From: Bradyrhizobium diazoefficiens
Lineage (GTDB): Bacteria > Pseudomonadota > Alphaproteobacteria > Rhizobiales > Xanthobacteraceae
DNA length: 64,000 bases
Assembly: GCF_018131185.1 (NCBI RefSeq)
Contig: NZ_JAFCJE010000003.1
Span: 744,001 to 808,000, forward strand
Direction of reading: 5' to 3'
The notes beneath the pieces are model-generated. The model searched no databases. It was given only the letters and a program-made list of their open reading frames with translations, and was not told the origin of the DNA. Within the stretch, counting starts at the first letter, position 1. The number at the start of each line of letters is the position of its first letter. Shown here one piece after another: positions 1 to 64,000 of the stretch. The translations under genes and the position numbers were made by a program.

Positions 1-232
1 GCCGCGGATGACCCTTCTGGGGCGTATAGAGCCGCGGACCGCCGGTCCACTCGGTGAGATAGCGCTTCAGCACGTCTCGGATCAGGCCGAGGTCGTCTGC
101 ATGCATGGCGCGGATGAGCTTCGCCTCCGGCAGCGTATCCATGCGGTCGTAGAAGCGATCCACGAGGGCGTCGATCGTGCTGCTCCCGCCGATCCGCTCG
201 AACATCGAGGTGGTGACGTCGGTGGAGGTCAT
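1..232 (-). CDS. Group II truncated hemoglobin, C-terminus cut by window edge
   Basis: Only the first 77 codons are inside the window. The N-terminus reads as a group II (trHbO/YjbI type) truncated hemoglobin: a short leader, then FERIGG, the helix segment DRFYDRMDTLPEA, and the family run WTGGPRLY followed by KGHPR near the proximal-histidine region. The family binds O2 or NO through heme in the cytoplasm. The ATG lies 2 bases after the boxR stop, so the two genes are almost surely one transcript. That link suggests a role in oxygen handling for the oxygenase step of the box pathway, which is inference. Family assignment is confident; the rest of the gene is unseen. Confidence 0.85.
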   Translation of the reverse strand, partial: MTSTDVTTSMFERIGGSSTIDALVDRFYDRMDTLPEAKLIRAMHADDLGLIRDVLKRYLTEWTGGPRLYTPQKGHPR

Positions 233-234
233 CG

Positions 235-1143
235 CTACAGCGCCACGCTGCGCAGACCGAAGCTGCGGGCTTCGTTCTGCAGCACCGGCCGCACTGCATC
301 GATCAACCGCGCGGCGGCCGCATCGACGCTGAGCCCCGCGGTATCCACCACCGCCGTCGCACGCGAATAGAGCGGCTCGCGGCTGAGCAGGATGTTGCGC
401 AGCTCGGCCATTGCGGAGCGGTCGTCGGCCATCGGCCGCAAATCGCCCTGGCGGCGGACGCGGGCCATGTGCTCTTCCGGCTCGGCCTTCAGCCAGATCG
501 TGTAGAACGAGGTCAGGATCTGGTCGAAGGTCAGGGGCTCCGAGACGATGCCGCCGCCGGTCGCCAGCACCATCAGCTCGTTGCGCGCGAGCAGCTGCTG
601 CAGCGCCGCCTGCTCCATGCGGCGAAAGCCTTCCTGGCCGTAGAGCGCGATGATCTCGGCGACGGAGAGCCCGTTCTGCTGCTCGACCTCCTTGTTGAGC
701 TCGACGAAGCTCCAGCCGATCTTCTTCGCCAGCATTCGGCCAAGCGTCGATTTGCCGGCGCCGCGCAGGCCGATCAGCGCGATGCCGCAGAACGGCGCGC
801 GCCGCGGCGCGGTTGCACTGCCGCCCGCGAGCAGATCTTTTGCTTGCGCGATCTGCGCCGGCGTTGCCTTGCGCAACAGATCGCGAAACATCTGCCAGTC
901 CGGTGTCGGTTCGGCGGAGGGAAGCAAGTCTTCGAGATGAGCGCCCATGGCGTCGGAGACGCGGCGGAGCAGCACGATCGAGACATTGCCCTTGCCGCTC
1001 TCGAGCTGCGCGATGTAGCGCTCCGAGATTCCTGATACCTTGGCGAGCACCTTGCGCGACATGCCGCGCAACGCGCGCATGGTGCGCACGCGTTGGCCGA
1101 GCTGTTCGAGGAATCGGGATTCGGCGTCGGGACTGTCGGTCAT
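235..1143 (-). CDS. boxR: BoxR/BzdR-type benzoyl-CoA-responsive repressor (XRE HTH plus shikimate-kinase-like domain)
   Basis: The 302-residue protein has an XRE helix-turn-helix at about residues 16-70 and a shikimate-kinase-like domain from about residue 118 with P-loop GLRGAGKS (125-132). This fusion is the hallmark of BzdR/BoxR, cytoplasmic repressors of benzoate pathways that are released by benzoyl-CoA. The segment where true shikimate kinases carry a DxD metal/shikimate motif reads FVELNKEVE here, so the domain probably binds ligand without kinase activity. The gene is divergent from the benzoate-CoA ligase gene and precedes the hemoglobin gene by 2 bases. A start at the ATG ending at 1143 places the HTH at the expected distance from the N-terminus. 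Confidence 0.93.
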   Translation of the reverse strand: MTDSPDAESRFLEQLGQRVRTMRALRGMSRKVLAKVSGISERYIAQLESGKGNVSIVLLRRVSDAMGAHLEDLLPSAEPTPDWQMFRDLLRKATPAQIAQAKDLLAGGSATAPRRAPFCGIALIGLRGAGKSTLGRMLAKKIGWSFVELNKEVEQQNGLSVAEIIALYGQEGFRRMEQAALQQLLARNELMVLATGGGIVSEPLTFDQILTSFYTIWLKAEPEEHMARVRRQGDLRPMADDRSAMAELRNILLSREPLYSRATAVVDTAGLSVDAAAARLIDAVRPVLQNEARSFGLRSVAL

Positions 1144-1199
1144 GAGCCTTCTTTGAGGGGATGTCTTCTTGAAGGAGGTCCTGCGGCGCGTTTTAATGA

Positions 1200-1228
1200 A
1201 ACATAATGCCTGCTGGCATTGACAGCAA
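1200..1228 (-). promoter_or_regulatory. Candidate boxR promoter with an inverted repeat in its spacer
   Basis: On the minus strand, TTGCTG (1223-1228) and TATGTT (1200-1205) sit 17 bases apart. The perfect inverted repeat AATGCC-TGCT-GGCATT (1205-1220) fills the spacer, a position suited to repression. A second palindrome, GAATTATAATTC, lies at 1250-1261 close to the start of the ligase gene. The promoter calls are by eye and the -35 match is weak. Confidence 0.4.
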
Positions 1229-1281
1229 GCCGCCGCAGTGTCTTTCTATGAATTATAATTCTAAATTCGAGGGGGACGTCC

Positions 1282-2823
1282 GTGAGCGAGGGATCCTATA
1301 ACGCGGTGACCTGGCTGCTCGACCGTAACGTCGAGGAGGGCCGTGGCAACCAGCTGGCCTTCGACGACACCGTTTCGCAGCTCACCTATGGCGAGCTTCA
1401 GCGCCAGACCCGCCGCGCGGCGAACATGCTGCGCCGGCTCGGCGTTCGCCGCGAGGAGCGCGTGGCGATGATCATGCTCGATACGGTCGATTTCCCGATC
1501 GTGTTCCTGGGCGCGATCCGCGCCGGCATCGTGCCGGTGCCGCTCAACACGCTGCTGACCGCGGATCAATACGCCTACATCCTCGCCGATTGCCGCGCGC
1601 GCGTGCTGTTCGTCTCCGAAGCACTCTATCCCGTCATCAAGGACGTGGTCGGCCGCATGCCCGATCTCGAGCATGTCGTGGTCTCCGGTGCCAAGCAGAA
1701 CGGCCACAAGCAGCTCGCCGAGGAGATCGCGGGCGAGAGCGACCAATTCACCACCGCCGCGACGCATCCGGACGAGCCCGCGTTCTGGCTCTACTCGTCG
1801 GGGTCGACAGGCATGCCCAAGGGCGTGCGCCATATCCATTCCAATTTGCAGGCGACTGCGGACACCTACGCCAAGCAGGTGCTGGGCATCCGCGAGAGCG
1901 ACGTGTGTCTCTCCGCCGCAAAGCTGTTCTTCGCCTATGGTCTCGGCAACGCGCTGACCTTCCCGATGTCGGTCGGCGCCAGCGTGATCCTCAACAGCGA
2001 GCGGCCGACGCCGGCGCGCATGTTCGACCTGATGAACCGCTACAACCCCTCGATCTTCTATGGCGTGCCGACGCTGTTCGCCGCGATGCTCAACGACGAG
2101 ACGATGAAGGCCGAGCGCGGCGGCAAGGCCTTGCGCATCTGCACCTCGGCCGGCGAGGCGCTGCCGGAATCCGTCGGCAACAGCTGGAAGGCGCGCTTCG
2201 GCGTCGACATTCTCGACGGCGTCGGCTCCACCGAGCTGTTGCACATCTTCCTGTCGAACGCGCCGGGGGACATCAAATACGGCTCATCGGGCAAGCCGGT
2301 GCCGGGCTATGCGGTGCGGCTCGTCAACGAGGCCGGCCAGGACGTCGCCGACGGCGAGGTCGGCGAGCTGCTGGTCGATGCGCCTTCGGCCGGCGAGGGC
2401 TACTGGAACCAGCGCCATAAAAGCCGCCGCACCTTCGAGGGGCCGTGGACCCGCACCGGCGACAAATATGTCCGCGACGGCGAGGGCCGCTACACCTTCT
2501 GCGGCCGCGCCGATGACATGTTCAAGGTCTCCGGCATCTGGGTCTCGCCGTTCGAAGTCGAAAGCGCGCTGATCACCCATCCCGCCGTGCTGGAAGCCGC
2601 CGTCGTGCCCGAGGCCGATCCGGAAGGATTGCTGAAGCCGAAGGCCTTCGTCGTGCTGCGTCCTGGCGCGACGACGAAGGATCTGCAGGACATGCTCAAG
2701 GAGCACGTCAAGCAGAAGATCGGCCCATGGAAATATCCGCGCTGGATCGACGTGGTGGACTCGCTGCCGAAAACGGCGACGGGGAAGATCCAGCGGTTCA
2801 AATTGCGTGAGGGCGCGAATTGA
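1282..2823 (+). CDS. bclA: Benzoate-CoA ligase
   Basis: This 513-residue ANL-family enzyme activates benzoate to benzoyl-CoA using ATP and CoA, the entry step of the box pathway. It carries the AMP-binding loop YSSGSTGMPKG (about residues 170-180), the aromatic-substrate segment FFAYGLGNALTFP typical of benzoate-CoA ligases, and the C-terminal catalytic lysine motif KTATGKIQRFKLRE. The start is a GTG with GAGGGGGA about 7 bases upstream; no ATG is better placed. It is divergent from boxR and leads the rightward box genes. It could accept related hydroxy- or fluoro-benzoates, which sequence alone does not settle. Confidence 0.93.
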   Translation: MSEGSYNAVTWLLDRNVEEGRGNQLAFDDTVSQLTYGELQRQTRRAANMLRRLGVRREERVAMIMLDTVDFPIVFLGAIRAGIVPVPLNTLLTADQYAYILADCRARVLFVSEALYPVIKDVVGRMPDLEHVVVSGAKQNGHKQLAEEIAGESDQFTTAATHPDEPAFWLYSSGSTGMPKGVRHIHSNLQATADTYAKQVLGIRESDVCLSAAKLFFAYGLGNALTFPMSVGASVILNSERPTPARMFDLMNRYNPSIFYGVPTLFAAMLNDETMKAERGGKALRICTSAGEALPESVGNSWKARFGVDILDGVGSTELLHIFLSNAPGDIKYGSSGKPVPGYAVRLVNEAGQDVADGEVGELLVDAPSAGEGYWNQRHKSRRTFEGPWTRTGDKYVRDGEGRYTFCGRADDMFKVSGIWVSPFEVESALITHPAVLEAAVVPEADPEGLLKPKAFVVLRPGATTKDLQDMLKEHVKQKIGPWKYPRWIDVVDSLPKTATGKIQRFKLREGAN

Positions 2824-2870
2824 GATTGCACATGCTGTGCCGAGAGCGGTCACCGCAAACTCCGTTGCGC

Positions 2871-2894
2871 TCCCTCCCCCGCAAGGGGGAGGGA
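2871..2894. repeat. G/C-rich hairpin repeat between ligase and hydrolase genes
   Basis: TCCCTCCCCC, GCAA loop and GGGGGAGGGA form a perfect 10-bp stem. No T-run follows, so it is not a standard terminator; it resembles short palindromic repeats scattered in Bradyrhizobium genomes. Confidence 0.7.
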
Positions 2895-2957
2895 ACCACT
2901 GAGCGAGTGGCGCGTGACTGCGTCCCACGTTGGATACGACGGAAGAAGAGTGACACC

Positions 2958-3776
2958 ATGACCAACCTCACCCCCACCGGCTTCCTCAGCATCGGCAACG
3001 CCAGCCTCGAATACAAATGGCTGGCGCCGGCCTCTGCGGACGCCCCCACCATCGTCATGCTCCACGAAGGCCTCGGCTCGGTCGGACAGTGGGGCGACTT
3101 TCCGGAAAAGCTCCAGCAAGCCACCGGTGCCGGCATCTTCGCTTATTCGCGTGCGGGCTACGGCCAATCGAGCAAGGTGACGTTGCCGCGACCGCTGGAT
3201 TACATGCAGCGCGAGGCGCTGGACGTGCTGCCGAAGCTGCTCGATGCGATCGGCTTCAGGTGCGGCCTGCTGCTCGGCCATTCCGACGGCGCCTCGATCG
3301 CGACGATCTATGCCGGCGCGCACCAGGATCATCGCCTGAGCGGCCTCGTGCTGATTGCGCCGCATTTCATCGTCGAGGACATCTCGGTCGCGTCCATCGC
3401 CGCGATCAAGACTGCTTACGAGACCACGGACCTCAAGGCCAAGCTCGCGCGCTGGCACAAGGACGTCGACAACGCCTTCTATGGCTGGAACGGCGCCTGG
3501 CTCGATCCGGAGTTCCGCGATTGGGACATCTCGGAATACCTTGCCTATATCCGCGTTCCCGTCCTGATCCTGCAAGGCGAAAACGACCAATATGGGACAT
3601 TGCGGCAGGTCGAAATCGCGCAGGAAGAGTGTTACTGTCCGGTAGATATTAAAGTCATTTCAGACGCGGGACATTCCCCGCATCGTGAAGCGCCGGGGGC
3701 GACGCTTGACGCGATTGAGCAATTTGCAAAAGCGGCCCTGCGCGACGATCAGGGACTCCAGGGACGCGCCGCATGA
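2958..3776 (+). CDS. Alpha/beta hydrolase of the box cluster
   Basis: The 272-residue protein has an alpha/beta hydrolase fold. The nucleophile elbow GHSDG is near residue 110, the acid is probably the Asp in QGENDQYG, and the histidine is in DAGHSPHRE. No signal peptide is visible, so it should act in the cytoplasm. Hydrolases like this accompany box genes in several proteobacteria and have been suggested to clear lactone or CoA-ester by-products of ring cleavage; the substrate here is unknown. The chosen ATG follows GAAGAAGAG and begins the recognisable N-terminal strand. The next gene starts 18 bases downstream. Confidence 0.8.
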   Translation: MTNLTPTGFLSIGNASLEYKWLAPASADAPTIVMLHEGLGSVGQWGDFPEKLQQATGAGIFAYSRAGYGQSSKVTLPRPLDYMQREALDVLPKLLDAIGFRCGLLLGHSDGASIATIYAGAHQDHRLSGLVLIAPHFIVEDISVASIAAIKTAYETTDLKAKLARWHKDVDNAFYGWNGAWLDPEFRDWDISEYLAYIRVPVLILQGENDQYGTLRQVEIAQEECYCPVDIKVISDAGHSPHREAPGATLDAIEQFAKAALRDDQGLQGRAA

Positions 3777-3794
3777 CCATGCGGAGGCACATCG

Positions 3795-4319
3795 ATGAAT
3801 GTGCCTTCACATGCGACCCGCCCGTTGCCGTGGCCGCAATGGGCCTATGTCCCGGGCGAGACCGGTGCGGTGGATGCCGATTTCGAGACGCTTGGTCTGG
3901 CCAAGGCGATGGTGCCATCGGCCTTCCGCGGCTACGTGCCGGCGCGCCATCCGGCGCTGCGCTACGGACTTGCGCTCAACGACCGCGGCTATTTCTGGGA
4001 AGCACAGGAAGTGCTGGAGGCGGTATGGGCCGCCGCGCCCCAAGGCGGCCGCGAGCGCGTTCTGCTGCGCGCTTGCATCTACATCACCAACGCCAATTTG
4101 CGGCTGCGGATGCAGCGCGCGCGCTCGGCCGCGCGGCTGTTCGGGGACGCGTTCGGAGAGTTGCGGGCTCTGAATTCCCGCAAGGCGGCTGCGGCCGGCG
4201 ACGGCTTCGTGGAGACCTTCCCTGTCCCGGCCCTGGTCGCGCTGTTGCAAGCCAAGCTCGGCCGTTCCCAGCTCTCCAAGGCAGACTGGATCGCACTCGG
4301 GGCGACCGTGCGGTCCTGA
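3795..4319 (+). CDS. DUF309 family protein
   Basis: This is a 174-residue protein with a DUF309 core: HPALRYGLALNDRGYFWEAQEVLEAVW at about residues 49-75 (the family signature is an acidic WEAHE/FEAHE-type helix followed by W), then a helix rich in Arg and Leu. The biochemical role of DUF309 is not known; the helical core is thought to bind something through its conserved acidic and histidine-like positions. It lies 18 bases after the hydrolase gene and in front of boxC, so it belongs to the box cluster. Another ATG overlaps the hydrolase stop in a different frame, but that frame has no family match. Confidence 0.75.
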   Translation: MNVPSHATRPLPWPQWAYVPGETGAVDADFETLGLAKAMVPSAFRGYVPARHPALRYGLALNDRGYFWEAQEVLEAVWAAAPQGGRERVLLRACIYITNANLRLRMQRARSAARLFGDAFGELRALNSRKAAAAGDGFVETFPVPALVALLQAKLGRSQLSKADWIALGATVRS

Positions 4320-4335
4320 GGCGCCATGAAACAAA

Positions 4336-4413
4336 ATGCATGTGAGTCTGGTTAAGGGCTAGACGCGCTCGAAAAGATGCACTATTGTGCATCTAGCGCT
4401 ACGGCGAAATGCA
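4336..4413. promoter_or_regulatory. Putative BoxR operator region upstream of boxC
   Basis: A perfect dyad GATGCAC-TATT-GTGCATC lies at 4376-4393 and contains TGCA-N6-TGCA. Two more TGCA cores lie at 4337-4340 (inside ATGCAT) and 4410-4413. BzdR-type regulators are known to bind TGCA-containing repeats, and boxR is in this cluster, so these are probable BoxR sites controlling boxC and boxB. Assignment rests on the motif and context only. Confidence 0.65.
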
Positions 4414-4436
4414 ATAATCAAGCTCAGGGATGACCC

Positions 4437-6125
4437 ATGGCCGGGGAAGATCGGCGCCTCGCAGGCGGCGCGACATTCATCGATTTCCAGACCGAACCGT
4501 CCCGCTACAAGCACTGGAAGCTGGCGGTCGAGGGCGACGTCGCGACGCTGACCATGGACGTCGACGAGAACGGCGGCCTGTTCGAAGGTTATCTGCTCAA
4601 GCTCAATTCCTATGATCTCGGCGTCGACATCGAGCTTGCCGACGCGGTCCAGCGCCTGCGCTTCGAGCATCCCGAGGTGAAGGTCGTGGTGATGCGCTCG
4701 GCCAAGAACCGCGTGTTCTGCGCCGGCGCCAACATCCGCATGCTCGCGGGCTCCACGCACGCCCATAAGGTGAACTTCTGCAAGTTCACCAACGAGACCC
4801 GCAACGGCATGGAAGACTCCTCGGAGAATTCCGGCCAGCGCTTCATCACCGTCGTGAACGGCTCCGCCGCCGGCGGGGGCTACGAGCTGGCGCTTGCGAC
4901 CGACCATATCATTCTCGCCGACGACGGCTCCTCCGCCGTCGCGCTGCCCGAGGTGCCGCTGCTCGCGGTGCTGCCGGGCACCGGTGGACTCACGCGCGTC
5001 GTCGACAAGCGCAAGGTGCGCCGCGACCACGCCGATTTCTTCTGCACCATCGAGGAGGGCGTGAAGGGCAAGCGCGCCGTGCAATGGCGCCTCGTCGACG
5101 AGATCGCGCCGAACTCGAAGCTCGAGGCCAGGATCGCCGAGCGCGCCAGGGAATTCGCGGATCAATCGCAGCGCAAGGGCAGCGGCAAGGGCATCGCGCT
5201 GACGCCGCTCAAGCGCCTGATCGACCAGACCAGCATCCGCTACGGCTTCGTCACCGTCGACATCGACCGCACGGCCCGCATCGCCACGATCTCGATCAAG
5301 GCGCCAGAGGCCGCGCCGCCCGCCGACATCGACGGCATGATGGCGCAGGGGGCTTCGTTCTGGCCGCTCCAGGTCGCGCGCGAGATCGACGACGCCATCC
5401 TGCACTTGCGCATCAACGAGCTCGAGATCGCCATGCTGGTTTTCAAGAGTCATGGCGATCGCGCTCATGTGCTGGCCTGCGATGCCTTCCTCGAAGCCAA
5501 CAAGGCGCACTGGCTGGTCAATGAGATCCGCCACTACTGGAAGCGCGTGCTCAAGCGCATCGACGTCACCTCGCGCACGCTGGTGACGCTGGTCGAGCCC
5601 GGCTCCTGCTTTGCCGGCACGCTCGCCGAGCTCGTCTTCGCCGCCGACCGCTCCTACATGCTGATCGGCACGCGCCAGGGCGACAACCGTCCGCCGCCGT
5701 CGATCGAGCTCTCCGCCATGAACTTCGGCCCCTACCCGATGAGCCATGGCCTGACGCGGCTGCAATCGCGCTTCCAGGCCGATCCGGCCGACATCGAGCG
5801 GGCGGAAGCCACGCTCGGGACCTCGCTCGATGCCGAACAGGCCGAAGAGCTCGGCCTCGTCACCTTCGCGCTCGACGACATCGACTGGGACGACGAGGTC
5901 CGTGTGTTTCTCGAGGAGCGCGCCAGCTTCTCGCCCGACAGTCTCACCGGCATGGAGGCGAGCCTGCGCTTCGTCGGGCCCGAGACGATGGAATCAAAGA
6001 TCTTCGCGCGCCTCACCGCCTGGCAGAACTGGATCTTCCAGCGTCCCAACGCGGTCGGCGAGGAAGGCGCGCTGCGCCGCTACGGCAGCGGCCAGAAGCC
6101 GAAATTCGATATGACGCGGGTGTAA
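4437..6125 (+). CDS. boxC: 2,3-epoxybenzoyl-CoA dihydrolase
   Basis: The 562-residue protein is the length expected for BoxC, which opens the ring of 2,3-epoxybenzoyl-CoA to 3,4-dehydroadipyl-CoA semialdehyde and formate. It is a double crotonase-type protein: the first half shows VFCAGANIRML (about residues 92-102) and the oxyanion-loop region SAAGGGYELALATDHI (about 142-157), and a second crotonase-like half follows from about residue 260. The ATG has AGGGA about 7 bases upstream. It is followed by boxB after a palindromic repeat, and preceded by probable BoxR operators. Confidence 0.94.
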   Translation: MAGEDRRLAGGATFIDFQTEPSRYKHWKLAVEGDVATLTMDVDENGGLFEGYLLKLNSYDLGVDIELADAVQRLRFEHPEVKVVVMRSAKNRVFCAGANIRMLAGSTHAHKVNFCKFTNETRNGMEDSSENSGQRFITVVNGSAAGGGYELALATDHIILADDGSSAVALPEVPLLAVLPGTGGLTRVVDKRKVRRDHADFFCTIEEGVKGKRAVQWRLVDEIAPNSKLEARIAERAREFADQSQRKGSGKGIALTPLKRLIDQTSIRYGFVTVDIDRTARIATISIKAPEAAPPADIDGMMAQGASFWPLQVAREIDDAILHLRINELEIAMLVFKSHGDRAHVLACDAFLEANKAHWLVNEIRHYWKRVLKRIDVTSRTLVTLVEPGSCFAGTLAELVFAADRSYMLIGTRQGDNRPPPSIELSAMNFGPYPMSHGLTRLQSRFQADPADIERAEATLGTSLDAEQAEELGLVTFALDDIDWDDEVRVFLEERASFSPDSLTGMEASLRFVGPETMESKIFARLTAWQNWIFQRPNAVGEEGALRRYGSGQKPKFDMTRV

Positions 6126-6138
6126 CGACATTCACTGC

Positions 6139-6223
6139 GTCATGGCCGGGCTTGTCCCGGCCATCCACGTCCCTGGCGCGACCAAGCAAGAACGTGGATG
6201 CCCGGCACAAGGCCGGGCATGAC
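6139..6223. repeat. Paired-hairpin palindromic repeat (family A) between boxC and boxB
   Basis: Two arms, 6139-6170 and 6192-6223, are near-complements of each other. Each arm also holds its own hairpin (GGCCGGG/CCCGGCC and GCCCGGC/GCCGGGC). The layout GTCAT-hairpin-TCCACGT ... ACGTGGA-hairpin-ATGAC recurs at 7736-7840 and 52076-52158. Confidence 0.85.
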
Positions 6224-6249
6224 GGAAAGAGATCGCAAGGAGCACGGCC

Positions 6250-7701
<1,452 letters not shown>

Positions 7702-7735
7702 GCGTCAGGGGCAGACGCTTTTGCCGCACAAACGG

Positions 7736-7840
7736 TGTCATCACCCGCGAAAGCGGGTGATCCAGTATTCCGGAGACAGACGTAATTCAGCCCGGTAGGC
7801 CGCGGCGTACTGGATGCCCCGCCTTCGCGGGGCATGACAG
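7736..7840. repeat. Paired-hairpin palindromic repeat (family A)
   Basis: The outer arms GTCATCACCCGC...GATCCAGTA and TACTGGATGCCC...GGGGCATGAC carry internal hairpins (CACCCGC-GAAA-GCGGGTG and GCCCCGC-CTTC-GCGGGGC). It lies between the convergent boxB and SDR genes. Confidence 0.85.
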
Positions 7841-7877
7841 CGGAGTGTGAGATGCGGCCTTTGCCAAGCCCCGCCCT

Positions 7878-8678
7878 CTACCCCGCGATCTCCAGCCCGG
7901 CATTCGCGTACACCACACCGCCGTCGACGGCGATGGTGTTGCCGACCACGTAATCGCCCGCGCGCGAGGCGAGATAGATCGCCACCCCTGCCATGTCCTC
8001 GTCGCTTCCGATCCGCCGCGACGGGATGCGCTTTGCGACCTCGTCCGAATGGTCGCGCGCGGCCCGGTTCATGTCGGACTTGAACGCGCCCGGCGCGATC
8101 GCGGTGACGTTGATGTTGTCCTTGATCAGCTTGGTCGCCAGGCGCCGCGTCAGATGGATTACGGCGGCCTTGCTGGCGGCGTAGGAATAGGTCTCGCCCG
8201 GATTGACGAAGATGCCGTCGACCGAGGCGATGTTGATCACCTTCGCCGGACGTTCTGCGCTTGCGGCCGCGCGCAGCGGCTTCGCCAGGGCCTTGGTCAG
8301 GAAGAACAGCGACTTGACGTTGAGGTCCATCACCTTGTCCCAGCCGCTTTCGGGGAACTCGTCGAACTCCGCGCCCCAGGCAGCTCCGGCATTGTTGACG
8401 AGGATGTCGAGCTTCGGCTCCAGCTTGATGATTTCGGAGGCGAGCCTGTCGCAACCTTCGACGGTGGAGATGTCGATCGGCAGCGCGATGCATTCGCCGT
8501 CATATTGCGCGGTGAGCTCCTTGGCGGTCGCCTCGCACGGTCCGGCCTTGCGCGCGGTGATGTAGACCTTTGCGGCGCCGGCGCTGAGAAATCCCGCCGC
8601 AATCATCTTGCCGATGCCGCGCGAGCCGCCGGTCACCAGCGCGATGCGGCCTTTGAGCGAAAACAGGTCGTTGAACAT
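7878..8678 (-). CDS. Short-chain dehydrogenase/reductase
   Basis: The 266-residue SDR has the classical cofactor motif TGGSRGIG near residue 14, NNAGAAWG for the active-site Asn strand, and the catalytic YAASK with the upstream Ser. It ends with a family-typical VVGNTIAVDGG. The cofactor and substrate cannot be told with confidence; similar proteins are annotated as acetoacetyl-CoA or gluconate-type reductases. The start at 8678 has AAGGGAGG about 4 bases upstream and gives the usual N-terminal length before the Rossmann strand. It stands alone between two palindromic repeats. Confidence 0.88.
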   Translation of the reverse strand: MFNDLFSLKGRIALVTGGSRGIGKMIAAGFLSAGAAKVYITARKAGPCEATAKELTAQYDGECIALPIDISTVEGCDRLASEIIKLEPKLDILVNNAGAAWGAEFDEFPESGWDKVMDLNVKSLFFLTKALAKPLRAAASAERPAKVINIASVDGIFVNPGETYSYAASKAAVIHLTRRLATKLIKDNINVTAIAPGAFKSDMNRAARDHSDEVAKRIPSRRIGSDEDMAGVAIYLASRAGDYVVGNTIAVDGGVVYANAGLEIAG

Positions 8679-8781
8679 GGGGCCTCCCTTGGTTGGCGCT
8701 GTTTTGGGCGGGGAGGCGAGGGGAGTCAAGGAAGGGGCAGGGGATGGGGAACGTGGCGCGACGGCGCTTCGACTCACTCGA

Positions 8782-8911
8782 TGTCGTCCCCGCGCACGCG
8801 GGGACCCATAACCCCAGGGAGCAGTTTGGCGAAGATTCGTCGATCGGGACTGCTACCAACCGAGATCGATAAATTCCGCGGTATGGGTCCCTGCTTTCGC
8901 AGGGACGACAG
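8782..8911. repeat. Long palindromic repeat (family B)
   Basis: The ends TGTCGTCCCCGCGCACGCGG and GTCCCTGCTTTCGCAGGGAC are followed or preceded by GACCCATA/TATGGGTC arms, so the whole unit can fold back on itself. Related copies lie at 20200-20346 and 23543-23695. Confidence 0.8.
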
Positions 8912-8927
8912 CGGGATTGGAGCGCGC

Positions 8928-9986
8928 CTATGCCGCCGCGATCCGGCGGAAGCCGTTCCACATCGCGGTCGCCGCGCCCGAGGTCAACACCGGCAGGATT
9001 CGCGCGTCCTGGTAATTGCCGTTGAGCGAGACGCGCGGCAGCGCCGTCATCTGGCCGGCATTCTCGGCGAACAGCATGCCGGGCCGCGTGGTCACCGCGG
9101 TCTTGAACCCGGCCGTTGCAGCAAGGCCGAATTCGCGCGTTCCCGCCGCCTCGCGGTCGCCATAGGGATACGCGAGATGCAACACGGGGCGCTCCAGCGC
9201 CTGCTCGATCCGCGCGCGGCTCGTGGCCAATTCCTGCGCGGCGATGTCTTCCGCCGCCTTGGCGAGGTTGCAATGGCTGACGCTGTGGGCGCCGATCGTG
9301 ACCAGCGGATCGGCGGCGAATGTCTTCACCTCGTTCCAGGACAGGCAGAGGCTGCGGCACAGCGCGGCCATGTCGACGTCGTGCGTCGTGCAGAGCGCCT
9401 CGATCTCCCGCTTGAGGTCGTGCTCGCCCGGCAGCGCGCGCAGCCAGTCGTGCAGGCGGTCGAATGTTGCCTGCTTGGCCGCAGGCGTCGTCGCATCGAG
9501 CCGCAACGCGGAATGACCGATTCTGACGTCGACCTGCTCGGCCTTGGCGATCACAGCCTCCAGCGCCGCCCACCACAGTCGTCCGGTACCCTCCGCAAAG
9601 TCGCTCGCGACATAGACAGCGAGGGGCGCGTCGAATTCGCGCAGCACGGGCAGGGCATGATCCAGATTGTCGCGATAGCCGTCGTCGAAGGTGAAGGCCG
9701 CGAAGCGGCGGTCGAACCGGCCCTGCACCAGCCGCTCATGCAGCTCGTCCATGCTGACGATGTCGATGTCGCGCGAGCGCAAATGGCACAGCGTCTCGCG
9801 CAGGAATTCGGGGGTGACTTCGAGATGCCGGTTCGGCTGGAACGCGGCCTCGCGGGCCGGCCGAACGTGGTGCAGCATGAAAATGGCGCCGACGCCCGAC
9901 AAGAGCGGGCGCAGCAGATGGTGTGCGCCGCTGAAATAGAGTGCTTCCAGCCCGGCGCGGATGACGTTGTTACGCAGTTGTTTCAT
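8928..9986 (-). CDS. Polysaccharide deacetylase (NodB homology domain) family protein
   Basis: This 352-residue protein contains a NodB-type CE4 domain. The metal/catalytic motif TFDDGYRDN lies at about residues 98-106, and the HSVSHCNL motif (HxxxH type) at about 214-221. CE4 enzymes remove N-acetyl or O-acetyl groups from sugars. An N-terminal segment FSGAHHLLRPLLSG resembles a membrane-associating helix rather than a cleavable signal. The start ATG is the first in frame. It is divergent from the OmpA-domain gene. Substrate is unknown; a cell-envelope or exopolysaccharide role is inference. Confidence 0.85.
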   Translation of the reverse strand: MKQLRNNVIRAGLEALYFSGAHHLLRPLLSGVGAIFMLHHVRPAREAAFQPNRHLEVTPEFLRETLCHLRSRDIDIVSMDELHERLVQGRFDRRFAAFTFDDGYRDNLDHALPVLREFDAPLAVYVASDFAEGTGRLWWAALEAVIAKAEQVDVRIGHSALRLDATTPAAKQATFDRLHDWLRALPGEHDLKREIEALCTTHDVDMAALCRSLCLSWNEVKTFAADPLVTIGAHSVSHCNLAKAAEDIAAQELATSRARIEQALERPVLHLAYPYGDREAAGTREFGLAATAGFKTAVTTRPGMLFAENAGQMTALPRVSLNGNYQDARILPVLTSGAATAMWNGFRRIAAA

Positions 9987-10150
9987 GACCGGCTGGCGGA
10001 CTCTCGCATTCCGCTTTCAACTTACGGAAGAACCCTTGAAGAAAAAGTTATTCCGATTGTCCAGGCGGTGCCTTCGGAAGGGCGCCATTTCCGGTTTGAC
10101 AGCCTGCCAAGGGTTTGTTTTGTCTCCGGTTCCAGAGTTCGGGTCGTCGA

Positions 10151-11545
10151 ATGCAGAAGCTTTTCAGGTGGGCCAGCAAATGGTGGCCAGGGCTGATTCC
10201 CCTGGCCATCATGTGGGGATTTGCGGGCTGGAATAACACTTTACCGGTCGAAGCCGACCTTTCGGCCCGCAGCACGGCCGCGCTCAAGGGGACCGTCCTG
10301 GACAAGACCCGGATCGCGGTCGACGGCCGGGACGTCGGCCTGGCCGCGGAAGCCTTCTCGGAGGAGGGGCGCCGCGACGCCGTGACGGCGGTCGAGACCG
10401 TGCCCGGCGTGCGCCTGGTCGACGACCGGACCCGCCTTGTTCCCGAGGCCAAACCCTTCGTCTGGAGCGCCGAGCGCGACGTGGTGCGGGTGACGCTGTC
10501 CGGCTCCGCGCCTTTGCCCTCGATGAAGGGCCGGCTGACCGAGGCGGCCCGCAAGGAGGTTGGCGGCGCCGAGGTGGCAGACCAGATGGGGCTGGCGCGC
10601 GGTGCGCCGCCGCGGTTCGAAGCCGCCGCCACGCTGTTGCTGGACCAGATCGGCAAGCTGAAGGACGGCAAGATCACGATTACGGACACCCAGGTCAATC
10701 TGTCGGGCATGGCACGCGAGCTCGGCGGCCGCGAAGCGATCGCTGCCGCGCTGAAGAACCTGCCCGAGGGCTTTTCGGTCGCCGCCAACGACGTCAAGGC
10801 GCCGCCCTATATCTTCCAGGCGTACAAGGATCCGGTTGCCGCGACGGTGACGCTGACCGGCTACGTTCCGGACAACAACGTGCATGCGGCGATCGCAACC
10901 AGCGCCTCGCGAAAATTCTTCACCGAAAAGGTCGTCGACAATCTCAAGGCCAGCATCGGCGCGCCCGGCTCCTTCAACACGGCCGTGGTCGCAGCGCTCG
11001 GCGCGCTGTCGCGGCTGTCGACCGGCACGCTCGTCGTCTCCGACCGCGAAGTGAAGCTGTCGGGCGATGCGCTCTACGAGGGGGCCGCCAACGACATCCG
11101 CGCAGGCCTCGGCAAGGACTTCCCGAAGAACTGGCAGTACAAGCCGGAGATCACCGTGAAGCCCGCCGCAGGGCCGGTCGACGGCACCGTGTGCCAGCAA
11201 TTGTTCACGGACCTCCTGGCCAAGGGCAAGATCCGCTTCGCCGCCAAGCGCGCCGAAATCGATCCGGACTCCGCCGCCATCCTCGATCATCTGATCGAGA
11301 CGGCGCTGCGCTGCCCCACCACCAATATCGAGGTTGCCGGGCATACCGACGCCGACGGCGAGGACGTCTTCAACCAGGCTCTTTCAGAGAAGCGCGCGCA
11401 GGCGGTGATCGACTATCTGGTCAAGGCCGGCCTGCCCCCCGGCCGCTTCACCGCGATCGGCCATGGCAGCACGCAGCCCGTCGCCGGCAACGACACCGAC
11501 GACGGCAAGGCGAAGAACCGCCGCATCGAATTTCTGGTGAGGTGA
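10151..11545 (+). CDS. OmpA-domain envelope protein with BON-like middle region
   Basis: The 464-residue protein has one N-terminal membrane segment (about residues 10-27, rich in W, L, I), a long middle region of repeated about 80-residue units with alternating V/T strands that resembles BON-type domains, and a C-terminal OmpA-like peptidoglycan-binding domain (about 345-464). The latter shows EVAGHTDADG and NRRIEFLV. It probably sits in the inner membrane with its bulk in the periplasm, tying the envelope to peptidoglycan. The ATG at 10151 was preferred over an in-frame start 36 bases upstream because it gives a clean signal-anchor. The next gene follows by 2 bases. Confidence 0.8.
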   Translation: MQKLFRWASKWWPGLIPLAIMWGFAGWNNTLPVEADLSARSTAALKGTVLDKTRIAVDGRDVGLAAEAFSEEGRRDAVTAVETVPGVRLVDDRTRLVPEAKPFVWSAERDVVRVTLSGSAPLPSMKGRLTEAARKEVGGAEVADQMGLARGAPPRFEAAATLLLDQIGKLKDGKITITDTQVNLSGMARELGGREAIAAALKNLPEGFSVAANDVKAPPYIFQAYKDPVAATVTLTGYVPDNNVHAAIATSASRKFFTEKVVDNLKASIGAPGSFNTAVVAALGALSRLSTGTLVVSDREVKLSGDALYEGAANDIRAGLGKDFPKNWQYKPEITVKPAAGPVDGTVCQQLFTDLLAKGKIRFAAKRAEIDPDSAAILDHLIETALRCPTTNIEVAGHTDADGEDVFNQALSEKRAQAVIDYLVKAGLPPGRFTAIGHGSTQPVAGNDTDDGKAKNRRIEFLVR

Positions 11546-11547
11546 CG

Positions 11548-11844
11548 ATGCCCTATCTCGTCTCGTTTCATCTGGGCTGGCTGATCGGCTCGCTGTTGCT
11601 GGGCTTTTGCATGGGCTGGATCTCCGTGGTCCAGCGCGGCAACGGCACCTCGAAGGTGACGGCGCGCTGGCTCGCCGCGCTTGCCGCCGCCCTGGTCGCG
11701 GCCTCGTTCGCCCGTGTCGTCCCTGGCCGCTTCGGCTACTGGCTCGACCTCGGCCTGATCATGTTCGCCTGCTATCTGGTCGGCTGCACCATCGGCGCCT
11801 GGCTGCGGGACCGGGTGGTGTCGCGCAGCATGCCCGTGGCCTGA
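11548..11844 (+). CDS. Small integral membrane protein, function unknown
   Basis: This is a 98-residue protein with three hydrophobic segments (about residues 8-28, 43-58 and 66-84), separated by a short basic loop. It has no recognised family. The ATG lies 2 bases after the stop of the OmpA-domain gene and has GAGGTGA just upstream, so the two are translationally close and probably work together in the envelope. Confidence 0.75.
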   Translation: MPYLVSFHLGWLIGSLLLGFCMGWISVVQRGNGTSKVTARWLAALAAALVAASFARVVPGRFGYWLDLGLIMFACYLVGCTIGAWLRDRVVSRSMPVA

Positions 11845-12333
11845 GTCTTGAGCCCGCGGGGATCGGGCCGGTGGAGGCCGGTGCGGCGGTCTGGCCGCTG
11901 CTGCCCTGCTGTTCAGCGCCCCGCGACCTTCGGGCGCATCGGAATATCCGTGAACAAGGCCTGGGTCGCCACCCTCTTTCAACAGGCAGACGCCGTCCAT
12001 AGATTGACGTCGGCTTAAGGCGTGACGGAACATTGTAAGGCGGAAATCATCAAACCTTCATGGCGCTTGCGCAGGATTGCCATGGAGATTCGACTTAAGT
12101 CCTGCCGTCGAAGGCGCCAAACCGTGCATCAGGAGCCCGCAACCCTGCCTAAAATATTGAATGCACGTGTTTTTGTTCGAATTGGCGAATTCCACTCGGC
12201 CCGAAAACGCGCTAGTGGAGGGGCAGGGGGCATGCGCGATGCCGGAGCCGGCGGCGAAGGTTCGTTGAGTGCCCGTGCGTCGTCCGCCCGTTCGCCGGCC
12301 ACCCTGGTCGCTGAAGCGTTGTTCGAGGTCTAG
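11845..12333. other. Gene-free stretch of about 490 bases
   Basis: No convincing gene is seen. An open frame of about 100 codons ends right before the next gene, but its product is Arg/Ser-rich with no family resemblance. The part around 12130-12200 is unusually AT-rich (AAAATATTGAATGCACGTG) and may hold the promoter of the next gene. Confidence 0.5.
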
Positions 12334-13389
12334 ATGCTGGAAGCCATACGCAGGGCGACGACGTTTCTGCGCCAGAAGCAAATCCTGCATAAGCTTGGAG
12401 TTGTGATCAGCGTCGCGGTCATCGGCATCGCTTGCTATGTGCTGTACCACATGCTGCGAGGCATCGATTTCAACGAGGTCCTCGAAGCGATCAAGAGCAC
12501 CGAGCCGAGCCAGATCGCGATGGCGGCGCTGTTCGTCGCCGCGGGCTATTTCACCCTGACCTTCTACGACCTGTTCGCCACGCGCGCGATCGGCCACGCC
12601 CATGTGCCCTACCGCATCAACGCGCTCGCGGCCTTCACCAGCTATTCGATCGGCCACAATGTCGGTGCATCGGTCTTCACCGGCGGGGCCGTGCGCTACC
12701 GCATCTATTCGGCCTACGGGCTGAATGCGATCGACGTCGCAAAGATCTGCTTCCTCGCCGGCCTGACCTTCTGGCTCGGCAACGCCGCCGTGCTCGGCCT
12801 CGGCATCGCCTATCATCCGGAGGCCGCGGCCTCGATCGACCAGCTTCCGCCGTGGCTGAACCGGACGCTGGCGCTGACGATCATCGTGGGGCTGATCGGC
12901 TATGTGGTCTGGGTCTGGACCCGGCCGCGCGTGGTCGGCCGCGGGCCCTGGACCGTGGTGCTGCCGGGCGGCCCCTTGACGCTGCTCCAGATCGCGATCG
13001 GCATCATCGATCTCGGCTTCTGCGCGCTCGCGATGTATGTCCTGGTCCCGGACGAGCCCAATCTCGGCTTCGTCGTGGTCGCGGTGATCTTCGTCTCGGC
13101 GACGCTGCTCGGGTTCGCCAGCCATTCGCCCGGCGGGCTCGGGGTGTTCGACGCCGCCATGCTGGTCGGCCTCTGGCAGATGGACCGCGAGGAGCTTCTG
13201 GGCGGCATGCTGCTGTTCCGCGTCCTCTATTATCTGGCCCCCTTCATCCTATCTGTAATCTTGCTGACGTTTCGCGAAGTTATGATCGGCGCACGATCGA
13301 AGCGCCTGCAGCAGGCGGCGCTCAAGCTCGACCCCGGTCCGGCGCGTGAAGCCGCCTATGTGAGAGAGCGCAGCGACGGCGGTGCCTGA
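12334..13389 (+). CDS. YbhN/UPF0104 family membrane protein (lysylphosphatidylglycerol-synthase-like membrane domain)
   Basis: The 351-residue polytopic protein has about eight to nine membrane segments. It shows the family motif SPGGLGVFDAAM (about residues 268-279) shared by YbhN and the flippase half of MprF. It lacks the soluble aminoacyl-transferase half of MprF, so it is likely a lipid-handling or unknown transport protein of the inner membrane. GAGG lies about 6 bases before the ATG. It ends 44 bases before phoR on the same strand. Precise function is unknown. Confidence 0.8.
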   Translation: MLEAIRRATTFLRQKQILHKLGVVISVAVIGIACYVLYHMLRGIDFNEVLEAIKSTEPSQIAMAALFVAAGYFTLTFYDLFATRAIGHAHVPYRINALAAFTSYSIGHNVGASVFTGGAVRYRIYSAYGLNAIDVAKICFLAGLTFWLGNAAVLGLGIAYHPEAAASIDQLPPWLNRTLALTIIVGLIGYVVWVWTRPRVVGRGPWTVVLPGGPLTLLQIAIGIIDLGFCALAMYVLVPDEPNLGFVVVAVIFVSATLLGFASHSPGGLGVFDAAMLVGLWQMDREELLGGMLLFRVLYYLAPFILSVILLTFREVMIGARSKRLQQAALKLDPGPAREAAYVRERSDGGA

Positions 13390-13433
13390 CGGCGCCAAGC
13401 TTTGGGACCAGCCTCCAGGAGAAGTCCGCCCCG

Positions 13434-14732
13434 ATGGCGATCGACGCCCCATCTTCTCCCTCCGCCCGGCCCTGGTCCGACCGGCTCCGGCACTCGACCA
13501 TCATCCTGATCGCTGCGGCGCTGGCGCTGTCCGTCGTCGTCTCCCTCGGCGAATTGACGGCGCTGCACGCCGCGATCGTGTTCCTCTGCATCGCCGCCGC
13601 TGCACTGATCCCGTGGCGTCTGCATGATCCTGCAGCTTCCCGCGACGACGTCAGGCGCACCAACCCGGTCGAGAGCGCGGCGGTGGCTGCGGTCGTCGCC
13701 GGCATGCCGGATCCGGCGGTCCTGCTCGACCGCGCCGGCCGCGTCATCCACCTCAATGCCGCGGCCGCCCAGCTCGCGCCGGCGCTGCGCCGGAACGAGC
13801 TCGCCCAGTTCGCGCTGCGCTCGCCGGAGATCATCACCGCGCTGCGCGAAGCGATCGCGACCACCGAGCCGCGGCGCGCGACCTATCTCGATCACGTCCC
13901 GGTGGATCGCTGGATGGAGCTCATGATCACGCCGGTGCCGGTGCCGACCAGCTTCGGCGGCGCCGACAAATGCATGCTGATGACCTTTCACGACCAGACG
14001 CCGCTGCGCCGGGTCGAGGAGATGCGCGCCGACTTCGTCGCCAATGCCAGCCACGAGCTGCGCACGCCGCTCGCTGCGCTGTCGGGCTTCATCGACACCC
14101 TCCAGGGCCAGGCCAAGGACGATCCCAAGGCGCGCGAGCGCTTCCTCGGCATCATGCACAACCAGGCCACCCGGATGGCCCGCCTGATCGACGATCTATT
14201 GTCGCTGTCGCGGGTCGAGCTGTCGGCTCACGTCCGGCCCGACACCCTGGTCGACCTGCTGCCGATCATCCGCCAGGTCGCCGACGGGCTCGAGCCGCTG
14301 GCGCGCGAGCGGCAGGTCGAGGTCGATATCCATTTGCCCGATAGCCCGGTGATGATCGCGGGTGACCGCGAGGAGCTGCTCCGCCTGTTCGAGAATTTGA
14401 TCGAGAACGCCCTCAAATACGGCGCCTCCGGCGGACGCGTCATCGTGTCGCTGACCTCGGGCGCGGCCGCTGACGGAACTCAGGAAATCCGGATCCTGGT
14501 TCGCGATTTCGGCCCCGGCATCGCGCCCGAGCACCTGCCGCGGCTGACCGAGCGGTTCTACCGGGTCGATGTCGGCGACAGTCGCTCCCAAGGCGGGACC
14601 GGGCTCGGATTATCGCTGGTGAAACATATTCTTAACCGTCACCGCGGCCGGCTTTTGATCGAGAGCGTGCCCCGGCAGGGCGCCACTTTCAGCGCCTGTT
14701 TTCCCCAACCGAAGCCTCCGGCGCAGGTCTGA
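13434..14732 (+). CDS. phoR: Phosphate-regulon sensor histidine kinase PhoR
   Basis: The 432-residue kinase has two N-terminal membrane segments (about 20-60), a PAS-like domain (about 85-180), an H-box FVANASHELRTPL (about 198-210), N-box LFENLIENALKYG, and ATP-binding G motifs DFGPGIAPEHL and GGTGLGLSLVKH. It should autophosphorylate on the H-box His and pass phosphate to PhoB under phosphate limitation. It opens the phoR-pstSCAB-phoU-phoB locus, an order usual in rhizobia, with PstB and PhoU supplying the signal. Confidence 0.93.
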   Translation: MAIDAPSSPSARPWSDRLRHSTIILIAAALALSVVVSLGELTALHAAIVFLCIAAAALIPWRLHDPAASRDDVRRTNPVESAAVAAVVAGMPDPAVLLDRAGRVIHLNAAAAQLAPALRRNELAQFALRSPEIITALREAIATTEPRRATYLDHVPVDRWMELMITPVPVPTSFGGADKCMLMTFHDQTPLRRVEEMRADFVANASHELRTPLAALSGFIDTLQGQAKDDPKARERFLGIMHNQATRMARLIDDLLSLSRVELSAHVRPDTLVDLLPIIRQVADGLEPLARERQVEVDIHLPDSPVMIAGDREELLRLFENLIENALKYGASGGRVIVSLTSGAAADGTQEIRILVRDFGPGIAPEHLPRLTERFYRVDVGDSRSQGGTGLGLSLVKHILNRHRGRLLIESVPRQGATFSACFPQPKPPAQV

Positions 14733-14759
14733 AAATCAAGCGATATCAACTGCTTGATC

Positions 14760-14777
14760 CTGTCATCCGACTGTCAC
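14760..14777 (+). promoter_or_regulatory. Pho box upstream of pstS
   Basis: CTGTCAT-CCGA-CTGTCAC matches the two 7-base direct repeats with a 4-base spacer bound by PhoB. It lies 101 bases before the pstS start, so pstSCAB-phoU-phoB is expected to be induced by phosphate starvation. Confidence 0.88.
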
Positions 14778-14877
14778 GAAACCTTCGTAAAAGCACAGCC
14801 GACCGCTCCTAAAGGGGGCGGCGTGGGGAGCGCGATCGGGCGCGGATGGCGCTTCGCTCCCCTGTATGGAGACCAGC

Positions 14878-15891
14878 ATGAATTTCCTCAAAACGATCGT
14901 TGCCGCCGGCTTGGTCGCCGCGTCGGCGACGGCGGCCTTTGCCGCCGACATCACCGGTGCAGGTGCGACGTTCCCGTTCCCGCTCTATTCCAAATGGGCT
15001 GACGCCTACAAGAAAGAGACCGGCAATGGTCTGAACTACCAGTCGATTGGCTCAGGCGGCGGCATCAAGCAGATCCAGGCCAAGACCGTGACCTTCGGCG
15101 CCAGCGATATGCCCCTCAAGCCTGAGCAACTCGAGAAGGACGGCATGATTCAATGGCCGCAGGCGATGGGTGCATTGGTGCCCGTCCTGAATCTCGAGGG
15201 AATCAAGCCGGGCGAGCTGGTCTTCTCCGGCCAGCTGCTGGGCGACATCTACCTGGGCAAGGTCAAGACGTGGAATGACCCGGCGATCGCCAAGCTCAAT
15301 CCCAATGTGAAGCTCCCCTCGGATGCCATCACCGTCGTGCGCCGGTCGGACGGCTCCGGCACGACGTTCATTTGGACCGATTTTCTTTCGAAATCCAATG
15401 CCGAGTGGAAGACGAAGGCCGGTGCCGGTACTGCGGTCGAGTGGCCGACGGGTGTTGGTGCCAAAGGCAATGAAGGCGTCGCAGGCAATGTCAGCCAGAC
15501 CAAGAACTCGATCGGTTACGTCGAGTATGCCTATGCCAAGCAGAACAAGCTGACCTACGGCGCAATGATCAACAAGGCTGGCAAGACCGTGCAGCCGACC
15601 GTCGGGGCCTTCCAGGCTGCGGCTGCCAACGCTGACTGGGCTGGATCCAAGAATTACTATGTGATCCTGACCGACCAGCCGGGTGAAGCATCGTGGCCGA
15701 TTACCGGCGCGACCTTCATCCTGATGCACAAGGATGCGACCGACAAGGCGGCGTCCCAGGAGGCCATCAAGTTCTTCAAGTGGGCCTTCGAGAAGGGCGA
15801 CAAGATGGCCGAAGAGCTGGACTACATCCCGATGCCCGACACGGTCGTGAAGCAGATCGAGAAGACCTGGGCTGCCGAGATCAAGAGCTAA
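14878..15891 (+). CDS. pstS: Phosphate ABC transporter, periplasmic binding protein
   Basis: The 337-residue protein starts with a Sec signal peptide (MNFLKTIVAAGLVAASA, cleavage near AFA-AD) and then the PstS hallmark ITGAGATFPFPLY. Phosphate-binding segments ASDMPL and RRSDGSGTTF are present. It delivers phosphate to the PstCA channel. The ATG at 14878 was chosen over one 12 bases upstream because GGAGA is then about 7 bases away and the signal peptide begins directly. Expression should depend on the Pho box. Confidence 0.96.
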   Translation: MNFLKTIVAAGLVAASATAAFAADITGAGATFPFPLYSKWADAYKKETGNGLNYQSIGSGGGIKQIQAKTVTFGASDMPLKPEQLEKDGMIQWPQAMGALVPVLNLEGIKPGELVFSGQLLGDIYLGKVKTWNDPAIAKLNPNVKLPSDAITVVRRSDGSGTTFIWTDFLSKSNAEWKTKAGAGTAVEWPTGVGAKGNEGVAGNVSQTKNSIGYVEYAYAKQNKLTYGAMINKAGKTVQPTVGAFQAAAANADWAGSKNYYVILTDQPGEASWPITGATFILMHKDATDKAASQEAIKFFKWAFEKGDKMAEELDYIPMPDTVVKQIEKTWAAEIKS

Positions 15892-15900
15892 CGCGCTCTT

Positions 15901-15970
15901 GTCCCGGGCACGGCCCGGGACCCTAAGAGACCTGCGCTCCGGATCGGCATCGCGTCGCATCCGGGGCGCA
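15901..15970 (+). repeat. Tandem hairpins between pstS and pstC
   Basis: GTCCCGGG-CACGG-CCCGGGAC (15901-15921) is a perfect 8-bp stem. A second imperfect stem follows, with TGCGCTCCGGAT pairing with ATCCGGGGCGCA (about 15931-15970). There is no T-run, so they may stabilise the pstS message or damp readthrough into pstC. Confidence 0.65.
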
Positions 15971-16025
15971 AGACGAGCAACAAGACCGACAGCAAGCGTA
16001 TATAAAACGGGCACAGGGGATCGGC

Positions 16026-17024
16026 GTGGCAGAGATGGCCGTTCAGAGCGATGTAATCGACGATGCCGGACCGTATGACCGCGCCAAGGCCTTGAGCGCG
16101 TTCAAGCTCGGCGACGTCACTTTCTACTGGATCACGCGGCTGAGCGCGATCTCGGTGCTGTTGATCCTCGGCGGCATCATCATTTCGCTGGTCGTCGGGG
16201 CGTTCCCGGCGATGAAGGAATACGGCGTGTCGTTCCTGTGGACGCAGCGCTGGGCGCCGTCGGCCGATCCGCCCGTGCTCGGCGCGCTCGGGCCGATGTA
16301 CGGCACGCTCGTTACCTCCTTCATCGCGATGCTGATCGCCATTCCGGTCGGTCTCGGCATTGCGATCTTTCTCACCGAGCTCTGTCCGCAATGGCTGCGC
16401 CGGCCGATCGGCATGGCTGTCGAGCTGCTCGCCGGAATTCCCTCGATCATCTACGGCATGTGGGGCTTCTTCGTGCTGGGCCCGTTCCTGGCCAACAGCT
16501 TCCAGCCCTTCATGATCAGCATCTTCGACGGCGTTCCCGTCCTCGGGGCGATCTTCGCAGGTCCCCCGTCCTATCTCAGCACGTTCAACGCCGCGCTGAT
16601 CCTCGCCATCATGGTGCTGCCCTTCATCACCTCGATCTCGGTCGACGTGTTCAAGACGGTGCCGCCGGTGCTGAAGGAAGCCGCCTACGGCGTCGGCTGC
16701 ACCACCTGGGAAGTCGTCCGCAGCGTGGTGATCCCCTACACCCGGGTCGGCATCATCGGCGGCGTCATGCTGGCGCTGGGCCGCGCGCTCGGCGAGACCA
16801 TGGCCGTGACGTTCATCATCGGCAATTCGTTCCGCATCTCCTCGTCGATCTTCGCGCCCGGCACCACGATCTCGGCGGCGATCGCCTCCGAGTTCGCCGA
16901 GAGCGACGGCCTGCACCAGTCCGGCCTGATCCTGCTCGGCCTGTTGCTGTTCGTGTTGACGTTCTTCGTGCTGGCCGCAGCGCGGCTGATGCTGATGCGG
17001 CTGGACAAGAAAGCGGGGAACTGA
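16026..17024 (+). CDS. pstC: Phosphate ABC transporter permease
   Basis: The 332-residue inner membrane protein has six membrane segments and the permease EAA loop with consensus [20 protein letters not shown] (about residues 218-237). It forms the phosphate channel with PstA. The start is taken as GTG with GGGGA about 6 bases upstream; an ATG nine bases further in is equally possible. It follows pstS after a hairpin region and precedes pstA by 4 bases. Confidence 0.94.
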
Positions 17025-17028
17025 CGTC

Positions 17029-17880
17029 ATGGCCCTCAATCCGATCTATTCGCGTCGCCGCCGCAAGGACATCGTCATCCGCGGGCTCTGCATCGCCGCG
17101 GCCGCCTTCGGCGTCACCTGGCTCGCGCTGATCCTGATCACGCTGCTCTACAACGGCCTGGCTGGCCTGAACCTCCAGGTCTTCACCGCCGACACGCCGC
17201 CGCCCGGCTCGACCGAAGGCGGCCTGCGCAACGCCATCGTCGGCTCGATCATCATGACCGTGCTCGGCGTCGGCATCGGCGCGCCGCTCGGCCTGTTCGC
17301 CGGCACCTATCTTGCCGAGTACGGCCGCAACGACAGGCTGACTTCGGTGATCCGCTTCATCAACGACATCCTCTTGTCGGCGCCCTCGATCATCATCGGC
17401 CTGTTCATCTATGGCGCGGTGGTGGTGCCGATGCGCGGCTTCTCGGCGCTCGCGGGAGCGCTGGCACTCGCGGTCATCGTCATCCCGGTCGTGGTGCGCA
17501 CCACGGAGGACATGCTGCTGCTGGTGCCGAATCCGTTGCGCGAAGCCGCCAGCGCATTGGGCCTCCCGCGTTCGCTGGTCATCAAGCGCATCGCCTATCG
17601 CGCGGCACGCGCCGGCCTCATCACCGGCGTGCTGCTCGCCACCGCCCGCGTCGCCGGCGAGACCGCGCCGCTGCTGTTCACCGCGCTGTCGAACCAGTTC
17701 TTCAGCCTCGGCCTGGACAAGACGATGGCCAACCTGCCGGTCACCATCAACAATTTCGTCCAGAGCCCCTACGCCTATTGGAAGCAGCTCGCCTGGAGCG
17801 GCGCGCTGCTGATCACCCTGACCGTGCTTGCCCTGAACATTGGCGCGCGCATCATCGGCGCCGAGAGGACTGCAAAATGA
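17029..17880 (+). CDS. pstA: Phosphate ABC transporter permease
   Basis: This 283-residue permease partner of PstC has six hydrophobic segments and an EAA loop [21 protein letters not shown] (about residues 168-188). It keeps the NPLRE turn typical of PstA. Its stop overlaps the pstB start (ATGA), implying coupled translation. Confidence 0.94.
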
Positions 17881-18698
17881 GTGAAATGTCTGTTTCCGTG
17901 AGCGCGCCGACCGTTCATCCCGGCTCGCAGCCGCTGCCCGAGGCACCCGCCAAGGTCACCGCGCGCAACCTCAACTTCTACTACGGCGAGCACCATGCGC
18001 TGAAGAACATCAATCTGGCGCTCGGCACCAACCGCGTCACGGCCTTCATCGGCCCGTCCGGTTGCGGCAAGTCGACCCTGCTGCGCATCTTCAACCGGAT
18101 GTATGATCTCTATCCGGGCCAGCGCGCTACCGGCCAGCTGATGCTCGACCAGACCAACATCCTCGACCCCAGGCTCGACCTCAATCTTCTGCGCGCCCGG
18201 GTCGGCATGGTGTTCCAGAAGCCGACGCCGTTCCCGATGACGATCTACGAGAACATCGCGTTCGGCATCCGTCTCTACGAGAAGATCTCGAAGTCCGAGA
18301 TGGACGGCCGCGTCGAGAAGGCGCTGCGCGGCGGCGCGCTGTGGAACGAGGTCAAGGACAAGCTCAACGCCTCCGGCCTGTCGCTCTCCGGCGGCCAGCA
18401 GCAGCGCCTGTGCATTGCCCGCACCGTCGCGGTGCGGCCCGAAGTGATCCTGTTCGACGAGCCCTGCTCGGCGCTCGACCCGATCTCGACCGCCAAGGTC
18501 GAGGAACTGATCCAGGAACTGTCCGAGAACTACACGATCGCGATCGTCACCCACAACATGCAGCAGGCGGCGCGCGTCTCCGACAAGACCGCCTTCATGT
18601 ATCTCGGCGAACTAATCGAGTTCGACGACACCAGCAAGATCTTCACGTCGCCGACCGACCGGCGGACGCAGGATTACATCACCGGCCGGTTCGGCTGA
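17877..18698 (+). CDS. pstB: Phosphate ABC transporter ATPase
   Basis: The 273-residue ATPase powers PstCA. It has Walker [10 protein letters not shown] (about residues 62-70), the PstB-type Q-loop [15 protein letters not shown], signature LSGGQQQRL, Walker [13 protein letters not shown] and the switch His in VTHNM. The start overlaps the pstA stop by 4 bases. In the Pho system it also helps relay the repressing signal to PhoR through PhoU. Confidence 0.96.
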
Positions 18699-18709
18699 GG
18701 AGACGGAAC

Positions 18710-19426
18710 ATGGGTACTGAACATACCGCAAAGGCTTTCGACACCGACCTCCAGGAGCTCACCCGACTGGTCGCCGAGATGGGCGGCATCGCGGAGCGCA
18801 TGATCGTCGAATCGGTCGACGCGCTGATCCGCCGCGACGTCGCGCTCGGCCAGCGCGTCGTCACCATCGACACCGAGCTCGACGCGCTGCAGAAGAAGAT
18901 CGAGGAGCGCGCCGTGCTCACCATCGCCCGCCGTCAGCCGATGGCGGTCGATCTGCGCGAGATCGTCGGCGCCATGCGCGTTGCGACCGACCTCGAGCGC
19001 ATCGGCGACCTCGCCAAGAACATGGGCAAGCGCGTCGCCGCGCTGGAGACGGATTTCCATCCGCTGAAACTGTTCCGTGGCCTGGAGCACATGACCGACC
19101 TCGTGCAGCAGCAGGTCAAGTCGGTGCTGGACGCCTACGCCGCGCACGATCTGCCGGCGGCGATGGCGGTGTGGAAGGGCGACGAGGAAGTCGACGCGAT
19201 CTGCACCTCGCTGTTCCGCGAGCTCCTCACCTACATGATGGAGGATCCGCGCAACATCTCGTTCTGCATCCATCTGATGTTCTGCGCCAAGAACATCGAG
19301 CGGATCGGCGACCACGCCACCAACATCGCCGAGACCGTGTTCTACATGATCGAGGGCCAGGCGATCACCGACAAGCGGCCGAAGGGGGACATGACCAACT
19401 TCGCCACGACGATCCCGAATAGCTGA
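18710..19426 (+). CDS. phoU: Phosphate signalling protein PhoU
   Basis: The 238-residue cytoplasmic protein consists of two homologous three-helix PhoU repeats, each with the metal-binding pattern: DLERIGDLAKNMGKR in the first and NIERIGDHATNIAE in the second. PhoU keeps PhoR in its phosphatase state when phosphate is plentiful. The ATG has GGAGACGG upstream and lies 11 bases after pstB. Confidence 0.95.
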   Translation: MGTEHTAKAFDTDLQELTRLVAEMGGIAERMIVESVDALIRRDVALGQRVVTIDTELDALQKKIEERAVLTIARRQPMAVDLREIVGAMRVATDLERIGDLAKNMGKRVAALETDFHPLKLFRGLEHMTDLVQQQVKSVLDAYAAHDLPAAMAVWKGDEEVDAICTSLFRELLTYMMEDPRNISFCIHLMFCAKNIERIGDHATNIAETVFYMIEGQAITDKRPKGDMTNFATTIPNS

Positions 19427-19449
19427 AGACCTCAAGGAGCGACGACACC

Positions 19450-20157
19450 ATGGGCGCACGCATTATGGTGGTTGAGGACGAGGAAGCTCTCACCGAGCTT
19501 CTTCGCTACAACCTCGAAGGCGACGGCTATGACGTCGAGACGGTCATGCGCGGCGACGACGCCGACACCCGCCTCAAGGAGCACATTCCCGACCTGATCG
19601 TGCTCGACTGGATGCTGCCCGGCCTGTCAGGCATCGAGCTGTGCCGCCGCCTGCGCACCCGTCCCGAGACCAAGCAACTGCCGATCATCATGCTCACCGC
19701 GCGCGGCGAGGAGAGCGAGCGCGTACGTGGCCTTGCGACCGGCGCCGACGACTACATCGTGAAGCCGTTCTCCGTGCCGGAGCTCCTGGCGCGCGTGAAG
19801 GGCCTCCTGCGGCGCGCCAGCCCCGAGCGGCTCGCCACCGTGCTCGCCTATGGCGACATCGAGCTCGACCGCGACAAGCGCCGCGTGGCGCGCTCGGGCC
19901 GGCCGATCGATCTCGGCCCGACCGAATACCGGCTGCTGGAGTTCTTCCTGGAGCATCCCGGCCGCGTGTTCTCGCGCGAGCAGCTGCTCGACAGCGTCTG
20001 GGGCCGCGACATCTACATCGACGAGCGCACCGTCGACGTCCATATCGGCCGCCTGCGCAAGCTGCTCAATCTCGGCCGCGAGCAGGACCCGATCCGCACC
20101 GTCCGCGGCGCGGGCTATGCGCTCGATGATCGCTTCGCGAAGGCGGAGCAGACGTAA
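19450..20157 (+). CDS. phoB: Phosphate-regulon response regulator PhoB
   Basis: The 235-residue OmpR-family regulator has a receiver domain with acidic pocket EDE (about 9-11), phospho-acceptor Asp in LIVLDWMLPG (about 54), Thr in MLTARG and Lys in VKPFS, and a C-terminal winged helix ending in RTVRGAGYAL. Phosphorylated by PhoR, it binds the Pho box before pstS. It closes the locus; the next gene is convergent. Confidence 0.95.
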   Translation: MGARIMVVEDEEALTELLRYNLEGDGYDVETVMRGDDADTRLKEHIPDLIVLDWMLPGLSGIELCRRLRTRPETKQLPIIMLTARGEESERVRGLATGADDYIVKPFSVPELLARVKGLLRRASPERLATVLAYGDIELDRDKRRVARSGRPIDLGPTEYRLLEFFLEHPGRVFSREQLLDSVWGRDIYIDERTVDVHIGRLRKLLNLGREQDPIRTVRGAGYALDDRFAKAEQT

Positions 20158-20199
20158 GGGGCAGGAGGGGTGGCCTAGCGAGCTGCCGCCACGTATCGG

Positions 20200-20346
20200 T
20201 GTCGTCCCGGACAAGCGTCAGCGCAGATCCGGGACCCATAACCACGGCAAGTGATTGCTACGCGAAAACGGTAACTCCGAGTCCCCGTAACCACATCTTG
20301 CGGTGGCTATGGGTCCCGGATCTGCGCGCGCTTGTCCGGGACGACA
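20200..20346. repeat. Long palindromic repeat (family B)
   Basis: Its arms start TGTCGTCCCGGACAAGCG and end CGCTTGTCCGGGACGACA. Inner arms GGGACCCATA and TATGGGTCCC continue the pairing, so nearly the whole unit can fold. It separates the convergent phoB and gcrA. Confidence 0.88.
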
Positions 20347-20408
20347 TCGGATGTGTTGAGGCGCCGTCGCCGACGGCTGCCGTTCCTACAATGAGCTATT
20401 CCCGCTAC

Positions 20409-20921
20409 TTACCGCGTGCTCGGCTTGGCCGGTGCACGACGGCGGTCCGCTGCGGGCTGATACGCCACGCGCGAGTGCTGGGCGCAATAGGGCAGGCCGG
20501 AGAGCGCCTTGCCGCCGCAGAAGAAGAAATCCGGGCTCGAGGGATCGCCGACCGGCCAGTGGCAGGTCGCCTCGTTCAGCTCCAGCAGCGACAGCCGCTG
20601 GCTCATCGGCACCACGTTGTCGTAGGTGACCGGTTCGGCCTCCACTTCGACCTCGAAGGCCTGCGCCAGCGCGGTGTTGCCGCGCGCAATGGGGCGGGTC
20701 ACCCGCATCATGTGCTGCGCGGGACGCGCCTTGCGCGGCCGGGGTGCTGCCGATGAAGGGCTTTTGGCACGGCCGGACAGACCGAGCCTGTGCACTTTGC
20801 CGATCACGGCATTGCGGGTCACATTGCCGAGCTCTGCTGCGATCTGGCTGGCCGAAAGTCCGGCCTCCCAGAGCTTTTTCAGCTGCTCGACGCGATCATC
20901 GGACCAGGTCAAAACCGTCAT
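20409..20921 (-). CDS. gcrA: Cell-cycle regulator GcrA
   Basis: The 170-residue protein has the N-terminal GcrA DNA-binding region (TWSDDRVEQLKKLW ... SQIAAELGNVTRNAVIGKVHRLGL) and the C-terminal part NEATCHWPVGDP with Cys residues. GcrA binds sigma70-RNA polymerase and activates promoters carrying methylated GANTC sites in alphaproteobacteria. The ATG at 20921 follows GGGAAAGGG and is preferred over one nine codons upstream because it begins exactly at the family's MTVLTW. A cluster of GANTC sites lies upstream. Confidence 0.94.
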   Translation of the reverse strand: MTVLTWSDDRVEQLKKLWEAGLSASQIAAELGNVTRNAVIGKVHRLGLSGRAKSPSSAAPRPRKARPAQHMMRVTRPIARGNTALAQAFEVEVEAEPVTYDNVVPMSQRLSLLELNEATCHWPVGDPSSPDFFFCGGKALSGLPYCAQHSRVAYQPAADRRRAPAKPSTR

Positions 20922-21062
20922 TGCACCCTTTCCCTCGCTGCCGGCCAACCATCCTGGGGCCTTGCAGCGAATGCCTAAGCCTTCAAAAACCCGTGTCGTC
21001 AGAATCCCTTAAGGCTCGCCGGGCGCGCCACTGACGCCCGAACGTTTACGCCGGTACATGAG

Positions 21063-21214
21063 GACTCTTGGGATCAGAACCGCTGCACGAGATGTCGTAT
21101 CTGACAATCCAAACGCTACAATATGGCGTGACTCCCGCGCAAGAGTCCGCCGACTCGCTTCCACATGTTCCGTGGTGAAAACCCGCGAAATCGGCACCGC
21201 AAGACTACGGATTC
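21063..21214. promoter_or_regulatory. Cluster of five GANTC sites between gcrA and argD
   Basis: GANTC sites start at 21063, 21130, 21143, 21152 and 21210. This is far denser than expected by chance in such GC-rich DNA. These are CcrM methylation sites, and GcrA uses methylated GANTC, so the cluster may make gcrA (or argD) expression cell-cycle dependent. Confidence 0.55.
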
Positions 21215-21242
21215 AGCGTTTCCCGAGGCTTTCCCAGCGGCA

Positions 21243-21302
21243 TTGACACCCGTCTTGCCAGGCATAAGATAGTCGCGCGTGCCGCCCTTAAAAGGCGGCA
21301 CG
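21243..21302 (+). promoter_or_regulatory. Candidate argD promoter followed by a 5'-terminal hairpin
   Basis: TTGACA (21243-21248) and TAAGAT (21265-21270) are 16 bases apart. The predicted transcript then starts with a perfect 9-bp stem CGTGCCGCC-CTTAAAA-GGCGGCACG (21278-21302), trailed by TTTCGTTTT. It may be a stabilising 5' hairpin or an attenuator; it could also be the terminator of an unseen short transcript. Confidence 0.55.
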
Positions 21303-21378
21303 TTTCGTTTTCCGGGCCGGTCGATGGTGCGTTGCCCAATGCGCGCGTCACACCGTCCGCAACATTCAAGTGGCCGTC

Positions 21379-22587
21379 ATGACTAACAGCGCAGCGCCGC
21401 ATTTGCTCCCCGTTTTCGCCAGGGCCGACCTCGGTTTCGAACGCGGCGAAGGCTGCTGGCTGATCGCGACCAATGGCGAGCGCTATCTCGATTTCACCTC
21501 GGGCGTCGCCGTGAATGCGCTCGGCCATTGCCACCCGCATCTAACCAAGGCGCTGCAGGAGCAGGCGACGAAGCTGTGGCACATGTCGAACCTGTTCCAG
21601 AGCCCGGACGGCGAGAAGCTCGCCGTGCGCCTGTGCAACGAGAGCTTCGCGGACTTCGTGTTCTTCTGCAATTCCGGCGCCGAAGCGCTGGAGGGCGTGA
21701 TCAAGCTGGTCCGCCATCATCACTTCTCCAAGGGCCATCCCGAGCGCTACCGCATCATCACCTTCGAAGGCGCCTTCCATGGCCGCACCCTGGCGACCCT
21801 CGCAGCGACCGGCTCTGCGAAATATCTCGAAGGTTTCGGCCCGCCGATGGATGGTTTCGACCAGGTCCCGCATGGTGACCTCGACGCCGTCAAGAAGGCG
21901 ATCGGGCCCGACACCGCCGGCATCCTGATCGAGCCGATCCAGGGCGAGGGCGGCGTGCGCGCCGCGACGCCGGCCTTCCTCAAGGCGCTGCGCCAGCTCT
22001 GCGACGACAAGGGCCTGCTGCTCGCCTTCGACGAGGTGCAGACCGGCATGGGCCGCACGGGAGATCTCTTCGCCTATCGCCGCACCGGCGTCACACCCGA
22101 CGTGATGTCGCTGGCCAAGGCGCTCGGCGGCGGCTTCCCGATCGGCGCGGTGCTGGCGACGGCGGAAGCGGCTTCCGGCATGGGACCCGGTTCGCACGGC
22201 TCGACCTTCGGCGGCAATCCGCTGGCGATCTCGGCGGCCAACGCCGTGCTCGACGTCATGCTCGAGCCCGGCTTCTTCGACCACGTGCAGAAAATGTCGC
22301 TGCTGCTCAAGCAGAAGCTCGCCTCCGTGATCGACCGTCACCCCGATGTCGTCAGCGAAGTGCGCGGCGAGGGCCTCCTGGTCGGCATCAAGGCCGTGGT
22401 GCCGTCGGGCGATCTCGTGGCTGCCTTGCGTGGTGAAAAGCTGCTCACGGTCGGCGCGGGCGACAATGTCGTGCGCTTCCTGCCGCCTCTGATCGTCACT
22501 GAAGCCGAGATCGAGGACAGCGTCGTCAGGCTCGAGCGCGCCTGCGCTGCGATCTCGTCCAGCCAGACCAAGCGGGCGGCAAGCTGA
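21379..22587 (+). CDS. argD: Acetylornithine aminotransferase
   Basis: The 402-residue class III PLP aminotransferase makes N-acetylornithine in arginine synthesis and can also act in the lysine pathway. Visible are the substrate-pocket run [12 protein letters not shown], the PLP-phosphate segment NSGAEALEG, the Asp in [14 protein letters not shown] and the PLP Lys in [13 protein letters not shown]. The ATG was chosen over a GTG 9 bases upstream by family length. Its stop overlaps the argF start by one base. Confidence 0.94.
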
Positions 22588-23510
22588 TGAGCAAGTCGCC
22601 GAAACATTTCCTCGACATCAACGAGCTCCCGCTGTCGGAGCTCAAGCGCATGCTCGCCGCATCCTCCGCCATGAAGGCGAAGCAGAAGGCGCAGCAGCCG
22701 GTCAAGCCGCTCGAAGGCAAGACGCTGGCGATGATCTTCGAGCGTCCCTCGACGCGGACGCGGGTGTCGTTCGACGTCGCCATGCGCCAGCTCGGCGGCG
22801 AGCCCATCATGCTCACCGGCGCCGAGATGCAGCTCGGGCGCGGCGAGACCATCGCCGACACCGCGCGCGTGCTGTCGCGCTACGTCGACGCCATCATGAT
22901 CCGCATCCTCAATCACGAGGCGCTGCTGGAGCTTGCGGCCAACGCCACCGTGCCCGTCATCAACGGCCTGACGCGGCGCTCGCATCCCTGCCAGGTGATG
23001 GCCGACCTCATGACCTATGAGGAGCATCGCGGCCCGATCGAGGGCAAGACGGTCGCCTGGACCGGCGACGACAACAACGTGCTGGCCTCCTGGGCCCACG
23101 CCGCCGAGCGCTTCAAGTTCCAGCTCAACGTCGCAACGCCGCCCGAGCTCGCGCCGAAAAAGGCGATGCGCGACTTCATCAAGACGACCGGCGCGCCGAT
23201 CGTGCTCGGCACCGATCCGGAAGCCGCCGTGCGCGGCGCCGATTGCGTCGTCACCGACACCTGGGTGTCGATGGGCGACAAGGAGGGCGAGCACCGCCAC
23301 AACGTGCTCAAGCCCTACCAGGTCAACGGCAAGCTGATGTCGCTGGCCAAGCCCGACGCGCTGTTCATGCACTGCCTGCCCGCCCATCGCGGCGAGGAGG
23401 TCACCGATGAAGTGATCGACGGCCCGCAATCGGTTGTGTTCGACGAGGCCGAAAACCGCCTGCACGCGCAGAAGGGGATTTTGGCCTGGTGCTTTGATGC
23501 GGTGAAGTAA
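22587..23510 (+). CDS. argF: Ornithine carbamoyltransferase
   Basis: The 307-residue anabolic OTCase joins carbamoyl phosphate and ornithine to citrulline. Carbamoyl-phosphate motif FERPSTRTR (about residues 50-58), the HPCQ motif [10 protein letters not shown], and the ornithine-site motif [11 protein letters not shown] are all intact. The start overlaps the argD stop (TGATG), giving a two-gene arginine operon. Confidence 0.96.
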
Positions 23511-23542
23511 TCCGTGGCGAGGGCGACCGCGCCACCCTCCGC

Positions 23543-23695
23543 CGTCGTCCCGGACAAGCGCGCCAAAAGCGCGCGACGATCCGGGACCCATAGCCACAGG
23601 ACGTGATTTGGCGAGGACTCGCGGTTGCCAGCTCGCGCCACACCTGACCCTGTGGGTATGGATCCCGGATCAGCGCTCGCTTGTCCGGGACGACA
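23543..23695. repeat. Long palindromic repeat (family B)
   Basis: The ends CGTCGTCCCGGACAAGCG and CGCTTGTCCGGGACGACA are complementary, with inner GATCCGGGACCCATA and GTATGGATCCCGGATC. It lies between argF and hslO. Confidence 0.87.
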
Positions 23696-23792
23696 CCGAG
23701 TTTGCTGTAGCGATGTGCAACCCACTCGCATCCGGAACACGCCGTCCCGCGCCCCCTTCCATTTCCCGACCTCCGACCCCAGATAGACCGCC

Positions 23793-24812
23793 ATGGTTTC
23801 CCAATCTCCTGACATGAAAGCCGGGCCCGAAGGCCCGGTCCGCGCACCATCGGCGGTTTCGATCGATGACGCCGTGCTGCCCTACGAGGTCGATGCGCTC
23901 GACGTGCGCGGTCGCCTGGTGCGGCTTGGCCCGGCGCTCGACGAGATCCTGACCAAGCACGACTATCCCGCGCCGGTCGGCAAGCTGCTCGGCGAGGCTA
24001 TCGTGCTGACGACGCTGCTCGGCACGGCGCTGAAATTCGACGGCCGCTTCATTCTGCAGGCCCAGACCGACGGCCCGGTGTCGTTCCTGGTCGTCGACTA
24101 CATGGCGCCGGATCGCCTGCGCGCCTATGCGCGCTTTGACGCCGCGCGTCTCGGCGAGGCCAGGGAATCTGGCATGAATTCCGGCGCGCTGCTCGGCCGC
24201 GGTCATCTCGCCATGACCATCGACCAGGGGCCCGACATGAGCCGCTACCAGGGCCTCGTCGCGCTCGATGGCGGCAGCCTGGAGGACGCCGCCCACGAAT
24301 ATTTCCTGCGCTCCGAGCAGATCCCGACGCGCGTGCGCCTCGCGGTCGGCGAGGAGTGGCGCTCGAGCGACGGCGGCAAGCATCGCTGGCGCGCCGGCGG
24401 CATGCTGATGCAGTTTCTGCCGAAGGCGCCGGAGCGCGCTCGGCAGGCCGATCTGCATCCCGGCGACGCCCCGGATGGCGTCGAGGTGCACAGCGTCACT
24501 GAAGACGACGCGTGGGTCGAAGCGCGCTCGCTGATCGAGACGGTCGAAGACGTCGAGCTGATCGATCCCGAGCTCTCCGGCGAACGCCTGCTGTTCCGCC
24601 TGTTCCACGAGCGCGGCGTGCGCGTGTTCAAGCCACAGGTCCTCAAGGCGCAGTGCTCGTGCTCGCGCAATGCCGTCGCCTCGATGCTCAAGAGCTTCTC
24701 GCCCGACGATCGCGCCGCGATGGTCAAGGACGACAAGGTCGTCGTCACCTGCGAGTTCTGCAGCTCGGTGTACGATTTCACGCCGGATGAAGCGGGTGTC
24801 GAAGACGCGTAG
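23793..24812 (+). CDS. hslO: Redox-regulated chaperone Hsp33
   Basis: The 339-residue cytoplasmic holdase is switched on by oxidation. The N-terminal core is followed by a C-terminal zinc switch with CSC (about residue 289-291) and CEFC (about 321-324), the four Cys that release zinc on disulfide formation. Two longer N-terminal starts are possible; the ATG used gives a leader of about 25 residues compared with E. coli. It follows argF after a palindromic repeat and is likely transcribed on its own. Confidence 0.93.
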   Translation: MVSQSPDMKAGPEGPVRAPSAVSIDDAVLPYEVDALDVRGRLVRLGPALDEILTKHDYPAPVGKLLGEAIVLTTLLGTALKFDGRFILQAQTDGPVSFLVVDYMAPDRLRAYARFDAARLGEARESGMNSGALLGRGHLAMTIDQGPDMSRYQGLVALDGGSLEDAAHEYFLRSEQIPTRVRLAVGEEWRSSDGGKHRWRAGGMLMQFLPKAPERARQADLHPGDAPDGVEVHSVTEDDAWVEARSLIETVEDVELIDPELSGERLLFRLFHERGVRVFKPQVLKAQCSCSRNAVASMLKSFSPDDRAAMVKDDKVVVTCEFCSSVYDFTPDEAGVEDA

Positions 24813-24820
24813 CGAGCTCG

Positions 24821-24890
24821 CGTAGGGTGGGCAAAGCGACTTGTCCGCCGTAGCTCGAAGAGCGAAGGCGGAAGCGGGCCCACGTCCCTG
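24821..24890. repeat. Palindromic repeat (family C, partial)
   Basis: The unit begins GTAGGGTGGGCAAAGCG and contains an inner hairpin CTTGTCCGCC...GGCGGAAG before GGGCCCACGTCCC. It lacks the usual closing CCCACCCTAC arm, so it looks like a degraded copy. Confidence 0.6.
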
Positions 24891-24899
24891 AAATCGTGA

Positions 24900-25600
24900 A
24901 AGATGGGTGGACACCTCGCCTGTGTCGGCCTCTGTCAATCCACTCGCGCGAAAATATTCCACTTTACCGAAATTCGGTTTCGGCGTATGTGTCGCCCATC
25001 CCGGCTCACTCAAGAGGGGCGATCATGAGGTCGTCATTTTCGCGAGCCGGGTCTGCGGTGGACGCGGCAGCGTCGGCGCGAGAGGTGCGGGCAGGGCGGG
25101 TAGTCCCCGTGAGCTCGTAACCGCGTGCGGACGACGGCGCTGCCAGGCTTCGTCTCGCCTGTAAGTTCTCAGCTCCGTCGACAGGGCTGGGAATACTGCG
25201 GCGACATGGCGGGCCGTGCGTACGGCAAAACCGTGTGGTCCTGGCCGTCGTTGCCACGGTCAAGTCGTTCGAAGATGCGTGCGAGCCCAACCGGGCGGAC
25301 GGCATTATCCAATTCGGACGGCGAGGGAGGCCAGAGGAAAGTTCGGCTCCCGGGAGAGCACGGCATAAGCCGTCCGACCATCGCGCAGGGAAGGCCGAGT
25401 GATCGGCACCACCTGTATGCTGCTGTGCGGTTCTTTTTGCGCGTGCATTTCGCGCAGCGGACCGCGGGTGCCTGTCGGCACCCGGCCTTCCCTGTGCCCT
25501 CTTGGACAAGAGGGTGAGAGATGAAGCAAAGCTCGGGCGAATTCAGCCGCGAGGCTGCGAAGGCGTGTCTGTGAGTCGAGGTGCCTGTCACAAACTCGAC
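24900..25600. repeat. Gene-free stretch, probable non-coding interspersed repeat
   Basis: About 700 bases have open frames on both strands, none with a start, codon pattern or domain that convinces. Translations such as GTGKAGCR and DGQDHTVLPYA recall peptides seen as spurious hypothetical proteins in many Bradyrhizobium genomes. This is from memory and unverified. It is flanked by two family C palindromes. Confidence 0.45.
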
Positions 25601-25603
25601 GTC

Positions 25604-25699
25604 GTAGGGTGGGCAAAGGCGCTCTTGCGCCGTGCCCACGATCTCTCTCGGTCGCTAAAGATACGTGGGCACGGTGCTTCGCGCCTTTGCCTACCCTAC
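25604..25699. repeat. Palindromic repeat (family C)
   Basis: Outer arms GTAGGGTGGGCAAAGGCG and CGCCTTTGCCTACCCTAC pair, with inner GTGCCCACG and CGTGGGCAC. It lies at the 3' end of apaG. Confidence 0.85.
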
Positions 25700-25723
25700 G
25701 GCACCTGCAAAACCGGCACCGCC

Positions 25724-26116
25724 CTAATTCAGCACCCGCTTGCTGTCCGGGCTGTCCAGCGAAAATGCGGGAACGTCGATCTCGAAGCGCTCGCCGCTTT
25801 CGGTGACCATCTGGTAGCGGCCGGTCATGAAGCCGGAGGCGGTCGAGAGCGGCACGCCCGAGGTGTATTCGAAGCGCTCGCCGGGGCCCAGGATCGGCTG
25901 CTCGCCGACCACGCCCTCGCCCTTCACCTCCTGCTGGCGGCCGGAGGCGTCGGTGATGATCCAGTGCCGCGTCTTGAGCTGCACGGTCTCCTCGCCGGAA
26001 TTGGTGATGACGATGGTGTAGGACCAGAAGTAGCGCGAACGGTCGGCCGACGACTGCTCCGGAACAAAGTTCGGCTCGACGGTCACTTCAATCTGGCGGG
26101 TCACGGCGCGGTACAT
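25724..26116 (-). CDS. apaG: ApaG protein
   Basis: The 130-residue protein is a single ApaG domain of fibronectin-III-like fold. It shows YFWSYTIVITNSGEETVQL (about residues 30-48), RHWIITDASG and GVVGEQPILGPGERFEYTSG, the conserved core. Its molecular role is still unclear; in enterobacteria it is linked to Co2+ resistance and nucleotide handling. The ATG at 26116 gives the usual MYRAVTR start; one 12 bases upstream is also in frame. It is divergent from opgC. Confidence 0.94.
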   Translation of the reverse strand: MYRAVTRQIEVTVEPNFVPEQSSADRSRYFWSYTIVITNSGEETVQLKTRHWIITDASGRQQEVKGEGVVGEQPILGPGERFEYTSGVPLSTASGFMTGRYQMVTESGERFEIDVPAFSLDSPDSKRVLN

Positions 26117-26323
26117 GGCTGCTACCATACCGAAATCCCGCTCCGGAACCAAACGCTGCGGGCCGCCTGGCGACATCGTCCCGCCAGAATTCAGAGGAAA
26201 TGACACCCTCGGAAAACATTCCAAGGCAAGCACCCCCTGCTGATCCGGCCGCTTTGCGAGATGACGACCGGACCGGTACACTCCTTGACACGTCGCGATT
26301 TGCGGAAGGGTTTTTGACCCCCG

Positions 26324-27580
26324 ATGACCATTGCCGACCAAGTGACGGGACAGACGATCGCGGGAACCGCGGGTGCCAAGCCCGCGGGGACCAGGCCGCG
26401 CGTGAGGGCGCCGGCGATCACGCTGCCCGCCATCGGCGAGCGTGAGCTCCGGCTCGACCTGTTCCGCGGGCTGGCGCTGTGGCTGATCTTCATCGACCAT
26501 CTGCCGGCCAGCCTGTTGACGTGGTTCACGATCCGCAACTACGGCTTCAGCGACGCCACCGAGATCTTCATCTTCATCTCCGGCTACACCGCGGCCTTCG
26601 TCTACGGAAGGGCGATGCTGGAGAGCGGCGTCCTCATCGCCACCGCGCGCATCCTGCGCCGGGTCTGGCAGATCTATGTCGCCCACGTCTTCCTGTTCAC
26701 GATCTTCCTCGCCGAAATCTCCTATGTCGCGACCAGGTTCGAGAACCCGCTCTACACCGAAGAGATGGGTATCATGGACTTCCTCAAGCATCCGGACGTC
26801 ACCATCGTGCAGGCGCTGCTCCTGCGCTTCCGTCCCGTCAACATGGACGTGCTGCCGCTCTACATCGTGCTGATGCTGGCGCTGCCCTTGATCCTGTGGT
26901 CGATGAAGTGGCGACCCGACGTCACCCTCGGCCTCTCGGTCGTACTCTACGCGGTGACCTGGGAGTACGATCTTTATCTTTCGGCCTATCCGAACGGCTT
27001 CTGGGCCTTCAATCCTTTTGCCTGGCAATTGCTGTTCGTGTTCGGTGCATGGTGCGCGCTCGGAGGTGCGCGGCGCATGTCCCGTATCCTGTCGTCACGC
27101 GTCACGATGTGGATGGCGATCGCCTATCTCGTCGCGGCGTTCTACGTGACGCTGACCTGGTACGTGCCGCAGCTCTCCCAGTTCATGCCGAAGCGCATCG
27201 AGCAATGGATGTATCCGATCAACAAGACCGATCTCGACGTGCTGCGCTTCACGCACTTCCTGGCGCTGGCCGCGCTTACCGTGCGCTTCCTGCCCCGGGA
27301 TTGGCCGGGCTTGAAATCGCGTTGGCTGCGACCATTGATTCTATGTGGCCAGCATTCGCTCGAGATCTTCTGCCTCGGCGTCTTCCTGGCCTTTGCGGGC
27401 CATTTCATCCTCGCCGAAGTCTCCGGCGGGGCGGCCATGCATGCGTTGATTAGTCTCTCCGGGGTCCTGATCATGTGGGGCGTGGCGTGGGTGATTTCGT
27501 GGTACAAGCGGGTGGCTGACAAGAGCGGTGCGAAAACCAAGAACGCCGTCGGCAATGCCGATCTGGCGGGAGGGGGCTGA
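26324..27580 (+). CDS. opgC: OpgC-like membrane acyltransferase
   Basis: This 418-residue inner membrane protein has about ten hydrophobic segments and the OpgC/acyltransferase-3 pattern: LRLDLFRGLALWLIFIDHLP (about residues 42-61) with the key His, then TEIFIFISGYTAAFVYG. OpgC proteins transfer succinyl or similar acyl groups to periplasmic glucans. The stop overlaps the start of a secreted SGNH gene, and a second SGNH gene follows. That coupling suggests an acyl-modification unit for an envelope glycan. The glycan and acyl group are unknown. Confidence 0.85.
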   Translation: MTIADQVTGQTIAGTAGAKPAGTRPRVRAPAITLPAIGERELRLDLFRGLALWLIFIDHLPASLLTWFTIRNYGFSDATEIFIFISGYTAAFVYGRAMLESGVLIATARILRRVWQIYVAHVFLFTIFLAEISYVATRFENPLYTEEMGIMDFLKHPDVTIVQALLLRFRPVNMDVLPLYIVLMLALPLILWSMKWRPDVTLGLSVVLYAVTWEYDLYLSAYPNGFWAFNPFAWQLLFVFGAWCALGGARRMSRILSSRVTMWMAIAYLVAAFYVTLTWYVPQLSQFMPKRIEQWMYPINKTDLDVLRFTHFLALAALTVRFLPRDWPGLKSRWLRPLILCGQHSLEIFCLGVFLAFAGHFILAEVSGGAAMHALISLSGVLIMWGVAWVISWYKRVADKSGAKTKNAVGNADLAGGG

Positions 27581-28350
27581 TGAAGGCGAAGGTTCTCCTG
27601 AGCCTGATCCTGCTATGCGGTAGCCTCGCCGCGCCTGTGGCGCGCGCGGGGGATGCTGCGTCTGCCGCGCCCGCGGCATGCGAATTGCCGTCTTATCTAC
27701 TTACCAGCGAAAGCCGGCTTCCCAAGGTCGCCGATGCCATCAAGGCCGGCAAACCGCTCGACATCCTCGTCATCGGCAGCCGCTCGACCACGATTCCGTC
27801 TTCGGAGGGCAGCTCCTATCCGGCGCGCATGGAGGCGATGCTCAAGGAGAAGCTGCCGCCGTCCGAGGTGGTGCACGTCTCCGTAGAAATACAGAGCAAG
27901 AGAACCGCGGAGGAGGCCGCCTCCACCTTCGTTAAGCTGTTGGAAGCAAAAACGCCTACTTTGGTCATCTGGCAGACCGGGACCGTGGATGCCATCCGAT
28001 CCATCGATCCCGACGAATTTCGCAGCGCCGTGACCGATGGAGTTGTTGCGTTGCAAAAGGCAGGGGCCGACGTCGTCTTGATGAATTTGCAGTACAGCCC
28101 GCGCACCGAAACGATGATCTCGGCGCAACCGTTTCTCGATAATATGCGCGTGGTGGCGCAGGAGCACGATATTCCCCTGTTCGATCGTTTCGCGATCATG
28201 CGGCAGTGGAATGATCAGGGTCAGTTCGACCTGTTCAGCCCGTCCCGCGGGCCCGAGCTGGCGAAACAGGTCCATGATTGCCTCGGCCGGGCGTTGGCAC
28301 AGTTCGTGATTGACGCTGCCCATCTGGAGCCGGCCCAGCAGCAAAATTGA
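27580..28350 (+). CDS. Secreted SGNH-like protein, catalytic residues apparently lost
   Basis: The 256-residue product has a Sec signal peptide (first 23 residues, ending ARA) and is clearly a paralogue of the next gene (compare LVIWQTGTVDAIR with LVIWQVGTNAVLR, and QYSP in both). Block I reads GSRSTT, but the block III Asn is Val136, and the block V DxxH near the C-terminus is absent. So it is probably not an active esterase and may be a glycan-binding or scaffold partner. It overlaps the opgC stop by one base. Confidence 0.72.
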   Translation: MKAKVLLSLILLCGSLAAPVARAGDAASAAPAACELPSYLLTSESRLPKVADAIKAGKPLDILVIGSRSTTIPSSEGSSYPARMEAMLKEKLPPSEVVHVSVEIQSKRTAEEAASTFVKLLEAKTPTLVIWQTGTVDAIRSIDPDEFRSAVTDGVVALQKAGADVVLMNLQYSPRTETMISAQPFLDNMRVVAQEHDIPLFDRFAIMRQWNDQGQFDLFSPSRGPELAKQVHDCLGRALAQFVIDAAHLEPAQQQN

Positions 28351-28362
28351 GGTCTAGCGTTA

Positions 28363-29355
28363 ATGAGTTCTCTCCGCCCTTTTTGCCTGACGACATGGTT
28401 GGCCGCGCCTGTAGCCGCGATGCTGTTGTTCCTGGCGCCGGCCTCGCAGTCGCATGCGCAGACGCAAACCGCGCAGGCGACATCCACCGCGCCGCAGACG
28501 GCTGATCCTGCTCCCGCTTCCCCCTCGCAGACCACTGTCGCCGCGACCTCGCCCGAGCAGCGCGGCGTCACCTCGCGCGCCGTCGACAAGGTCAAGCAGG
28601 TCGCCAAGTCCGCCGCCGACATTTTCAGCCGCGTACCCTGCCTGCCGCCGAAGGGCGGTGCGAAGGCGATGGGCACGCTGCCGCATGTCGCAGGCAAGCT
28701 CGCCGCGGGCCAGCCCGTGGTCATCGTCGCATTCGGCTCGTCCTCGACGCAGGGATTCGGGGCGAGTTCGCCGGAGTTCAACTATCCGAACCGTCTTGCC
28801 GCGCAGCTGCGCCGGCACTATCCGAGCGCCGACATCACCGTCGTCAATGCCGGCGTCGGCGGCGAGGACGCCCCCGAGATGATGAAGCGCCTGCAGACGC
28901 AGGTGATCGATACTCATCCGGATCTCGTGATCTGGCAGGTCGGCACCAACGCCGTACTGCGCAATCTCGATCCCGGCGAGACTGCCAAGCTGGTCGAGGA
29001 CGGCATCAGCCGCATTCAGGCCGCCGGTGGCACCGACATCGTGCTGGTCGATCCGCAATATTCGCCGGCCGTCAACCAGCGCAAGGAGAGCGCCGGCAAG
29101 ATGATCAAGCTGCTCGGCAATGTTGCCGAGCTCCGCAAGGTCGGCATCTTCCCCCGTTTCGAGGTGATGCGGGATTGGCACGAGAACCAGTCGATCCCGG
29201 TCGAGAGCTTTGTCATTGCCGACGGGCTGCACATGAACGATTGGGGCTATGCCTGCTTCGCCCAACTGCTTGCCGACGACATCATCCGCTCCGTCGGCCA
29301 GATCAAGCTGGGCGTGAACGTGCCGGCGGACGTGCGGACGTATCGGCCGATGTGA
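28363..29355 (+). CDS. Secreted SGNH/GDSL hydrolase
   Basis: The 330-residue protein has a signal peptide (to about residue 32), a low-complexity T/A/P/S linker (33-65), and an SGNH domain. The blocks are complete: GSSST with nucleophile probably Ser127, NAGVGGED with the oxyanion Gly, GTNA with Asn196, and DGLH with Asp287 and His290. It should hydrolyse or transfer an ester in the periplasm. It follows the degenerate paralogue by 12 bases in the opgC operon, so deacylation or acyl transfer on a periplasmic glycan is the likely theme. Confidence 0.82.
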   Translation: MSSLRPFCLTTWLAAPVAAMLLFLAPASQSHAQTQTAQATSTAPQTADPAPASPSQTTVAATSPEQRGVTSRAVDKVKQVAKSAADIFSRVPCLPPKGGAKAMGTLPHVAGKLAAGQPVVIVAFGSSSTQGFGASSPEFNYPNRLAAQLRRHYPSADITVVNAGVGGEDAPEMMKRLQTQVIDTHPDLVIWQVGTNAVLRNLDPGETAKLVEDGISRIQAAGGTDIVLVDPQYSPAVNQRKESAGKMIKLLGNVAELRKVGIFPRFEVMRDWHENQSIPVESFVIADGLHMNDWGYACFAQLLADDIIRSVGQIKLGVNVPADVRTYRPM

Positions 29356-29363
29356 GACGGTGC

Positions 29364-29454
29364 TGTAGGGTGGGTTAGGCGAAGCCGTAACCCACCAACC
29401 TTCGTTCGGCGCCGTAGAGATATGGTGGGTTACGCTGCGCTAACCCACCCTACG
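29364..29454. repeat. Palindromic repeat (family C variant)
   Basis: The ends TGTAGGGTGGGTTAGGCG and CGCTAACCCACCCTAC pair, with inner TAACCCACC and GGTGGGTTA. It separates the convergent SGNH gene and metZ. Confidence 0.87.
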
Positions 29455-29460
29455 AAGCCC

Positions 29461-30648
29461 TTACGCCTTCTCCAGCGCGGCGGTCAGATCCTCGATCAGA
29501 TCGTCCGCATGCTCGAGCCCTGCGGAGAAGCGGATGAAGCCTTCGCCGATGCCGAGGGCGGCGCGGTCTTCCGGCTTCAGGCGCTGATGCGTCGTGGTCG
29601 CCGGATGCGTGACCAGGCTCTTGGCGTCCCCGAGATTGTTCGAGATTCGCGCGAGCTTGAGCTCGTTGAGCACGCGGAACGCAGCCGCTTTGCCGCCCTT
29701 GACCTCGAAGCCGACCAGCGTCGAGCCGCCGCGCATCTGCTTTTTCACCAGCGCCGCTTGCGGATGATCGGCGCGGCCGGGATAGACCAGCCGCGCGATC
29801 TTCGGATGGCTCGCCAGCACCTCGGCGATGCGCGCCGCGGTATCGGTCTGCGCGCGCACGCGCACGCTGAGCGTCTCCAGGCCCTTGAGCAGAACCCAGG
29901 CGTTGAACGGCGAGATCGACGGGCCGGTCTGGCGCATGAAATTGTGGATGTGCTCGGCGATGAAGGCTTCCGAGGACAGGATGATGCCGCCGAGGCAGCG
30001 GCCCTGGCCGTCGATATGCTTGGTCGCGGAATAGACCACGACGTCGGCGCCCAGCGCGAGCGGGCTCTGCCAGATCGGGGTCGCGAACACGTTGTCGACG
30101 ACGAGCCGCGCGCCGCCCTTGTGCGCGATCTCCGCGATCGAGGGGATGTCGAGCACGTCGAGCGTCGGGTTGGTCGGGCTCTCCAGGAAGAACGTCTTGG
30201 TATTCGGCCGCAGCGCGCGCTGCCACTGGTCGAGATCGAGGCCGTCGACCAGCGTGGTCTCGATGCCGTAGCGCGGCAACAGGTCCTGGATGACGTAGAG
30301 ACACGAGCCGAACAGCGCGCGGGAAGCCACGACATGATCGCCGGCCTTGAGCGGCGCCAGGATCGCGGTCGTCACCGCGGCCATGCCAGTTGCCGCCGAG
30401 CGGGCGGCTTCGGCTCCCTCGAGCTCGATCATGCGGCGCTCGAACATCGCGATGGTGGGATTGGAATAGCGCGAATAGATGAAGCCCGGATCCTCGCCCT
30501 TGAACCGTGCCTCGCATTCCTCGGCGCTGTTGTAGACGTAGCCTTGCGTCAGGAACAGCGACTCCGACGTCTCCCCATATTGCGAGCGCAGGGTGCCGGA
30601 ATGGACCAGGCGGGTTTCGGGACGGTAAGCAGCAGGCGACTTCGACAT
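29461..30648 (-). CDS. metZ: O-succinylhomoserine sulfhydrylase
   Basis: The 395-residue PLP enzyme of the Cys/Met metabolism family makes homocysteine from O-succinylhomoserine and sulfide. It shows YSRYSNPTIAMFE, the PLP Asp region VDNVFATPI, the Schiff-base Lys in YSATKHIDGQG, and SLVTHPATTTH near the C-terminus. The start at 30648 has GGAGGGTCC upstream and begins at the family-typical residues. Its leader holds a SAM-II riboswitch with a terminator, so it should shut off when S-adenosylmethionine is high. Confidence 0.93.
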   Translation of the reverse strand: MSKSPAAYRPETRLVHSGTLRSQYGETSESLFLTQGYVYNSAEECEARFKGEDPGFIYSRYSNPTIAMFERRMIELEGAEAARSAATGMAAVTTAILAPLKAGDHVVASRALFGSCLYVIQDLLPRYGIETTLVDGLDLDQWQRALRPNTKTFFLESPTNPTLDVLDIPSIAEIAHKGGARLVVDNVFATPIWQSPLALGADVVVYSATKHIDGQGRCLGGIILSSEAFIAEHIHNFMRQTGPSISPFNAWVLLKGLETLSVRVRAQTDTAARIAEVLASHPKIARLVYPGRADHPQAALVKKQMRGGSTLVGFEVKGGKAAAFRVLNELKLARISNNLGDAKSLVTHPATTTHQRLKPEDRAALGIGEGFIRFSAGLEHADDLIEDLTAALEKA

Positions 30649-30661
30649 AGGACCCTCCGAC

Positions 30662-30687
30662 GTGACCGCTTCGTCGAAAACGGTCAC
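30662..30687 (-). promoter_or_regulatory. Hairpin just upstream of the metZ ribosome-binding site
   Basis: GTGACCG and CGGTCAC form a perfect 7-bp stem with a 12-base loop, ending about 5 bases before GGAGGG. It follows the T-run of the leader terminator and could mask or present the ribosome-binding site. Confidence 0.5.
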
Positions 30688-30740
30688 AAAAAAACCGGCC
30701 TGGATATCTCCACGGGCCGGGATCACAGAGGTCCCCGGCC
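30688..30740 (-). terminator. metZ leader terminator with competing antiterminator hairpin
   Basis: In the minus-strand RNA, CCGGCC (30715-30720) pairs with GGCCGG (30695-30700) and is followed by seven U (30688-30694): an intrinsic terminator. The same CCGGCC also ends an upstream hairpin, GGCCGGG (30734-30740) with CCCGGCC (30715-30721). The two folds exclude each other, as in an attenuator. Confidence 0.75.
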
Positions 30741-30796
30741 TGTTTAGCGACTTATTTAACGTGGCTGCAAGCCGGCCGGCTCAAATCACCACGGGA
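30741..30796 (-). ncRNA. SAM-II riboswitch aptamer in the metZ leader
   Basis: The minus strand reads CCCGTGGTGATTTGAGCC, then GGCTTGCAGCCACGTTAAA and AAGTCGCTAAA, which is the conserved SAM-II sequence. Stem P1 is CGTGG (30789-30793) with CCACG (30760-30764). SAM-II aptamers bind S-adenosylmethionine and lie upstream of methionine genes in alphaproteobacteria. Confidence 0.9.
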
Positions 30797-30805
30797 TAAG
30801 TGATG

Positions 30806-30834
30806 CTCATATTCCGCAATGCCCTTTCCGTCAA
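30806..30834 (-). promoter_or_regulatory. Candidate metZ promoter
   Basis: On the minus strand TTGACG (30829-30834) and TATGAG (30806-30811) are 17 bases apart. The predicted start is about 7 bases downstream, right at the 5' edge of the riboswitch. Confidence 0.6.
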
Positions 30835-30882
30835 GGCGTCCATCGGATAGCCGTAAAAGGCTTGTATTTCCCGCATGTCCGG

Positions 30883-32019
30883 ATGCATTTGACCCCTGAT
30901 GAGGATCCCCGGTTGACGTTTACGGTCGCGCCCGACGCCAATGGTATCCTGCCCGACCGCATGATCGCGGCGATGGCGGACGCGGGCCTCATCCTGCCCG
31001 CCTACGACTTCGTCGAGAGCCAGATCCAGCCGGCGAGCCTCGATCTGCGCCTCGGCGACATCGCCTACCGCGTCCGCGCCAGCTTCCTGCCGGGTCCCGG
31101 CGCCACGGTGGCCGAGCGCATCGACGAATTGAAGCTGCACGAGTTCAGCCTCGCCGACGGCGCGGTGCTGGAGACCAACTGCGTCTACATCGTGCCGCTC
31201 CTGGAAAGCCTCGCGCTGCCGCCGGAGATCGTCGCGGCCGCGAACCCGAAAAGCTCCACCGGCCGGCTCGACGTCTTCACCCGCGTCATCGCCGACGGCA
31301 CCCGCCGCTTCGACATGATCGGCGCCGGCTATCACGGCCCGCTCTATGCCGAGATCAGCCCGAAGACGTTTCCGGTGCTGGTCAGCGAGGGCTCGCGCCT
31401 CAGCCAGGTGCGTTTCCGCACCGGTGACGCCATCCTCAATGCCGACGAGCTCGATGGCCTGCATGCCGCCGAGCGCCTCGTCGACATCGACGATGCCGAT
31501 CTCTCCGGCGGCGTCGCCGTCTCCGTCGATCTGTCCGGCGAGAAAGGCAGCGGCTTCGTCGGTTATCGCGCCAAGCGCCACACCGGCGTCGTCGACGTCG
31601 ATCGTCGCGCCGGCTACGCGGTCGAGGATTTCTGGGAGCCGATCTCGGCACGTCCCGACGGCAGCCTGATCCTCGATCCCGGCGAGTTCTACATCCTGGC
31701 CTCGAAGGAAGCCGTGCAGGTGCCGCCAGACTACGCCGCGGAGATGGTGCCGTTCGATCCGCTGGTCGGCGAATTCCGCGTGCACTATGCCGGATTCTTC
31801 GATCCCGGCTTCGGCTATGCCGGCGCCGGCGGGCTGGGCTCGCGCGCCGTGCTGGAGGTGCGCTCGCGCGAAGTGCCGTTCATCCTGGAGCATGGCCAGA
31901 TCGTCGGCCGCCTGGTCTACGAGAGGATGCTGGCGCGTCCAGACGCGATGTACGGCCAGCGCATCGGTTCCAACTACCAGGCTCAGGGCCTCAAACTTTC
32001 GAAGCATTTCCGGGTGTAG
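30883..32019 (+). CDS. dcd: 2'-deoxycytidine 5'-triphosphate deaminase (two-domain form)
   Basis: This protein of about 378 residues is the long alphaproteobacterial Dcd that deaminates dCTP to dUTP for thymidylate synthesis. The N-terminal half holds the dUTPase-like core with QPASLDLRLGD and the motif NPKSSTGRLDVFTRV (Ser/Arg phosphate contacts); a second related half starts near residue 200 and ends in SKHFRV. The start is uncertain: the ATG at 30883 lacks a clear ribosome site, and a TTG 21 bases upstream with AAAGG is possible. It is divergent from metZ. Confidence 0.85.
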   Translation: MHLTPDEDPRLTFTVAPDANGILPDRMIAAMADAGLILPAYDFVESQIQPASLDLRLGDIAYRVRASFLPGPGATVAERIDELKLHEFSLADGAVLETNCVYIVPLLESLALPPEIVAAANPKSSTGRLDVFTRVIADGTRRFDMIGAGYHGPLYAEISPKTFPVLVSEGSRLSQVRFRTGDAILNADELDGLHAAERLVDIDDADLSGGVAVSVDLSGEKGSGFVGYRAKRHTGVVDVDRRAGYAVEDFWEPISARPDGSLILDPGEFYILASKEAVQVPPDYAAEMVPFDPLVGEFRVHYAGFFDPGFGYAGAGGLGSRAVLEVRSREVPFILEHGQIVGRLVYERMLARPDAMYGQRIGSNYQAQGLKLSKHFRV

Positions 32020-32028
32020 CGCGATCCT

Positions 32029-32064
32029 GTAGCCCGGATTGCGTTTCACTCGATCCAGGCTACG
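32029..32064. repeat. Short palindromic repeat (family D)
   Basis: TGTAGCCCGGATTGCG pairs loosely with CGATCCAGGCTACG. The same GTAGCCCGGAT/ATCCGGGCTAC ends occur at 63175-63260. Confidence 0.6.
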
Positions 32065-32074
32065 AGGTGCCGAC

Positions 32075-32491
32075 ATGAGCAATCAATCCGAGCTCGACGC
32101 CAAGATCGCCGAAGACGTTGCGGATGCGCTGATCTATTCGGATCGCGACGGCACGATCATGCGGTGGAACCGCGCAGCAACGGCCCTGTTCGGCTTCACC
32201 GCTGCGGAAGCGCTCGGCCAGAATCTCGACCTGATCATTCCCGAACATCTCCGCGCGGCGCACTGGAAGGGCTTCGAGGCCGCGCTCGCCAGCGGCGCGA
32301 TGAAGCTTGCGGGAAGGCCGACGCTGACCCGCGCGCAACACAAGAGCGGACGCAAGCTCTACATCGAGATGACGTTCGCGCTGGTGCGCGATTCCGGCGG
32401 CAATGTGCTCGGATCCGTGGCGATGGCGCGCGACGTCACCGAACGGGTCGAGCGCGAGCGCGCGGCCAGGACGCCGCCGCAAACTTCGTGA
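32075..32491 (+). CDS. Single PAS-domain protein
   Basis: The 138-residue protein is essentially one PAS domain (about 12-125): DALIYSDRDGTIMRWNRAA, FGFTAAEALGQNLDLIIPEHLR and MARDVTERVERER at the end. It has no output domain. Such stand-alone PAS proteins may sense a ligand and act on a partner kinase or regulator in trans. The ATG is preceded by GAGGTG. No neighbour gives a clear function. Confidence 0.85.
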   Translation: MSNQSELDAKIAEDVADALIYSDRDGTIMRWNRAATALFGFTAAEALGQNLDLIIPEHLRAAHWKGFEAALASGAMKLAGRPTLTRAQHKSGRKLYIEMTFALVRDSGGNVLGSVAMARDVTERVERERAARTPPQTS

Positions 32492-32595
32492 TGCGGAATT
32501 GGCTGGCGGTCACGCAGGGCGCTCTGCTTGGGCGTCATGTTGCTTGCCTGAAGGCGCAGTGACACACTCGATCAAAATAACGATCGGGAGTGAAC

Positions 32596-33648
32596 ATGAC
32601 CGCCGCATCGGACCCCGCGCAGGAAGCTCAATGGAAGCGCTGGCGCGCGGTCGCCGACCTCTACCACGCCTACTTCACCGGGCTCATTCTCACCGTCGTC
32701 ACGCGGCGCGGCACGGCCGATGCGGCGGAGTTCGTCTTCCGTGTGTTTCGCCGCCAGCAGCAGGAGCGCTTCCTGCCGGGCCTGCAAAAGCTCGGCCTCG
32801 ACCATCTGCCGCCGGCGGTGGCGGCTGCGCAATATCACTACCTCTCCAACTGGATCGGCGGCGTGCATGTCGAGTACATGTACGAGAGCGACACCAAGGC
32901 CTGGATCCGCTATCCGCCGCCACGCTGGATCTGGAAGGGCACGGCGATCTGCGGCGTGCCCGGCGAGGTCTCCCGCGCGATGCTGCGCGGCTGGCACGCC
33001 AACAATGGCGCAGCCCTCGGTGACCTCCGTCTCGGCTTCGTCTGCACCAAGCAGAGTGTCGACGGCCAGGACGGACTGGAAGGTTACTACCATCAATACG
33101 ATCATCCGCTTGAGCTCGATCGGCGGCTCGTGTTCGCACGTCACCTCGAAGCGCCGCTGTTCGATGCGAAGGCCGCGCCGGCTTTGCCGGTGGCAAGCTG
33201 GCCGAAACCGCGCCTGGAGAAGGCCTATCGCAACTACGCGATGGAATATGTGCGCACCGCCGCGCCCGTGATGGTGCAGCTGTTCGGCCCGGAAGACGCC
33301 GGCTACCTGCTGCACCTCAACGGCAAGCTGATCGGCATGCAGTATTTCGACGACGTCGCCGCCGCGCTGGCGATGGACCGCGGCGGTGCGAGAACGTTCG
33401 CCTCGTTTCTGGGCGCGCTGTTTGCTGCGCAGGACGACGCTGTCGAGACGACGCGATCCGAAAACGCGTTCGAACTCCGCCAGCAGAGCTGGAAGCTGAT
33501 GGATGACGTCGCCGACTATCATCCCGCTTGCGCCAGGGTGCTGGCGGGATTGTTCGAAGGCCTGGCTGCGGGTTGCGGGCGGCATATCGCGGTGCATCTG
33601 CGCCCCACCGCCGGTGGTCGTCCGCCGCTGGTCTGGACGATCGAATAG
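32596..33648 (+). CDS. Protein of unknown function
   Basis: The 350-residue soluble protein carries no domain I recognise. It has no signal peptide or membrane segment. The first 60 residues are helical and charged (KRWRAVADLYHAYFTG), followed by an aromatic-rich middle (WIGGVHVEYMYE, YPPPRWIWKG) and GYYHQYDHP. Codon use matches the neighbours, so it is a real gene. The ATG has GGGAGTGA upstream. It stands between a PAS protein and a MATE exporter with gaps over 100 bases on each side. Confidence 0.7.
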   Translation: MTAASDPAQEAQWKRWRAVADLYHAYFTGLILTVVTRRGTADAAEFVFRVFRRQQQERFLPGLQKLGLDHLPPAVAAAQYHYLSNWIGGVHVEYMYESDTKAWIRYPPPRWIWKGTAICGVPGEVSRAMLRGWHANNGAALGDLRLGFVCTKQSVDGQDGLEGYYHQYDHPLELDRRLVFARHLEAPLFDAKAAPALPVASWPKPRLEKAYRNYAMEYVRTAAPVMVQLFGPEDAGYLLHLNGKLIGMQYFDDVAAALAMDRGGARTFASFLGALFAAQDDAVETTRSENAFELRQQSWKLMDDVADYHPACARVLAGLFEGLAAGCGRHIAVHLRPTAGGRPPLVWTIE

Positions 33649-33813
33649 CTTCACCCATCGGAATGCGCTGCCGCAGGGCACGCCTGCATCTGGCGCAGGA
33701 GGAATTGCTCCGCGCCGTGCTAACAAGCCTCCGCCGCGCCTGCGCGCGAACAAATTGATTGTCACACCTACGCATTGCCGCGCCGCGAAGAGCGCTCATG
33801 CCCCGGAGAGGAT

Positions 33814-35259
33814 ATGTCCGACATCGCCGAGATCCCGGTCGATGAGCAAGAGCGTCCGCTGCCGCCGCCTCCACCGCCGGTGCGAAGCGCGCTGACGGAC
33901 GGGCCGATCCTGCGCACGCTGCTCGGCCTCGCCTGGCCCAACGTCATCGCGCTGTCGGCCGGCACCTGTACGGTGATCGCGGAGACCTCCTATATCGGAC
34001 GGCTCGGCGTCGAGGCGCTGGCGGCGATGGCGCTGGTGTTCCCGGCCATCATCCTGACCATGACGATGTCGGGCGGCGCCATGGGCGGCGCGGTGGCTTC
34101 CGCCATTGCGCGCGCGCTCGGCGCCGGCGATCGCGAGCGCGCCGGCACGCTCGCGATGCATGCGCTGCTGATCGGCATCGGCTTCGGCCTCGTCTTCATG
34201 CTGGGGATGCTGATCTTCGGGCCGACAGTGCTGGAAATGCTCGGCGGCCGCGGCGATGTGCTGATGCATGCGGTCGCCTATACGCAGGTGTTTTTCGGCG
34301 GCGCCGTGCTGCCCTGGCTGCTCAACACCATGGCCGGCGTATTGCGCGGCACCGGCAACATGAAGCTGCCGTCGTTCCTCATCCTCAACTCCGCGGCATG
34401 GCAGATCGTGCTCGGGGGCACGCTCGGTCTCGGCCTCGGACCGGTGCCGCAGTTCGGCATGCGTGGCGTCGCGGCCGGCGCGCTGATCGCCTATTGCATG
34501 AGCATCGGCATCATGGGCTGGTACCTGTTCTCGGGTCGTGCGCGTGTCACCTTGAGGCTGCGCGGCCTGCGGATCCAATGGGCGATGTTTTTCGACATTC
34601 TCAAGGTCGGCGCCATCGCCTGCTTCTCGCCGCTGCAATCGGTGCTGACGATCTCGATCTTCACCCACATGCTGGCGCAGTTCGGCACCGCGATCCTCGC
34701 CGGCTACGGCATCGGCGCGCGGCTCGAATTCCTGCTCACCTCGATCGCGTTCTCGTTCGGCATCGCCTGCGTGCCGATGGTCGGGATGGCGATCGGCGCA
34801 GGCAACGTCGCGCGGGCGCGGCGGGTCGCGTGGATCGCCAGTGCTGCCGCCTTCGTGGCGGTCGGCGCGCCCGCGTGCATCGTTGCGCTGTTTCCCGATC
34901 TCTGGATCAACATCTTCACCGACAGCGAGGCCGTGCGCGCGGCGAGCCATCAATATCTCTCGACGGTCGGGCCGTTCTACGCGTTTTTCGGCCTCGCCAC
35001 GACGATGTATTTCTCATCGCAAGGCGCAGCCAAGGTGATCGGGCCGGTGCTGGCGCAGACGGCGCGGCTGATCTACATCGCGGCTGTCGGCTGGTGGCTG
35101 TCGACGCACGAGGCCACCGCGCAGAGTTTTTTCTGGCTGGCTGCGAGCTCGATGGTCGTGCTCGGCCTGCTCTCGTCCTCCAGCGTCTTGCTGACGCGCT
35201 GGGGGCCGCGCGCGAGCAAGGGCGCGATCAGGCCGGCTCTCTCGGCTGTTCCCGACTAG
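33814..35259 (+). CDS. MATE family efflux transporter
   Basis: The 481-residue protein has 12 predicted membrane segments and the MATE fold in two related halves, with a soluble Pro-rich N-terminus (PLPPPPPPV). It would export cationic drugs or metabolites using a Na+ or H+ gradient; the substrate is unknown. The ATG at 33814 follows GGAGAGG. Its stop shares the bases CTAG with the stop of the convergent gene. Confidence 0.88.
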   Translation: MSDIAEIPVDEQERPLPPPPPPVRSALTDGPILRTLLGLAWPNVIALSAGTCTVIAETSYIGRLGVEALAAMALVFPAIILTMTMSGGAMGGAVASAIARALGAGDRERAGTLAMHALLIGIGFGLVFMLGMLIFGPTVLEMLGGRGDVLMHAVAYTQVFFGGAVLPWLLNTMAGVLRGTGNMKLPSFLILNSAAWQIVLGGTLGLGLGPVPQFGMRGVAAGALIAYCMSIGIMGWYLFSGRARVTLRLRGLRIQWAMFFDILKVGAIACFSPLQSVLTISIFTHMLAQFGTAILAGYGIGARLEFLLTSIAFSFGIACVPMVGMAIGAGNVARARRVAWIASAAAFVAVGAPACIVALFPDLWINIFTDSEAVRAASHQYLSTVGPFYAFFGLATTMYFSSQGAAKVIGPVLAQTARLIYIAAVGWWLSTHEATAQSFFWLAASSMVVLGLLSSSSVLLTRWGPRASKGAIRPALSAVPD

Positions 35260-35711
35260 CGATGCCTGTGGCGGCGATGGCCACCGCCGCCGACATTGGC
35301 GAGCCGCATCAATCGCGGAATCATCGCCATCATGTCGCCGCCGCCGGTGCCACCGAGCATGCCCATGATGTCGCCGCCGCCCATGCCACTGAATCCGGTC
35401 GGCATATAACCGCCTCCGCCCATCGGCGTTGCGCCGCCGTAATTGGGCGCGCCGAAGCCGCCGCCCATCATGCCGCCGCCATTCTCCATCATGCGACTCA
35501 TCATCGGGCCCATGGTCTGCATCATCATGGCGAAACGGCGCTTGCCCATCTTCGCCTTCATCATCTCCAGCATCGGGGCCATCTGGGTCATCATGTCCTC
35601 GCCACCGGCGCCGCCGCCGCCGAGGAACTGCGCCTTCGCCGGCGAGCTCGCGACAGAAAACAGCAGCAGCACGGCGGCCGCCTGGCAGATCACCTTGTCC
35701 GCACCTCTCAT
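35256..35711 (-). CDS. Met/Gly-rich secreted protein of unknown function
   Basis: The 151-residue product has a Sec signal peptide (about 28 residues, ending AKA). The mature part is dominated by Met and Gly: MMTQMAPMLEMMKAKMGK, then MMMQTMGPMMSRMMENGGG, and glycine runs, ending in a His/Arg tail GGHRRHRHR. No family is recognised. Met clusters plus His can bind Cu(I), but that is inference. GAGGAG lies about 5 bases upstream. Its stop overlaps that of the convergent MATE gene at CTAG. Confidence 0.75.
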   Translation of the reverse strand: MRGADKVICQAAAVLLLFSVASSPAKAQFLGGGGAGGEDMMTQMAPMLEMMKAKMGKRRFAMMMQTMGPMMSRMMENGGGMMGGGFGAPNYGGATPMGGGGYMPTGFSGMGGGDIMGMLGGTGGGDMMAMIPRLMRLANVGGGGHRRHRHR

Positions 35712-35824
35712 GGCATGCTCCTCGCGTGCGGAGCGCCGCCGGGAAAGCGGAGCCAACCGGACGCACGCGGGCATGATTGCGGACGGCGAGGGCGGAGCTC
35801 TGTGAAAAAACTCACACAGCCTGA

Positions 35825-36226
35825 TCAGGCCGCGACCGGTGGAAAGGCTCTGTGCAAGGCCATCACGGCCTCCCTGGTCTGGCCTTCGACGTAAGCCGCG
35901 AGATCGTTCGGCAGCATGTCGATGGTCCAGAGCATCCGGCTCTTGTCGTCGCCCTCGGCAATCACCTGCACCGAGGCGCTGTAGTGCTTGAGCCGCTCGT
36001 TGCTGATGGCATAGACGAGACGCCGCCGCGCATCGTTGCAATCGACCAGCACTTCGCGAGCCACCGCGCCGTTGGCGAAGGTGACGATGCGGGCGTCGCC
36101 GTCGAGCGTGCAGGCGGTGACGAAGCCCGGCACCAGCCGTTCATGCAGCGCACCGAAGTCGCGCACCGCATCCCAGACGTCGCGCGCCGGGGCGGGGAGG
36201 GGGATGTCGTTGTGGATGGAGGCCAT
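35825..36226 (-). CDS. SRPBCC family protein (polyketide cyclase/START-like)
   Basis: The 133-residue protein has the SRPBCC helix-grip fold: an N-terminal strand with PAPARDVWDAVRDFGALHERLVPG, alternating strands, and a long C-terminal helix (ADYVEGQTREAVMALHRAF type). These bind small hydrophobic ligands. No catalytic signature points to a function. GAGGAGACTCCC lies before the ATG. It is followed upstream by a palindromic repeat. Confidence 0.82.
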   Translation of the reverse strand: MASIHNDIPLPAPARDVWDAVRDFGALHERLVPGFVTACTLDGDARIVTFANGAVAREVLVDCNDARRRLVYAISNERLKHYSASVQVIAEGDDKSRMLWTIDMLPNDLAAYVEGQTREAVMALHRAFPPVAA

Positions 36227-36249
36227 GGGAGTCTCCTCAAATGCAGTCT

Positions 36250-36345
36250 TGTAGGGCGGGCAAAGGCGCATAGCGCCCTGCCCACGTTCCGTGGGCCATT
36301 GTCGCGAGCAGCTGGTGGGCACGCTTCCGCTTTGCCCACCCTACG
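36250..36345. repeat. Palindromic repeat (family C)
   Basis: GTAGGGCGGGCAAAGGCG pairs with GCTTTGCCCACCCTAC, with inner CTGCCCACG and GGTGGGCACG arms. It lies between the SRPBCC and VOC genes. Confidence 0.85.
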
Positions 36346-36367
36346 AGATCTCGCGAGCGGCTGACGT

Positions 36368-36727
36368 TCACACGCAAACCGCCTCGACATTGTTGCCGTC
36401 AGGGTCGATCAGAAACGCCGCATAATAGGTCGGGCTGTAATCCTTGCGCGGCCCGGCGCCGCCATTGTCGCGGCCGCCGCTCTTCAGGCCTTCGCTGTGA
36501 AACGCCTTGACCGCATCATGATTACCGGCACGAAACGCGATGTGCGCCCCGTCGGCCTTCCGGCCCTTGTTGAGATGCAGCCAGAGCGCGGGCTCGCCCT
36601 TCGGGCCGAAGCCGGCATAACCGTCGCCGCTGGAGCACAGGACGTAGCCGAGCGGCGCCAGCACCGCGGTGTAGAAGCGCGTCGCAGCGTCGAGGTCGGC
36701 AACGCGAAGTCCGATGTGGTCGTACAT
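36368..36727 (-). CDS. VOC (glyoxalase/bleomycin-resistance) family protein
   Basis: The 119-residue protein has one vicinal-oxygen-chelate domain: MYDHIGLRVADLDAATRFY with the first metal His (residue 4), GPKGEPALWLH, and AFLIDPDGNNVEAV at the end with the C-terminal acidic ligand. Most such proteins bind a metal and act on small molecules; the substrate is unknown. The start at 36727 gives the exact family N-terminus. Nested inverted repeats lie directly upstream. Confidence 0.87.
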   Translation of the reverse strand: MYDHIGLRVADLDAATRFYTAVLAPLGYVLCSSGDGYAGFGPKGEPALWLHLNKGRKADGAHIAFRAGNHDAVKAFHSEGLKSGGRDNGGAGPRKDYSPTYYAAFLIDPDGNNVEAVCV

Positions 36728-36730
36728 TTT

Positions 36731-36776
36731 CGTCTCCATTTGCAAAGCGCGCCGCAAATGGCGCGCGCCGGAGACG
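36731..36776. promoter_or_regulatory. Nested inverted repeats before the VOC gene
   Basis: CGTCTCC (36731-36737) pairs with GGAGACG (36770-36776). Inside, CCATTTGC (36736-36743) pairs with GCAAATGG (36754-36761) around a 10-base centre. The perfect inner dyad suits a regulator operator; a leader RNA hairpin is the alternative. Confidence 0.5.
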
Positions 36777-36939
36777 AACCTAGTCGGGGAGAGGCGGGAG
36801 GCTCTTGGAGAATCTTGCGCTCGCGCCGGCTAGTTCGCCGGTGCCTCCGATTGCCACCGGATCACGTGAACTCTTGCAGATCATGAGGGGCGAGAACGAG
36901 CAGGAACGCGGAGAGGGCTGCCGTGGCGGCCGGCCCGTC

Positions 36940-37779
36940 TCAGTTGAGGACGAGGCGTTCGGCGAAGATCCCGCGCTCCCCCTTCGAGGCCTGGCGGAAT
37001 TTGGTCGGCGATACGCCGGCAGCGCGGTGGAAGGTGCGGACGAAGTTGGAGAGATCGCCGAAGCCGACGTCATAGGCGACATCGGTGACCGCGATGTCGT
37101 CATCGGCGAGCAGCCGTGCCGCGTGCCGCAGCCGCGAGCGCACCAGATATTGATGCGGGGTGACACCGAGCACGCTGGAGAACAGCCGCAGGAAGTGAAA
37201 CGGGCTGAGGCCCGCCTGCTTCGCGGCCTGCTCGAGATCGACCTCTGCATGCGAATTGTCGTCGATCCACAGGGCGGCCTCGACAGCGCGGCGGCGGTCG
37301 CGCGCATTCGGTGCGGCCGGCTTGCGCGCCTTGCCCGAGACCACGTCAACGAAGCGGCCGGCCAGGATCTGGCCGACCTCGTCGAGGCCGATGTCGCTGT
37401 TGCCATCTGCCGCCGTCTGGGCGAGCTCGCCCAGCACCATCAATTCGGGGAGCGGCGGCGTGGCGCCGACCTGCCAGATCTCGCGCCGCCCGCCGAGGGC
37501 ATCGACCATGTCCTCGCTGAGGAAGAACCCCAGGCAGACATCGCCGCTGACATGCTCGTGCGTGCAGGTGTATTCCTCGCCGGGCGCGCCGACCAGCAAC
37601 GAGCCCGCCACCAGCTCGAAGAAGCCGGCGCGGCAACGGCAGCCAAAGCTGCCCGAGCGGACATAGGCGATGGAATGCCCGGTGCGGCACTCGGCAAATG
37701 GCGTGTCGTCTGGTCCCGCATCGCAGCGAAACTCGAAGACCGTGATCGATTGTGACGTCAGCAGCTTGGTCGCGTCCAT
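36940..37779 (-). CDS. AraC family regulator with a Cys-rich N-terminal domain
   Basis: The 279-residue regulator ends with an AraC/XylS double HTH (about 165-270): [33 protein letters not shown] and [25 protein letters not shown]. The cupin-like N-terminal half holds Cys at 19, 31, 47, 49, 72 and 82, including a CRC pair, which is unusual and suggests metal or redox sensing. It lies downstream of ogt on the same strand, but a terminator and a palindrome separate the two. It might control the nearby VOC gene or ogt. Confidence 0.85.
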
Positions 37780-37792
37780 GCCGCCTTATCTA

Positions 37793-37839
37793 GGCATGAT
37801 CCGGACAAGTGTGTAGCGGTTGTCCGACAAGATCATGCC
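37793..37839. repeat. Palindrome upstream of the AraC gene
   Basis: GGCATGATCCGGACAA and TTGTCCGACAAGATCATGCC form a long interrupted stem. It is of a type common between genes in rhizobia. No T-run follows in either direction at the right place. Confidence 0.7.
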
Positions 37840-37840
37840 C

Positions 37841-37882
37841 AAAAAATCAAAGCTAAGGTGCGATCGAGATCGCGCCTTAGCT
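37841..37882 (-). terminator. Intrinsic terminator of ogt
   Basis: On the minus strand AGCTAAGG and CCTTAGCT form the stem (37851-37858, 37875-37882) and TTGATTTTTT follows (37841-37850). The ogt stop codon lies inside the stem. Confidence 0.8.
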
Positions 37883-38455
37883 GGACGGCCTCGGCGGAGC
37901 AACGGGCAGCAGCACCTCGAACAGCGTCTTGCTGGCGACGGGATGGGCGCCCTCCAGCGCCAGCAGCCGCCGCTTGGAGATCACTCCGCCATAGGGCGAG
38001 AGCCGGTCGGTGTAATTGCCGGCCTCCAGCACCCGGTGGCAAGGCACGATCAGCATGTAGGGATTCTTGGCGATCGCCTGCGCCACCGAATGCGCGGCGC
38101 CTGAGGCGCCCAGCGCCTTGGCGACCTCGCGATAGGTGCGCGTCTCCCCGCGCGGAATCGAGCAGGCGAACTCATAGACGCGCCGGTTGAAGCCGGGCAC
38201 GCCGCCGGCATCCAGGCTGACCTCGGAAAAATCGGGATCGCCGCCTTGCAGCAGGCCCACGATGCCCTCGATCGCAAGCTCGGCATTTTCGGACGGCCGC
38301 TGTTCGCGCGCCTCGGGATGGACCTGAAAAATCCGGCGGCGGGTGTCGATCTCCCGCGCCTCCGGCAACTGCACCGCGACCACGCCGGTGCCGCTCCAGA
38401 TGATGCCGCAGCGGCCTATGGCCGTGTCGAATATCGAATAGCCACGCCCCACCAT
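37877..38455 (-). CDS. ogt: Methylated-DNA-[protein]-cysteine S-methyltransferase
   Basis: The 192-residue suicide enzyme repairs O6-alkylguanine by taking the alkyl group onto the active-site Cys in PCHRV (about residue 138-142). The DNA-binding helix RTYREVAKALG and GNYTDRLSPYGGVISKRRLLALEG are intact. The start may be at 38455 or two codons upstream. It has its own terminator overlapping the stop. An AraC-type gene follows. Confidence 0.92.
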   Translation of the reverse strand: MVGRGYSIFDTAIGRCGIIWSGTGVVAVQLPEAREIDTRRRIFQVHPEAREQRPSENAELAIEGIVGLLQGGDPDFSEVSLDAGGVPGFNRRVYEFACSIPRGETRTYREVAKALGASGAAHSVAQAIAKNPYMLIVPCHRVLEAGNYTDRLSPYGGVISKRRLLALEGAHPVASKTLFEVLLPVAPPRPSS

Positions 38456-38628
38456 GCACACGCCCCACTCAGTGCACGTCTCTCCCCAGACAAGCGATCA
38501 TAACACCGCCACAATCCGGCGCACGTGGAATCTTACTGAAAAGTTAATGAGCGTCGGGCCGCATGCGCCAAACCGCTTGGCGGGACGCGCCGTCTCGGCT
38601 AATCAGAACGGGCGTGACCAGCGCGTCG

Positions 38629-38702
38629 GCGGGCGTAGTTCAATGGTAGAACGGCAGCTTCCCAAGCTGCATACGAGGGTTCGATTCCCTTCGCCCGCTC
38701 CA
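38629..38702 (+). tRNA. tRNA-Gly (anticodon CCC)
   Basis: The acceptor stem GCGGGCG/CGCCCGC, D-loop TTCAATGGTAGAA, anticodon stem GCAGC/GCTGC around loop TTCCCAA, and T-arm AGGGTTCGATTCCCT fold as a normal tRNA. The 3' CCA is encoded. Confidence 0.96.
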
Positions 38703-38707
38703 AGCCC

Positions 38708-39700
38708 TTAATTCGGCAGGCTTCGCAGAAACTCCACGATCGCCGCGCTGACCTCTGCCGGTCGCTCCTGCTGCGTCCAGTGCCCACAGCCAGGCAGCAT
38801 CCTGATCTCGCGCAGCTGCGGCACCCATTGCTTCATGTTGGCGAGAAGCTCGGCACTGCCGGGGAAGGCGAGGACCATGTCGTGGTCGCCCGCGATGAAG
38901 AGCGAAGGCACCGTCACCTTCACGCCTTCGAAGGCCGCCATCAGTTCCCAGTTGCGATCAATGTTGCGGTAGTAATTGAGCGGTCCGCGAAATCCGCTGC
39001 GGGCAAACTCGGCGCCGTAGTGGTCGAGATCGGCGGCGGTCAGCCAAGACGGCAGCGGCACCTGCACCTTCGGCAACATACCGTCCTTGCGCGAGACCAT
39101 GCCGGCGCCAGCGGTCCGCCCCTGACGCTCGGCATTGGCGCGGATCGCCGCCGCTCCCTCGCCCGAGCCGCCATAGAGCATCGCGCCCAGTGTTGCGCGC
39201 GGATCCCGTTCGAATTCGGCTTCGGCAATACCCGGCTCCTGGAAGTACAGCTGATAGAATTGCGTATCCGCTGTCTGCGGCATGACACTCGTCGGTCGCA
39301 CCGGACTCCGTGGCCGATAGGGCACGCTGAGGATGGCGGCGGCACGGAAGCGGTCCGGCCGCAGGCGCGCCGTGTGCCAGGCGATCGTGGCGCCCCAATC
39401 ATGCCCGACGATGACGGCGTGTTTCGCCTCGAAGGCGTCGAGCACGCCGACGAGATCGCCGACCATGTGGAGGATCGTATACTGATCGATCTCCCCAGGC
39501 CGGTCGCTCTTGCCATAGCCGCGCATGTCGGGTGCGACCGCGTGGTAGCCGGCCGCTGCCAGCGCGTCGAGTTGGTGGCGCCAGGAGTACCAGCCTTCCG
39601 GAAAGCCGTGGCAGAGCAGGACCATTGGTCCCTTGCCCTGCTCGGCGACGTTGAGGCTGATACCGTTGGCCTTGATCATCCGCTGCGTCGGGCCACCCAT
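38708..39700 (-). CDS. Epoxide-hydrolase-like alpha/beta hydrolase
   Basis: The 330-residue alpha/beta hydrolase shows HGFPEGWYSWRHQ (oxyanion motif HGxP), the nucleophile motif GHDWGA with an Asp at the elbow as in epoxide hydrolases and dehalogenases, and the C-terminal GCGHWTQQERP with the catalytic His. The Asp nucleophile supports epoxide opening through a covalent ester. It is cytoplasmic by sequence. Its 3' end lies right after the tRNA-Gly gene on the opposite strand. Confidence 0.88.
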   Translation of the reverse strand: MGGPTQRMIKANGISLNVAEQGKGPMVLLCHGFPEGWYSWRHQLDALAAAGYHAVAPDMRGYGKSDRPGEIDQYTILHMVGDLVGVLDAFEAKHAVIVGHDWGATIAWHTARLRPDRFRAAAILSVPYRPRSPVRPTSVMPQTADTQFYQLYFQEPGIAEAEFERDPRATLGAMLYGGSGEGAAAIRANAERQGRTAGAGMVSRKDGMLPKVQVPLPSWLTAADLDHYGAEFARSGFRGPLNYYRNIDRNWELMAAFEGVKVTVPSLFIAGDHDMVLAFPGSAELLANMKQWVPQLREIRMLPGCGHWTQQERPAEVSAAIVEFLRSLPN

Positions 39701-39863
39701 TCGTCGCCTCCGATCTTATTTGTGGTTGGGGCACATCCTAGTCGGGCATACGGCTCCCGCAAAGATTCTAATATATTGGACTGCCGCTCCGCGCGTGTGC
39801 CTCCCCGCGCGCTAATCTTCTCTCACCCGGGCGGGTGCGGTCCTCGTATCGGGCGACGTTCGG

Positions 39864-40454
39864 ATGAAACCTATGGACCAGCAGAAACTCGACCGCGCCA
39901 TCGGTCGCCGCTTGAAGACGCTGCGGACGCAGGCGGGCATGACGTTGAACGAGCTTGCAGGCCGCTCCGGCGTCAGCCGGGCCATGATCGGGCGGGTAGA
40001 GCGGGCGCAGAGCAGTGCGACGGCGGCGCTGCTGAACAAGCTCTGCGCGGCGCTCGACGTCACGCTCAGCGATGTCGTCGCGCTCATCGAGAAGCCGCCG
40101 GAGCGCCTGGTGCGGCTGGCAGACCAGCCGCTCTGGCGCGATCCCGACAGCGGCTATCGCCGGCGGCACGCCTCGCCGCCGGATGCGGCCAGCGGCATCG
40201 AGATCATCGTCGTCGACCTTCCAGCCGGCGCGCGCGTCTCTTACAGCCCCTGGGGCCGCAACGCCTTCACTCAGCAGCTGCTGATGCTGGAGGGCGCGAT
40301 TGCCGTGCACATCGACGCCAAGGCGGTGCGGCTGCGCGAGGGCGATTGCCTGGATTTCGACGTGATGCGCGCCGTGATCTTCGAGAACGAAACCAAGCAG
40401 GACGCGCGCTACGTCATCATCACGCGGCGCGGCGCGTCCTACGGCAAGATGTGA
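39864..40454 (+). CDS. XRE-family regulator with C-terminal cupin domain
   Basis: The 196-residue protein has an N-terminal XRE helix-turn-helix (about 12-66, LNELAGRSGVSRAMIGRVERAQSS) and a cupin domain (about 110-190, with VHIDAKAVRLREGDCLDFD). Such regulators often sense a small metabolite and control an adjacent enzyme. An acetyltransferase gene starts 9 bases after the stop and is a likely partner or target. Another ATG three codons in is possible. Confidence 0.88.
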   Translation: MKPMDQQKLDRAIGRRLKTLRTQAGMTLNELAGRSGVSRAMIGRVERAQSSATAALLNKLCAALDVTLSDVVALIEKPPERLVRLADQPLWRDPDSGYRRRHASPPDAASGIEIIVVDLPAGARVSYSPWGRNAFTQQLLMLEGAIAVHIDAKAVRLREGDCLDFDVMRAVIFENETKQDARYVIITRRGASYGKM

Positions 40455-40463
40455 GGACAGGAC

Positions 40464-40943
40464 GTGGAGACGAGCACGATGCAGATCCGAACCGGCGACA
40501 CCCATGATTCGCGCGTCGTCGCGCTGCTCGATCATCACGTCAGCGCCGCGCGGGCGCAGACGGCGCCGGGCAGCGCCCATGCGCTCGATCTCGCGGGCCT
40601 GCGTGCACCCGAGGTCGCGTTCTGGACCGGCTGGGACGGCGAGACGCTGGTTGCGACCGGTGCGTTGAAGACGCTTTCAGCGAGCCACGGCGAGGTGAAG
40701 TCGATGCACACGCTTCAGACCACGCGGCGCCGCGGCTTTGGCGGGCAGATGCTGCGCCACATCATTGCCGAGGCCCGCGCGCGCGGCATGACGCGTCTCA
40801 GCCTCGAAACCGGCTCATGGGACTATTTCAAGCCGGCGCATGCGCTCTACCAGGCGCACGGCTTCGTCCTGTGCGGTCCGTTTGAGGGTTATGCCGAAGA
40901 TCCCAACAGCCTGTTCCTGACCCTCGACCTGACGGTCGGCTAA
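40464..40943 (+). CDS. GNAT family N-acetyltransferase
   Basis: The protein of about 159 residues is a GNAT acetyltransferase: strand VATGALKTLS, acetyl-CoA loop TRRRGFGGQMLRHII (the R/Q-x-x-G-x-G/A motif), and ETGSWDYFKPAHALYQAHGF near the end. It resembles YsnE/PhnO-like small-molecule acetylases. The start is GTG at 40464 with GAGGACAG, or ATG five codons in. It is linked to the XRE-cupin regulator. Confidence 0.88.
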   Translation: METSTMQIRTGDTHDSRVVALLDHHVSAARAQTAPGSAHALDLAGLRAPEVAFWTGWDGETLVATGALKTLSASHGEVKSMHTLQTTRRRGFGGQMLRHIIAEARARGMTRLSLETGSWDYFKPAHALYQAHGFVLCGPFEGYAEDPNSLFLTLDLTVG

Positions 40944-40992
40944 AGGGACTCCGTGCGACCCGGGCCGAAAAGGCGCCGTTCCTCAAAATGAG

Positions 40993-41022
40993 TTGCGTAC
41001 CTCAAAACACCTCTGCTAGACT
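40993..41022 (+). promoter_or_regulatory. Candidate promoter of the LacI gene
   Basis: TTGCGT (40993-40998) and TAGACT (41017-41022) are 18 bases apart. The direct repeat CCTCAAAA occurs at 40981-40988 and 41000-41007. The -10 box ends six bases before the ATG, so the message could be leaderless. Confidence 0.35.
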
Positions 41023-41028
41023 TCAGGC

Positions 41029-42072
41029 ATGGCCGAGACGCTCACCCCGACCGCCTTGACGCTGAAGGACATCGCCCGCGAGGCGGGCGTGAGCCTGGCG
41101 ACGGTGGACCGTGTCCTGCACAACCGGCCGGGCGTGCGGCCCGACACGGTGCGGCGCGTCAAGGCGGCGATCGAGCGCAATTCGTTCCAACCGCATGTGG
41201 CCGCGGCGGAACTCGCGCGCGGCCGCGCCCGCCGCTTTGCCTTCGTGATGCCGTCGGGATCGAACCCGTTCATGCAGCAGATCGAGGCCTATCTCGGCGA
41301 GATGTCGGCCTGGCTCTCGGCGCGCCGCCTCAGCGTCGAGACGGTCACAACCGACGTATTCGATCCGTCGGTGCTCGCAGGCACCCTGGAGGCGCTGTCG
41401 GGCGATTGCGACGGCATCGCCGTGGTGGCGCTGGATCATCCGAGCGTCCGCGCCGCGATCAACGATCTCGTCGATGCCGGAACCAAGGTGGTGACGCTGG
41501 TTTCGGACGTGCCGTCGTCGCGCCGCCACCATTATGTCGGCATCGACAACATCGCCGCAGGGCGCACCGCCGGTGCGCTGGTCGGGCGGCTGGTCGGCCA
41601 AAACTCCGGCAAGGTCGCGATCGTCGCGGGCTCGCAGGGCTTGCGCGACCACGTCGAGCGCATTTTCGGCTTCAACCAGGTGATGGCGTCGGAATTCCCC
41701 GGTCTCGGCGTGCTGCCGGTGCTGGAAGGGCGCGACGAGGACGATCGTTCGGAACAATTATTGGCGCGGCTGCTCGGCCGACATGCCGACATTGTCGGCC
41801 TTTATAATGTCGGCGCCGGCACGCAGGGTGTCGCCAAGGCGTTGAGTGACGCCGGCCGCGACAAGCAAGTGGTCTTCGTCGGCCACGATGTCACCGTGCT
41901 GACCCGGCGGCTGCTGCTGCAGGGTGTGATGGATGCGGCGATCTCGCAGAACCCCGGACATGAGGCGCGCGCCGCCGTGCGCGTGCTGCTTGCGCTCGCC
42001 CGCGGCGAGCCGATCCTGCGCGAACAGGAGAAGATCAGGATCGACATCGTGATGCGGGATAATCTGCCCTAG
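41029..42072 (+). CDS. LacI family regulator of the xylose-type operon
   Basis: The 347-residue repressor has a LacI HTH at residues 11-60 (LTLKDIAREAGVSLATVDRVLHNRPGV) and a periplasmic-binding-protein-like sugar domain from about residue 65 (FAFVMPSGSNPF, HYVGIDNIAAGRTAGAL, VFVGHDV). It resembles sugar-responsive regulators linked to RbsB-type importers, and it lies 82 bases before xylB on the same strand. The inducer is presumably xylose or a related sugar taken up by the importer below. Confidence 0.9.
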   Translation: MAETLTPTALTLKDIAREAGVSLATVDRVLHNRPGVRPDTVRRVKAAIERNSFQPHVAAAELARGRARRFAFVMPSGSNPFMQQIEAYLGEMSAWLSARRLSVETVTTDVFDPSVLAGTLEALSGDCDGIAVVALDHPSVRAAINDLVDAGTKVVTLVSDVPSSRRHHYVGIDNIAAGRTAGALVGRLVGQNSGKVAIVAGSQGLRDHVERIFGFNQVMASEFPGLGVLPVLEGRDEDDRSEQLLARLLGRHADIVGLYNVGAGTQGVAKALSDAGRDKQVVFVGHDVTVLTRRLLLQGVMDAAISQNPGHEARAAVRVLLALARGEPILREQEKIRIDIVMRDNLP

Positions 42073-42154
42073 CGGCAGGTGGATTTCGAACTGCCTCTGA
42101 CGGCCAGCGCGACGACCAAGATCGCGCATCGTCATGGGTCAAGAGGAGGATGAT

Positions 42155-43609
42155 TTGTATCTCGGACTGGACATCGGCACATCCGGTGTGAAAGCGGTGC
42201 TCGTGACCGAAGCCGGCGCGATTGTCGCGACGGCAACGCGCGAGCTTGCGCTGTCGCATCCGGCGCCGCTGTGGTCCGAGCAGGATCCTGATTCCTGGGT
42301 CGATGCGGCGATCGGCGTGGTCGATGATCTCGCCGCCCGCCATCCGCGCGAGGTTGCCAATGTGGCCGGCATCGGCCTGTCGGGCCAGATGCACGGCGCG
42401 ACGCTGCTCGACGAGACCGGCCGGCCGTTGCGTCCCGCGATTCTCTGGAATGACGGTCGCTCGCAAAGCGAATGCGCCCTGCTGGAGCGGCGCTGTCCGT
42501 CGCTGCACACGATCGCCGGAAATCTGGCGATGCCCGGCTTCACCGCGCCGAAGCTGCTCTGGATCGCGCGACACGAGCCCGATATTTTCGCGCGCGTGGC
42601 GAAAGTGCTGCTGCCGAAGGCCTATGTTCGCTATCGCCTGACCGGCGAGATGATCGAGGACATGTCCGACGCCGCCGGCACGCTCTGGCTCGACGTCGGC
42701 CAGCGCCGCTGGTCGGCGTTGCTGCTGCATGCGACCGGGCTCGATCTGCATCACATGCCGCGCCTCGTCGAGGGCAGCGCGGCCAGCGCGGTGCTGGCGG
42801 CGGAATTCACGCAGCGCTGGGGCATGGCTGAGGACGTCGTGGTCGCGGGCGGCGCCGGCGACAATGCAGCCAGCGCGGTCGGGCTCGGCGCCATCACGCC
42901 CGGCGATGCCTTCCTGTCGCTCGGGACATCAGGCGTCGTATTTCGCGTCACCGATCGCTTCGCGCCGGCACCGGCCTCGGCCGTGCATACATTCTGCCAC
43001 GCGCTGCCCGGCCTCTGGCACCAGATGGGTGTGATGCTCTCGGCTGCGGCCTCGCTCGCCTGGCTATCCGGTGTGATGGAGACGCCGGCCGCAACGCTGC
43101 TGGCTCCGCTCGGTGAGCGCGTCGACGGACCGAGCCCGATCAGATTTCTGCCCTATCTCGACGGCGAGCGTACGCCGCACAACGATGCCGCGGCGAGCGG
43201 CGCCTTTGTCGGCCTGCGCGGCGCGACCGGGCGGGCGCAGATCGTGCAGGCCGTGCTCGAAGGCGTGGCCTTTGCCGCGCGCGACAATCTGGCGGCGCTG
43301 AGCGCGGCGAGCGGACCTGTTGCCGAGCTCGATCTCGTTGGCGGCGGCTCGCGGTCGCCATTGTGGGCGCAGATCTGCGCCGATGTGCTCAACATTCCCG
43401 TTCACCGCGTCGAGGAAGGTGAGGTGGGAGCCGCGCTCGGGGCCGCGCGGCTCGGCCGACTCGCTGCGACAGGTGAGGATCCGGTGCAGGTCTGCACCCG
43501 TCCGCGGCGGCTCGCGAGCTTCATGCCCCGGACGTCCGTCGCTGCGGCCTATGACGAGGCCTATCGGCAATGGCGTGCGCTGTATCCCGCATTGAAGGAG
43601 ACCCTTTAA
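42155..43609 (+). CDS. xylB: Xylulokinase
   Basis: The 484-residue FGGY-family kinase phosphorylates D-xylulose. It starts YLGLDIGTSGVKAVL (ATP/phosphate-1 motif), has SGQMHGATLLD (substrate contact), GGAGDNAASAVG and GGGSRSPLWAQICADVL. The start is taken as a TTG: GAGGAGG lies about 6 bases before it and the product then begins MYLGLDIG, just as known xylulokinases begin. An in-frame ATG 21 bases upstream would put that ribosome site inside the gene. It is followed directly by xylA. Confidence 0.93.
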   Translation: MYLGLDIGTSGVKAVLVTEAGAIVATATRELALSHPAPLWSEQDPDSWVDAAIGVVDDLAARHPREVANVAGIGLSGQMHGATLLDETGRPLRPAILWNDGRSQSECALLERRCPSLHTIAGNLAMPGFTAPKLLWIARHEPDIFARVAKVLLPKAYVRYRLTGEMIEDMSDAAGTLWLDVGQRRWSALLLHATGLDLHHMPRLVEGSAASAVLAAEFTQRWGMAEDVVVAGGAGDNAASAVGLGAITPGDAFLSLGTSGVVFRVTDRFAPAPASAVHTFCHALPGLWHQMGVMLSAAASLAWLSGVMETPAATLLAPLGERVDGPSPIRFLPYLDGERTPHNDAAASGAFVGLRGATGRAQIVQAVLEGVAFAARDNLAALSAASGPVAELDLVGGGSRSPLWAQICADVLNIPVHRVEEGEVGAALGAARLGRLAATGEDPVQVCTRPRRLASFMPRTSVAAAYDEAYRQWRALYPALKETL

Positions 43610-44932
43610 GTGAACGCGCCAGTCAAATTCTTCGATGCAAGCGCACCCGTCACCTTCGCCGGCAAGGACGCGGGACAAGCGCCCGCGTTCCGCTGGTACG
43701 ACAGGGATCGCATGGTCCAGGGCCGCAGGCTCGAGGATCATTTGCGCTTTGCGGTCTGCTATTGGCATTCGTTCTGCTGGCCGGGCGGCGATCCTTTCGG
43801 CGGCGAGACGTTCCTGAGGCCGTGGCACCAGGGCGCCGACGCGATGGTGATGGCGCGGGCCAAGGCCGATATCGCCTTCGAGCTGTTCCGCCTGCTCGAC
43901 GTGCCGTTCTTCACCTTTCACGACGTCGACGCGGCGCCGGAAGGCGCCTCGCTCGCCGAGTCCGTCGCCAATCTCAACGCGATCGCCGATCTGTTCGAGC
44001 AGAAGATGGCATCCGCAAAAGTCCGCCTGCTCTGGGGCACCGCCAATCTGTTCACGCATCGCCGCTACATGGCGGGCGCGGCGACCAATCCGGACCCCGA
44101 GATCTTCACCTATGCGGCAGGCCAGGTCCGCGCCGCGCTGGAGGTGACGCACCGGCTCGGCGGCCAGAATTATGTGCTGTGGGGTGGGCGCGAGGGCTAC
44201 GAGACGCTGCTCAACACCGATCTCAAGCGCGAGCTCGACCAGCTCGGCCGCTTCGTCTCGCTGGTGGTCGAGCACAAGCACAAGATAGGTTTCAAGGGCC
44301 CGATCCTGATCGAACCGAAGCCGAAGGAGCCGACCAAGCACCAGTATGATTTCGACGTCGCCACCTGCTACGGCTTCCTCGAACGCTACGACCTCCTGAA
44401 GGACGTCAAGCTCAACATCGAGCAGAACCACGCCATCCTCGCCGGCCATTCCTTTCATCACGAGGTCGCGCTCGCGGAGGCGCTCGGTGTGTTCGGCTCG
44501 CTCGATATCAACCGCGGCGACGATCTGCTCGGCTGGGACACCGACCAGTTCGCGATGAACGTGCCGGAGCTGGCGCTGGTGTTTCACGAGATCCTGAACC
44601 GCGGTGGATTCACCACGGGTGGGCTGAATTTCGATGCCAAGATCCGGCGGCAGTCGATCGACCCGGACGATTTGATCCATGCCCATGTCGGCTCGATGGA
44701 TGCCTGCGCGCGCGCCTTCCTCGCCGCGGCTGACATGATCGACGCCGGCGCGCTCACCACGCCGCTTGCCAAGCGCTACGAGGGATGGGCCAGGCCCGAG
44801 GGCCGCGCCATTCTCGGTGGCCAGCGTTCGCTCGCCGATCTCGCCGACCGCGCGCTTGCGCCTGGCTTCGACCCGCAGCCGCAATCGGGCCGGCAGGAAT
44901 ATCTGGAATCCCTGGTCAACCGCTATGTCTGA
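43610..44932 (+). CDS. xylA: Xylose isomerase
   Basis: The 440-residue class II xylose isomerase interconverts D-xylose and D-xylulose with two divalent metals. Family motifs are [15 protein letters not shown] (about residues 187-201), [17 protein letters not shown] (metal Glu), [13 protein letters not shown] and [19 protein letters not shown]. Start is GTG directly after the xylB stop TAA, with AAGGAG upstream. Together with xylB it makes D-xylulose 5-phosphate for the pentose phosphate pathway. Confidence 0.96.
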
Positions 44933-44944
44933 GGAAAGCTGCTG

Positions 44945-45703
44945 ATGGCAAATGCTGACGCGACGCCGGTCCTCGAGCTCTCCGGCATCGGCAAGGAGTT
45001 CGGCGCGATCCGCGCGTTGCACGACGTCGACATGCAGGTCTTCCCGGGCGAGGTGGTCGGCCTGATGGGGGACAACGGCGCCGGCAAGTCGACGCTGGTC
45101 AAGGTCATCGCCGGCAATTTCCGTCCCAGCCACGGCGAGATCCGCTTTGCGGGCAACGCGGTCCATTTCAGCCGGCCGATCGATGCCCGTGCCGTCGGCA
45201 TCGAGGTCGTCTACCAGGACCTCGCGCTATCGGACAATCTCACGGCGGCCGCCAACGTGTTCCTCGGGCGCGAGCTGAAGCGCAAATTCGGACCCATTGC
45301 CTTGCTCGACCACAGGGCGATGGCGGCGCGCGCGCTGGAGCTGTTCGGCGAGCTGCGCTCGGAGACGCGCCCCGACGATCTCGTCAAGCAGATGTCGGGC
45401 GGCCAGCGCCAGGCGGTCGCGATCGCGCGGACGCGGCTTTCCAACGCACGGCTGGTGATGATGGACGAGCCGACCGCCGCGATCTCGGTGCGCCAGGTCG
45501 AGCAGGTGCTCGGCCTGATCCACCGGCTGAAGGAGCAGGGCGTCGCGGTGATGTTGATCTCGCACCGCATGCCCGACGTGTTCGCCGTGTGCGACCGGGT
45601 CGTCGTCATGCGCCGCGGCGAGAAGCGGGCGGACAAGCCGATCCACGAGACGTCGCCAGAGGAGATCACCGCCCTCATCACCGGCGCGAAGGAGGCGGCG
45701 TGA
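44945..45703 (+). CDS. Sugar ABC transporter ATPase, single-domain (FrcA-like)
   Basis: The 252-residue ATPase has Walker A GDNGAGKST (about residues 42-50), signature MSGGQRQ, Walker B LVMMDEPTAA and the switch His in ISHRM. Unlike XylG or RbsA, which carry two ATPase halves (about 500 residues), this has one and so would work as a homodimer, like FrcA of rhizobia. It lies 12 bases after xylA and its stop overlaps the permease start by one base. Confidence 0.92.
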   Translation: MANADATPVLELSGIGKEFGAIRALHDVDMQVFPGEVVGLMGDNGAGKSTLVKVIAGNFRPSHGEIRFAGNAVHFSRPIDARAVGIEVVYQDLALSDNLTAAANVFLGRELKRKFGPIALLDHRAMAARALELFGELRSETRPDDLVKQMSGGQRQAVAIARTRLSNARLVMMDEPTAAISVRQVEQVLGLIHRLKEQGVAVMLISHRMPDVFAVCDRVVVMRRGEKRADKPIHETSPEEITALITGAKEAA

Positions 45704-46785
45704 TGGCCATGCCCATGGAAAGCCCGATCACCTTCTCGAATGTCGGCCGGATCAAATGGTGGCAGCGCGGCATCTTCGCCTCCCAGACCGGCTACGTCCT
45801 GCTCGCGCTCGCTGTGCTGCTGGTGATCATGCATTTCGCCAGCCCGTATTTCTTCACCGAAGGCAACATGCAGAACGTGGCGAAGAACTTTTCCTTCATC
45901 GCCATTGCGACCCTTGGTGTGACCTTCGTGATCATCACCGGCGGCATCGACCTCTCGGTGGGATCCATGATGTGTTTCTCCGCCATGATCACCTCGATGG
46001 TGATGACCGAGCTGTCGGCGCCCGGCTCGCCCGCCGGCGCCTTGTTCGTGCACATGGCGGCTGACGGCAAGACCGTCGTTGCCAATGTGCCGGGGCTGAT
46101 CCTGGTGATCTCCGTACTCGCCGGGCTCGGCGTCGCGCTGATTGCCGGGCTCGTCAACGGTTTCTGCATCGCGGTGCTCGGGCTGTCGCCCTTCGTCACC
46201 ACGCTCGGCATGCTCTCGATCGTGCGCGGGCTCGGCTATGTCGTCTCCAACGGCCGCGGCAGTTTCCCGGGCGGGCCGGACGCCGATTACTTCTATGCAG
46301 CGACCTCGGGCAACGTGCTCGGCCTGCCCGTGCCGTTCGTCTATCTCGTGGTGCTCGCGCTGGCGATGGCCGTGGTGCTGCACCATACCGCGTTCGGCCG
46401 TCACGTCTTCGCGCTCGGCGGCAACGAGAAGGCGGCCGAGCTCACCGGCATCCCGGTGGTGCGCGTCAAGATCGAGGTCTATGTGATCTGCGCGCTCGCT
46501 GCAGGCCTTCAGGGCATCATTATCTCTGGCTGGCTCGGATCGGCGCCGGCCAACATGGCGACGTCCTACGAGCTCAACGTGATCGCGGCGGCCGTGATCG
46601 GCGGCGCCAATCTCGCCGGCGGCATCGGCGGCCCGCTGGGGGCCATCGTCGGCTGCGTGCTGCTGGAGGTGATCCGCAACGGCCTCGTGCTGGCGCAGGT
46701 CTCTTCCTACTGGCAGCAGACGCTGGTGGGCGTGATCATCATCCTGGCCGTGCTGGTCGACCGCATCCGCTCGCGGATGACCTGA
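45703..46785 (+). CDS. Sugar ABC transporter permease (RbsC/XylH family)
   Basis: The 360-residue inner membrane protein has about ten hydrophobic segments and the RbsC-like core GITGGIDLSVGSMM-type region (TGGIDLSVGSMMCFS) and GGNEKAAELTGI. It forms the channel of the importer. Start overlaps the ATPase stop (TGATG). A second ATG lies two codons later. Confidence 0.93.
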   Translation: MAMPMESPITFSNVGRIKWWQRGIFASQTGYVLLALAVLLVIMHFASPYFFTEGNMQNVAKNFSFIAIATLGVTFVIITGGIDLSVGSMMCFSAMITSMVMTELSAPGSPAGALFVHMAADGKTVVANVPGLILVISVLAGLGVALIAGLVNGFCIAVLGLSPFVTTLGMLSIVRGLGYVVSNGRGSFPGGPDADYFYAATSGNVLGLPVPFVYLVVLALAMAVVLHHTAFGRHVFALGGNEKAAELTGIPVVRVKIEVYVICALAAGLQGIIISGWLGSAPANMATSYELNVIAAAVIGGANLAGGIGGPLGAIVGCVLLEVIRNGLVLAQVSSYWQQTLVGVIIILAVLVDRIRSRMT

Positions 46786-46877
46786 ATTGACGTCGTTCCG
46801 GGGAGGCAAGAAATGCCGCCTGTCCGCTTCCCGGTCGTTCCAAAGAGGACGGGCACCAAACAAGGGTGGAGGAGACA

Positions 46878-47810
46878 ATGAGGAAACTGCTTCTTGCCGG
46901 CATCGCGGTTGCGATGATGGCGACGCCGGCTTTCGCCGCGAACTATCGTTTCGTCATCGTGCCCAAGGCGATGAACAATCCGTTCTTCGACTTCGCGCGC
47001 GACGGCTGCCTGAAGCGCGCCAAGGAGCTCGGCAACATCGAGTGCATCTACAAGGGGCCGGTCGAGCACGAGCCGGCGACGCAAGCCCAGATCATCCAGG
47101 ACTTCGTCACCCAGAAGGTCGACGGTCTCGCCATCTCGGTCGCCGACGTCGCAGCCATGACCAAGTCGATCGAGGCGGCGACCGCCGCCGGCATCCCCGT
47201 CATCACCTTCGATGCCGATGCACCCGGCTCCAAGCGCATCGCCTATATCGGCACCAACAACAAGGAGTTCGGCGTCGCGCTCGGCAAGGAATTGCTGAAA
47301 TTGCGGCCTGACGGCGGCAAATACGCCATGGTCTCGGGCGGTCCCGGTGCCAAGAATCTCGCCGAGCGCGTCGACGGCGTGCGTGAGGCGCTGAAGGGCT
47401 CGAAATGGACCGAGGTCGCGGGCTCGCCGACATTCTGCAACGACGATCCCGCGCTCGCGGTGCAGCAGATGACGGATATGCGCACCGCAACGCCTGATCT
47501 CGCCGCCATCGTTCCCATCGGCGGTTGGCCGATGTTCGCCCCGGAAGGCTTCAAGGCGTTCGCCTCCCGCAACAAGAAGGACATCGATTCCGGCAAGTTC
47601 ACGCTTGTCGTCGCCGATACCCTCAAGATGCAGCTCGAGCTGTTGCGCGACGGCTACGCCAACGCTCTGGTCGGCCAGCGTCCGTTCGAGATGGGCGTAA
47701 AAGCCATGGACACCCTGCTCGCGATCAAGAAGGGCGAGAAGGTGCCGGAGATCGTCTACACCGGCCTCGATCTCGTGACCAAGGACAACGTCGCGCAGAT
47801 GTTGAAGTAG
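46878..47810 (+). CDS. Sugar ABC transporter periplasmic binding protein
   Basis: The 310-residue RbsB-type protein has a Sec signal peptide (about 20 residues, ending AFA) and the mature start YRFVIVPKAMNNPFFD. The hinge segments GLAISVADVAAM, ITFDADAPGSKR and YIGTNNKEFG are typical of sugar-binding proteins. The genes place it as the capture protein for xylose or a related sugar. GGAGGAGA lies about 5 bases before the ATG. Confidence 0.92.
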   Translation: MRKLLLAGIAVAMMATPAFAANYRFVIVPKAMNNPFFDFARDGCLKRAKELGNIECIYKGPVEHEPATQAQIIQDFVTQKVDGLAISVADVAAMTKSIEAATAAGIPVITFDADAPGSKRIAYIGTNNKEFGVALGKELLKLRPDGGKYAMVSGGPGAKNLAERVDGVREALKGSKWTEVAGSPTFCNDDPALAVQQMTDMRTATPDLAAIVPIGGWPMFAPEGFKAFASRNKKDIDSGKFTLVVADTLKMQLELLRDGYANALVGQRPFEMGVKAMDTLLAIKKGEKVPEIVYTGLDLVTKDNVAQMLK

Positions 47811-47906
47811 GAGCGTCCGCCAGCCCCGCGCTCCTGCATGCCTCCCCCGCTTGCGGTTTCCGCGAGCGGGGGAGATGATCTGGATTGTTGGAATGAAGAC
47901 AGGGCA

Positions 47907-48890
47907 ATGGGAATGAAACGGTCGCGGCTGGGCTCGCTCGACGTCACCTCGCTCGGGCTCGGTTCCGCCCCGCTCGGCGGATTGTTCAGCCCTGTCAGCG
48001 ATGCCGATGCGGAAGCAACGATCGCGCGTGCATGGTCAGCCGGGGTGCGCTTCTTCGATACCGCGCCGCTCTACGGCTTTGGTCTCGCGGAACGGCGGCT
48101 CGGCGCCTTCCTGCGGCAACAGAAGCGCGAGTCCTTCGTCATCTCGACCAAGGTCGGCCGCCTGCTGCGTGCGCCGGAAGGCAACGCCACCGAGGACGAG
48201 CACTACAAGGGCACGCCGCGCGAGCGGCCGGTGTTCGATTTCAGCCATGACGGCGTGATGCGATCGGTGGAGGAGAGTCTTGCCCGCCTCGGGCTCGACC
48301 GCGTCGATATCCTGCTGGTGCACGATCCCGACGATCACTATGACGACGCCGTCACTGGCGCCTTCCGCGCGTTGCAGCGGCTGCGCGAGGACGGCACGGT
48401 GAAGGCGATTGGCGCCGGCATGAACCAGTCGGAGATGTTGACGCGTTTTGCCGAGGCCGTGCCTGTCGATTGCTTCCTGCTCGCCGGTCGCTACACGCTG
48501 CTCGACCAGGGTGCGCTGGATGCGCTGTTTCCGGCCTGCGCAGCGAAGAGCATCGGAATCCTGCTCGGCGGCATCTACAACAGCGGCATTCTGGCCAATC
48601 CGCATACGAGCGCCAAGTTCAATTATCAGGACGCCGATGCCGCGCTGGTTGCGCGGGCGCTCGAGCTGGACGCGCTCTGCCGCAAGCACGGCACCGAGCT
48701 GAAAGCCGCCGCGCTGCAGTTCTGCATGGCGCATCCGGCGGTGACGGTCGCCGTGATGGGCGCGCGCAACGCCGCCGAGGTTTCCGACAACATCGCAATG
48801 TCGGAGATGGCGGTGCCGGCGGCGTTCTGGCAGGAACTGCGTGCGCGAAACCTCGTCGATGCGCGGGCGCCGCTGCCGGGCGGGGCGTAG
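47907..48890 (+). CDS. Aldo/keto reductase, aldose (L-fucose/D-threo-aldose) dehydrogenase type
   Basis: The 327-residue AKR has the catalytic Asp-Tyr pair in FFDTAPLYGFG (about residues 47-57), the Lys in STKVGRLL and the His in LVHDPD. It resembles bacterial L-fucose / D-threo-aldose 1-dehydrogenases that make aldonolactones. A lactonase-like gene starts 2 bases after it, so the pair could oxidise a sugar to the acid. An earlier in-frame ATG exists, but this start fits the family N-terminus. Confidence 0.85.
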   Translation: MGMKRSRLGSLDVTSLGLGSAPLGGLFSPVSDADAEATIARAWSAGVRFFDTAPLYGFGLAERRLGAFLRQQKRESFVISTKVGRLLRAPEGNATEDEHYKGTPRERPVFDFSHDGVMRSVEESLARLGLDRVDILLVHDPDDHYDDAVTGAFRALQRLREDGTVKAIGAGMNQSEMLTRFAEAVPVDCFLLAGRYTLLDQGALDALFPACAAKSIGILLGGIYNSGILANPHTSAKFNYQDADAALVARALELDALCRKHGTELKAAALQFCMAHPAVTVAVMGARNAAEVSDNIAMSEMAVPAAFWQELRARNLVDARAPLPGGA

Positions 48891-48892
48891 GC

Positions 48893-49744
48893 ATGATCAT
48901 CGACGCCCACCAGCACTTCTGGGATCCGGCGCGCGCCGATTATCCCTGGATGGACGCGCCCGAGCTGACGCCGATCCGCCGCGCCTTCGGTCCGGCCGAC
49001 CTCGCACCGTTGCTGAAAGGGAACGGCATCGACGCCAGCATCGTGGTGCAATGCCGCTCGTCGGTCGACGAGACCGAGGAATTTCTGCGCATCGCGCAGG
49101 CGACGCCGTCCGTGATTGGCGTCGTCGGCTGGGTCGACCTGACGGACGGCGCGCTCGGCGACACGCTCGACCGGCTGCGCGGCTTGCCGGGCGGGGACAA
49201 GCTCGTCGGCATCCGCCACCAGGTGCATGACGAGGCCGATCCCGACTGGCTGCTCCGCGAGGACGTCCAGCGTGGCCTCACCGCCGTGTTCGCGCACGAT
49301 CTCGCCTACGATGTCCTCGTCCGCACCCGCGAGCTCCCCGCCGCCATCGCAACTGCGCAGGCCTTCCCCCAGGCGCGCTTCGTGCTCGATCACGCCGCCA
49401 AGCCGCCGATCGCGGAGGGTGGAAGCGACGAATGGTCCGACCGCATCAAAGCGCTCGCGGCTTGCGGCAATGTCTGGTGCAAGATCTCCGGACTCGCGAC
49501 CGAGGCGGTCTGGGACGACTGGGATGCGGACCGGCTGTTTCCGTTCGTCGCGCACGCGGCAAAGTGCTTTGGCGAGGACAGGCTGATCTTCGGCTCGGAC
49601 TGGCCGGTGTGCCTGCTTGCGGGCAGCTACGGCGAGATCAAGCGCGCGCTGGAGGCGTGCCTGGCGAGGCTTGGCCCGCAGGTGCGGGACAAGGCTTTTG
49701 GAATGAACGCCGCGCGGGCCTATCGGCTGGCAGTCGCGAGTTAG
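48893..49744 (+). CDS. Amidohydrolase-2 family lactonase (L-fuconolactonase-like)
   Basis: The 283-residue TIM-barrel hydrolase starts IIDAHQHFWDP (metal motif HxH), has GIRHQVHDEADPDW, VLDHAAKPPI and ends with IFGSDWPVCLLAG, the pattern of L-fuconolactonase and L-rhamnono-lactonase. It should open the lactone made by the adjacent AKR. Start lies 2 bases after the AKR stop. The physiological sugar is not certain. Confidence 0.88.
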   Translation: MIIDAHQHFWDPARADYPWMDAPELTPIRRAFGPADLAPLLKGNGIDASIVVQCRSSVDETEEFLRIAQATPSVIGVVGWVDLTDGALGDTLDRLRGLPGGDKLVGIRHQVHDEADPDWLLREDVQRGLTAVFAHDLAYDVLVRTRELPAAIATAQAFPQARFVLDHAAKPPIAEGGSDEWSDRIKALAACGNVWCKISGLATEAVWDDWDADRLFPFVAHAAKCFGEDRLIFGSDWPVCLLAGSYGEIKRALEACLARLGPQVRDKAFGMNAARAYRLAVAS

Positions 49745-49751
49745 CGCCCGA

Positions 49752-49775
49752 GCGGACGTCCCGAAGGACGGCCGC
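49752..49775. terminator. Hairpin between convergent genes
   Basis: GCGGACGTCC-CGAA-GGACGGCCGC folds as a strong stem with one mismatch pair region and a CGAA tetraloop. No T-run follows, so it may end transcripts with other help or only shield 3' ends. Confidence 0.55.
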
Positions 49776-49790
49776 AGGGAAATGTATCGC

Positions 49791-51020
49791 CTACTCCGAC
49801 ATCGGCTTGTCGGAAATATTCCAATCCTTGCCGGTGAAGGTGGAGATGAACAGCGTCTTCATCGGCGTGTAGTCCTCGGGCGTGTAGCTGTAGCTGACGC
49901 CGTCGAGGAAGTAGGGCGAATGGAAGCCCGCGAGCGTCGAGGCCTGCTTCAGCACGTTCGCGCGGGTGAGATCGTTGCCACAGCGGCGCAGGATCTCGGC
50001 CATGCTCGCGGCCTGGCCGTAGCCGGCGAAGGCGATCGTATTGTCGGGGTCGATCGCCGGAGTGTATTTCTTGCGCAGCTCCTCGAACGCCATCACGTCC
50101 GGATCCTTTTCCCATTTGGGCAGGCCGACCTCCTTGTTGTAGCGGATGGCGACGATGCCGGTGGCGTTCTCGAGCCCGGCGGCGCTGAGGATGGAGCGGC
50201 CGGTCGAGCCGGCGGAGAGAAGCTGCAGCGGCTTCCAGCCGAGCTCGGCGACTTTGCGGATCGACTGCGACGAGGCCTTGCCGGTGGAGATGTTGTAGAA
50301 GACGTCGGCGCCCGACTTCGACAGGTTGATGAGCTGGGAATCCACGGTCGGCTCGGTGAGATCATAGGTCTGCTCCATGATCACCTGCGCGGTGCCGCCC
50401 GCATCGGCCAGCACTTTCTTGAACGGTCCGAGGAAGTCGCGGCCGAAATCGTCGTTCTGGTAGAGGATGCCGATCTTCGCGTTCGGCTTCACGCTGACGA
50501 CGTGGCGCGCGAGGATGCGCGCCTCGGTCGGATAGAGCGGCAGGCCCGCCATCGTCCATTTGAACTCTTTCGGGTTATTCCACTTCGACGCGCCGGTGTT
50601 GAGCAGCAGCTGCGGCACGCCCTTGGAGTTCAGGTACTTGTGCACGGCGGTCTGCGGTGCAGTGCCGAGCGAGCCGTAGAGCGCCAGCACCTCCTCCTGC
50701 TCGACCAGGCGCCGCGTCGCCTCGACGCATTTCGGCGCGCTGTAGGCATCGTCCATCGTGAGGAACTTGACCTTGCGGCCGTTGATGCCGCCCTTCTCGT
50801 TCAGCATCTGGAAATAGGCTTCGCCGACGCGGCCCAGCACGCCGTAGAGCGAGCCGGGGCCGGAATGCGGCACGGTCTGCCCGATCTTGATCTCGGTGTC
50901 GCTGGCGCCCGCATCGTATTTCTTCTCGGCGGCCCAGACGTACGGCGCGGGTAGAGTGGATGCGGCGATGGTGGCGAGCGCGGCGGCGCTGAAATCGCGC
51001 CGCGATGGATTCTTCGTCAT
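49791..51020 (-). CDS. ABC transporter substrate-binding protein (branched-chain amino acid/LivK type)
   Basis: The 409-residue protein has a Tat-type signal (RRDFSAAALATIAAS, with SRRDF) and then the LivK-family core TEIKIGQTVPHSGPGS, GGINGRKVKFLTMDDAY, and IGILYQNDDFGRDF. No permease or ATPase gene is adjacent, so it is an orphan binding protein that must use a transporter encoded elsewhere. Substrate could be an amino acid, urea or an aromatic compound; many Bradyrhizobium members of this family are for aromatics. Confidence 0.88.
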   Translation of the reverse strand: MTKNPSRRDFSAAALATIAASTLPAPYVWAAEKKYDAGASDTEIKIGQTVPHSGPGSLYGVLGRVGEAYFQMLNEKGGINGRKVKFLTMDDAYSAPKCVEATRRLVEQEEVLALYGSLGTAPQTAVHKYLNSKGVPQLLLNTGASKWNNPKEFKWTMAGLPLYPTEARILARHVVSVKPNAKIGILYQNDDFGRDFLGPFKKVLADAGGTAQVIMEQTYDLTEPTVDSQLINLSKSGADVFYNISTGKASSQSIRKVAELGWKPLQLLSAGSTGRSILSAAGLENATGIVAIRYNKEVGLPKWEKDPDVMAFEELRKKYTPAIDPDNTIAFAGYGQAASMAEILRRCGNDLTRANVLKQASTLAGFHSPYFLDGVSYSYTPEDYTPMKTLFISTFTGKDWNISDKPMSE

Positions 51021-51136
51021 TATTTGTTTCTCCCTAGCGGGAGCATTGTGCTGGCATTGCGGCTCGGCTCGCAAGTGGGAAGTCGCGGCTTTGCGACGCA
51101 ATGATGCTGAAATCGCAGGGCGCCTAGCGCCTGGAC

Positions 51137-52027
51137 TCAAGTTTTCTCGGCGACGACGACGAGACCGCGCACCGGCTCGTTGTTCTCGTTGCGCGGCGAG
51201 GCGGGCTCCAGCGTCAGCAGCTTCAGGCCGGCCCTGGTGAGCGCGCCGCGCACATATTCCGCGGAGTGGGCATAACGCAGGCCCTCGCCGAGAACGACGC
51301 CGCTGCCGTCATGCGTCTCCAGCGTGAAGGCGAGCACGCCGCCCGAGACGAGCACGCGCCTAGTTTCGGTCAGCACCGGTGCGAGATCGGAGAGATAGAC
51401 GAAGGCGTCCGCGGCGACGATGAGGTTTGCGAATCCATCACTCTTGGTGCGCAGGCCCTCGATCATGTCGGCGACCTCGAGCTCGGCATAGAGGCCCGTG
51501 GCGCGCGCCTGCTTGATCATGCCGGGCGACAGATCGATGCCGATGAAATGGTCAACCTGCTTGGCGAAGGCGGCTGCCGCAAGGCCGGTGCCGCAGCCTA
51601 GATCGATGGTGCGCTTGAAGTAGGCCGGCTTCTTCGCCGCGACCCGTGCGGCCAGCACCGCCTTGAAGATCAGGCTGGGCGCGCGGTAGCCGAGATCGTT
51701 GATGAGCGTATGCTCGAAGCGCGGCGCGTACTGGTCGAACAGTGCCTGCACATAGGCCTTGGGCATCTCCGCCATCTCGGCATCGCCGAGCCGCATCAGA
51801 TGCAGGCCAGCGCCGTGCTGATCGCCAGGGTCGGACCGGCGCGCCTCTCGAAACGCCGCGATCGCCCTGTCGCGCTCGCCGAGCTGCTGACGGATTTCGC
51901 CGAGCGTGAACCAGGCCGATGTGAAGTCAGGCGCGAGCTCGAGCGCCTGCTCCAGGAGGTCCGCGGCGGCGGGCAGGTCGCCCTTGAGCTGGAGGTCGCG
52001 CGCGAATTCGAAGCGGCGGTCAGCCAT
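51137..52027 (-). CDS. Methyltransferase with N-terminal TPR
   Basis: The 296-residue protein has two TPR units at about residues 1-70 (AADLLEQALELAPDFTSAWFTLGEI) and a SAM-dependent methyltransferase domain with motif I TIDLGCGTGLAAAAF (about 140-154) and GIDLSPGMIKQA. TPR units probably present a protein or large substrate. The target is unknown. The start at 52027 is the first ATG in the reading frame that fits the TPR; upstream is a palindromic repeat. Confidence 0.87.
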   Translation of the reverse strand: MADRRFEFARDLQLKGDLPAAADLLEQALELAPDFTSAWFTLGEIRQQLGERDRAIAAFREARRSDPGDQHGAGLHLMRLGDAEMAEMPKAYVQALFDQYAPRFEHTLINDLGYRAPSLIFKAVLAARVAAKKPAYFKRTIDLGCGTGLAAAAFAKQVDHFIGIDLSPGMIKQARATGLYAELEVADMIEGLRTKSDGFANLIVAADAFVYLSDLAPVLTETRRVLVSGGVLAFTLETHDGSGVVLGEGLRYAHSAEYVRGALTRAGLKLLTLEPASPRNENNEPVRGLVVVAEKT

Positions 52028-52075
52028 GAGATCGCCGGAGGACTGGAATAGGCGCAGAGGCATTGGGAACCACTT

Positions 52076-52158
52076 GTCATTGCCGGACTTGACCGGCAAT
52101 CCATCAAAAATGGAACTGTTTAAGAGGATGGATGCGCGGGTCAAGCCCGCGCATGACG
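52076..52158. repeat. Paired-hairpin palindromic repeat (family A)
   Basis: Arms 52076-52105 and 52128-52157 carry the hairpins TTGCCGG/CCGGCAA and TGCGCGGG/CCCGCGCA. The layout GTCAT-hairpin-TCCATC ... GATGGA-hairpin-ATGAC is the same as at 6139-6223. It sits between divergent genes. Confidence 0.82.
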
Positions 52159-52170
52159 GCTTAATTTGGA

Positions 52171-53232
52171 ATGGCTCCTCCCTATATGACAACGATGCGT
52201 CCGCAAGACATCCTGCTGCCAGTCGCGAGCGGCCTGTGCTGCAAGCCCGGCGGCTTCCATATCGACCCCGTTCGCCCGGTCGAGCGTGCCGTGATCACCC
52301 ACGGCCATTCCGACCATGCCCGCGCCGGCCACGGCGCGGTGCTGGCGACGCAGGAAACGCTGGACATGATGCGGCTGCGCTACGGCGAGAATTTTGCCGG
52401 GTCGACGCAAGCCATCCGCTACGGCGAGGAGATCCGACTCGGCGATGTCCGCGTGAAGTTTCACCCGGCCGGCCACGTGCTGGGCTCGGCGCAGGTCGCC
52501 GTGACCTGCAAGGACACCTGCATCGTCGCTTCCGGCGACTACAAGGACGCGCCCGACCCGACCTGCGCGCCGTTCGAGCTGGTGCCCTGCGACGTCTTCA
52601 TCACGGAGGCAACGTTCGGGCTGCCTGTGTTCCGGCATGGCGATGCCGCGGACGAGGTGAAGAAGCTTTTCGCCTCCGTCGCGCTGTTTCCGGAACGCGC
52701 GCATCTCGTCGGTGCCTATTCGCTCGGCAAGGCCCAGCGCGTGATCGCGCTGCTGCGGCAGGCCGGCTATGAGGCGCCGATCTATCTGCATGGCGCGATG
52801 GAGAAGATTACCGAGTATTATCAGAGCCGCGGGATCGCGCTCGGCGAGCTCAGGCCGGTGAAAGGCGTGAAAAAGGCTGCGCTTGCCGGCACCATCACGC
52901 TGGCACCGCCCTCGGCGACATCAGATCTCTGGACGCGGCGTTTTCCCGATCCCGTCACCGCGTTCGCTTCGGGATGGATGCGCGTGCGCGCCCGGGCGCG
53001 GCAGCGCGGCGTCGAGCTGCCGCTGGTGATCTCCGACCACGCCGATTGGGACGGCCTTACCGCCACGATCGGTGCGACCGGCGCCGGCGAAATCTGGGTT
53101 ACGCACGGCCAGGAAGATGCGCTGGTGCATTGGTGCCGGAGCAAAGGCCTGAAAGCGCAGCCGCTCGATCTCGTCGGCTATGGCGACGAGGAGGAGAGCG
53201 AGACGCCGCTGCAAGACGAGGCCGAAGCATGA
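52171..53232 (+). CDS. Ligase-associated DNA exonuclease (metallo-beta-lactamase / CPSF-like)
   Basis: The 353-residue protein has the MBL metal motif THGHSDHA (HxHxDH, about residues 44-51) and FHPAGHVLGSAQV with further His, then the beta-CASP part with GAYSLGKAQR and WVTHGQEDAL. This is the exonuclease of the ligase-associated DNA repair cassette, thought to trim DNA ends. Its stop overlaps the ligase start by 4 bases (ATGA). The other usual members, the Lhr-type helicase and the PdeM phosphoesterase, are not next to it. Confidence 0.88.
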   Translation: MAPPYMTTMRPQDILLPVASGLCCKPGGFHIDPVRPVERAVITHGHSDHARAGHGAVLATQETLDMMRLRYGENFAGSTQAIRYGEEIRLGDVRVKFHPAGHVLGSAQVAVTCKDTCIVASGDYKDAPDPTCAPFELVPCDVFITEATFGLPVFRHGDAADEVKKLFASVALFPERAHLVGAYSLGKAQRVIALLRQAGYEAPIYLHGAMEKITEYYQSRGIALGELRPVKGVKKAALAGTITLAPPSATSDLWTRRFPDPVTAFASGWMRVRARARQRGVELPLVISDHADWDGLTATIGATGAGEIWVTHGQEDALVHWCRSKGLKAQPLDLVGYGDEEESETPLQDEAEA

Positions 53233-54890
53233 ACCGCTTCGCCGAGCTCCTGGACCGTCTCGCTTATGAGCCCGGCCGCAACAACAAGCTGCGGTTGATC
53301 ACCGGCTATTTTCGTGAGGTCGGCGATCCCGACCGCGGCTACGCGCTGGCCGCGCTCACCGGCGCGCTCAGCTTCAAGCATGCCAAGCCCGCGCTGATCC
53401 GCGATCTCATTGCGTCGCGCACCGATGAGGTGCTGTTTGGACTGTCCTACGACTATGTCGGTGATCTCTCGGAGACGGTGGCGCTGATGTGGCCGAAGGC
53501 TGCGCTGGCTGGCCACAACAACCCGCCGCCGCCATCGCTCAGCGAAGTCGTCACCACGCTTCGCACGCTCGGCAAGACCGAGCTGCCGAAGCAGCTCGAA
53601 CGCTGGCTCGACGAGCTGGACGAGACCGGCCGCTGGGCGCTGCTGAAGCTCGTCACCGGCGCGCTTCGCATCGGCATCTCCGCGCGCCTCGCCAAGACCG
53701 CGGCCGCCGCGCTCGGCGACAAGGACCCGCACGAGGTCGAGCTGATCTGGCCGGGGCTTTCGCCGCCTTATCTCGACCTGTTCGCCTGGCTGGAAGGCCG
53801 CGGCGACAAGCCGGTCAATCGCGATCCCGCGCCGTTCCGGCCGGTCATGCTCGCGCACGCGATCGAGGACACGGATTTTGCCGCGCTCGATCCCGCCGAC
53901 TATATCGCCGAGTGGAAATGGGACGGTATCCGCGTGCAAGCGGTGGCGGGGCGGGACGACCGCGGTCATGTCACCGCGCGGCTCTATTCGCGTACCGGCG
54001 AGGACATCACGGGCAGTTTCCCGGACCTCGTGCCGTCGCTGCGGCTGCCGGGCGCCATCGACGGCGAGTTGCTGATCCTGCGCGAGGGTCGCGTGCAGAG
54101 CTTCAACGTTCTGCAACAGCGGCTCAACCGCAAGGTCGTCTCGCCGAAGCTGATCAAGGAATTTCCGATCCATCTGCGCGCCTATGATTTGCTCGGCGAC
54201 GACGAGAACGATCTGCGCGAGCTGCCATTCGCGGAGCGGCGCGAGCGGCTCGAGACCTTCATCGCGAAGCTCGGCGATCCCCGCATCGATCTGTCGCCCA
54301 CCGTGCCCTTCGCAAGCTGGGACGCGCTGACCGCGGCGCGCGCCGATCCGGCAAGCGCCGGCGCCGGCGAGGACGCGGACGCCGTCGAGGGCGTCATGCT
54401 GAAGCGGCGCGATGCATCCTATCTGCCGGGCCGGCCGAAGGGCCAGTGGTGGAAGTGGAAGCGCGATCCGCACATCATCGATGCCGTGCTGATGTATGCA
54501 CAGCGCGGTCACGGCAAGCGCTCGTCCTATTACTCCGACTACACCTTCGGCGTCTGGACCGCAGGCGAGGGCGGCGATGAGCTGGTGCCGGTCGGCAAGG
54601 CCTATTTCGGCTTCACCGACGAGGAACTGCTCCAGATCGACCGCTTCGTCCGCCGCAACACCACGGAGAAATTCGGCCCCGTTCGCCATGTCGTGCACGA
54701 GCCGGACCAGGGTCTGGTGCTGGAGGTGGCGTTCGAGGGTCTGCAGCGCTCGCCACGGCACAAATCCGGCGTCGCCATGCGCTTCCCCCGCATCAGCCGC
54801 CTGCGCTGGGACAAGCCTCCGAAGGAAGCGGACAGGCTGGAAACGCTGGAGAGGATGCTGAAGGCGGAGCCGGCGGAGATGGAGATGTGA
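53229..54890 (+). CDS. ATP-dependent DNA ligase
   Basis: The 553-residue ligase has an N-terminal DNA-binding region (1-200), an adenylation domain with catalytic Lys in EWKWDGIRVQ (about residues 228-237), and later motifs DGELLI, KRRDASYLPGR, KWKRDP. The C-terminal OB fold ends with RFPRISRLRWDKPP. It belongs to the LigB/LigC-like ligases encoded with the MBL exonuclease, not to LigA (NAD+). It probably acts in repair of short gaps or single-strand nicks. Confidence 0.9.
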   Translation: MNRFAELLDRLAYEPGRNNKLRLITGYFREVGDPDRGYALAALTGALSFKHAKPALIRDLIASRTDEVLFGLSYDYVGDLSETVALMWPKAALAGHNNPPPPSLSEVVTTLRTLGKTELPKQLERWLDELDETGRWALLKLVTGALRIGISARLAKTAAAALGDKDPHEVELIWPGLSPPYLDLFAWLEGRGDKPVNRDPAPFRPVMLAHAIEDTDFAALDPADYIAEWKWDGIRVQAVAGRDDRGHVTARLYSRTGEDITGSFPDLVPSLRLPGAIDGELLILREGRVQSFNVLQQRLNRKVVSPKLIKEFPIHLRAYDLLGDDENDLRELPFAERRERLETFIAKLGDPRIDLSPTVPFASWDALTAARADPASAGAGEDADAVEGVMLKRRDASYLPGRPKGQWWKWKRDPHIIDAVLMYAQRGHGKRSSYYSDYTFGVWTAGEGGDELVPVGKAYFGFTDEELLQIDRFVRRNTTEKFGPVRHVVHEPDQGLVLEVAFEGLQRSPRHKSGVAMRFPRISRLRWDKPPKEADRLETLERMLKAEPAEMEM

Positions 54891-54961
54891 TAGTCCGACG
54901 GTGGCCCGGGCGCGCCTACCCGAATTAAACTCCCGTAACCCGATTGACGCCCCCATACGGG

Positions 54962-54991
54962 TTCCCCATGTCCCTCGCCGTGCCCTATAAT
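54962..54991 (+). promoter_or_regulatory. Candidate promoter before the small membrane protein gene
   Basis: TATAAT (54986-54991) matches consensus fully; the -35 TTCCCC, 18 bases upstream, is weak. A dyad CCCGTA...TACGGG (54932-54937, 54956-54961) overlaps the -35 side. Confidence 0.35.
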
Positions 54992-55019
54992 GGGGTCGAA
55001 TCCGCCTGAGGAGTTTGAG

Positions 55020-55325
55020 ATGGTCCAAGACGTCAGAGATTTGCCGGCCGGCCACAGCGATGGCCTGAACCGCTTTCTCGGCGGCTCGCCGCTGGCGGTC
55101 GCGTTCCGCCTGGTCCTGCTCTCGATCCTGGTCGGCGTCGTGCTCGCCGCGATCGGCTTCGATCCCTGGAACATCCTCACCAGCATCCGCCTGCTGTTCG
55201 AGCGCCTGTGGGATCTCGGTTTCGACACCGTGAACTGGCTGTGGCGCTACTTCCTGCTCGGCGCGGTCATCGTGATCCCGATCTGGCTACTCTCGCGCGT
55301 CTTCGGCGCGCCGCGCCGCCGCTAA
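55020..55325 (+). CDS. Small membrane protein (DUF6460-like)
   Basis: The 101-residue protein has two membrane segments (about 30-48 and 79-96) and a linker with WNILTSIRLLFERLWDLGFD. It resembles DUF6460 proteins of rhizobia; function is unknown. GAGGAG lies about 7 bases before the ATG. The metallo-hydrolase gene starts 23 bases later. Confidence 0.72.
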   Translation: MVQDVRDLPAGHSDGLNRFLGGSPLAVAFRLVLLSILVGVVLAAIGFDPWNILTSIRLLFERLWDLGFDTVNWLWRYFLLGAVIVIPIWLLSRVFGAPRRR

Positions 55326-55348
55326 AGGTCAAAGGAGTAGCGCAGCCG

Positions 55349-56083
55349 ATGCAACTGCGCTTTGTCGGCTGCGGCGACGCCTTCGGCTCAGGAGGCAGGC
55401 TCAACACCTGCTTCCACGTCTCGGGGCGCGCGACCAATTTCCTGATCGATTGCGGCGCGTCGGCTCTGCCGGCGTTGAAGCGGTTCGAGATCGCGCGCGA
55501 CGACATCGACCTGATCCTGATCACGCATTTCCACGGCGACCATTTCGCCGGGCTGCCGTTTCTACTGCTCGACGCGCAGTTTTCGCGGCGGATGCGGCCG
55601 CTGACCATCGCCGGCCCTGCAGGTATCGAGGCACGGCTCGCCCAGGTGATGGAGGCGCTGTTCGAGCACTCCTCCCGGACCAAACAGCGTTTCGAGCTGG
55701 AGGTCGTGGAGCTCGCGCCCGAGCAAAGCAAGACCTTCGGGGCGGTGAGCGTGACGCCCTATCCGGTCGTGCACGGCGAATCCGGAGGTCCCTTCCTCGC
55801 CTACCGCGTCGAGGCCGAGGGCCGCACGCTCGCCTACAGTGCCGATACCGAATGGACGGATACGCTCATTCCGCTGGCGCATGGCGCCGACCTTTTCATT
55901 GTGGAAGCCTATATGTACGAGAGGGTGGTCAAGAACCATCTCAGCCTGAAGACCTTGGAACGGAATTTGCCGGCCATCGGCGCAAAACGTCTCGTCCTCA
56001 CCCATATGAGCGACGACATGCTGTCGCGTCTGGACGACATCGAGCACCTCGCCGCCGAAGACGGCATGGTGCTCGTGTTCTGA
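55349..56083 (+). CDS. Metallo-beta-lactamase fold hydrolase (RNase Z/ElaC-like)
   Basis: The 244-residue protein has THFHGDHFAGLPFLL (metal motif HxHxDH, about residues 63-68), VHGESGGP, SADTEWTD and a final THMSDDM. The pattern resembles RNase Z-like and phosphodiesterase MBL proteins; it lacks the RNase Z exosite, so the substrate is open. GGAG lies about 12 bases upstream. It starts 23 bases after the membrane protein gene and ends 1 base before the MATE gene. Confidence 0.85.
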   Translation: MQLRFVGCGDAFGSGGRLNTCFHVSGRATNFLIDCGASALPALKRFEIARDDIDLILITHFHGDHFAGLPFLLLDAQFSRRMRPLTIAGPAGIEARLAQVMEALFEHSSRTKQRFELEVVELAPEQSKTFGAVSVTPYPVVHGESGGPFLAYRVEAEGRTLAYSADTEWTDTLIPLAHGADLFIVEAYMYERVVKNHLSLKTLERNLPAIGAKRLVLTHMSDDMLSRLDDIEHLAAEDGMVLVF

Positions 56084-56084
56084 C

Positions 56085-57410
56085 ATGAACGCGCCCGTTC
56101 ATCCCAGGATCGGCTCCCGCCAGGTATTCACCATCGCCGGACCTGCGATGGTCGCGAACCTCACCACGCCGCTGATCGGCGTGGTCTCGACCACGGCGAT
56201 CGGACGGCTCGATGACGCCGCCCTGCTCGGCGGCGTCGCGATGGCCTCCGTGATCTTCGACTGCCTGTTCTGGCTGTTCGGCTTCCTGCGCATGAGCACG
56301 CTCGCCTTCACCGCACAGGCGCTCGGCGCCGGCGAGGCGCGCGAGCAGACCGTGATCCTGGTGCGCGGCTTCATCGTGGCGGGCCTAGTCGGCACCGCGC
56401 TGATCCTGCTGCAATTGCCGCTGGCCGCCGTGCTGTTCGACCTGATGGGCGGCAGCGAAGGCGTGACGCGCGCCGCGAAGACCTATTTCATGATCCGGAT
56501 CTGGTCCTCGCCCTTCGCCTTCGCCAATTACGTCATTCTCGGCTGGCTGGTGGGGCAGGCCCGCGCCAATCCGGCTCTCGGCCTCCAGGTCGTCATCAAC
56601 CTGATCAACATGGCGGCGACGATCCTGCTGGTGCTGGTCTACGACACCGGCATCGCGGGCGCGGCCATCGCCGCGGTGCTGTCGGAGACGACGGGATTCG
56701 TGCTCGGCGTCATCGTCTGCCGCCGATATGCCGTTGGCGGCTTCAAGGTGCCTCGCGCAATTCTGTTCGATCGCGCAAAGCTGATGCGGCTCCTGGCGGT
56801 GAACACCGACATCCTGATCCGCACCGCGGCGCTGATCGCGGTGTTCCTGTTCTTCACCGCCAAGGGCGCGCGTGCCGGCGACGTGACGCTCGCGGCGAAC
56901 TCCGTGCTCAATAATTTCCTTTTGGTGAGCGCCTTCTTCCTCGACGGCCTCGCCAACGCCGCCCAACAGCTTTGCGGCCGAAGCTTCGGCGCACGCGATG
57001 CAAAGGGCTTCGCGGATTCGACACGGCTGGTGCTGCTTTGGGGTCTCGGCTTCGCGATGGTCGTCGCCGCGCTGTTCGCGACGTTCGGACCTGATATCAT
57101 CAACGTCATGACCGCGAGCGAGGACGTGCGCCGCGCCGCGCGCGACTTCCTGCCATTCATCGTGCTTGCGCCGATCCCCGGCGTGTTCGCCTTCGGCTTC
57201 GACGGCATCTATGTCGGCGCGACCTGGGCGCGCCAGATGCGCAACCTGATGCTGGCGTCGCTCGCGATCTTCCTCATCACCTGGTGGGCGCTGCAGTCCC
57301 TCGGCAATGCCGGTCTGTGGTGCGCGCTGATCGCGTTCTACGTGGCACGCGGCGGATTGCAGGGGGCAATGTATCCGGCGTTGTACCGGGCGACGTTCTC
57401 GAAATCGTAG
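56085..57410 (+). CDS. MATE family efflux transporter (DinF-like)
   Basis: The 441-residue protein has 12 membrane segments. It resembles the DinF subfamily more than the NorM-like protein at 33.8 kb, with FWLFGFLRMSTLAFTAQALGAG in the first half and FLDGLANAAQQLCGRSFGAR in the second. It would export an organic cation or metabolite. It begins 1 base after the MBL gene stop, so the two are co-transcribed. Confidence 0.9.
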   Translation: MNAPVHPRIGSRQVFTIAGPAMVANLTTPLIGVVSTTAIGRLDDAALLGGVAMASVIFDCLFWLFGFLRMSTLAFTAQALGAGEAREQTVILVRGFIVAGLVGTALILLQLPLAAVLFDLMGGSEGVTRAAKTYFMIRIWSSPFAFANYVILGWLVGQARANPALGLQVVINLINMAATILLVLVYDTGIAGAAIAAVLSETTGFVLGVIVCRRYAVGGFKVPRAILFDRAKLMRLLAVNTDILIRTAALIAVFLFFTAKGARAGDVTLAANSVLNNFLLVSAFFLDGLANAAQQLCGRSFGARDAKGFADSTRLVLLWGLGFAMVVAALFATFGPDIINVMTASEDVRRAARDFLPFIVLAPIPGVFAFGFDGIYVGATWARQMRNLMLASLAIFLITWWALQSLGNAGLWCALIAFYVARGGLQGAMYPALYRATFSKS

Positions 57411-57413
57411 CTC

Positions 57414-57490
57414 GTGTCCCGGACGCGCTGCAGTATGGGCCCCGCCTCTGCAGCGCACCGCTGAAGAAGCGCTGCGTCCGGGGCACGAGA
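57414..57490. repeat. Palindromic repeat (family E)
   Basis: GTGTCCCGGACGCGCTGCAG and CGCTGCGTCCGGGGCACGAG pair, with inner GCGCTGCAG and CTGCAGCGC. It lies between the convergent MATE and pyrD genes. Confidence 0.8.
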
Positions 57491-57495
57491 CTGCC

Positions 57496-58593
57496 TTACA
57501 TGCCCGGCCAGTCTTCCGCCGTCAGCGTCGCCGCATCCGCGCCGACGATCTCGGAGAGCGAATCCCGCCCGGTGCGGAGCAGCGTCGAGGTGAGATCGCG
57601 CTTGATCTCGTCGACGAGACCGAGGCCCTTGTAGACCAGCGACGAATAGAGCTGGATCAGGCTGGCGCCGGCGCGGATCTTGGTCAGGGCGGCGCCGCCG
57701 GAATCGACGCCGCCGACGCCGATCAGCGGGAATGCGCCCTCGACGCGCACATAGGTCTCCGCGACCATGCGCGTCGACAGGCGGAACAGCGGTCGGCCGG
57801 ACAAGCCGCCTTGCTCCTTGGCGCGCATCTGCTCGCGCAGCGTGCTCGGCCGCGCGATGGTCGTGTTCGACACGATCATGCCGTCGACCCGGCGCGAGCG
57901 CGCGACCTGCACGACGTCGTCGAGCTGGGCAAGGCTCAAATCAGGCGCGATCTTGAGCAGCACCGGCGTGTCGCCGGCCTTCTGGCGCACCCGCTCGCGT
58001 GCGTCGATCACCCGCGCAAGGAGCTCGTCGAGCAGCGCGCCTTCCTGCAGATTGCGCAGGCCGGGCGTATTCGGCGAGGAGACATTGACGGTGAAATAGC
58101 TCGCGACCGGCGCAAAGGTCTCGATCAGCTTGACGTAGTCGGCGACGCGGTCCGGCGAATCCTTGTTGGCGCCGACATTGACGCCGACGATGCCGCCGTG
58201 CTGCGCGCGCGCGGCGAGGCGGCGCAACGCGACATCCGCGCCGTCATTGTTGAAACCCATGCGGTTGATGATGGCTTCATCGCGCTCCAGGCGAAACAGT
58301 CGCGGCCGCGGATTGCCGGCTTGCGGCTTCGGCGTCACCGAGCCGATCTCGACGAAGCCGAAGCCGAGACGCAGCAGCGCATCCGGCACCTCGGCGCTCT
58401 TGTCGAAGCCGGCGGCCATGCCGATCGGATTGGGGAAATTGAGCCCGAAGGCGCGCACCGCGAGCTTGGGATCGTCGGCACGCGGCTTGGCCGGCGGCAG
58501 GAAGCGGAGGCCCTGGATCGCGAGGCGATGCGCATCCTCCGGATCGAGCCAGCGCAGCACCGGCAGCGAAAAGGCGTCGAAAGCACGGATCAC
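57496..58593 (-). CDS. pyrD: Dihydroorotate dehydrogenase (quinone)
   Basis: The 365-residue class 2 enzyme oxidises dihydroorotate to orotate and passes electrons to quinone at the membrane. It has the N-terminal amphipathic part, NPIGMAAGFDKSAEVPDAL, GFGFVEIGSVTPKPQ, the catalytic Ser in NVSSPNTPGLRN and the FMN segments GVGGVDSG. The start is GTG and overlaps the stop of the DUF952 gene (GTGA). Confidence 0.95.
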   Translation of the reverse strand: MIRAFDAFSLPVLRWLDPEDAHRLAIQGLRFLPPAKPRADDPKLAVRAFGLNFPNPIGMAAGFDKSAEVPDALLRLGFGFVEIGSVTPKPQAGNPRPRLFRLERDEAIINRMGFNNDGADVALRRLAARAQHGGIVGVNVGANKDSPDRVADYVKLIETFAPVASYFTVNVSSPNTPGLRNLQEGALLDELLARVIDARERVRQKAGDTPVLLKIAPDLSLAQLDDVVQVARSRRVDGMIVSNTTIARPSTLREQMRAKEQGGLSGRPLFRLSTRMVAETYVRVEGAFPLIGVGGVDSGGAALTKIRAGASLIQLYSSLVYKGLGLVDEIKRDLTSTLLRTGRDSLSEIVGADAATLTAEDWPGM

Positions 58594-58934
58594 GGTGCAA
58601 GCTCCGGAGTGTCGTGGCTGCCGTCGGAGCGCATGTTGAGGTTCATCACCGACAGCACAGCGCCGAAATCGAGCTCGCCATAGAGGTGTGGAAACAGCTC
58701 GTCATTGCGCGAGCGCTCCCAGCGCAGCTCGGCTCCGAGCGCGTCGCCGTCGACCTCGACCAGGAACAGCGCGCGCTGCCCGAAATAGTGCTTGCGGAGG
58801 GTCTCGGGAACCTGGGCGGCGGTCGAGAAATGGATGAAGCCGTCGCGCGCATCGTCAGCGCTGCCCCGGTAGACACCCTGCCGCTCCGCCTCGCGCCAGG
58901 CCGAGGCCGGACAGATTTTGTAGATCTTGACCAC
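58590..58934 (-). CDS. DUF952 family protein
   Basis: The 114-residue protein is a DUF952 domain: KICPASAWREAERQGVYRGSADDARDGFIHFS, ELRWERSRNDELFPHLYGELDFGAV. It resembles proteins of unknown function, sometimes called glutathione-S-transferase-like in databases without proof. It overlaps the pyrD start by 4 bases, so the pair is co-translated. Confidence 0.88.
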   Translation of the reverse strand: MVKIYKICPASAWREAERQGVYRGSADDARDGFIHFSTAAQVPETLRKHYFGQRALFLVEVDGDALGAELRWERSRNDELFPHLYGELDFGAVLSVMNLNMRSDGSHDTPELAP

Positions 58935-59226
58935 CGCTACCGCAGCCCTGTTTGCTCTTTGAGTCTTCTAGGTTTTTTCGCCTCTTGCGGGTCCTCAAAA
59001 CCCGGGGGCGACCGTAAAGGCCGCCCCCTCCGAACTCAAGGCTTAGAGCCTATTCCGTTCCGATGAAATCGGAGCGGGCTCCAAATCTCCGTTTTGGCGG
59101 GTTTTCTGGATGCGAACCGGTGTCCGTCCGGGTTGAAAGCGCCTCGCCCGCCGCCTCTTGCGCGAAAAACGGAAAACCGGTTGATTTGAGGACAGTTTTC
59201 CTGAGTTGCGACGGGCTGGACCTTCC
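58935..59226. other. Intergenic region with two hairpins
   Basis: GGGGGCG (59004-59010) pairs with CGCCCCC (59022-59028). GAGCC...TTCCGAT and ATCGGAG...GGCTC make a second imperfect stem at about 59046-59080. Further on lie repeated GAAAACC/ACCGGTT tracts. No gene is seen. It should hold divergent promoters for the DUF952 and repressor genes. Confidence 0.55.
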
Positions 59227-59880
59227 ATGGTCAGGCAGGCCAAAGCGCAGAGGATACTGACTCACGACCAGATCTGGGTCGCGCTGGATCGGCTGGCGGA
59301 GCGCGCCGGTCTGTCGCCGTCGGGCCTCGCCAAGCGCGCCGGGCTCGATCCCACCACCTTCAACAGGTCCAAGCGCGTCACCTCTGACGGCCGCGAGCGT
59401 TGGCCCTCGACCGAATCGATCGCGAAGGCGCTGGCGGCGGCCGGCGCCTCGATCGAGAGCTTTGCGAGGCTGATCGACGACGACGCCGGTCATGGCCGCT
59501 CGGTCCCGATGCTCGGCTTCGCGCAGGCCAGCACGAGCGGCGCCTTCGACGAATCCGGCCTTCCCTCGGGAAAGGGCTGGACCGAAACCGCGCTTCCCAC
59601 CACCGAGAACAGCGACACGTTTGCGCTGGAGATTTCCGGCGATGCGTTCGCCCCCGTTTACCGCGACGGCGACATCGTCCTGGTGTCGCCGGGCGCGCAG
59701 ATCCGCAAGGGCGATCGCGTGGTGGTGAGAAGCAAGGCGGGTGAGGTGACCATCGCAACGCTGAGGCGCCGTACCGCGAAGGCCCTGGAGCTGCAGTCGC
59801 TCGATGCGTCACCGGCCGGACGCACGATGGCCGTCGGGGAGGTGGCGTGGGTCGCGCGGATCGTGTGGACGAGCCAGTGA
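59227..59880 (+). CDS. LexA-fold (S24-like) transcriptional regulator without the protease dyad
   Basis: The 217-residue protein has an N-terminal HTH (about 18-65, LAKRAGLDPTTFNRSKR) and a C-terminal S24/LexA fold. Aligned with LexA, SGDAF (137-141) replaces SGxSM, so the catalytic Ser is Ala140, and VTIATL (174-179) puts Ala177 at the catalytic Lys. It should therefore not self-cleave. It may be a ligand-sensing or constitutive repressor. The start at 59227 gives a normal leader before the HTH. Confidence 0.82.
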   Translation: MVRQAKAQRILTHDQIWVALDRLAERAGLSPSGLAKRAGLDPTTFNRSKRVTSDGRERWPSTESIAKALAAAGASIESFARLIDDDAGHGRSVPMLGFAQASTSGAFDESGLPSGKGWTETALPTTENSDTFALEISGDAFAPVYRDGDIVLVSPGAQIRKGDRVVVRSKAGEVTIATLRRRTAKALELQSLDASPAGRTMAVGEVAWVARIVWTSQ

Positions 59881-59892
59881 CGGTGCTCGTCG

Positions 59893-60609
59893 TCAGCGCA
59901 AGCTCGGCACGAGCCAGCGAAACAACGCCACGGCCGCCACAGCGCCCAGCATTTCCGCGATGAGGAAGCCGGGGACGTCGATCGGACGAATTCCGGAGAA
60001 AGTGTCGGTGAATGCGCGCGCCAGAGCGACTGCTGGATTGGCAAAATCCGTCGCAGTGAACCAGAAGCCGGCTCCAATATAGGCGGCGACCGCGCCCGCA
60101 AGAGCGGAGGGCTGCACGCGCGAGCAGGTCCACACCATTCCGATCAGGCCAAACGTGATCAGGAATTCGCTCAGCCATTGCGAATGACCGCTGCGCAGAT
60201 GGGATGACAGCGAGTAGAGCGGCATGTCGAAAATCGCGTCAGCGATGGCGACGCCGGCGATGGCGCCGGCCAACTGGGCTGGCACATATAATCCGGCGAC
60301 GCGCGGCGCGATGTCGCCGCGAAATGCCAGTACCAGCGAGATCAGTGGATTGAAATGAGCGCCCGACAACGGCGCGAGCCAGACGATCAGGGCGTAGAGC
60401 GCTGCCCCCGTCGAGAGCGCATTTGCGAGCAAGGCCAGAGCGATATTGCCTGCGGCCAGCCTCTCGCCAAGGATACCGGAGCCCACGATCGCGATGAGGA
60501 GGTAGGCGGTGCCGAGTCCCTCTGCCACCAGTGACCGCGCGAGGGAAGGTCCGTCATTGCGACCACCGGCATGACGCAACTCGCTCACCGTATTCACGAA
60601 ACGCCTCAC
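59893..60609 (-). CDS. Aquaporin family channel with altered NPA box
   Basis: The 238-residue MIP protein has six membrane segments. The first selectivity box is NPL (87-89) in place of NPA, and the second is NPA (191-193) followed by Val, not the usual Arg. Both changes should widen the pore, as in channels for metalloid acids or other small neutral solutes. The GTG start overlaps the stop of the DUF3237 gene (GTGA), so it is coupled to it. Confidence 0.85.
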   Translation of the reverse strand: MRRFVNTVSELRHAGGRNDGPSLARSLVAEGLGTAYLLIAIVGSGILGERLAAGNIALALLANALSTGAALYALIVWLAPLSGAHFNPLISLVLAFRGDIAPRVAGLYVPAQLAGAIAGVAIADAIFDMPLYSLSSHLRSGHSQWLSEFLITFGLIGMVWTCSRVQPSALAGAVAAYIGAGFWFTATDFANPAVALARAFTDTFSGIRPIDVPGFLIAEMLGAVAAVALFRWLVPSLR

Positions 60610-61097
60610 AGCACTTCGAAGATCTTGTAGGCGACCGCGCCCTCGACGAGATAGCCCCTGCCGACACAGACGATGTCATTGAGCCAGGCGTAGCTCTGCG
60701 AGCCGGTTTCGAACAGCGGATTGGTGCGGAAGTAATATCGGGCGGGATCGACCTTGGTGCGCCGCGCGGGATCCGCCATCTCGGCGCGCAGAGCCTGCGG
60801 CGTCACCCAGCGGCCGCCATACGTCATATAGATCAGCTCGCCATCATGCGTCCGCAGCGACAGGCGGACATCGAGCGTCATGGTGCCATCGGCGCGAAAC
60901 AAGGCCCAGTCACCGCCGCCCTGCAGCACCTCGCCGCGCAGGCGCGGGCCTTCGAACGATCCCTTGGCTGCGCGGAACAGCACGCGCTGCCCGACGGGAC
61001 CGGCACCGAAATTGAGGCGCGGATCGAGATCGACGACGATGTCCAGGAGATGCCGGGTCTCGAGATCGCCGACGGATTTGAGGCGGGGATCGGCCAT
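60606..61097 (-). CDS. DUF3237 family protein
   Basis: The 163-residue protein matches DUF3237: LDPRLNFGAGPVGQRVLFRAAKGSFEGPRLRGEVLQGGGDWALFRADGTMTLDVR type core, then MTYGGRW and ARYYFRTNPLFETGSQSYAWLND. It is a beta-barrel lipocalin-like fold of unknown activity, common in catabolic clusters. It lies between a SnoaL gene (53 bases upstream) and the aquaporin gene (overlap). Confidence 0.88.
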   Translation of the reverse strand: MADPRLKSVGDLETRHLLDIVVDLDPRLNFGAGPVGQRVLFRAAKGSFEGPRLRGEVLQGGGDWALFRADGTMTLDVRLSLRTHDGELIYMTYGGRWVTPQALRAEMADPARRTKVDPARYYFRTNPLFETGSQSYAWLNDIVCVGRGYLVEGAVAYKIFEVL

Positions 61098-61150
61098 GGT
61101 CTGGCACTCCTTGATTGTCTCGGATGGACGTCTTGGATGGAATGTGCCGG

Positions 61151-61609
61151 CTATGCCGCCCGTGGCACATCGCCGAACAGCTTGCGCCTGACCGCGTCGG
61201 TCGAGAGGCCGGATTGGGCGCACAGTTCGGAGAGATCGAAGACGAAGCGTTCATGCACGATTTTGTCGTCGCGAAAGGAGAAGGCGATGAACACGGGCAG
61301 CTCGGCACGGCGTCCGTTGGGCTCGCCTCCGAAGCGATCGCCCGTCATCGTCATCCGGGCGGTGCCCCAGCAGATCAGCGTATCGGCGGAATTGGCGTGG
61401 CCGTCGAGCGTGACGTGATAGTCGGGGAAGGACTTGAAGAAGCGCGTCAGGATGCGCTCGTTTTCGGCGAGACCTTGCACCCTGGTGCCGAAGGCCGGCG
61501 TCTCCAGCACCATGTCCGGATGCAGCACCTCCAGCGCCGCAGGAACGTCCTGCCGGCTCTTCGCGATCGCCAGCCGTTCCGCCAGCTCGAACATCCGCCT
61601 GCTGTCCAT
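61151..61609 (-). CDS. SnoaL-like / nuclear transport factor 2-fold protein
   Basis: The 152-residue protein has the NTF2-like cone fold: LHPDMVLETPAFGTRVQG, RILTRFFKSFPDYHVTLDG, and AFSFRDDKIVHERFVFDLSEL. SnoaL-like proteins cyclise or isomerise small aromatic or polyketide-like compounds, or just bind them. ATGAGGTGCCCT precedes the ATG. It is the first gene of a leftward operon with DUF3237 and the aquaporin, opposite tetR. Confidence 0.85.
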   Translation of the reverse strand: MDSRRMFELAERLAIAKSRQDVPAALEVLHPDMVLETPAFGTRVQGLAENERILTRFFKSFPDYHVTLDGHANSADTLICWGTARMTMTGDRFGGEPNGRRAELPVFIAFSFRDDKIVHERFVFDLSELCAQSGLSTDAVRRKLFGDVPRAA

Positions 61610-61640
61610 AGGGCACCTCATGACATTCCATATGTCTAAT

Positions 61641-61657
61641 ACATACATAGTGTATGT
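61641..61657. promoter_or_regulatory. Probable TetR operator
   Basis: ACATACA-TAG-TGTATGT is a perfect 7-bp dyad with a 3-base centre in the gap between the divergent SnoaL and TetR genes. It is AT-rich against the background and overlaps likely -10 elements, as expected for autoregulation and operon control. Confidence 0.72.
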
Positions 61658-61702
61658 TATATGCGGTTTGATACAGACGCGTCAAGCATTAGGTTGCGCG
61701 CG

Positions 61703-62314
61703 ATGCGGGCGAAGGATCCTCCAAAGAGCCGTCGGGAAGAGTACAGCGAGGCCACCAGGCAGGCGCTGCTCGATGCCGGACGCGAAGCGTTCGCCGCCAA
61801 TGGATTTCAGGCGGCGGGCATGGAGGCCATCTCGCGGGCGGCGCGGGTCACGCGCGGTGCGTTCTACCATCACTTCGAGGACAAGAAGGCGCTGTTCGAC
61901 GCCGTGGTGGTCGCCATGCAGCGCGAGGCGGCCGCCAGAATCGAGGCCGCGGCAAGGGGCGAGCGCAAGATCTGGGACCGTCTCAGCGCCGGCATCGACG
62001 CCTATCTCGACGCCTGCGAAGAGCCGGCCTATGCGCGCATCGTCATCCAGGAAGCGCAGGCCGTGCTCGGCGAACCGCGCTATCGCGAGATCGAGGAGAC
62101 CTATCCGACCGCGCTCCTGATCGCGACGCTGCGGGCGCTGAAGCGCGACGGCGAATTGAATGCGGAGGATGTCGATCTGCTCAGCCGGATGATCGACGCG
62201 ATGATCTGCAAGATCGGGCTATTGCTCCCCTACGCGGACGATTCCAGGAAGCTGCGCAGAAACGGACAGAAGATCGTCGCGGCGGTATTGGAGACCTTCC
62301 GCAACAAGGCGTGA
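61703..62314 (+). CDS. TetR family repressor
   Basis: The 203-residue TetR regulator has an N-terminal HTH (about 12-60): ATRQALLDAGREAFAANGFQAAGMEAISRAARVTRGAFYHHFEDKKALFDAV and a helical ligand domain. The start at 61703 has AGG 9 bases upstream; an in-frame ATG 42 bases earlier overlaps the operator and lacks a ribosome site. It is divergent from the SnoaL-DUF3237-aquaporin operon, which it most likely represses. Confidence 0.9.
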   Translation: MRAKDPPKSRREEYSEATRQALLDAGREAFAANGFQAAGMEAISRAARVTRGAFYHHFEDKKALFDAVVVAMQREAAARIEAAARGERKIWDRLSAGIDAYLDACEEPAYARIVIQEAQAVLGEPRYREIEETYPTALLIATLRALKRDGELNAEDVDLLSRMIDAMICKIGLLLPYADDSRKLRRNGQKIVAAVLETFRNKA

Positions 62315-62411
62315 GCCTTCCTGATCCCCGAGATCGCCATTGCGACTCACCGACCCTCTCGCATGGGTTGCGGCCGATATTGCCGGCCCACCTTTATCTT
62401 AGGGGAATATG

Positions 62412-63164
62412 ATGAATCGCCGTCATGCCTTGAAGGCCCTCGCGGGTCTCGCGCTCTGTCCGCTGTGCAAGCCGGCCTTTGCCGCCGAAGGCGCGCATTG
62501 GAGCTATGAGGGCGTCGGCGGCCCGGCCAAATGGGGCGATCTCGACGCGGCCAACAAGGCCTGTGCGGTCGGCCTGCAGCAATCGCCGATCGACATCGAG
62601 GGGACGATCAAGTCGCAATTGCCGGTTCTGAAACTGAATTGGGGCAAGAGCGCCGACACCATCGTCAACAACGGCCACACGATCCAGCTCAATTTCGCCG
62701 AGGGCAGCACGTTGATGCTCGGCGACGTCAAGTACAAGCTGCTTCAAGTGCACTTCCACCGGCCGAGCGAGCACATGATCGGCGGCAAGAATTTTCCGAT
62801 GGAGGCGCATTTCGTCCATCGCAACGAGGCCGGCGGGCTCGCCGTGGTCGGCGTGCTGATGGCCGAGGGCAGGCCGAACGCGGCCTTCGGCAAGATCGTC
62901 AAGACCATGCCGGCGGTGGAAGGCCCGGCGGTGAAGGCCGATGCCGGCATCGATCCGCACGCCATGCTGCCCCAAAAGCTCAGCTATTTCCGCTATCCCG
63001 GCTCGCTGACGACGCCGCCGTGCTCGGAGGTGGTCGAATGGCTGCTGCTGACCACTGCGATCCAGGTGTCGGCCACCGACGTCGCCGCATTCGCAAATCT
63101 CTATCCGATGAATGCGCGCCCGGTGCAGAAGGACAACAGGCGCTACGTGCTAAGGTCGATCTGA
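62412..63164 (+). CDS. Alpha-class carbonic anhydrase, exported
   Basis: The 250-residue enzyme has a twin-arginine type signal (NRRHALKALAGLALC) and the alpha-CA core HWSYEG, QQSPIDIE, VHFHRPSEH and MEAHFVHRN. The zinc His ligands are in HFH and in AHFVH. It hydrates CO2 in the periplasm. AGGGG lies about 6 bases before the start; another ATG is directly upstream. It stands alone and ends before a palindromic repeat. Confidence 0.94.
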   Translation: MNRRHALKALAGLALCPLCKPAFAAEGAHWSYEGVGGPAKWGDLDAANKACAVGLQQSPIDIEGTIKSQLPVLKLNWGKSADTIVNNGHTIQLNFAEGSTLMLGDVKYKLLQVHFHRPSEHMIGGKNFPMEAHFVHRNEAGGLAVVGVLMAEGRPNAAFGKIVKTMPAVEGPAVKADAGIDPHAMLPQKLSYFRYPGSLTTPPCSEVVEWLLLTTAIQVSATDVAAFANLYPMNARPVQKDNRRYVLRSI

Positions 63165-63174
63165 GCGGGAGTTC

Positions 63175-63260
63175 GTAGCCCGGATGGAGCGAAGCGCAAT
63201 CTGGGACGGCTCGTGCATCTGGTGAGAACCCCGGATTGCGGTTCGCTCCATCCGGGCTAC
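63175..63260. repeat. Palindromic repeat (family D)
   Basis: GTAGCCCGGATGGAGCGAAGCGCAATC and CGGATTGCGGTTCGCTCCATCCGGGCTAC pair over more than 20 bases. It lies between the convergent carbonic anhydrase and lysK genes. Confidence 0.87.
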
Positions 63261-63267
63261 ACCGGCC

Positions 63268-64000
<733 letters not shown>

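Follow-up and report, generated by a model that had tools for sequence, protein, structure and literature searches.

Two layouts for periplasmic glycan acylation come closest to the locus described here. In the fused AT3-SGNH proteins (OatA, OafA/OafB and PglI), an acyltransferase with 10 helices, from the superfamily to which our membrane protein belongs, carries a periplasmic SGNH domain, according to the available portions of PMC9833829 and PMC12148441. The available text of PMC12148441 also describes MBOAT systems with separate SGNH proteins (PatA/PatB/Ape1; AlgI with AlgJ, AlgX and AlgF; WssH), which likewise combine a membrane acyl mover with periplasmic SGNH proteins. PatA/PatB/Ape1 and AlgIJFX contain two SGNH-type proteins, as does our locus, and none of the SGNH proteins of MBOAT systems is described in that text as a conserved pseudoenzyme. 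The TmAT superfamily includes OpgC_C (PMC12423673, partial text). A 2022 review asks whether AT3 proteins that stand alone depend on an SGNH partner; in the sections available, it takes the greater frequency of AT3-only proteins as a strong indication that AT3 can act alone (PMC9558356). According to a 2023 paper, seen in excerpt, AT3 may have an as yet unknown partner (PMC9833829). The locus analyzed here touches on this question and gives concrete partner candidates in Bradyrhizobium and Azospirillum brasilense Sp7.

Organization of the locus

The window, a 64,000-nucleotide stretch of the Bradyrhizobium diazoefficiens genome, contains three consecutive genes coding for an OpgC-type membrane protein and two SGNH-fold proteins, named here SGNH1 and SGNH2:

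26324–27580, + strand: OpgC_C-family (AT3/TmAT-type) membrane acyltransferase, 418 aa (Pfam PF10129, E 2.7e-143)
27578–27582, + strand: TGATG stop/start overlap of OpgC and SGNH1, read from the sequence
27580–28350, + strand: SGNH1, SGNH-fold pseudoenzyme, 256 aa, probably secreted (NonGDSL PF25182, E 1.1e-87)
28363–29355, + strand: SGNH2, SGNH enzyme with a complete active site, 330 aa, probably secreted (PF25182, E 3.6e-50; Lipase_GDSL_2 PF13472, E 5.5e-19)
25724–26200, − strand: apaG, flanking, outside the module (PF04379, E 8.2e-37)
29461–30726, − strand: Cys/Met-metabolism PLP enzyme, metZ-like by eye, flanking, outside the module (PF01053, E 1.5e-128)

Open reading frame and Pfam analyses bore out the positions and families given to the three frames in the initial annotation. 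A chance origin of three such long frames is unlikely, as the probability of a stop-free frame is 2e-5 to 4e-4 per gene; their GC3 is 0.75–0.86, and each of them is conserved. The OpgC and SGNH1 frames share one base, while 12 bases separate SGNH1 from SGNH2, and the TGATG overlap suggests that translation of SGNH1 may be coupled to that of OpgC. The same three genes are found in A. brasilense Sp7 (AMK58_RS24165/24170/24175), with stops and starts overlapping at both junctions. By eye, related genomes show the same gene order around the module, flanked by apaG and the PLP enzyme.

The membrane protein matches PF10129 with 477.7 bits (cut-off 21.4) over positions 1–358 of 358; its match to PF01757 (E 4e-6) lies under that family's cut-off. 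Unlike the fused AT3-SGNH proteins, the locus consists of three separate genes and not of a single chain; its membrane part is of the OpgC_C type, not PF01757 at cut-off, and its SGNH parts are separate proteins, one of the two inactive by sequence. The OpgC_C membrane part also distinguishes it from the MBOAT systems.

An inactive and an intact SGNH protein

SGNH1 and SGNH2 align over 220 columns with 30% identity (E 1e-26), and both match NonGDSL (PF25182) at full length and above cut-off. The active site of SGNH2 is complete, with Ser127, Gly167 (block II), Asn196, Asp287 and His290. Alignment of the catalytic columns confirmed the Ser127/Asn196/Asp287/His290 tetrad first read in SGNH2, and also the absence of the block III Asn and of DxxH from SGNH1. 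The losses in SGNH1 go beyond those initially listed, since the nucleophile Ser and the block II Gly are gone too: the nucleophile column holds Arg (in GSRS), the block II Gly aligns with Lys and the block III Asn with Val. SGNH1 thus lacks the SGNH catalytic residues (Ser, Gly, Asn and Asp-x-x-His). Signal peptides read by eye indicate that both proteins are probably secreted, and the N-terminal stretch of SGNH2 is Ala/Pro-rich.

Single-chain AlphaFold2 models gave an SGNH fold for SGNH1 (pLDDT 76.9, pTM 0.79) and for SGNH2 (pLDDT 68.8, pTM 0.69). For SGNH1, the best VIA match was 6hh9 (Z 16.5, rmsd 3.0, 196 aligned), and the best Foldseek match was E. coli TesA (E 8.6e-7), in agreement with an SGNH (TesA-like) fold; the esterase Ape1 (8gld) ranked third. 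The top solved relatives of SGNH2 were mostly esterases, together with one thioesterase. The OafB SGNH structure 6SE1 was absent among the 50 structure matches listed for SGNH1 and SGNH2.

Column 167, which, judged against the TesA motif, we take to be the block II Gly position, holds Gly in 98/100 intact rows of the family alignment and Ala in 2/100. Block II Gly is typical of SGNH hydrolases; in the available text of PMC12148441, PatB and one OatA are the known exceptions, with Gly replaced by Ser or Asn, and this is no rule for all transferases. SGNH2 retains Gly167, in place of the replacement seen in PatB/OatA-type O-acyltransferases, a class also marked by a hydrophobic wall behind its Ser, and therefore leans towards an esterase.

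Conservation and genomic distribution

The initial annotation had taken a lack of conservation as evidence against its reading of the three-gene set. We found the set to be conserved: the order OpgC-SGNH1-SGNH2 was kept in 78/80 named loci, and the SGNH1 frame was open in all 80, these being the best 80 of 280 relatives (78 titled Bradyrhizobium, one Bradyrhizobiaceae bacterium and one Frankia sp. RB7). Wider named diversity came from a plasmid collection only. One of the 80 (L243, Bradyrhizobium sp. NAS80.1) appears to carry OpgC and SGNH1 in a single frame via an altered OpgC tail.

Genomes encoding the SGNH family also encode OpgC in 52/52 cases in the order sample, where OpgC occurs in 117/249 genomes, and in 41/42 cases in the class sample, where it occurs in 69/385. 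The SGNH family was not found over cut-off in 65/117 OpgC genomes of the order sample, and 35/68 loci of that sample, all with intact members, had no OpgC directly upstream. A phylum search of 398 genomes gave at least 32 SGNH-family matches, those listed all belonging to the same class. Strand order was established for 122 loci, including 26 with OpgC-inactive-intact, 19 with OpgC-inactive, four with a divergent intact copy followed by OpgC-inactive, and one with OpgC-intact-inactive. In five genomes the inactive copy has no intact counterpart over cut-off.

Neighboring genes of the lone intact members were clustered for 32 order loci (three more had no gene call) and four members of family f115. 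No other acyltransferase recurred among the neighbors of the 32 order loci, which were named by eye as purH-like, recA-like, alaS-like and others. A search for a fourth conserved gene was likewise negative: the widest neighbor cluster (E 1e-15; 21 loci, 14 families) consisted, by eye, of frames antisense to OpgC, and three further clusters at this threshold covered three families and 3–4 loci each, with no other neighbor family recurring widely around the module.

Evolution of the inactive copy

The SGNH-family tree contains 150 rows from 156 matches, 50 inactive and 100 intact. Dropped beforehand were two own-genome matches under cut-off (L111, L112), two inactive fragments beside OpgC (both L152), and two partial matches, intact and without OpgC (L151, L164). 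OpgC lies within 1.1 kb of 50/50 inactive rows vs 54/100 intact rows, an adjacency that rests on about 3–4 state changes and not on 50, because few pairs of branches are independent (sign test relating inactivity to a neighboring OpgC: three pairs on starred branches, four on all branches, median p 1).

Thirty-three inactive SGNH1 relatives, spread across many families of Alphaproteobacteria, form one group (SH-aLRT 100). When the motif columns were excluded, clustering persisted for 23 rows of its thinned set of 24 (bootstrap 82, SH-aLRT 97), and constraining all 24 together was not rejected (p-AU 0.735, with a higher likelihood). Inactivation recurred outside this old group: starred branches force at least four state changes in the motif-removed tree and three in the first tree. 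Pfam treats NonGDSL as one family, whereas our trees distinguish the intact stock from several inactive lineages located beside OpgC.

In SGNH2 numbering, the old inactive group keeps the scaffold residues W191, G194, R265, Cys93 and Cys298 in 33/33 rows and Q232 and M269 in 32/33, and has lost Asn196, Asp287 and His290 in 33/33; a Ser persists in the nucleophile column in 10/33, and the block II Gly in 11/33. The 17 other inactive rows retain Ser in 14 cases, Asn in three and the aligned His in four, so that some of these copies may be merely weakened.

Median dN/dS was 0.112 for OpgC, 0.164 for SGNH1 and 0.193 for SGNH2, and the SGNH1 gene is under purifying selection. Many alphaproteobacteria keep the set, and the inactive copy is an old, selected part of it, not a decaying gene.

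A possible split acyltransferase and alternative readings

We would give an even chance to the reading that the three genes encode one split acyltransferase machine, in which OpgC, SGNH1 as the docking part and SGNH2 as the chemical part would work together. OpgC would carry an acyl group, such as succinyl or acetyl, from a cytoplasmic CoA donor to the periplasmic face. SGNH1 would be a fixed, non-catalytic subunit of OpgC that holds the catalytic partner and/or the glycan. SGNH2, a putative Ser-Asp-His enzyme, would most likely take the acyl group onto Ser127 and pass it to the glycan, like the SGNH domains of OatA/OafB and the separate PatB. We infer here the secretion, the complex, the docking role, the direction of the reaction, the acyl group and the glycan. 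Support for this reading comes from the adjacency of inactive copies to OpgC, the strand order, the age and selection of the inactive copy, its pairing with intact copies, the co-occurrence of the SGNH family with OpgC and the precedents in PMC12148441 and PMC9833829. Several points count against it: partnerless OpgC proteins are common, the four other OpgC genes of this genome among them, SGNH2 keeps its block II Gly, five genomes have the inactive copy only (over cut-off), some loci have no upstream OpgC, part of the inactive rows retain catalytic residues, and the 2022 review leans towards AT3 acting alone. The initial annotation had suggested a two-subunit periplasmic acyl system. Conservation of the set, the pairing of inactive with intact copies (an intact copy accompanies the inactive one in 46/51 genomes), the adjacency of inactive copies to OpgC and purifying selection fit a pair of periplasmic proteins that is linked to a membrane acyltransferase and may form a physical complex. 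The literature examined reports neither an activity nor a complex or acyl product for the three-gene set.

The system could also edit acyl groups. OpgC alone would then acylate the glycan, SGNH2 would be an esterase trimming or removing the acyl group, like Ape1 beside PatA/PatB, and SGNH1 would bind or target the glycan. The common occurrence of OpgC without a partner agrees with this, and co-occurrence with OpgC would be expected of an esterase too. The esterases and the thioesterase among the fold relatives of SGNH2 and the third rank of Ape1 for SGNH1 point the same way, although the fold ranking says little on this matter because most solved SGNH structures are esterases. The hydrolase-type block II Gly of SGNH2 (PMC12148441, partial text) adds to it, as does an early proposal, in the available part of PMC2824669, that an acyltransferase and an esterase jointly set glycan acylation levels. 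Editing by itself leaves unexplained why all inactive copies of the tree lie beside OpgC, mostly first after it, and we regard it as possible, if rather doubtful. The same adjacency, arising from at least three state changes, and the lack of any other widely recurrent neighbor family make it unlikely that SGNH1 has a lectin-like or chaperone-like role of its own and adjoins OpgC through co-regulation only; such a role would suit a protein without a catalytic site, and single-chain models do not reveal what its surface does. As for a functionless duplicate in decay, the loss of every catalytic residue in SGNH1 is what one would expect. However, SGNH1 relatives showed neither frequent frameshifts (80 named loci, the best 80 of 280) nor dN/dS near 1, the median being slightly under that of the intact copy, and the inactive group is old and present in many families; we reject decay on dN/dS and on this age, and leave it hardly any probability.

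The locus may represent a third layout, to which we assign a little under an even chance: an OpgC-type protein served by two SGNH proteins, one catalytic and separate, the other a pseudoenzyme adaptor. The adaptor would have arisen by duplication and lost its site early in Alphaproteobacteria, with similar adaptors recurring beside other OpgC lineages. Such a layout would add to MBOAT with separate SGNH proteins and to fused AT3-SGNH, and, for at least some "stand-alone" AT3-type proteins, would supply the partner that has been missing. The family also offers a natural experiment on pseudoenzymes, with one active site lost several times, always seen in copies adjoining one membrane protein.

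The OpgC lineage and candidate glucans

Characterized OPG succinyltransferases (OpgC/MdoC) succinylate OpgG/OpgH-type glucans and are encoded at opgGH loci. Among them, the Rhodobacter-type OpgC belongs to the same Pfam family (PF10129) as the OpgC of the window; the profile had no match in the E. coli control. The OpgC tree contains a separate group of 33 rows with no SGNH member within 1.1 kb, and in six of its genomes OpgG is found within about 4 kb of OpgC. The OpgC of the window falls outside this group, and so apart from its opgG-linked members. It is one of five OpgC genes in its genome, and the other four have no NonGDSL neighbor in the stretches fetched.

A classical OPG locus was considered and set aside, as OpgG was near OpgC and an SGNH member in just one fetched stretch (L049). 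So was cyclic beta-1,2-glucan: the synthase domain PF10091 was present in 2/44 genomes searched, neither with the SGNH family over cut-off. By our reading of the matches, OpgG was present in 12 of the 24 partner-holding genomes tested and absent from the other 12. The window genome has a single OpgG (MdoG) match, on another contig (C20) than OpgC (C17), so that the substrate here could be a glucan.

Three adjoining genes with one inactive and one intact SGNH protein

Three + strand genes occupy 26324-29355: an OpgC_C gene (PF10129), followed by two members of the Pfam family NonGDSL (PF25182). The first SGNH gene overlaps OpgC by 1 base, and 12 bases separate it from the second:

26324-27580, + strand: OpgC, membrane acyltransferase
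27580-28350, + strand: SGNH1, SGNH-fold pseudoenzyme
28363-29355, + strand: SGNH2, SGNH enzyme with a full active site

As the Pfam name shows, proteins without the motif had already been noticed by somebody. In this genome (6.94 Mb, 23 contigs), these are the only two NonGDSL members over the cut-off, and OpgC genes number five. No SGNH neighbours were found in the stretches fetched around the other four OpgC genes (C18:169264, C20:477744, C23:135415, and C19:268904; L107-L110).

SGNH2 carries a complete SGNH site (Ser127, Gly167, Asn196, Asp287, and His290), which includes the full tetrad described in the initial annotation and adds the glycine. The corresponding positions of SGNH1 align to Arg, Lys, and Val, and the DxxH is absent. 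The two losses first listed for this protein, the block III Asn and the DxxH, are therefore real, but the tally was too low: four elements are lost, the nucleophile Ser and the block II Gly being the others. Structure prediction, proposed as a check, gave an SGNH fold for each protein modeled alone. The SGNH1 model (pLDDT 76.9, pTM 0.79) had E. coli TesA among its top Foldseek matches and reached Z scores of at most 16.5 with VIA (rmsd 3.0, 196 aligned). SGNH2, modeled as 298 residues (pLDDT 68.8, pTM 0.69; below 50 for residues 1-49), matched SGNH esterases.

Conservation of the three genes

Conservation of the gene set, another check put forward with the initial annotation, was confirmed. 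A scan with SGNH1 across named genomes, of which the best 80 of 280 relatives were kept, found the closest named relatives in Bradyrhizobium; OpgC, SGNH1, and SGNH2 were all present, in that order, in 78 of these 80. Of the two exceptions, L170 stops at a contig edge and L243 has OpgC and SGNH1 in one frame. At L243 (3486-5669, Bradyrhizobium sp. NAS80.1), the single frame follows an altered OpgC tail; the signal peptide of SGNH1 might there have turned into an additional transmembrane helix like that of AT3-SGNH fusions, or the frame may be a draft-sequence error. Among the same best 80 of 280, the SGNH1 nucleophile position is Arg (74/80) or Gly (6/80) and block III is always Val (80/80), and SGNH2 retains Ser and Asn in 79/79. 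Median dN/dS against the window was 0.112 for OpgC (80 pairs), 0.164 for SGNH1 (80), and 0.193 for SGNH2 (79), all pairs including the window branch and thus not being independent; despite this, the values show that the inactive gene is under selection. The order argD-argF-hslO-apaG-[module]-metZ-dcd (gene names assigned by eye) was found again in other genomes of the genus. A Bradyrhizobium-like copy of the locus (87% protein identity) also occurs in a record titled Frankia sp. RB7, perhaps a mixed or mislabeled culture.

PF25182 profile searches were run on samples of the order (249 genomes), the class (385), and the phylum (398). Members over the cut-off were found in 52/249, 42/385, and 32 of 398 genomes, respectively, all of the last 32 within the same class. 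Every listed place over the cut-off was fetched (121 stretches), giving 122 loci with the window. Copies were called inactive when at least one of Ser127, Asn196, Asp287, and His290 was replaced in the alignment.

Layouts of the 122 loci
OpgC-inactive-intact: 26/122
OpgC-inactive: 19/122
OpgC-intact: 20/122
Intact (divergent)-OpgC-inactive: 4/122
Intact member, no OpgC in the stretch: 45/122
Other layouts: 8/122

Most genomes with an inactive copy (46/51) also have an intact one; the remainder are G218, G233, G369, G540, and G472, the last with 70% completeness and a fragmentary gene. Plasmid ABSP7_p2 of Azospirillum brasilense Sp7 has the same three genes, with overlapping ends and starts:

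AMK58_RS24165: OpgC
AMK58_RS24170: inactive copy, annotated "hypothetical protein" (PF25182 E 4.6e-76)
AMK58_RS24175: intact copy, annotated "GDSL-type esterase/lipase"

In the alignment, AMK58_RS24170 has Ala at both the serine and block III Asn positions and lacks the DxxH.

Lone intact members follow a purH-like gene (by eye) at L050, L052, L056, L058-L060, L062, and L067, mostly of family f35, in genomes that hold OpgC elsewhere. The f115 members (L151, L162-L164) are intact, and two of them, L151 and L164, have ribosomal protein genes nearby (by eye).

NonGDSL proteins co-occur with OpgC

OpgC was detected in 117/249 genomes of the order, including all 52 with a NonGDSL member over the cut-off (chance 4e-21 with genomes taken as independent; by family, 12/12 within 25 of 52 families, chance 2.5e-5). 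The class sample had OpgC in 69/385 genomes, including 41/42 with NonGDSL; in the sole exception, G311 (L151), no OpgC was found, and this was the only NonGDSL-holding f115 genome searched for it. The OpgC match in G593 was partial. It should be noted that the two samples share five genomes and that the co-occurrence lists were matched by reading. The tie persists where the NonGDSL member lies far from OpgC. As a family, however, OpgC can do without such a partner: 65/117 genomes with OpgC in the order sample lack a NonGDSL member over the cut-off.

Origin of the inactive copies

The first tree was built on 150 domains, 50 of them inactive and 100 intact (6/156 rows omitted, namely L111, L112, two L152 fragments, L151, and L164), and required four changes of state. 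In it, 33 inactive rows from many families, SGNH1 included, form one old group (SH-aLRT 100). Asn, Asp, and His are gone in 33/33, Ser is still at the nucleophile position in 10/33, and the block II Gly is kept in 11/33. The group also has W191, G194, R265, Cys93, and Cys298 in 33/33 and Q232 and M269 in 32/33, most of which are highly conserved in intact rows too. The 17 inactive rows outside it (Ser in 14, Asn in 3, aligned His in 4) are less clear-cut.

Because the catalytic columns could themselves create the old group, the tree was rebuilt without them from 105 thinned rows. Twenty-three of 24 old-group rows still clustered (82/97), with L120, on a long branch, falling outside; a tree holding all 24 together was not rejected (p-AU 0.735). 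Six changes of state were needed; starred branches force four or more of these. Setting aside regain of a full active site, one old inactivation took place, with some later ones. OpgC lies within 1.1 kb of 50/50 inactive rows versus 54/100 intact rows, but the 50/50 rests on just three to four independent changes, so that no significant sign test is possible.

Possible roles of the two SGNH proteins

OatA (AT3-SGNH) and PatA (MBOAT) are described as carrying acetyl on a Tyr, after which an SGNH Ser hands it on to peptidoglycan (PMC12148441), and AT3 and OpgC_C fall in one transmembrane superfamily (PMC12423673). Whether AT3-only proteins have a partner is treated as an open question (PMC9558356; PMC9833829), the review PMC9558356 favoring AT3 working alone. 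The reading favored here is that the module is a split version of the acyltransferase-SGNH arrangement, in which SGNH1 would be an adaptor bound to OpgC and SGNH2 the catalyst. The main alternative is that SGNH2 is an editing esterase. Retention of the block II Gly in 98/100 intact rows leans toward an esterase, whereas the position of the inactive protein adjoining OpgC leans toward a split transferase. In the parts of the open-licence PubMed Central literature reached by our searches, we found no mention of SGNH proteins that partner OpgC, no conserved SGNH pseudoenzyme of the SGNH1 kind, and no account of PF25182, which is no proof of absence.

OpgC types and the glycan substrate

The OpgC tree contained 141 domains. 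An SGNH member lies within 1.1 kb of 74 of them; the other 67, of which 60 were hand-picked, have none that near. One group (SH-aLRT 100) consists of 33 rows lacking such a neighbor, and partner-linked rows are spread over several others. The window's OpgC falls outside this group, and L107-L110 arise within the partner-linked part. Within the group, an intact member lies 2.8 kb from the OpgC of L093, and a NonGDSL member is present elsewhere in several of the genomes. OpgG lies within about 4 kb of the grouped OpgC in six of the 33 genomes (G401, G044, G029, G503, G257, and G395), suggesting that these rows represent the classical OPG type.

Searches for OpgG and PF10091 covered 44 genomes, 24 of them with NonGDSL over the cut-off (counted by reading). 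OpgG was found in 12/24, the window's genome included, and in 1/8 (G429) of the genomes hand-picked from beyond the order that carry both an inactive and an intact copy; PF10091 was absent from all 24. Given this mixed occurrence, lineages may differ in their substrate, some using a glucan and others a different molecule. Among the OpgC-SGNH stretches fetched, only at L049 (8208-9860) does the pair adjoin opgG (MdoG). On plasmid pOC167 of Afipia carboxidovorans OM5 (L307:1-11125), typed as conjugative, an OpgC gene with no annotated SGNH neighbor is located within a cluster of copper-related genes (copC, copD, copper oxidase).
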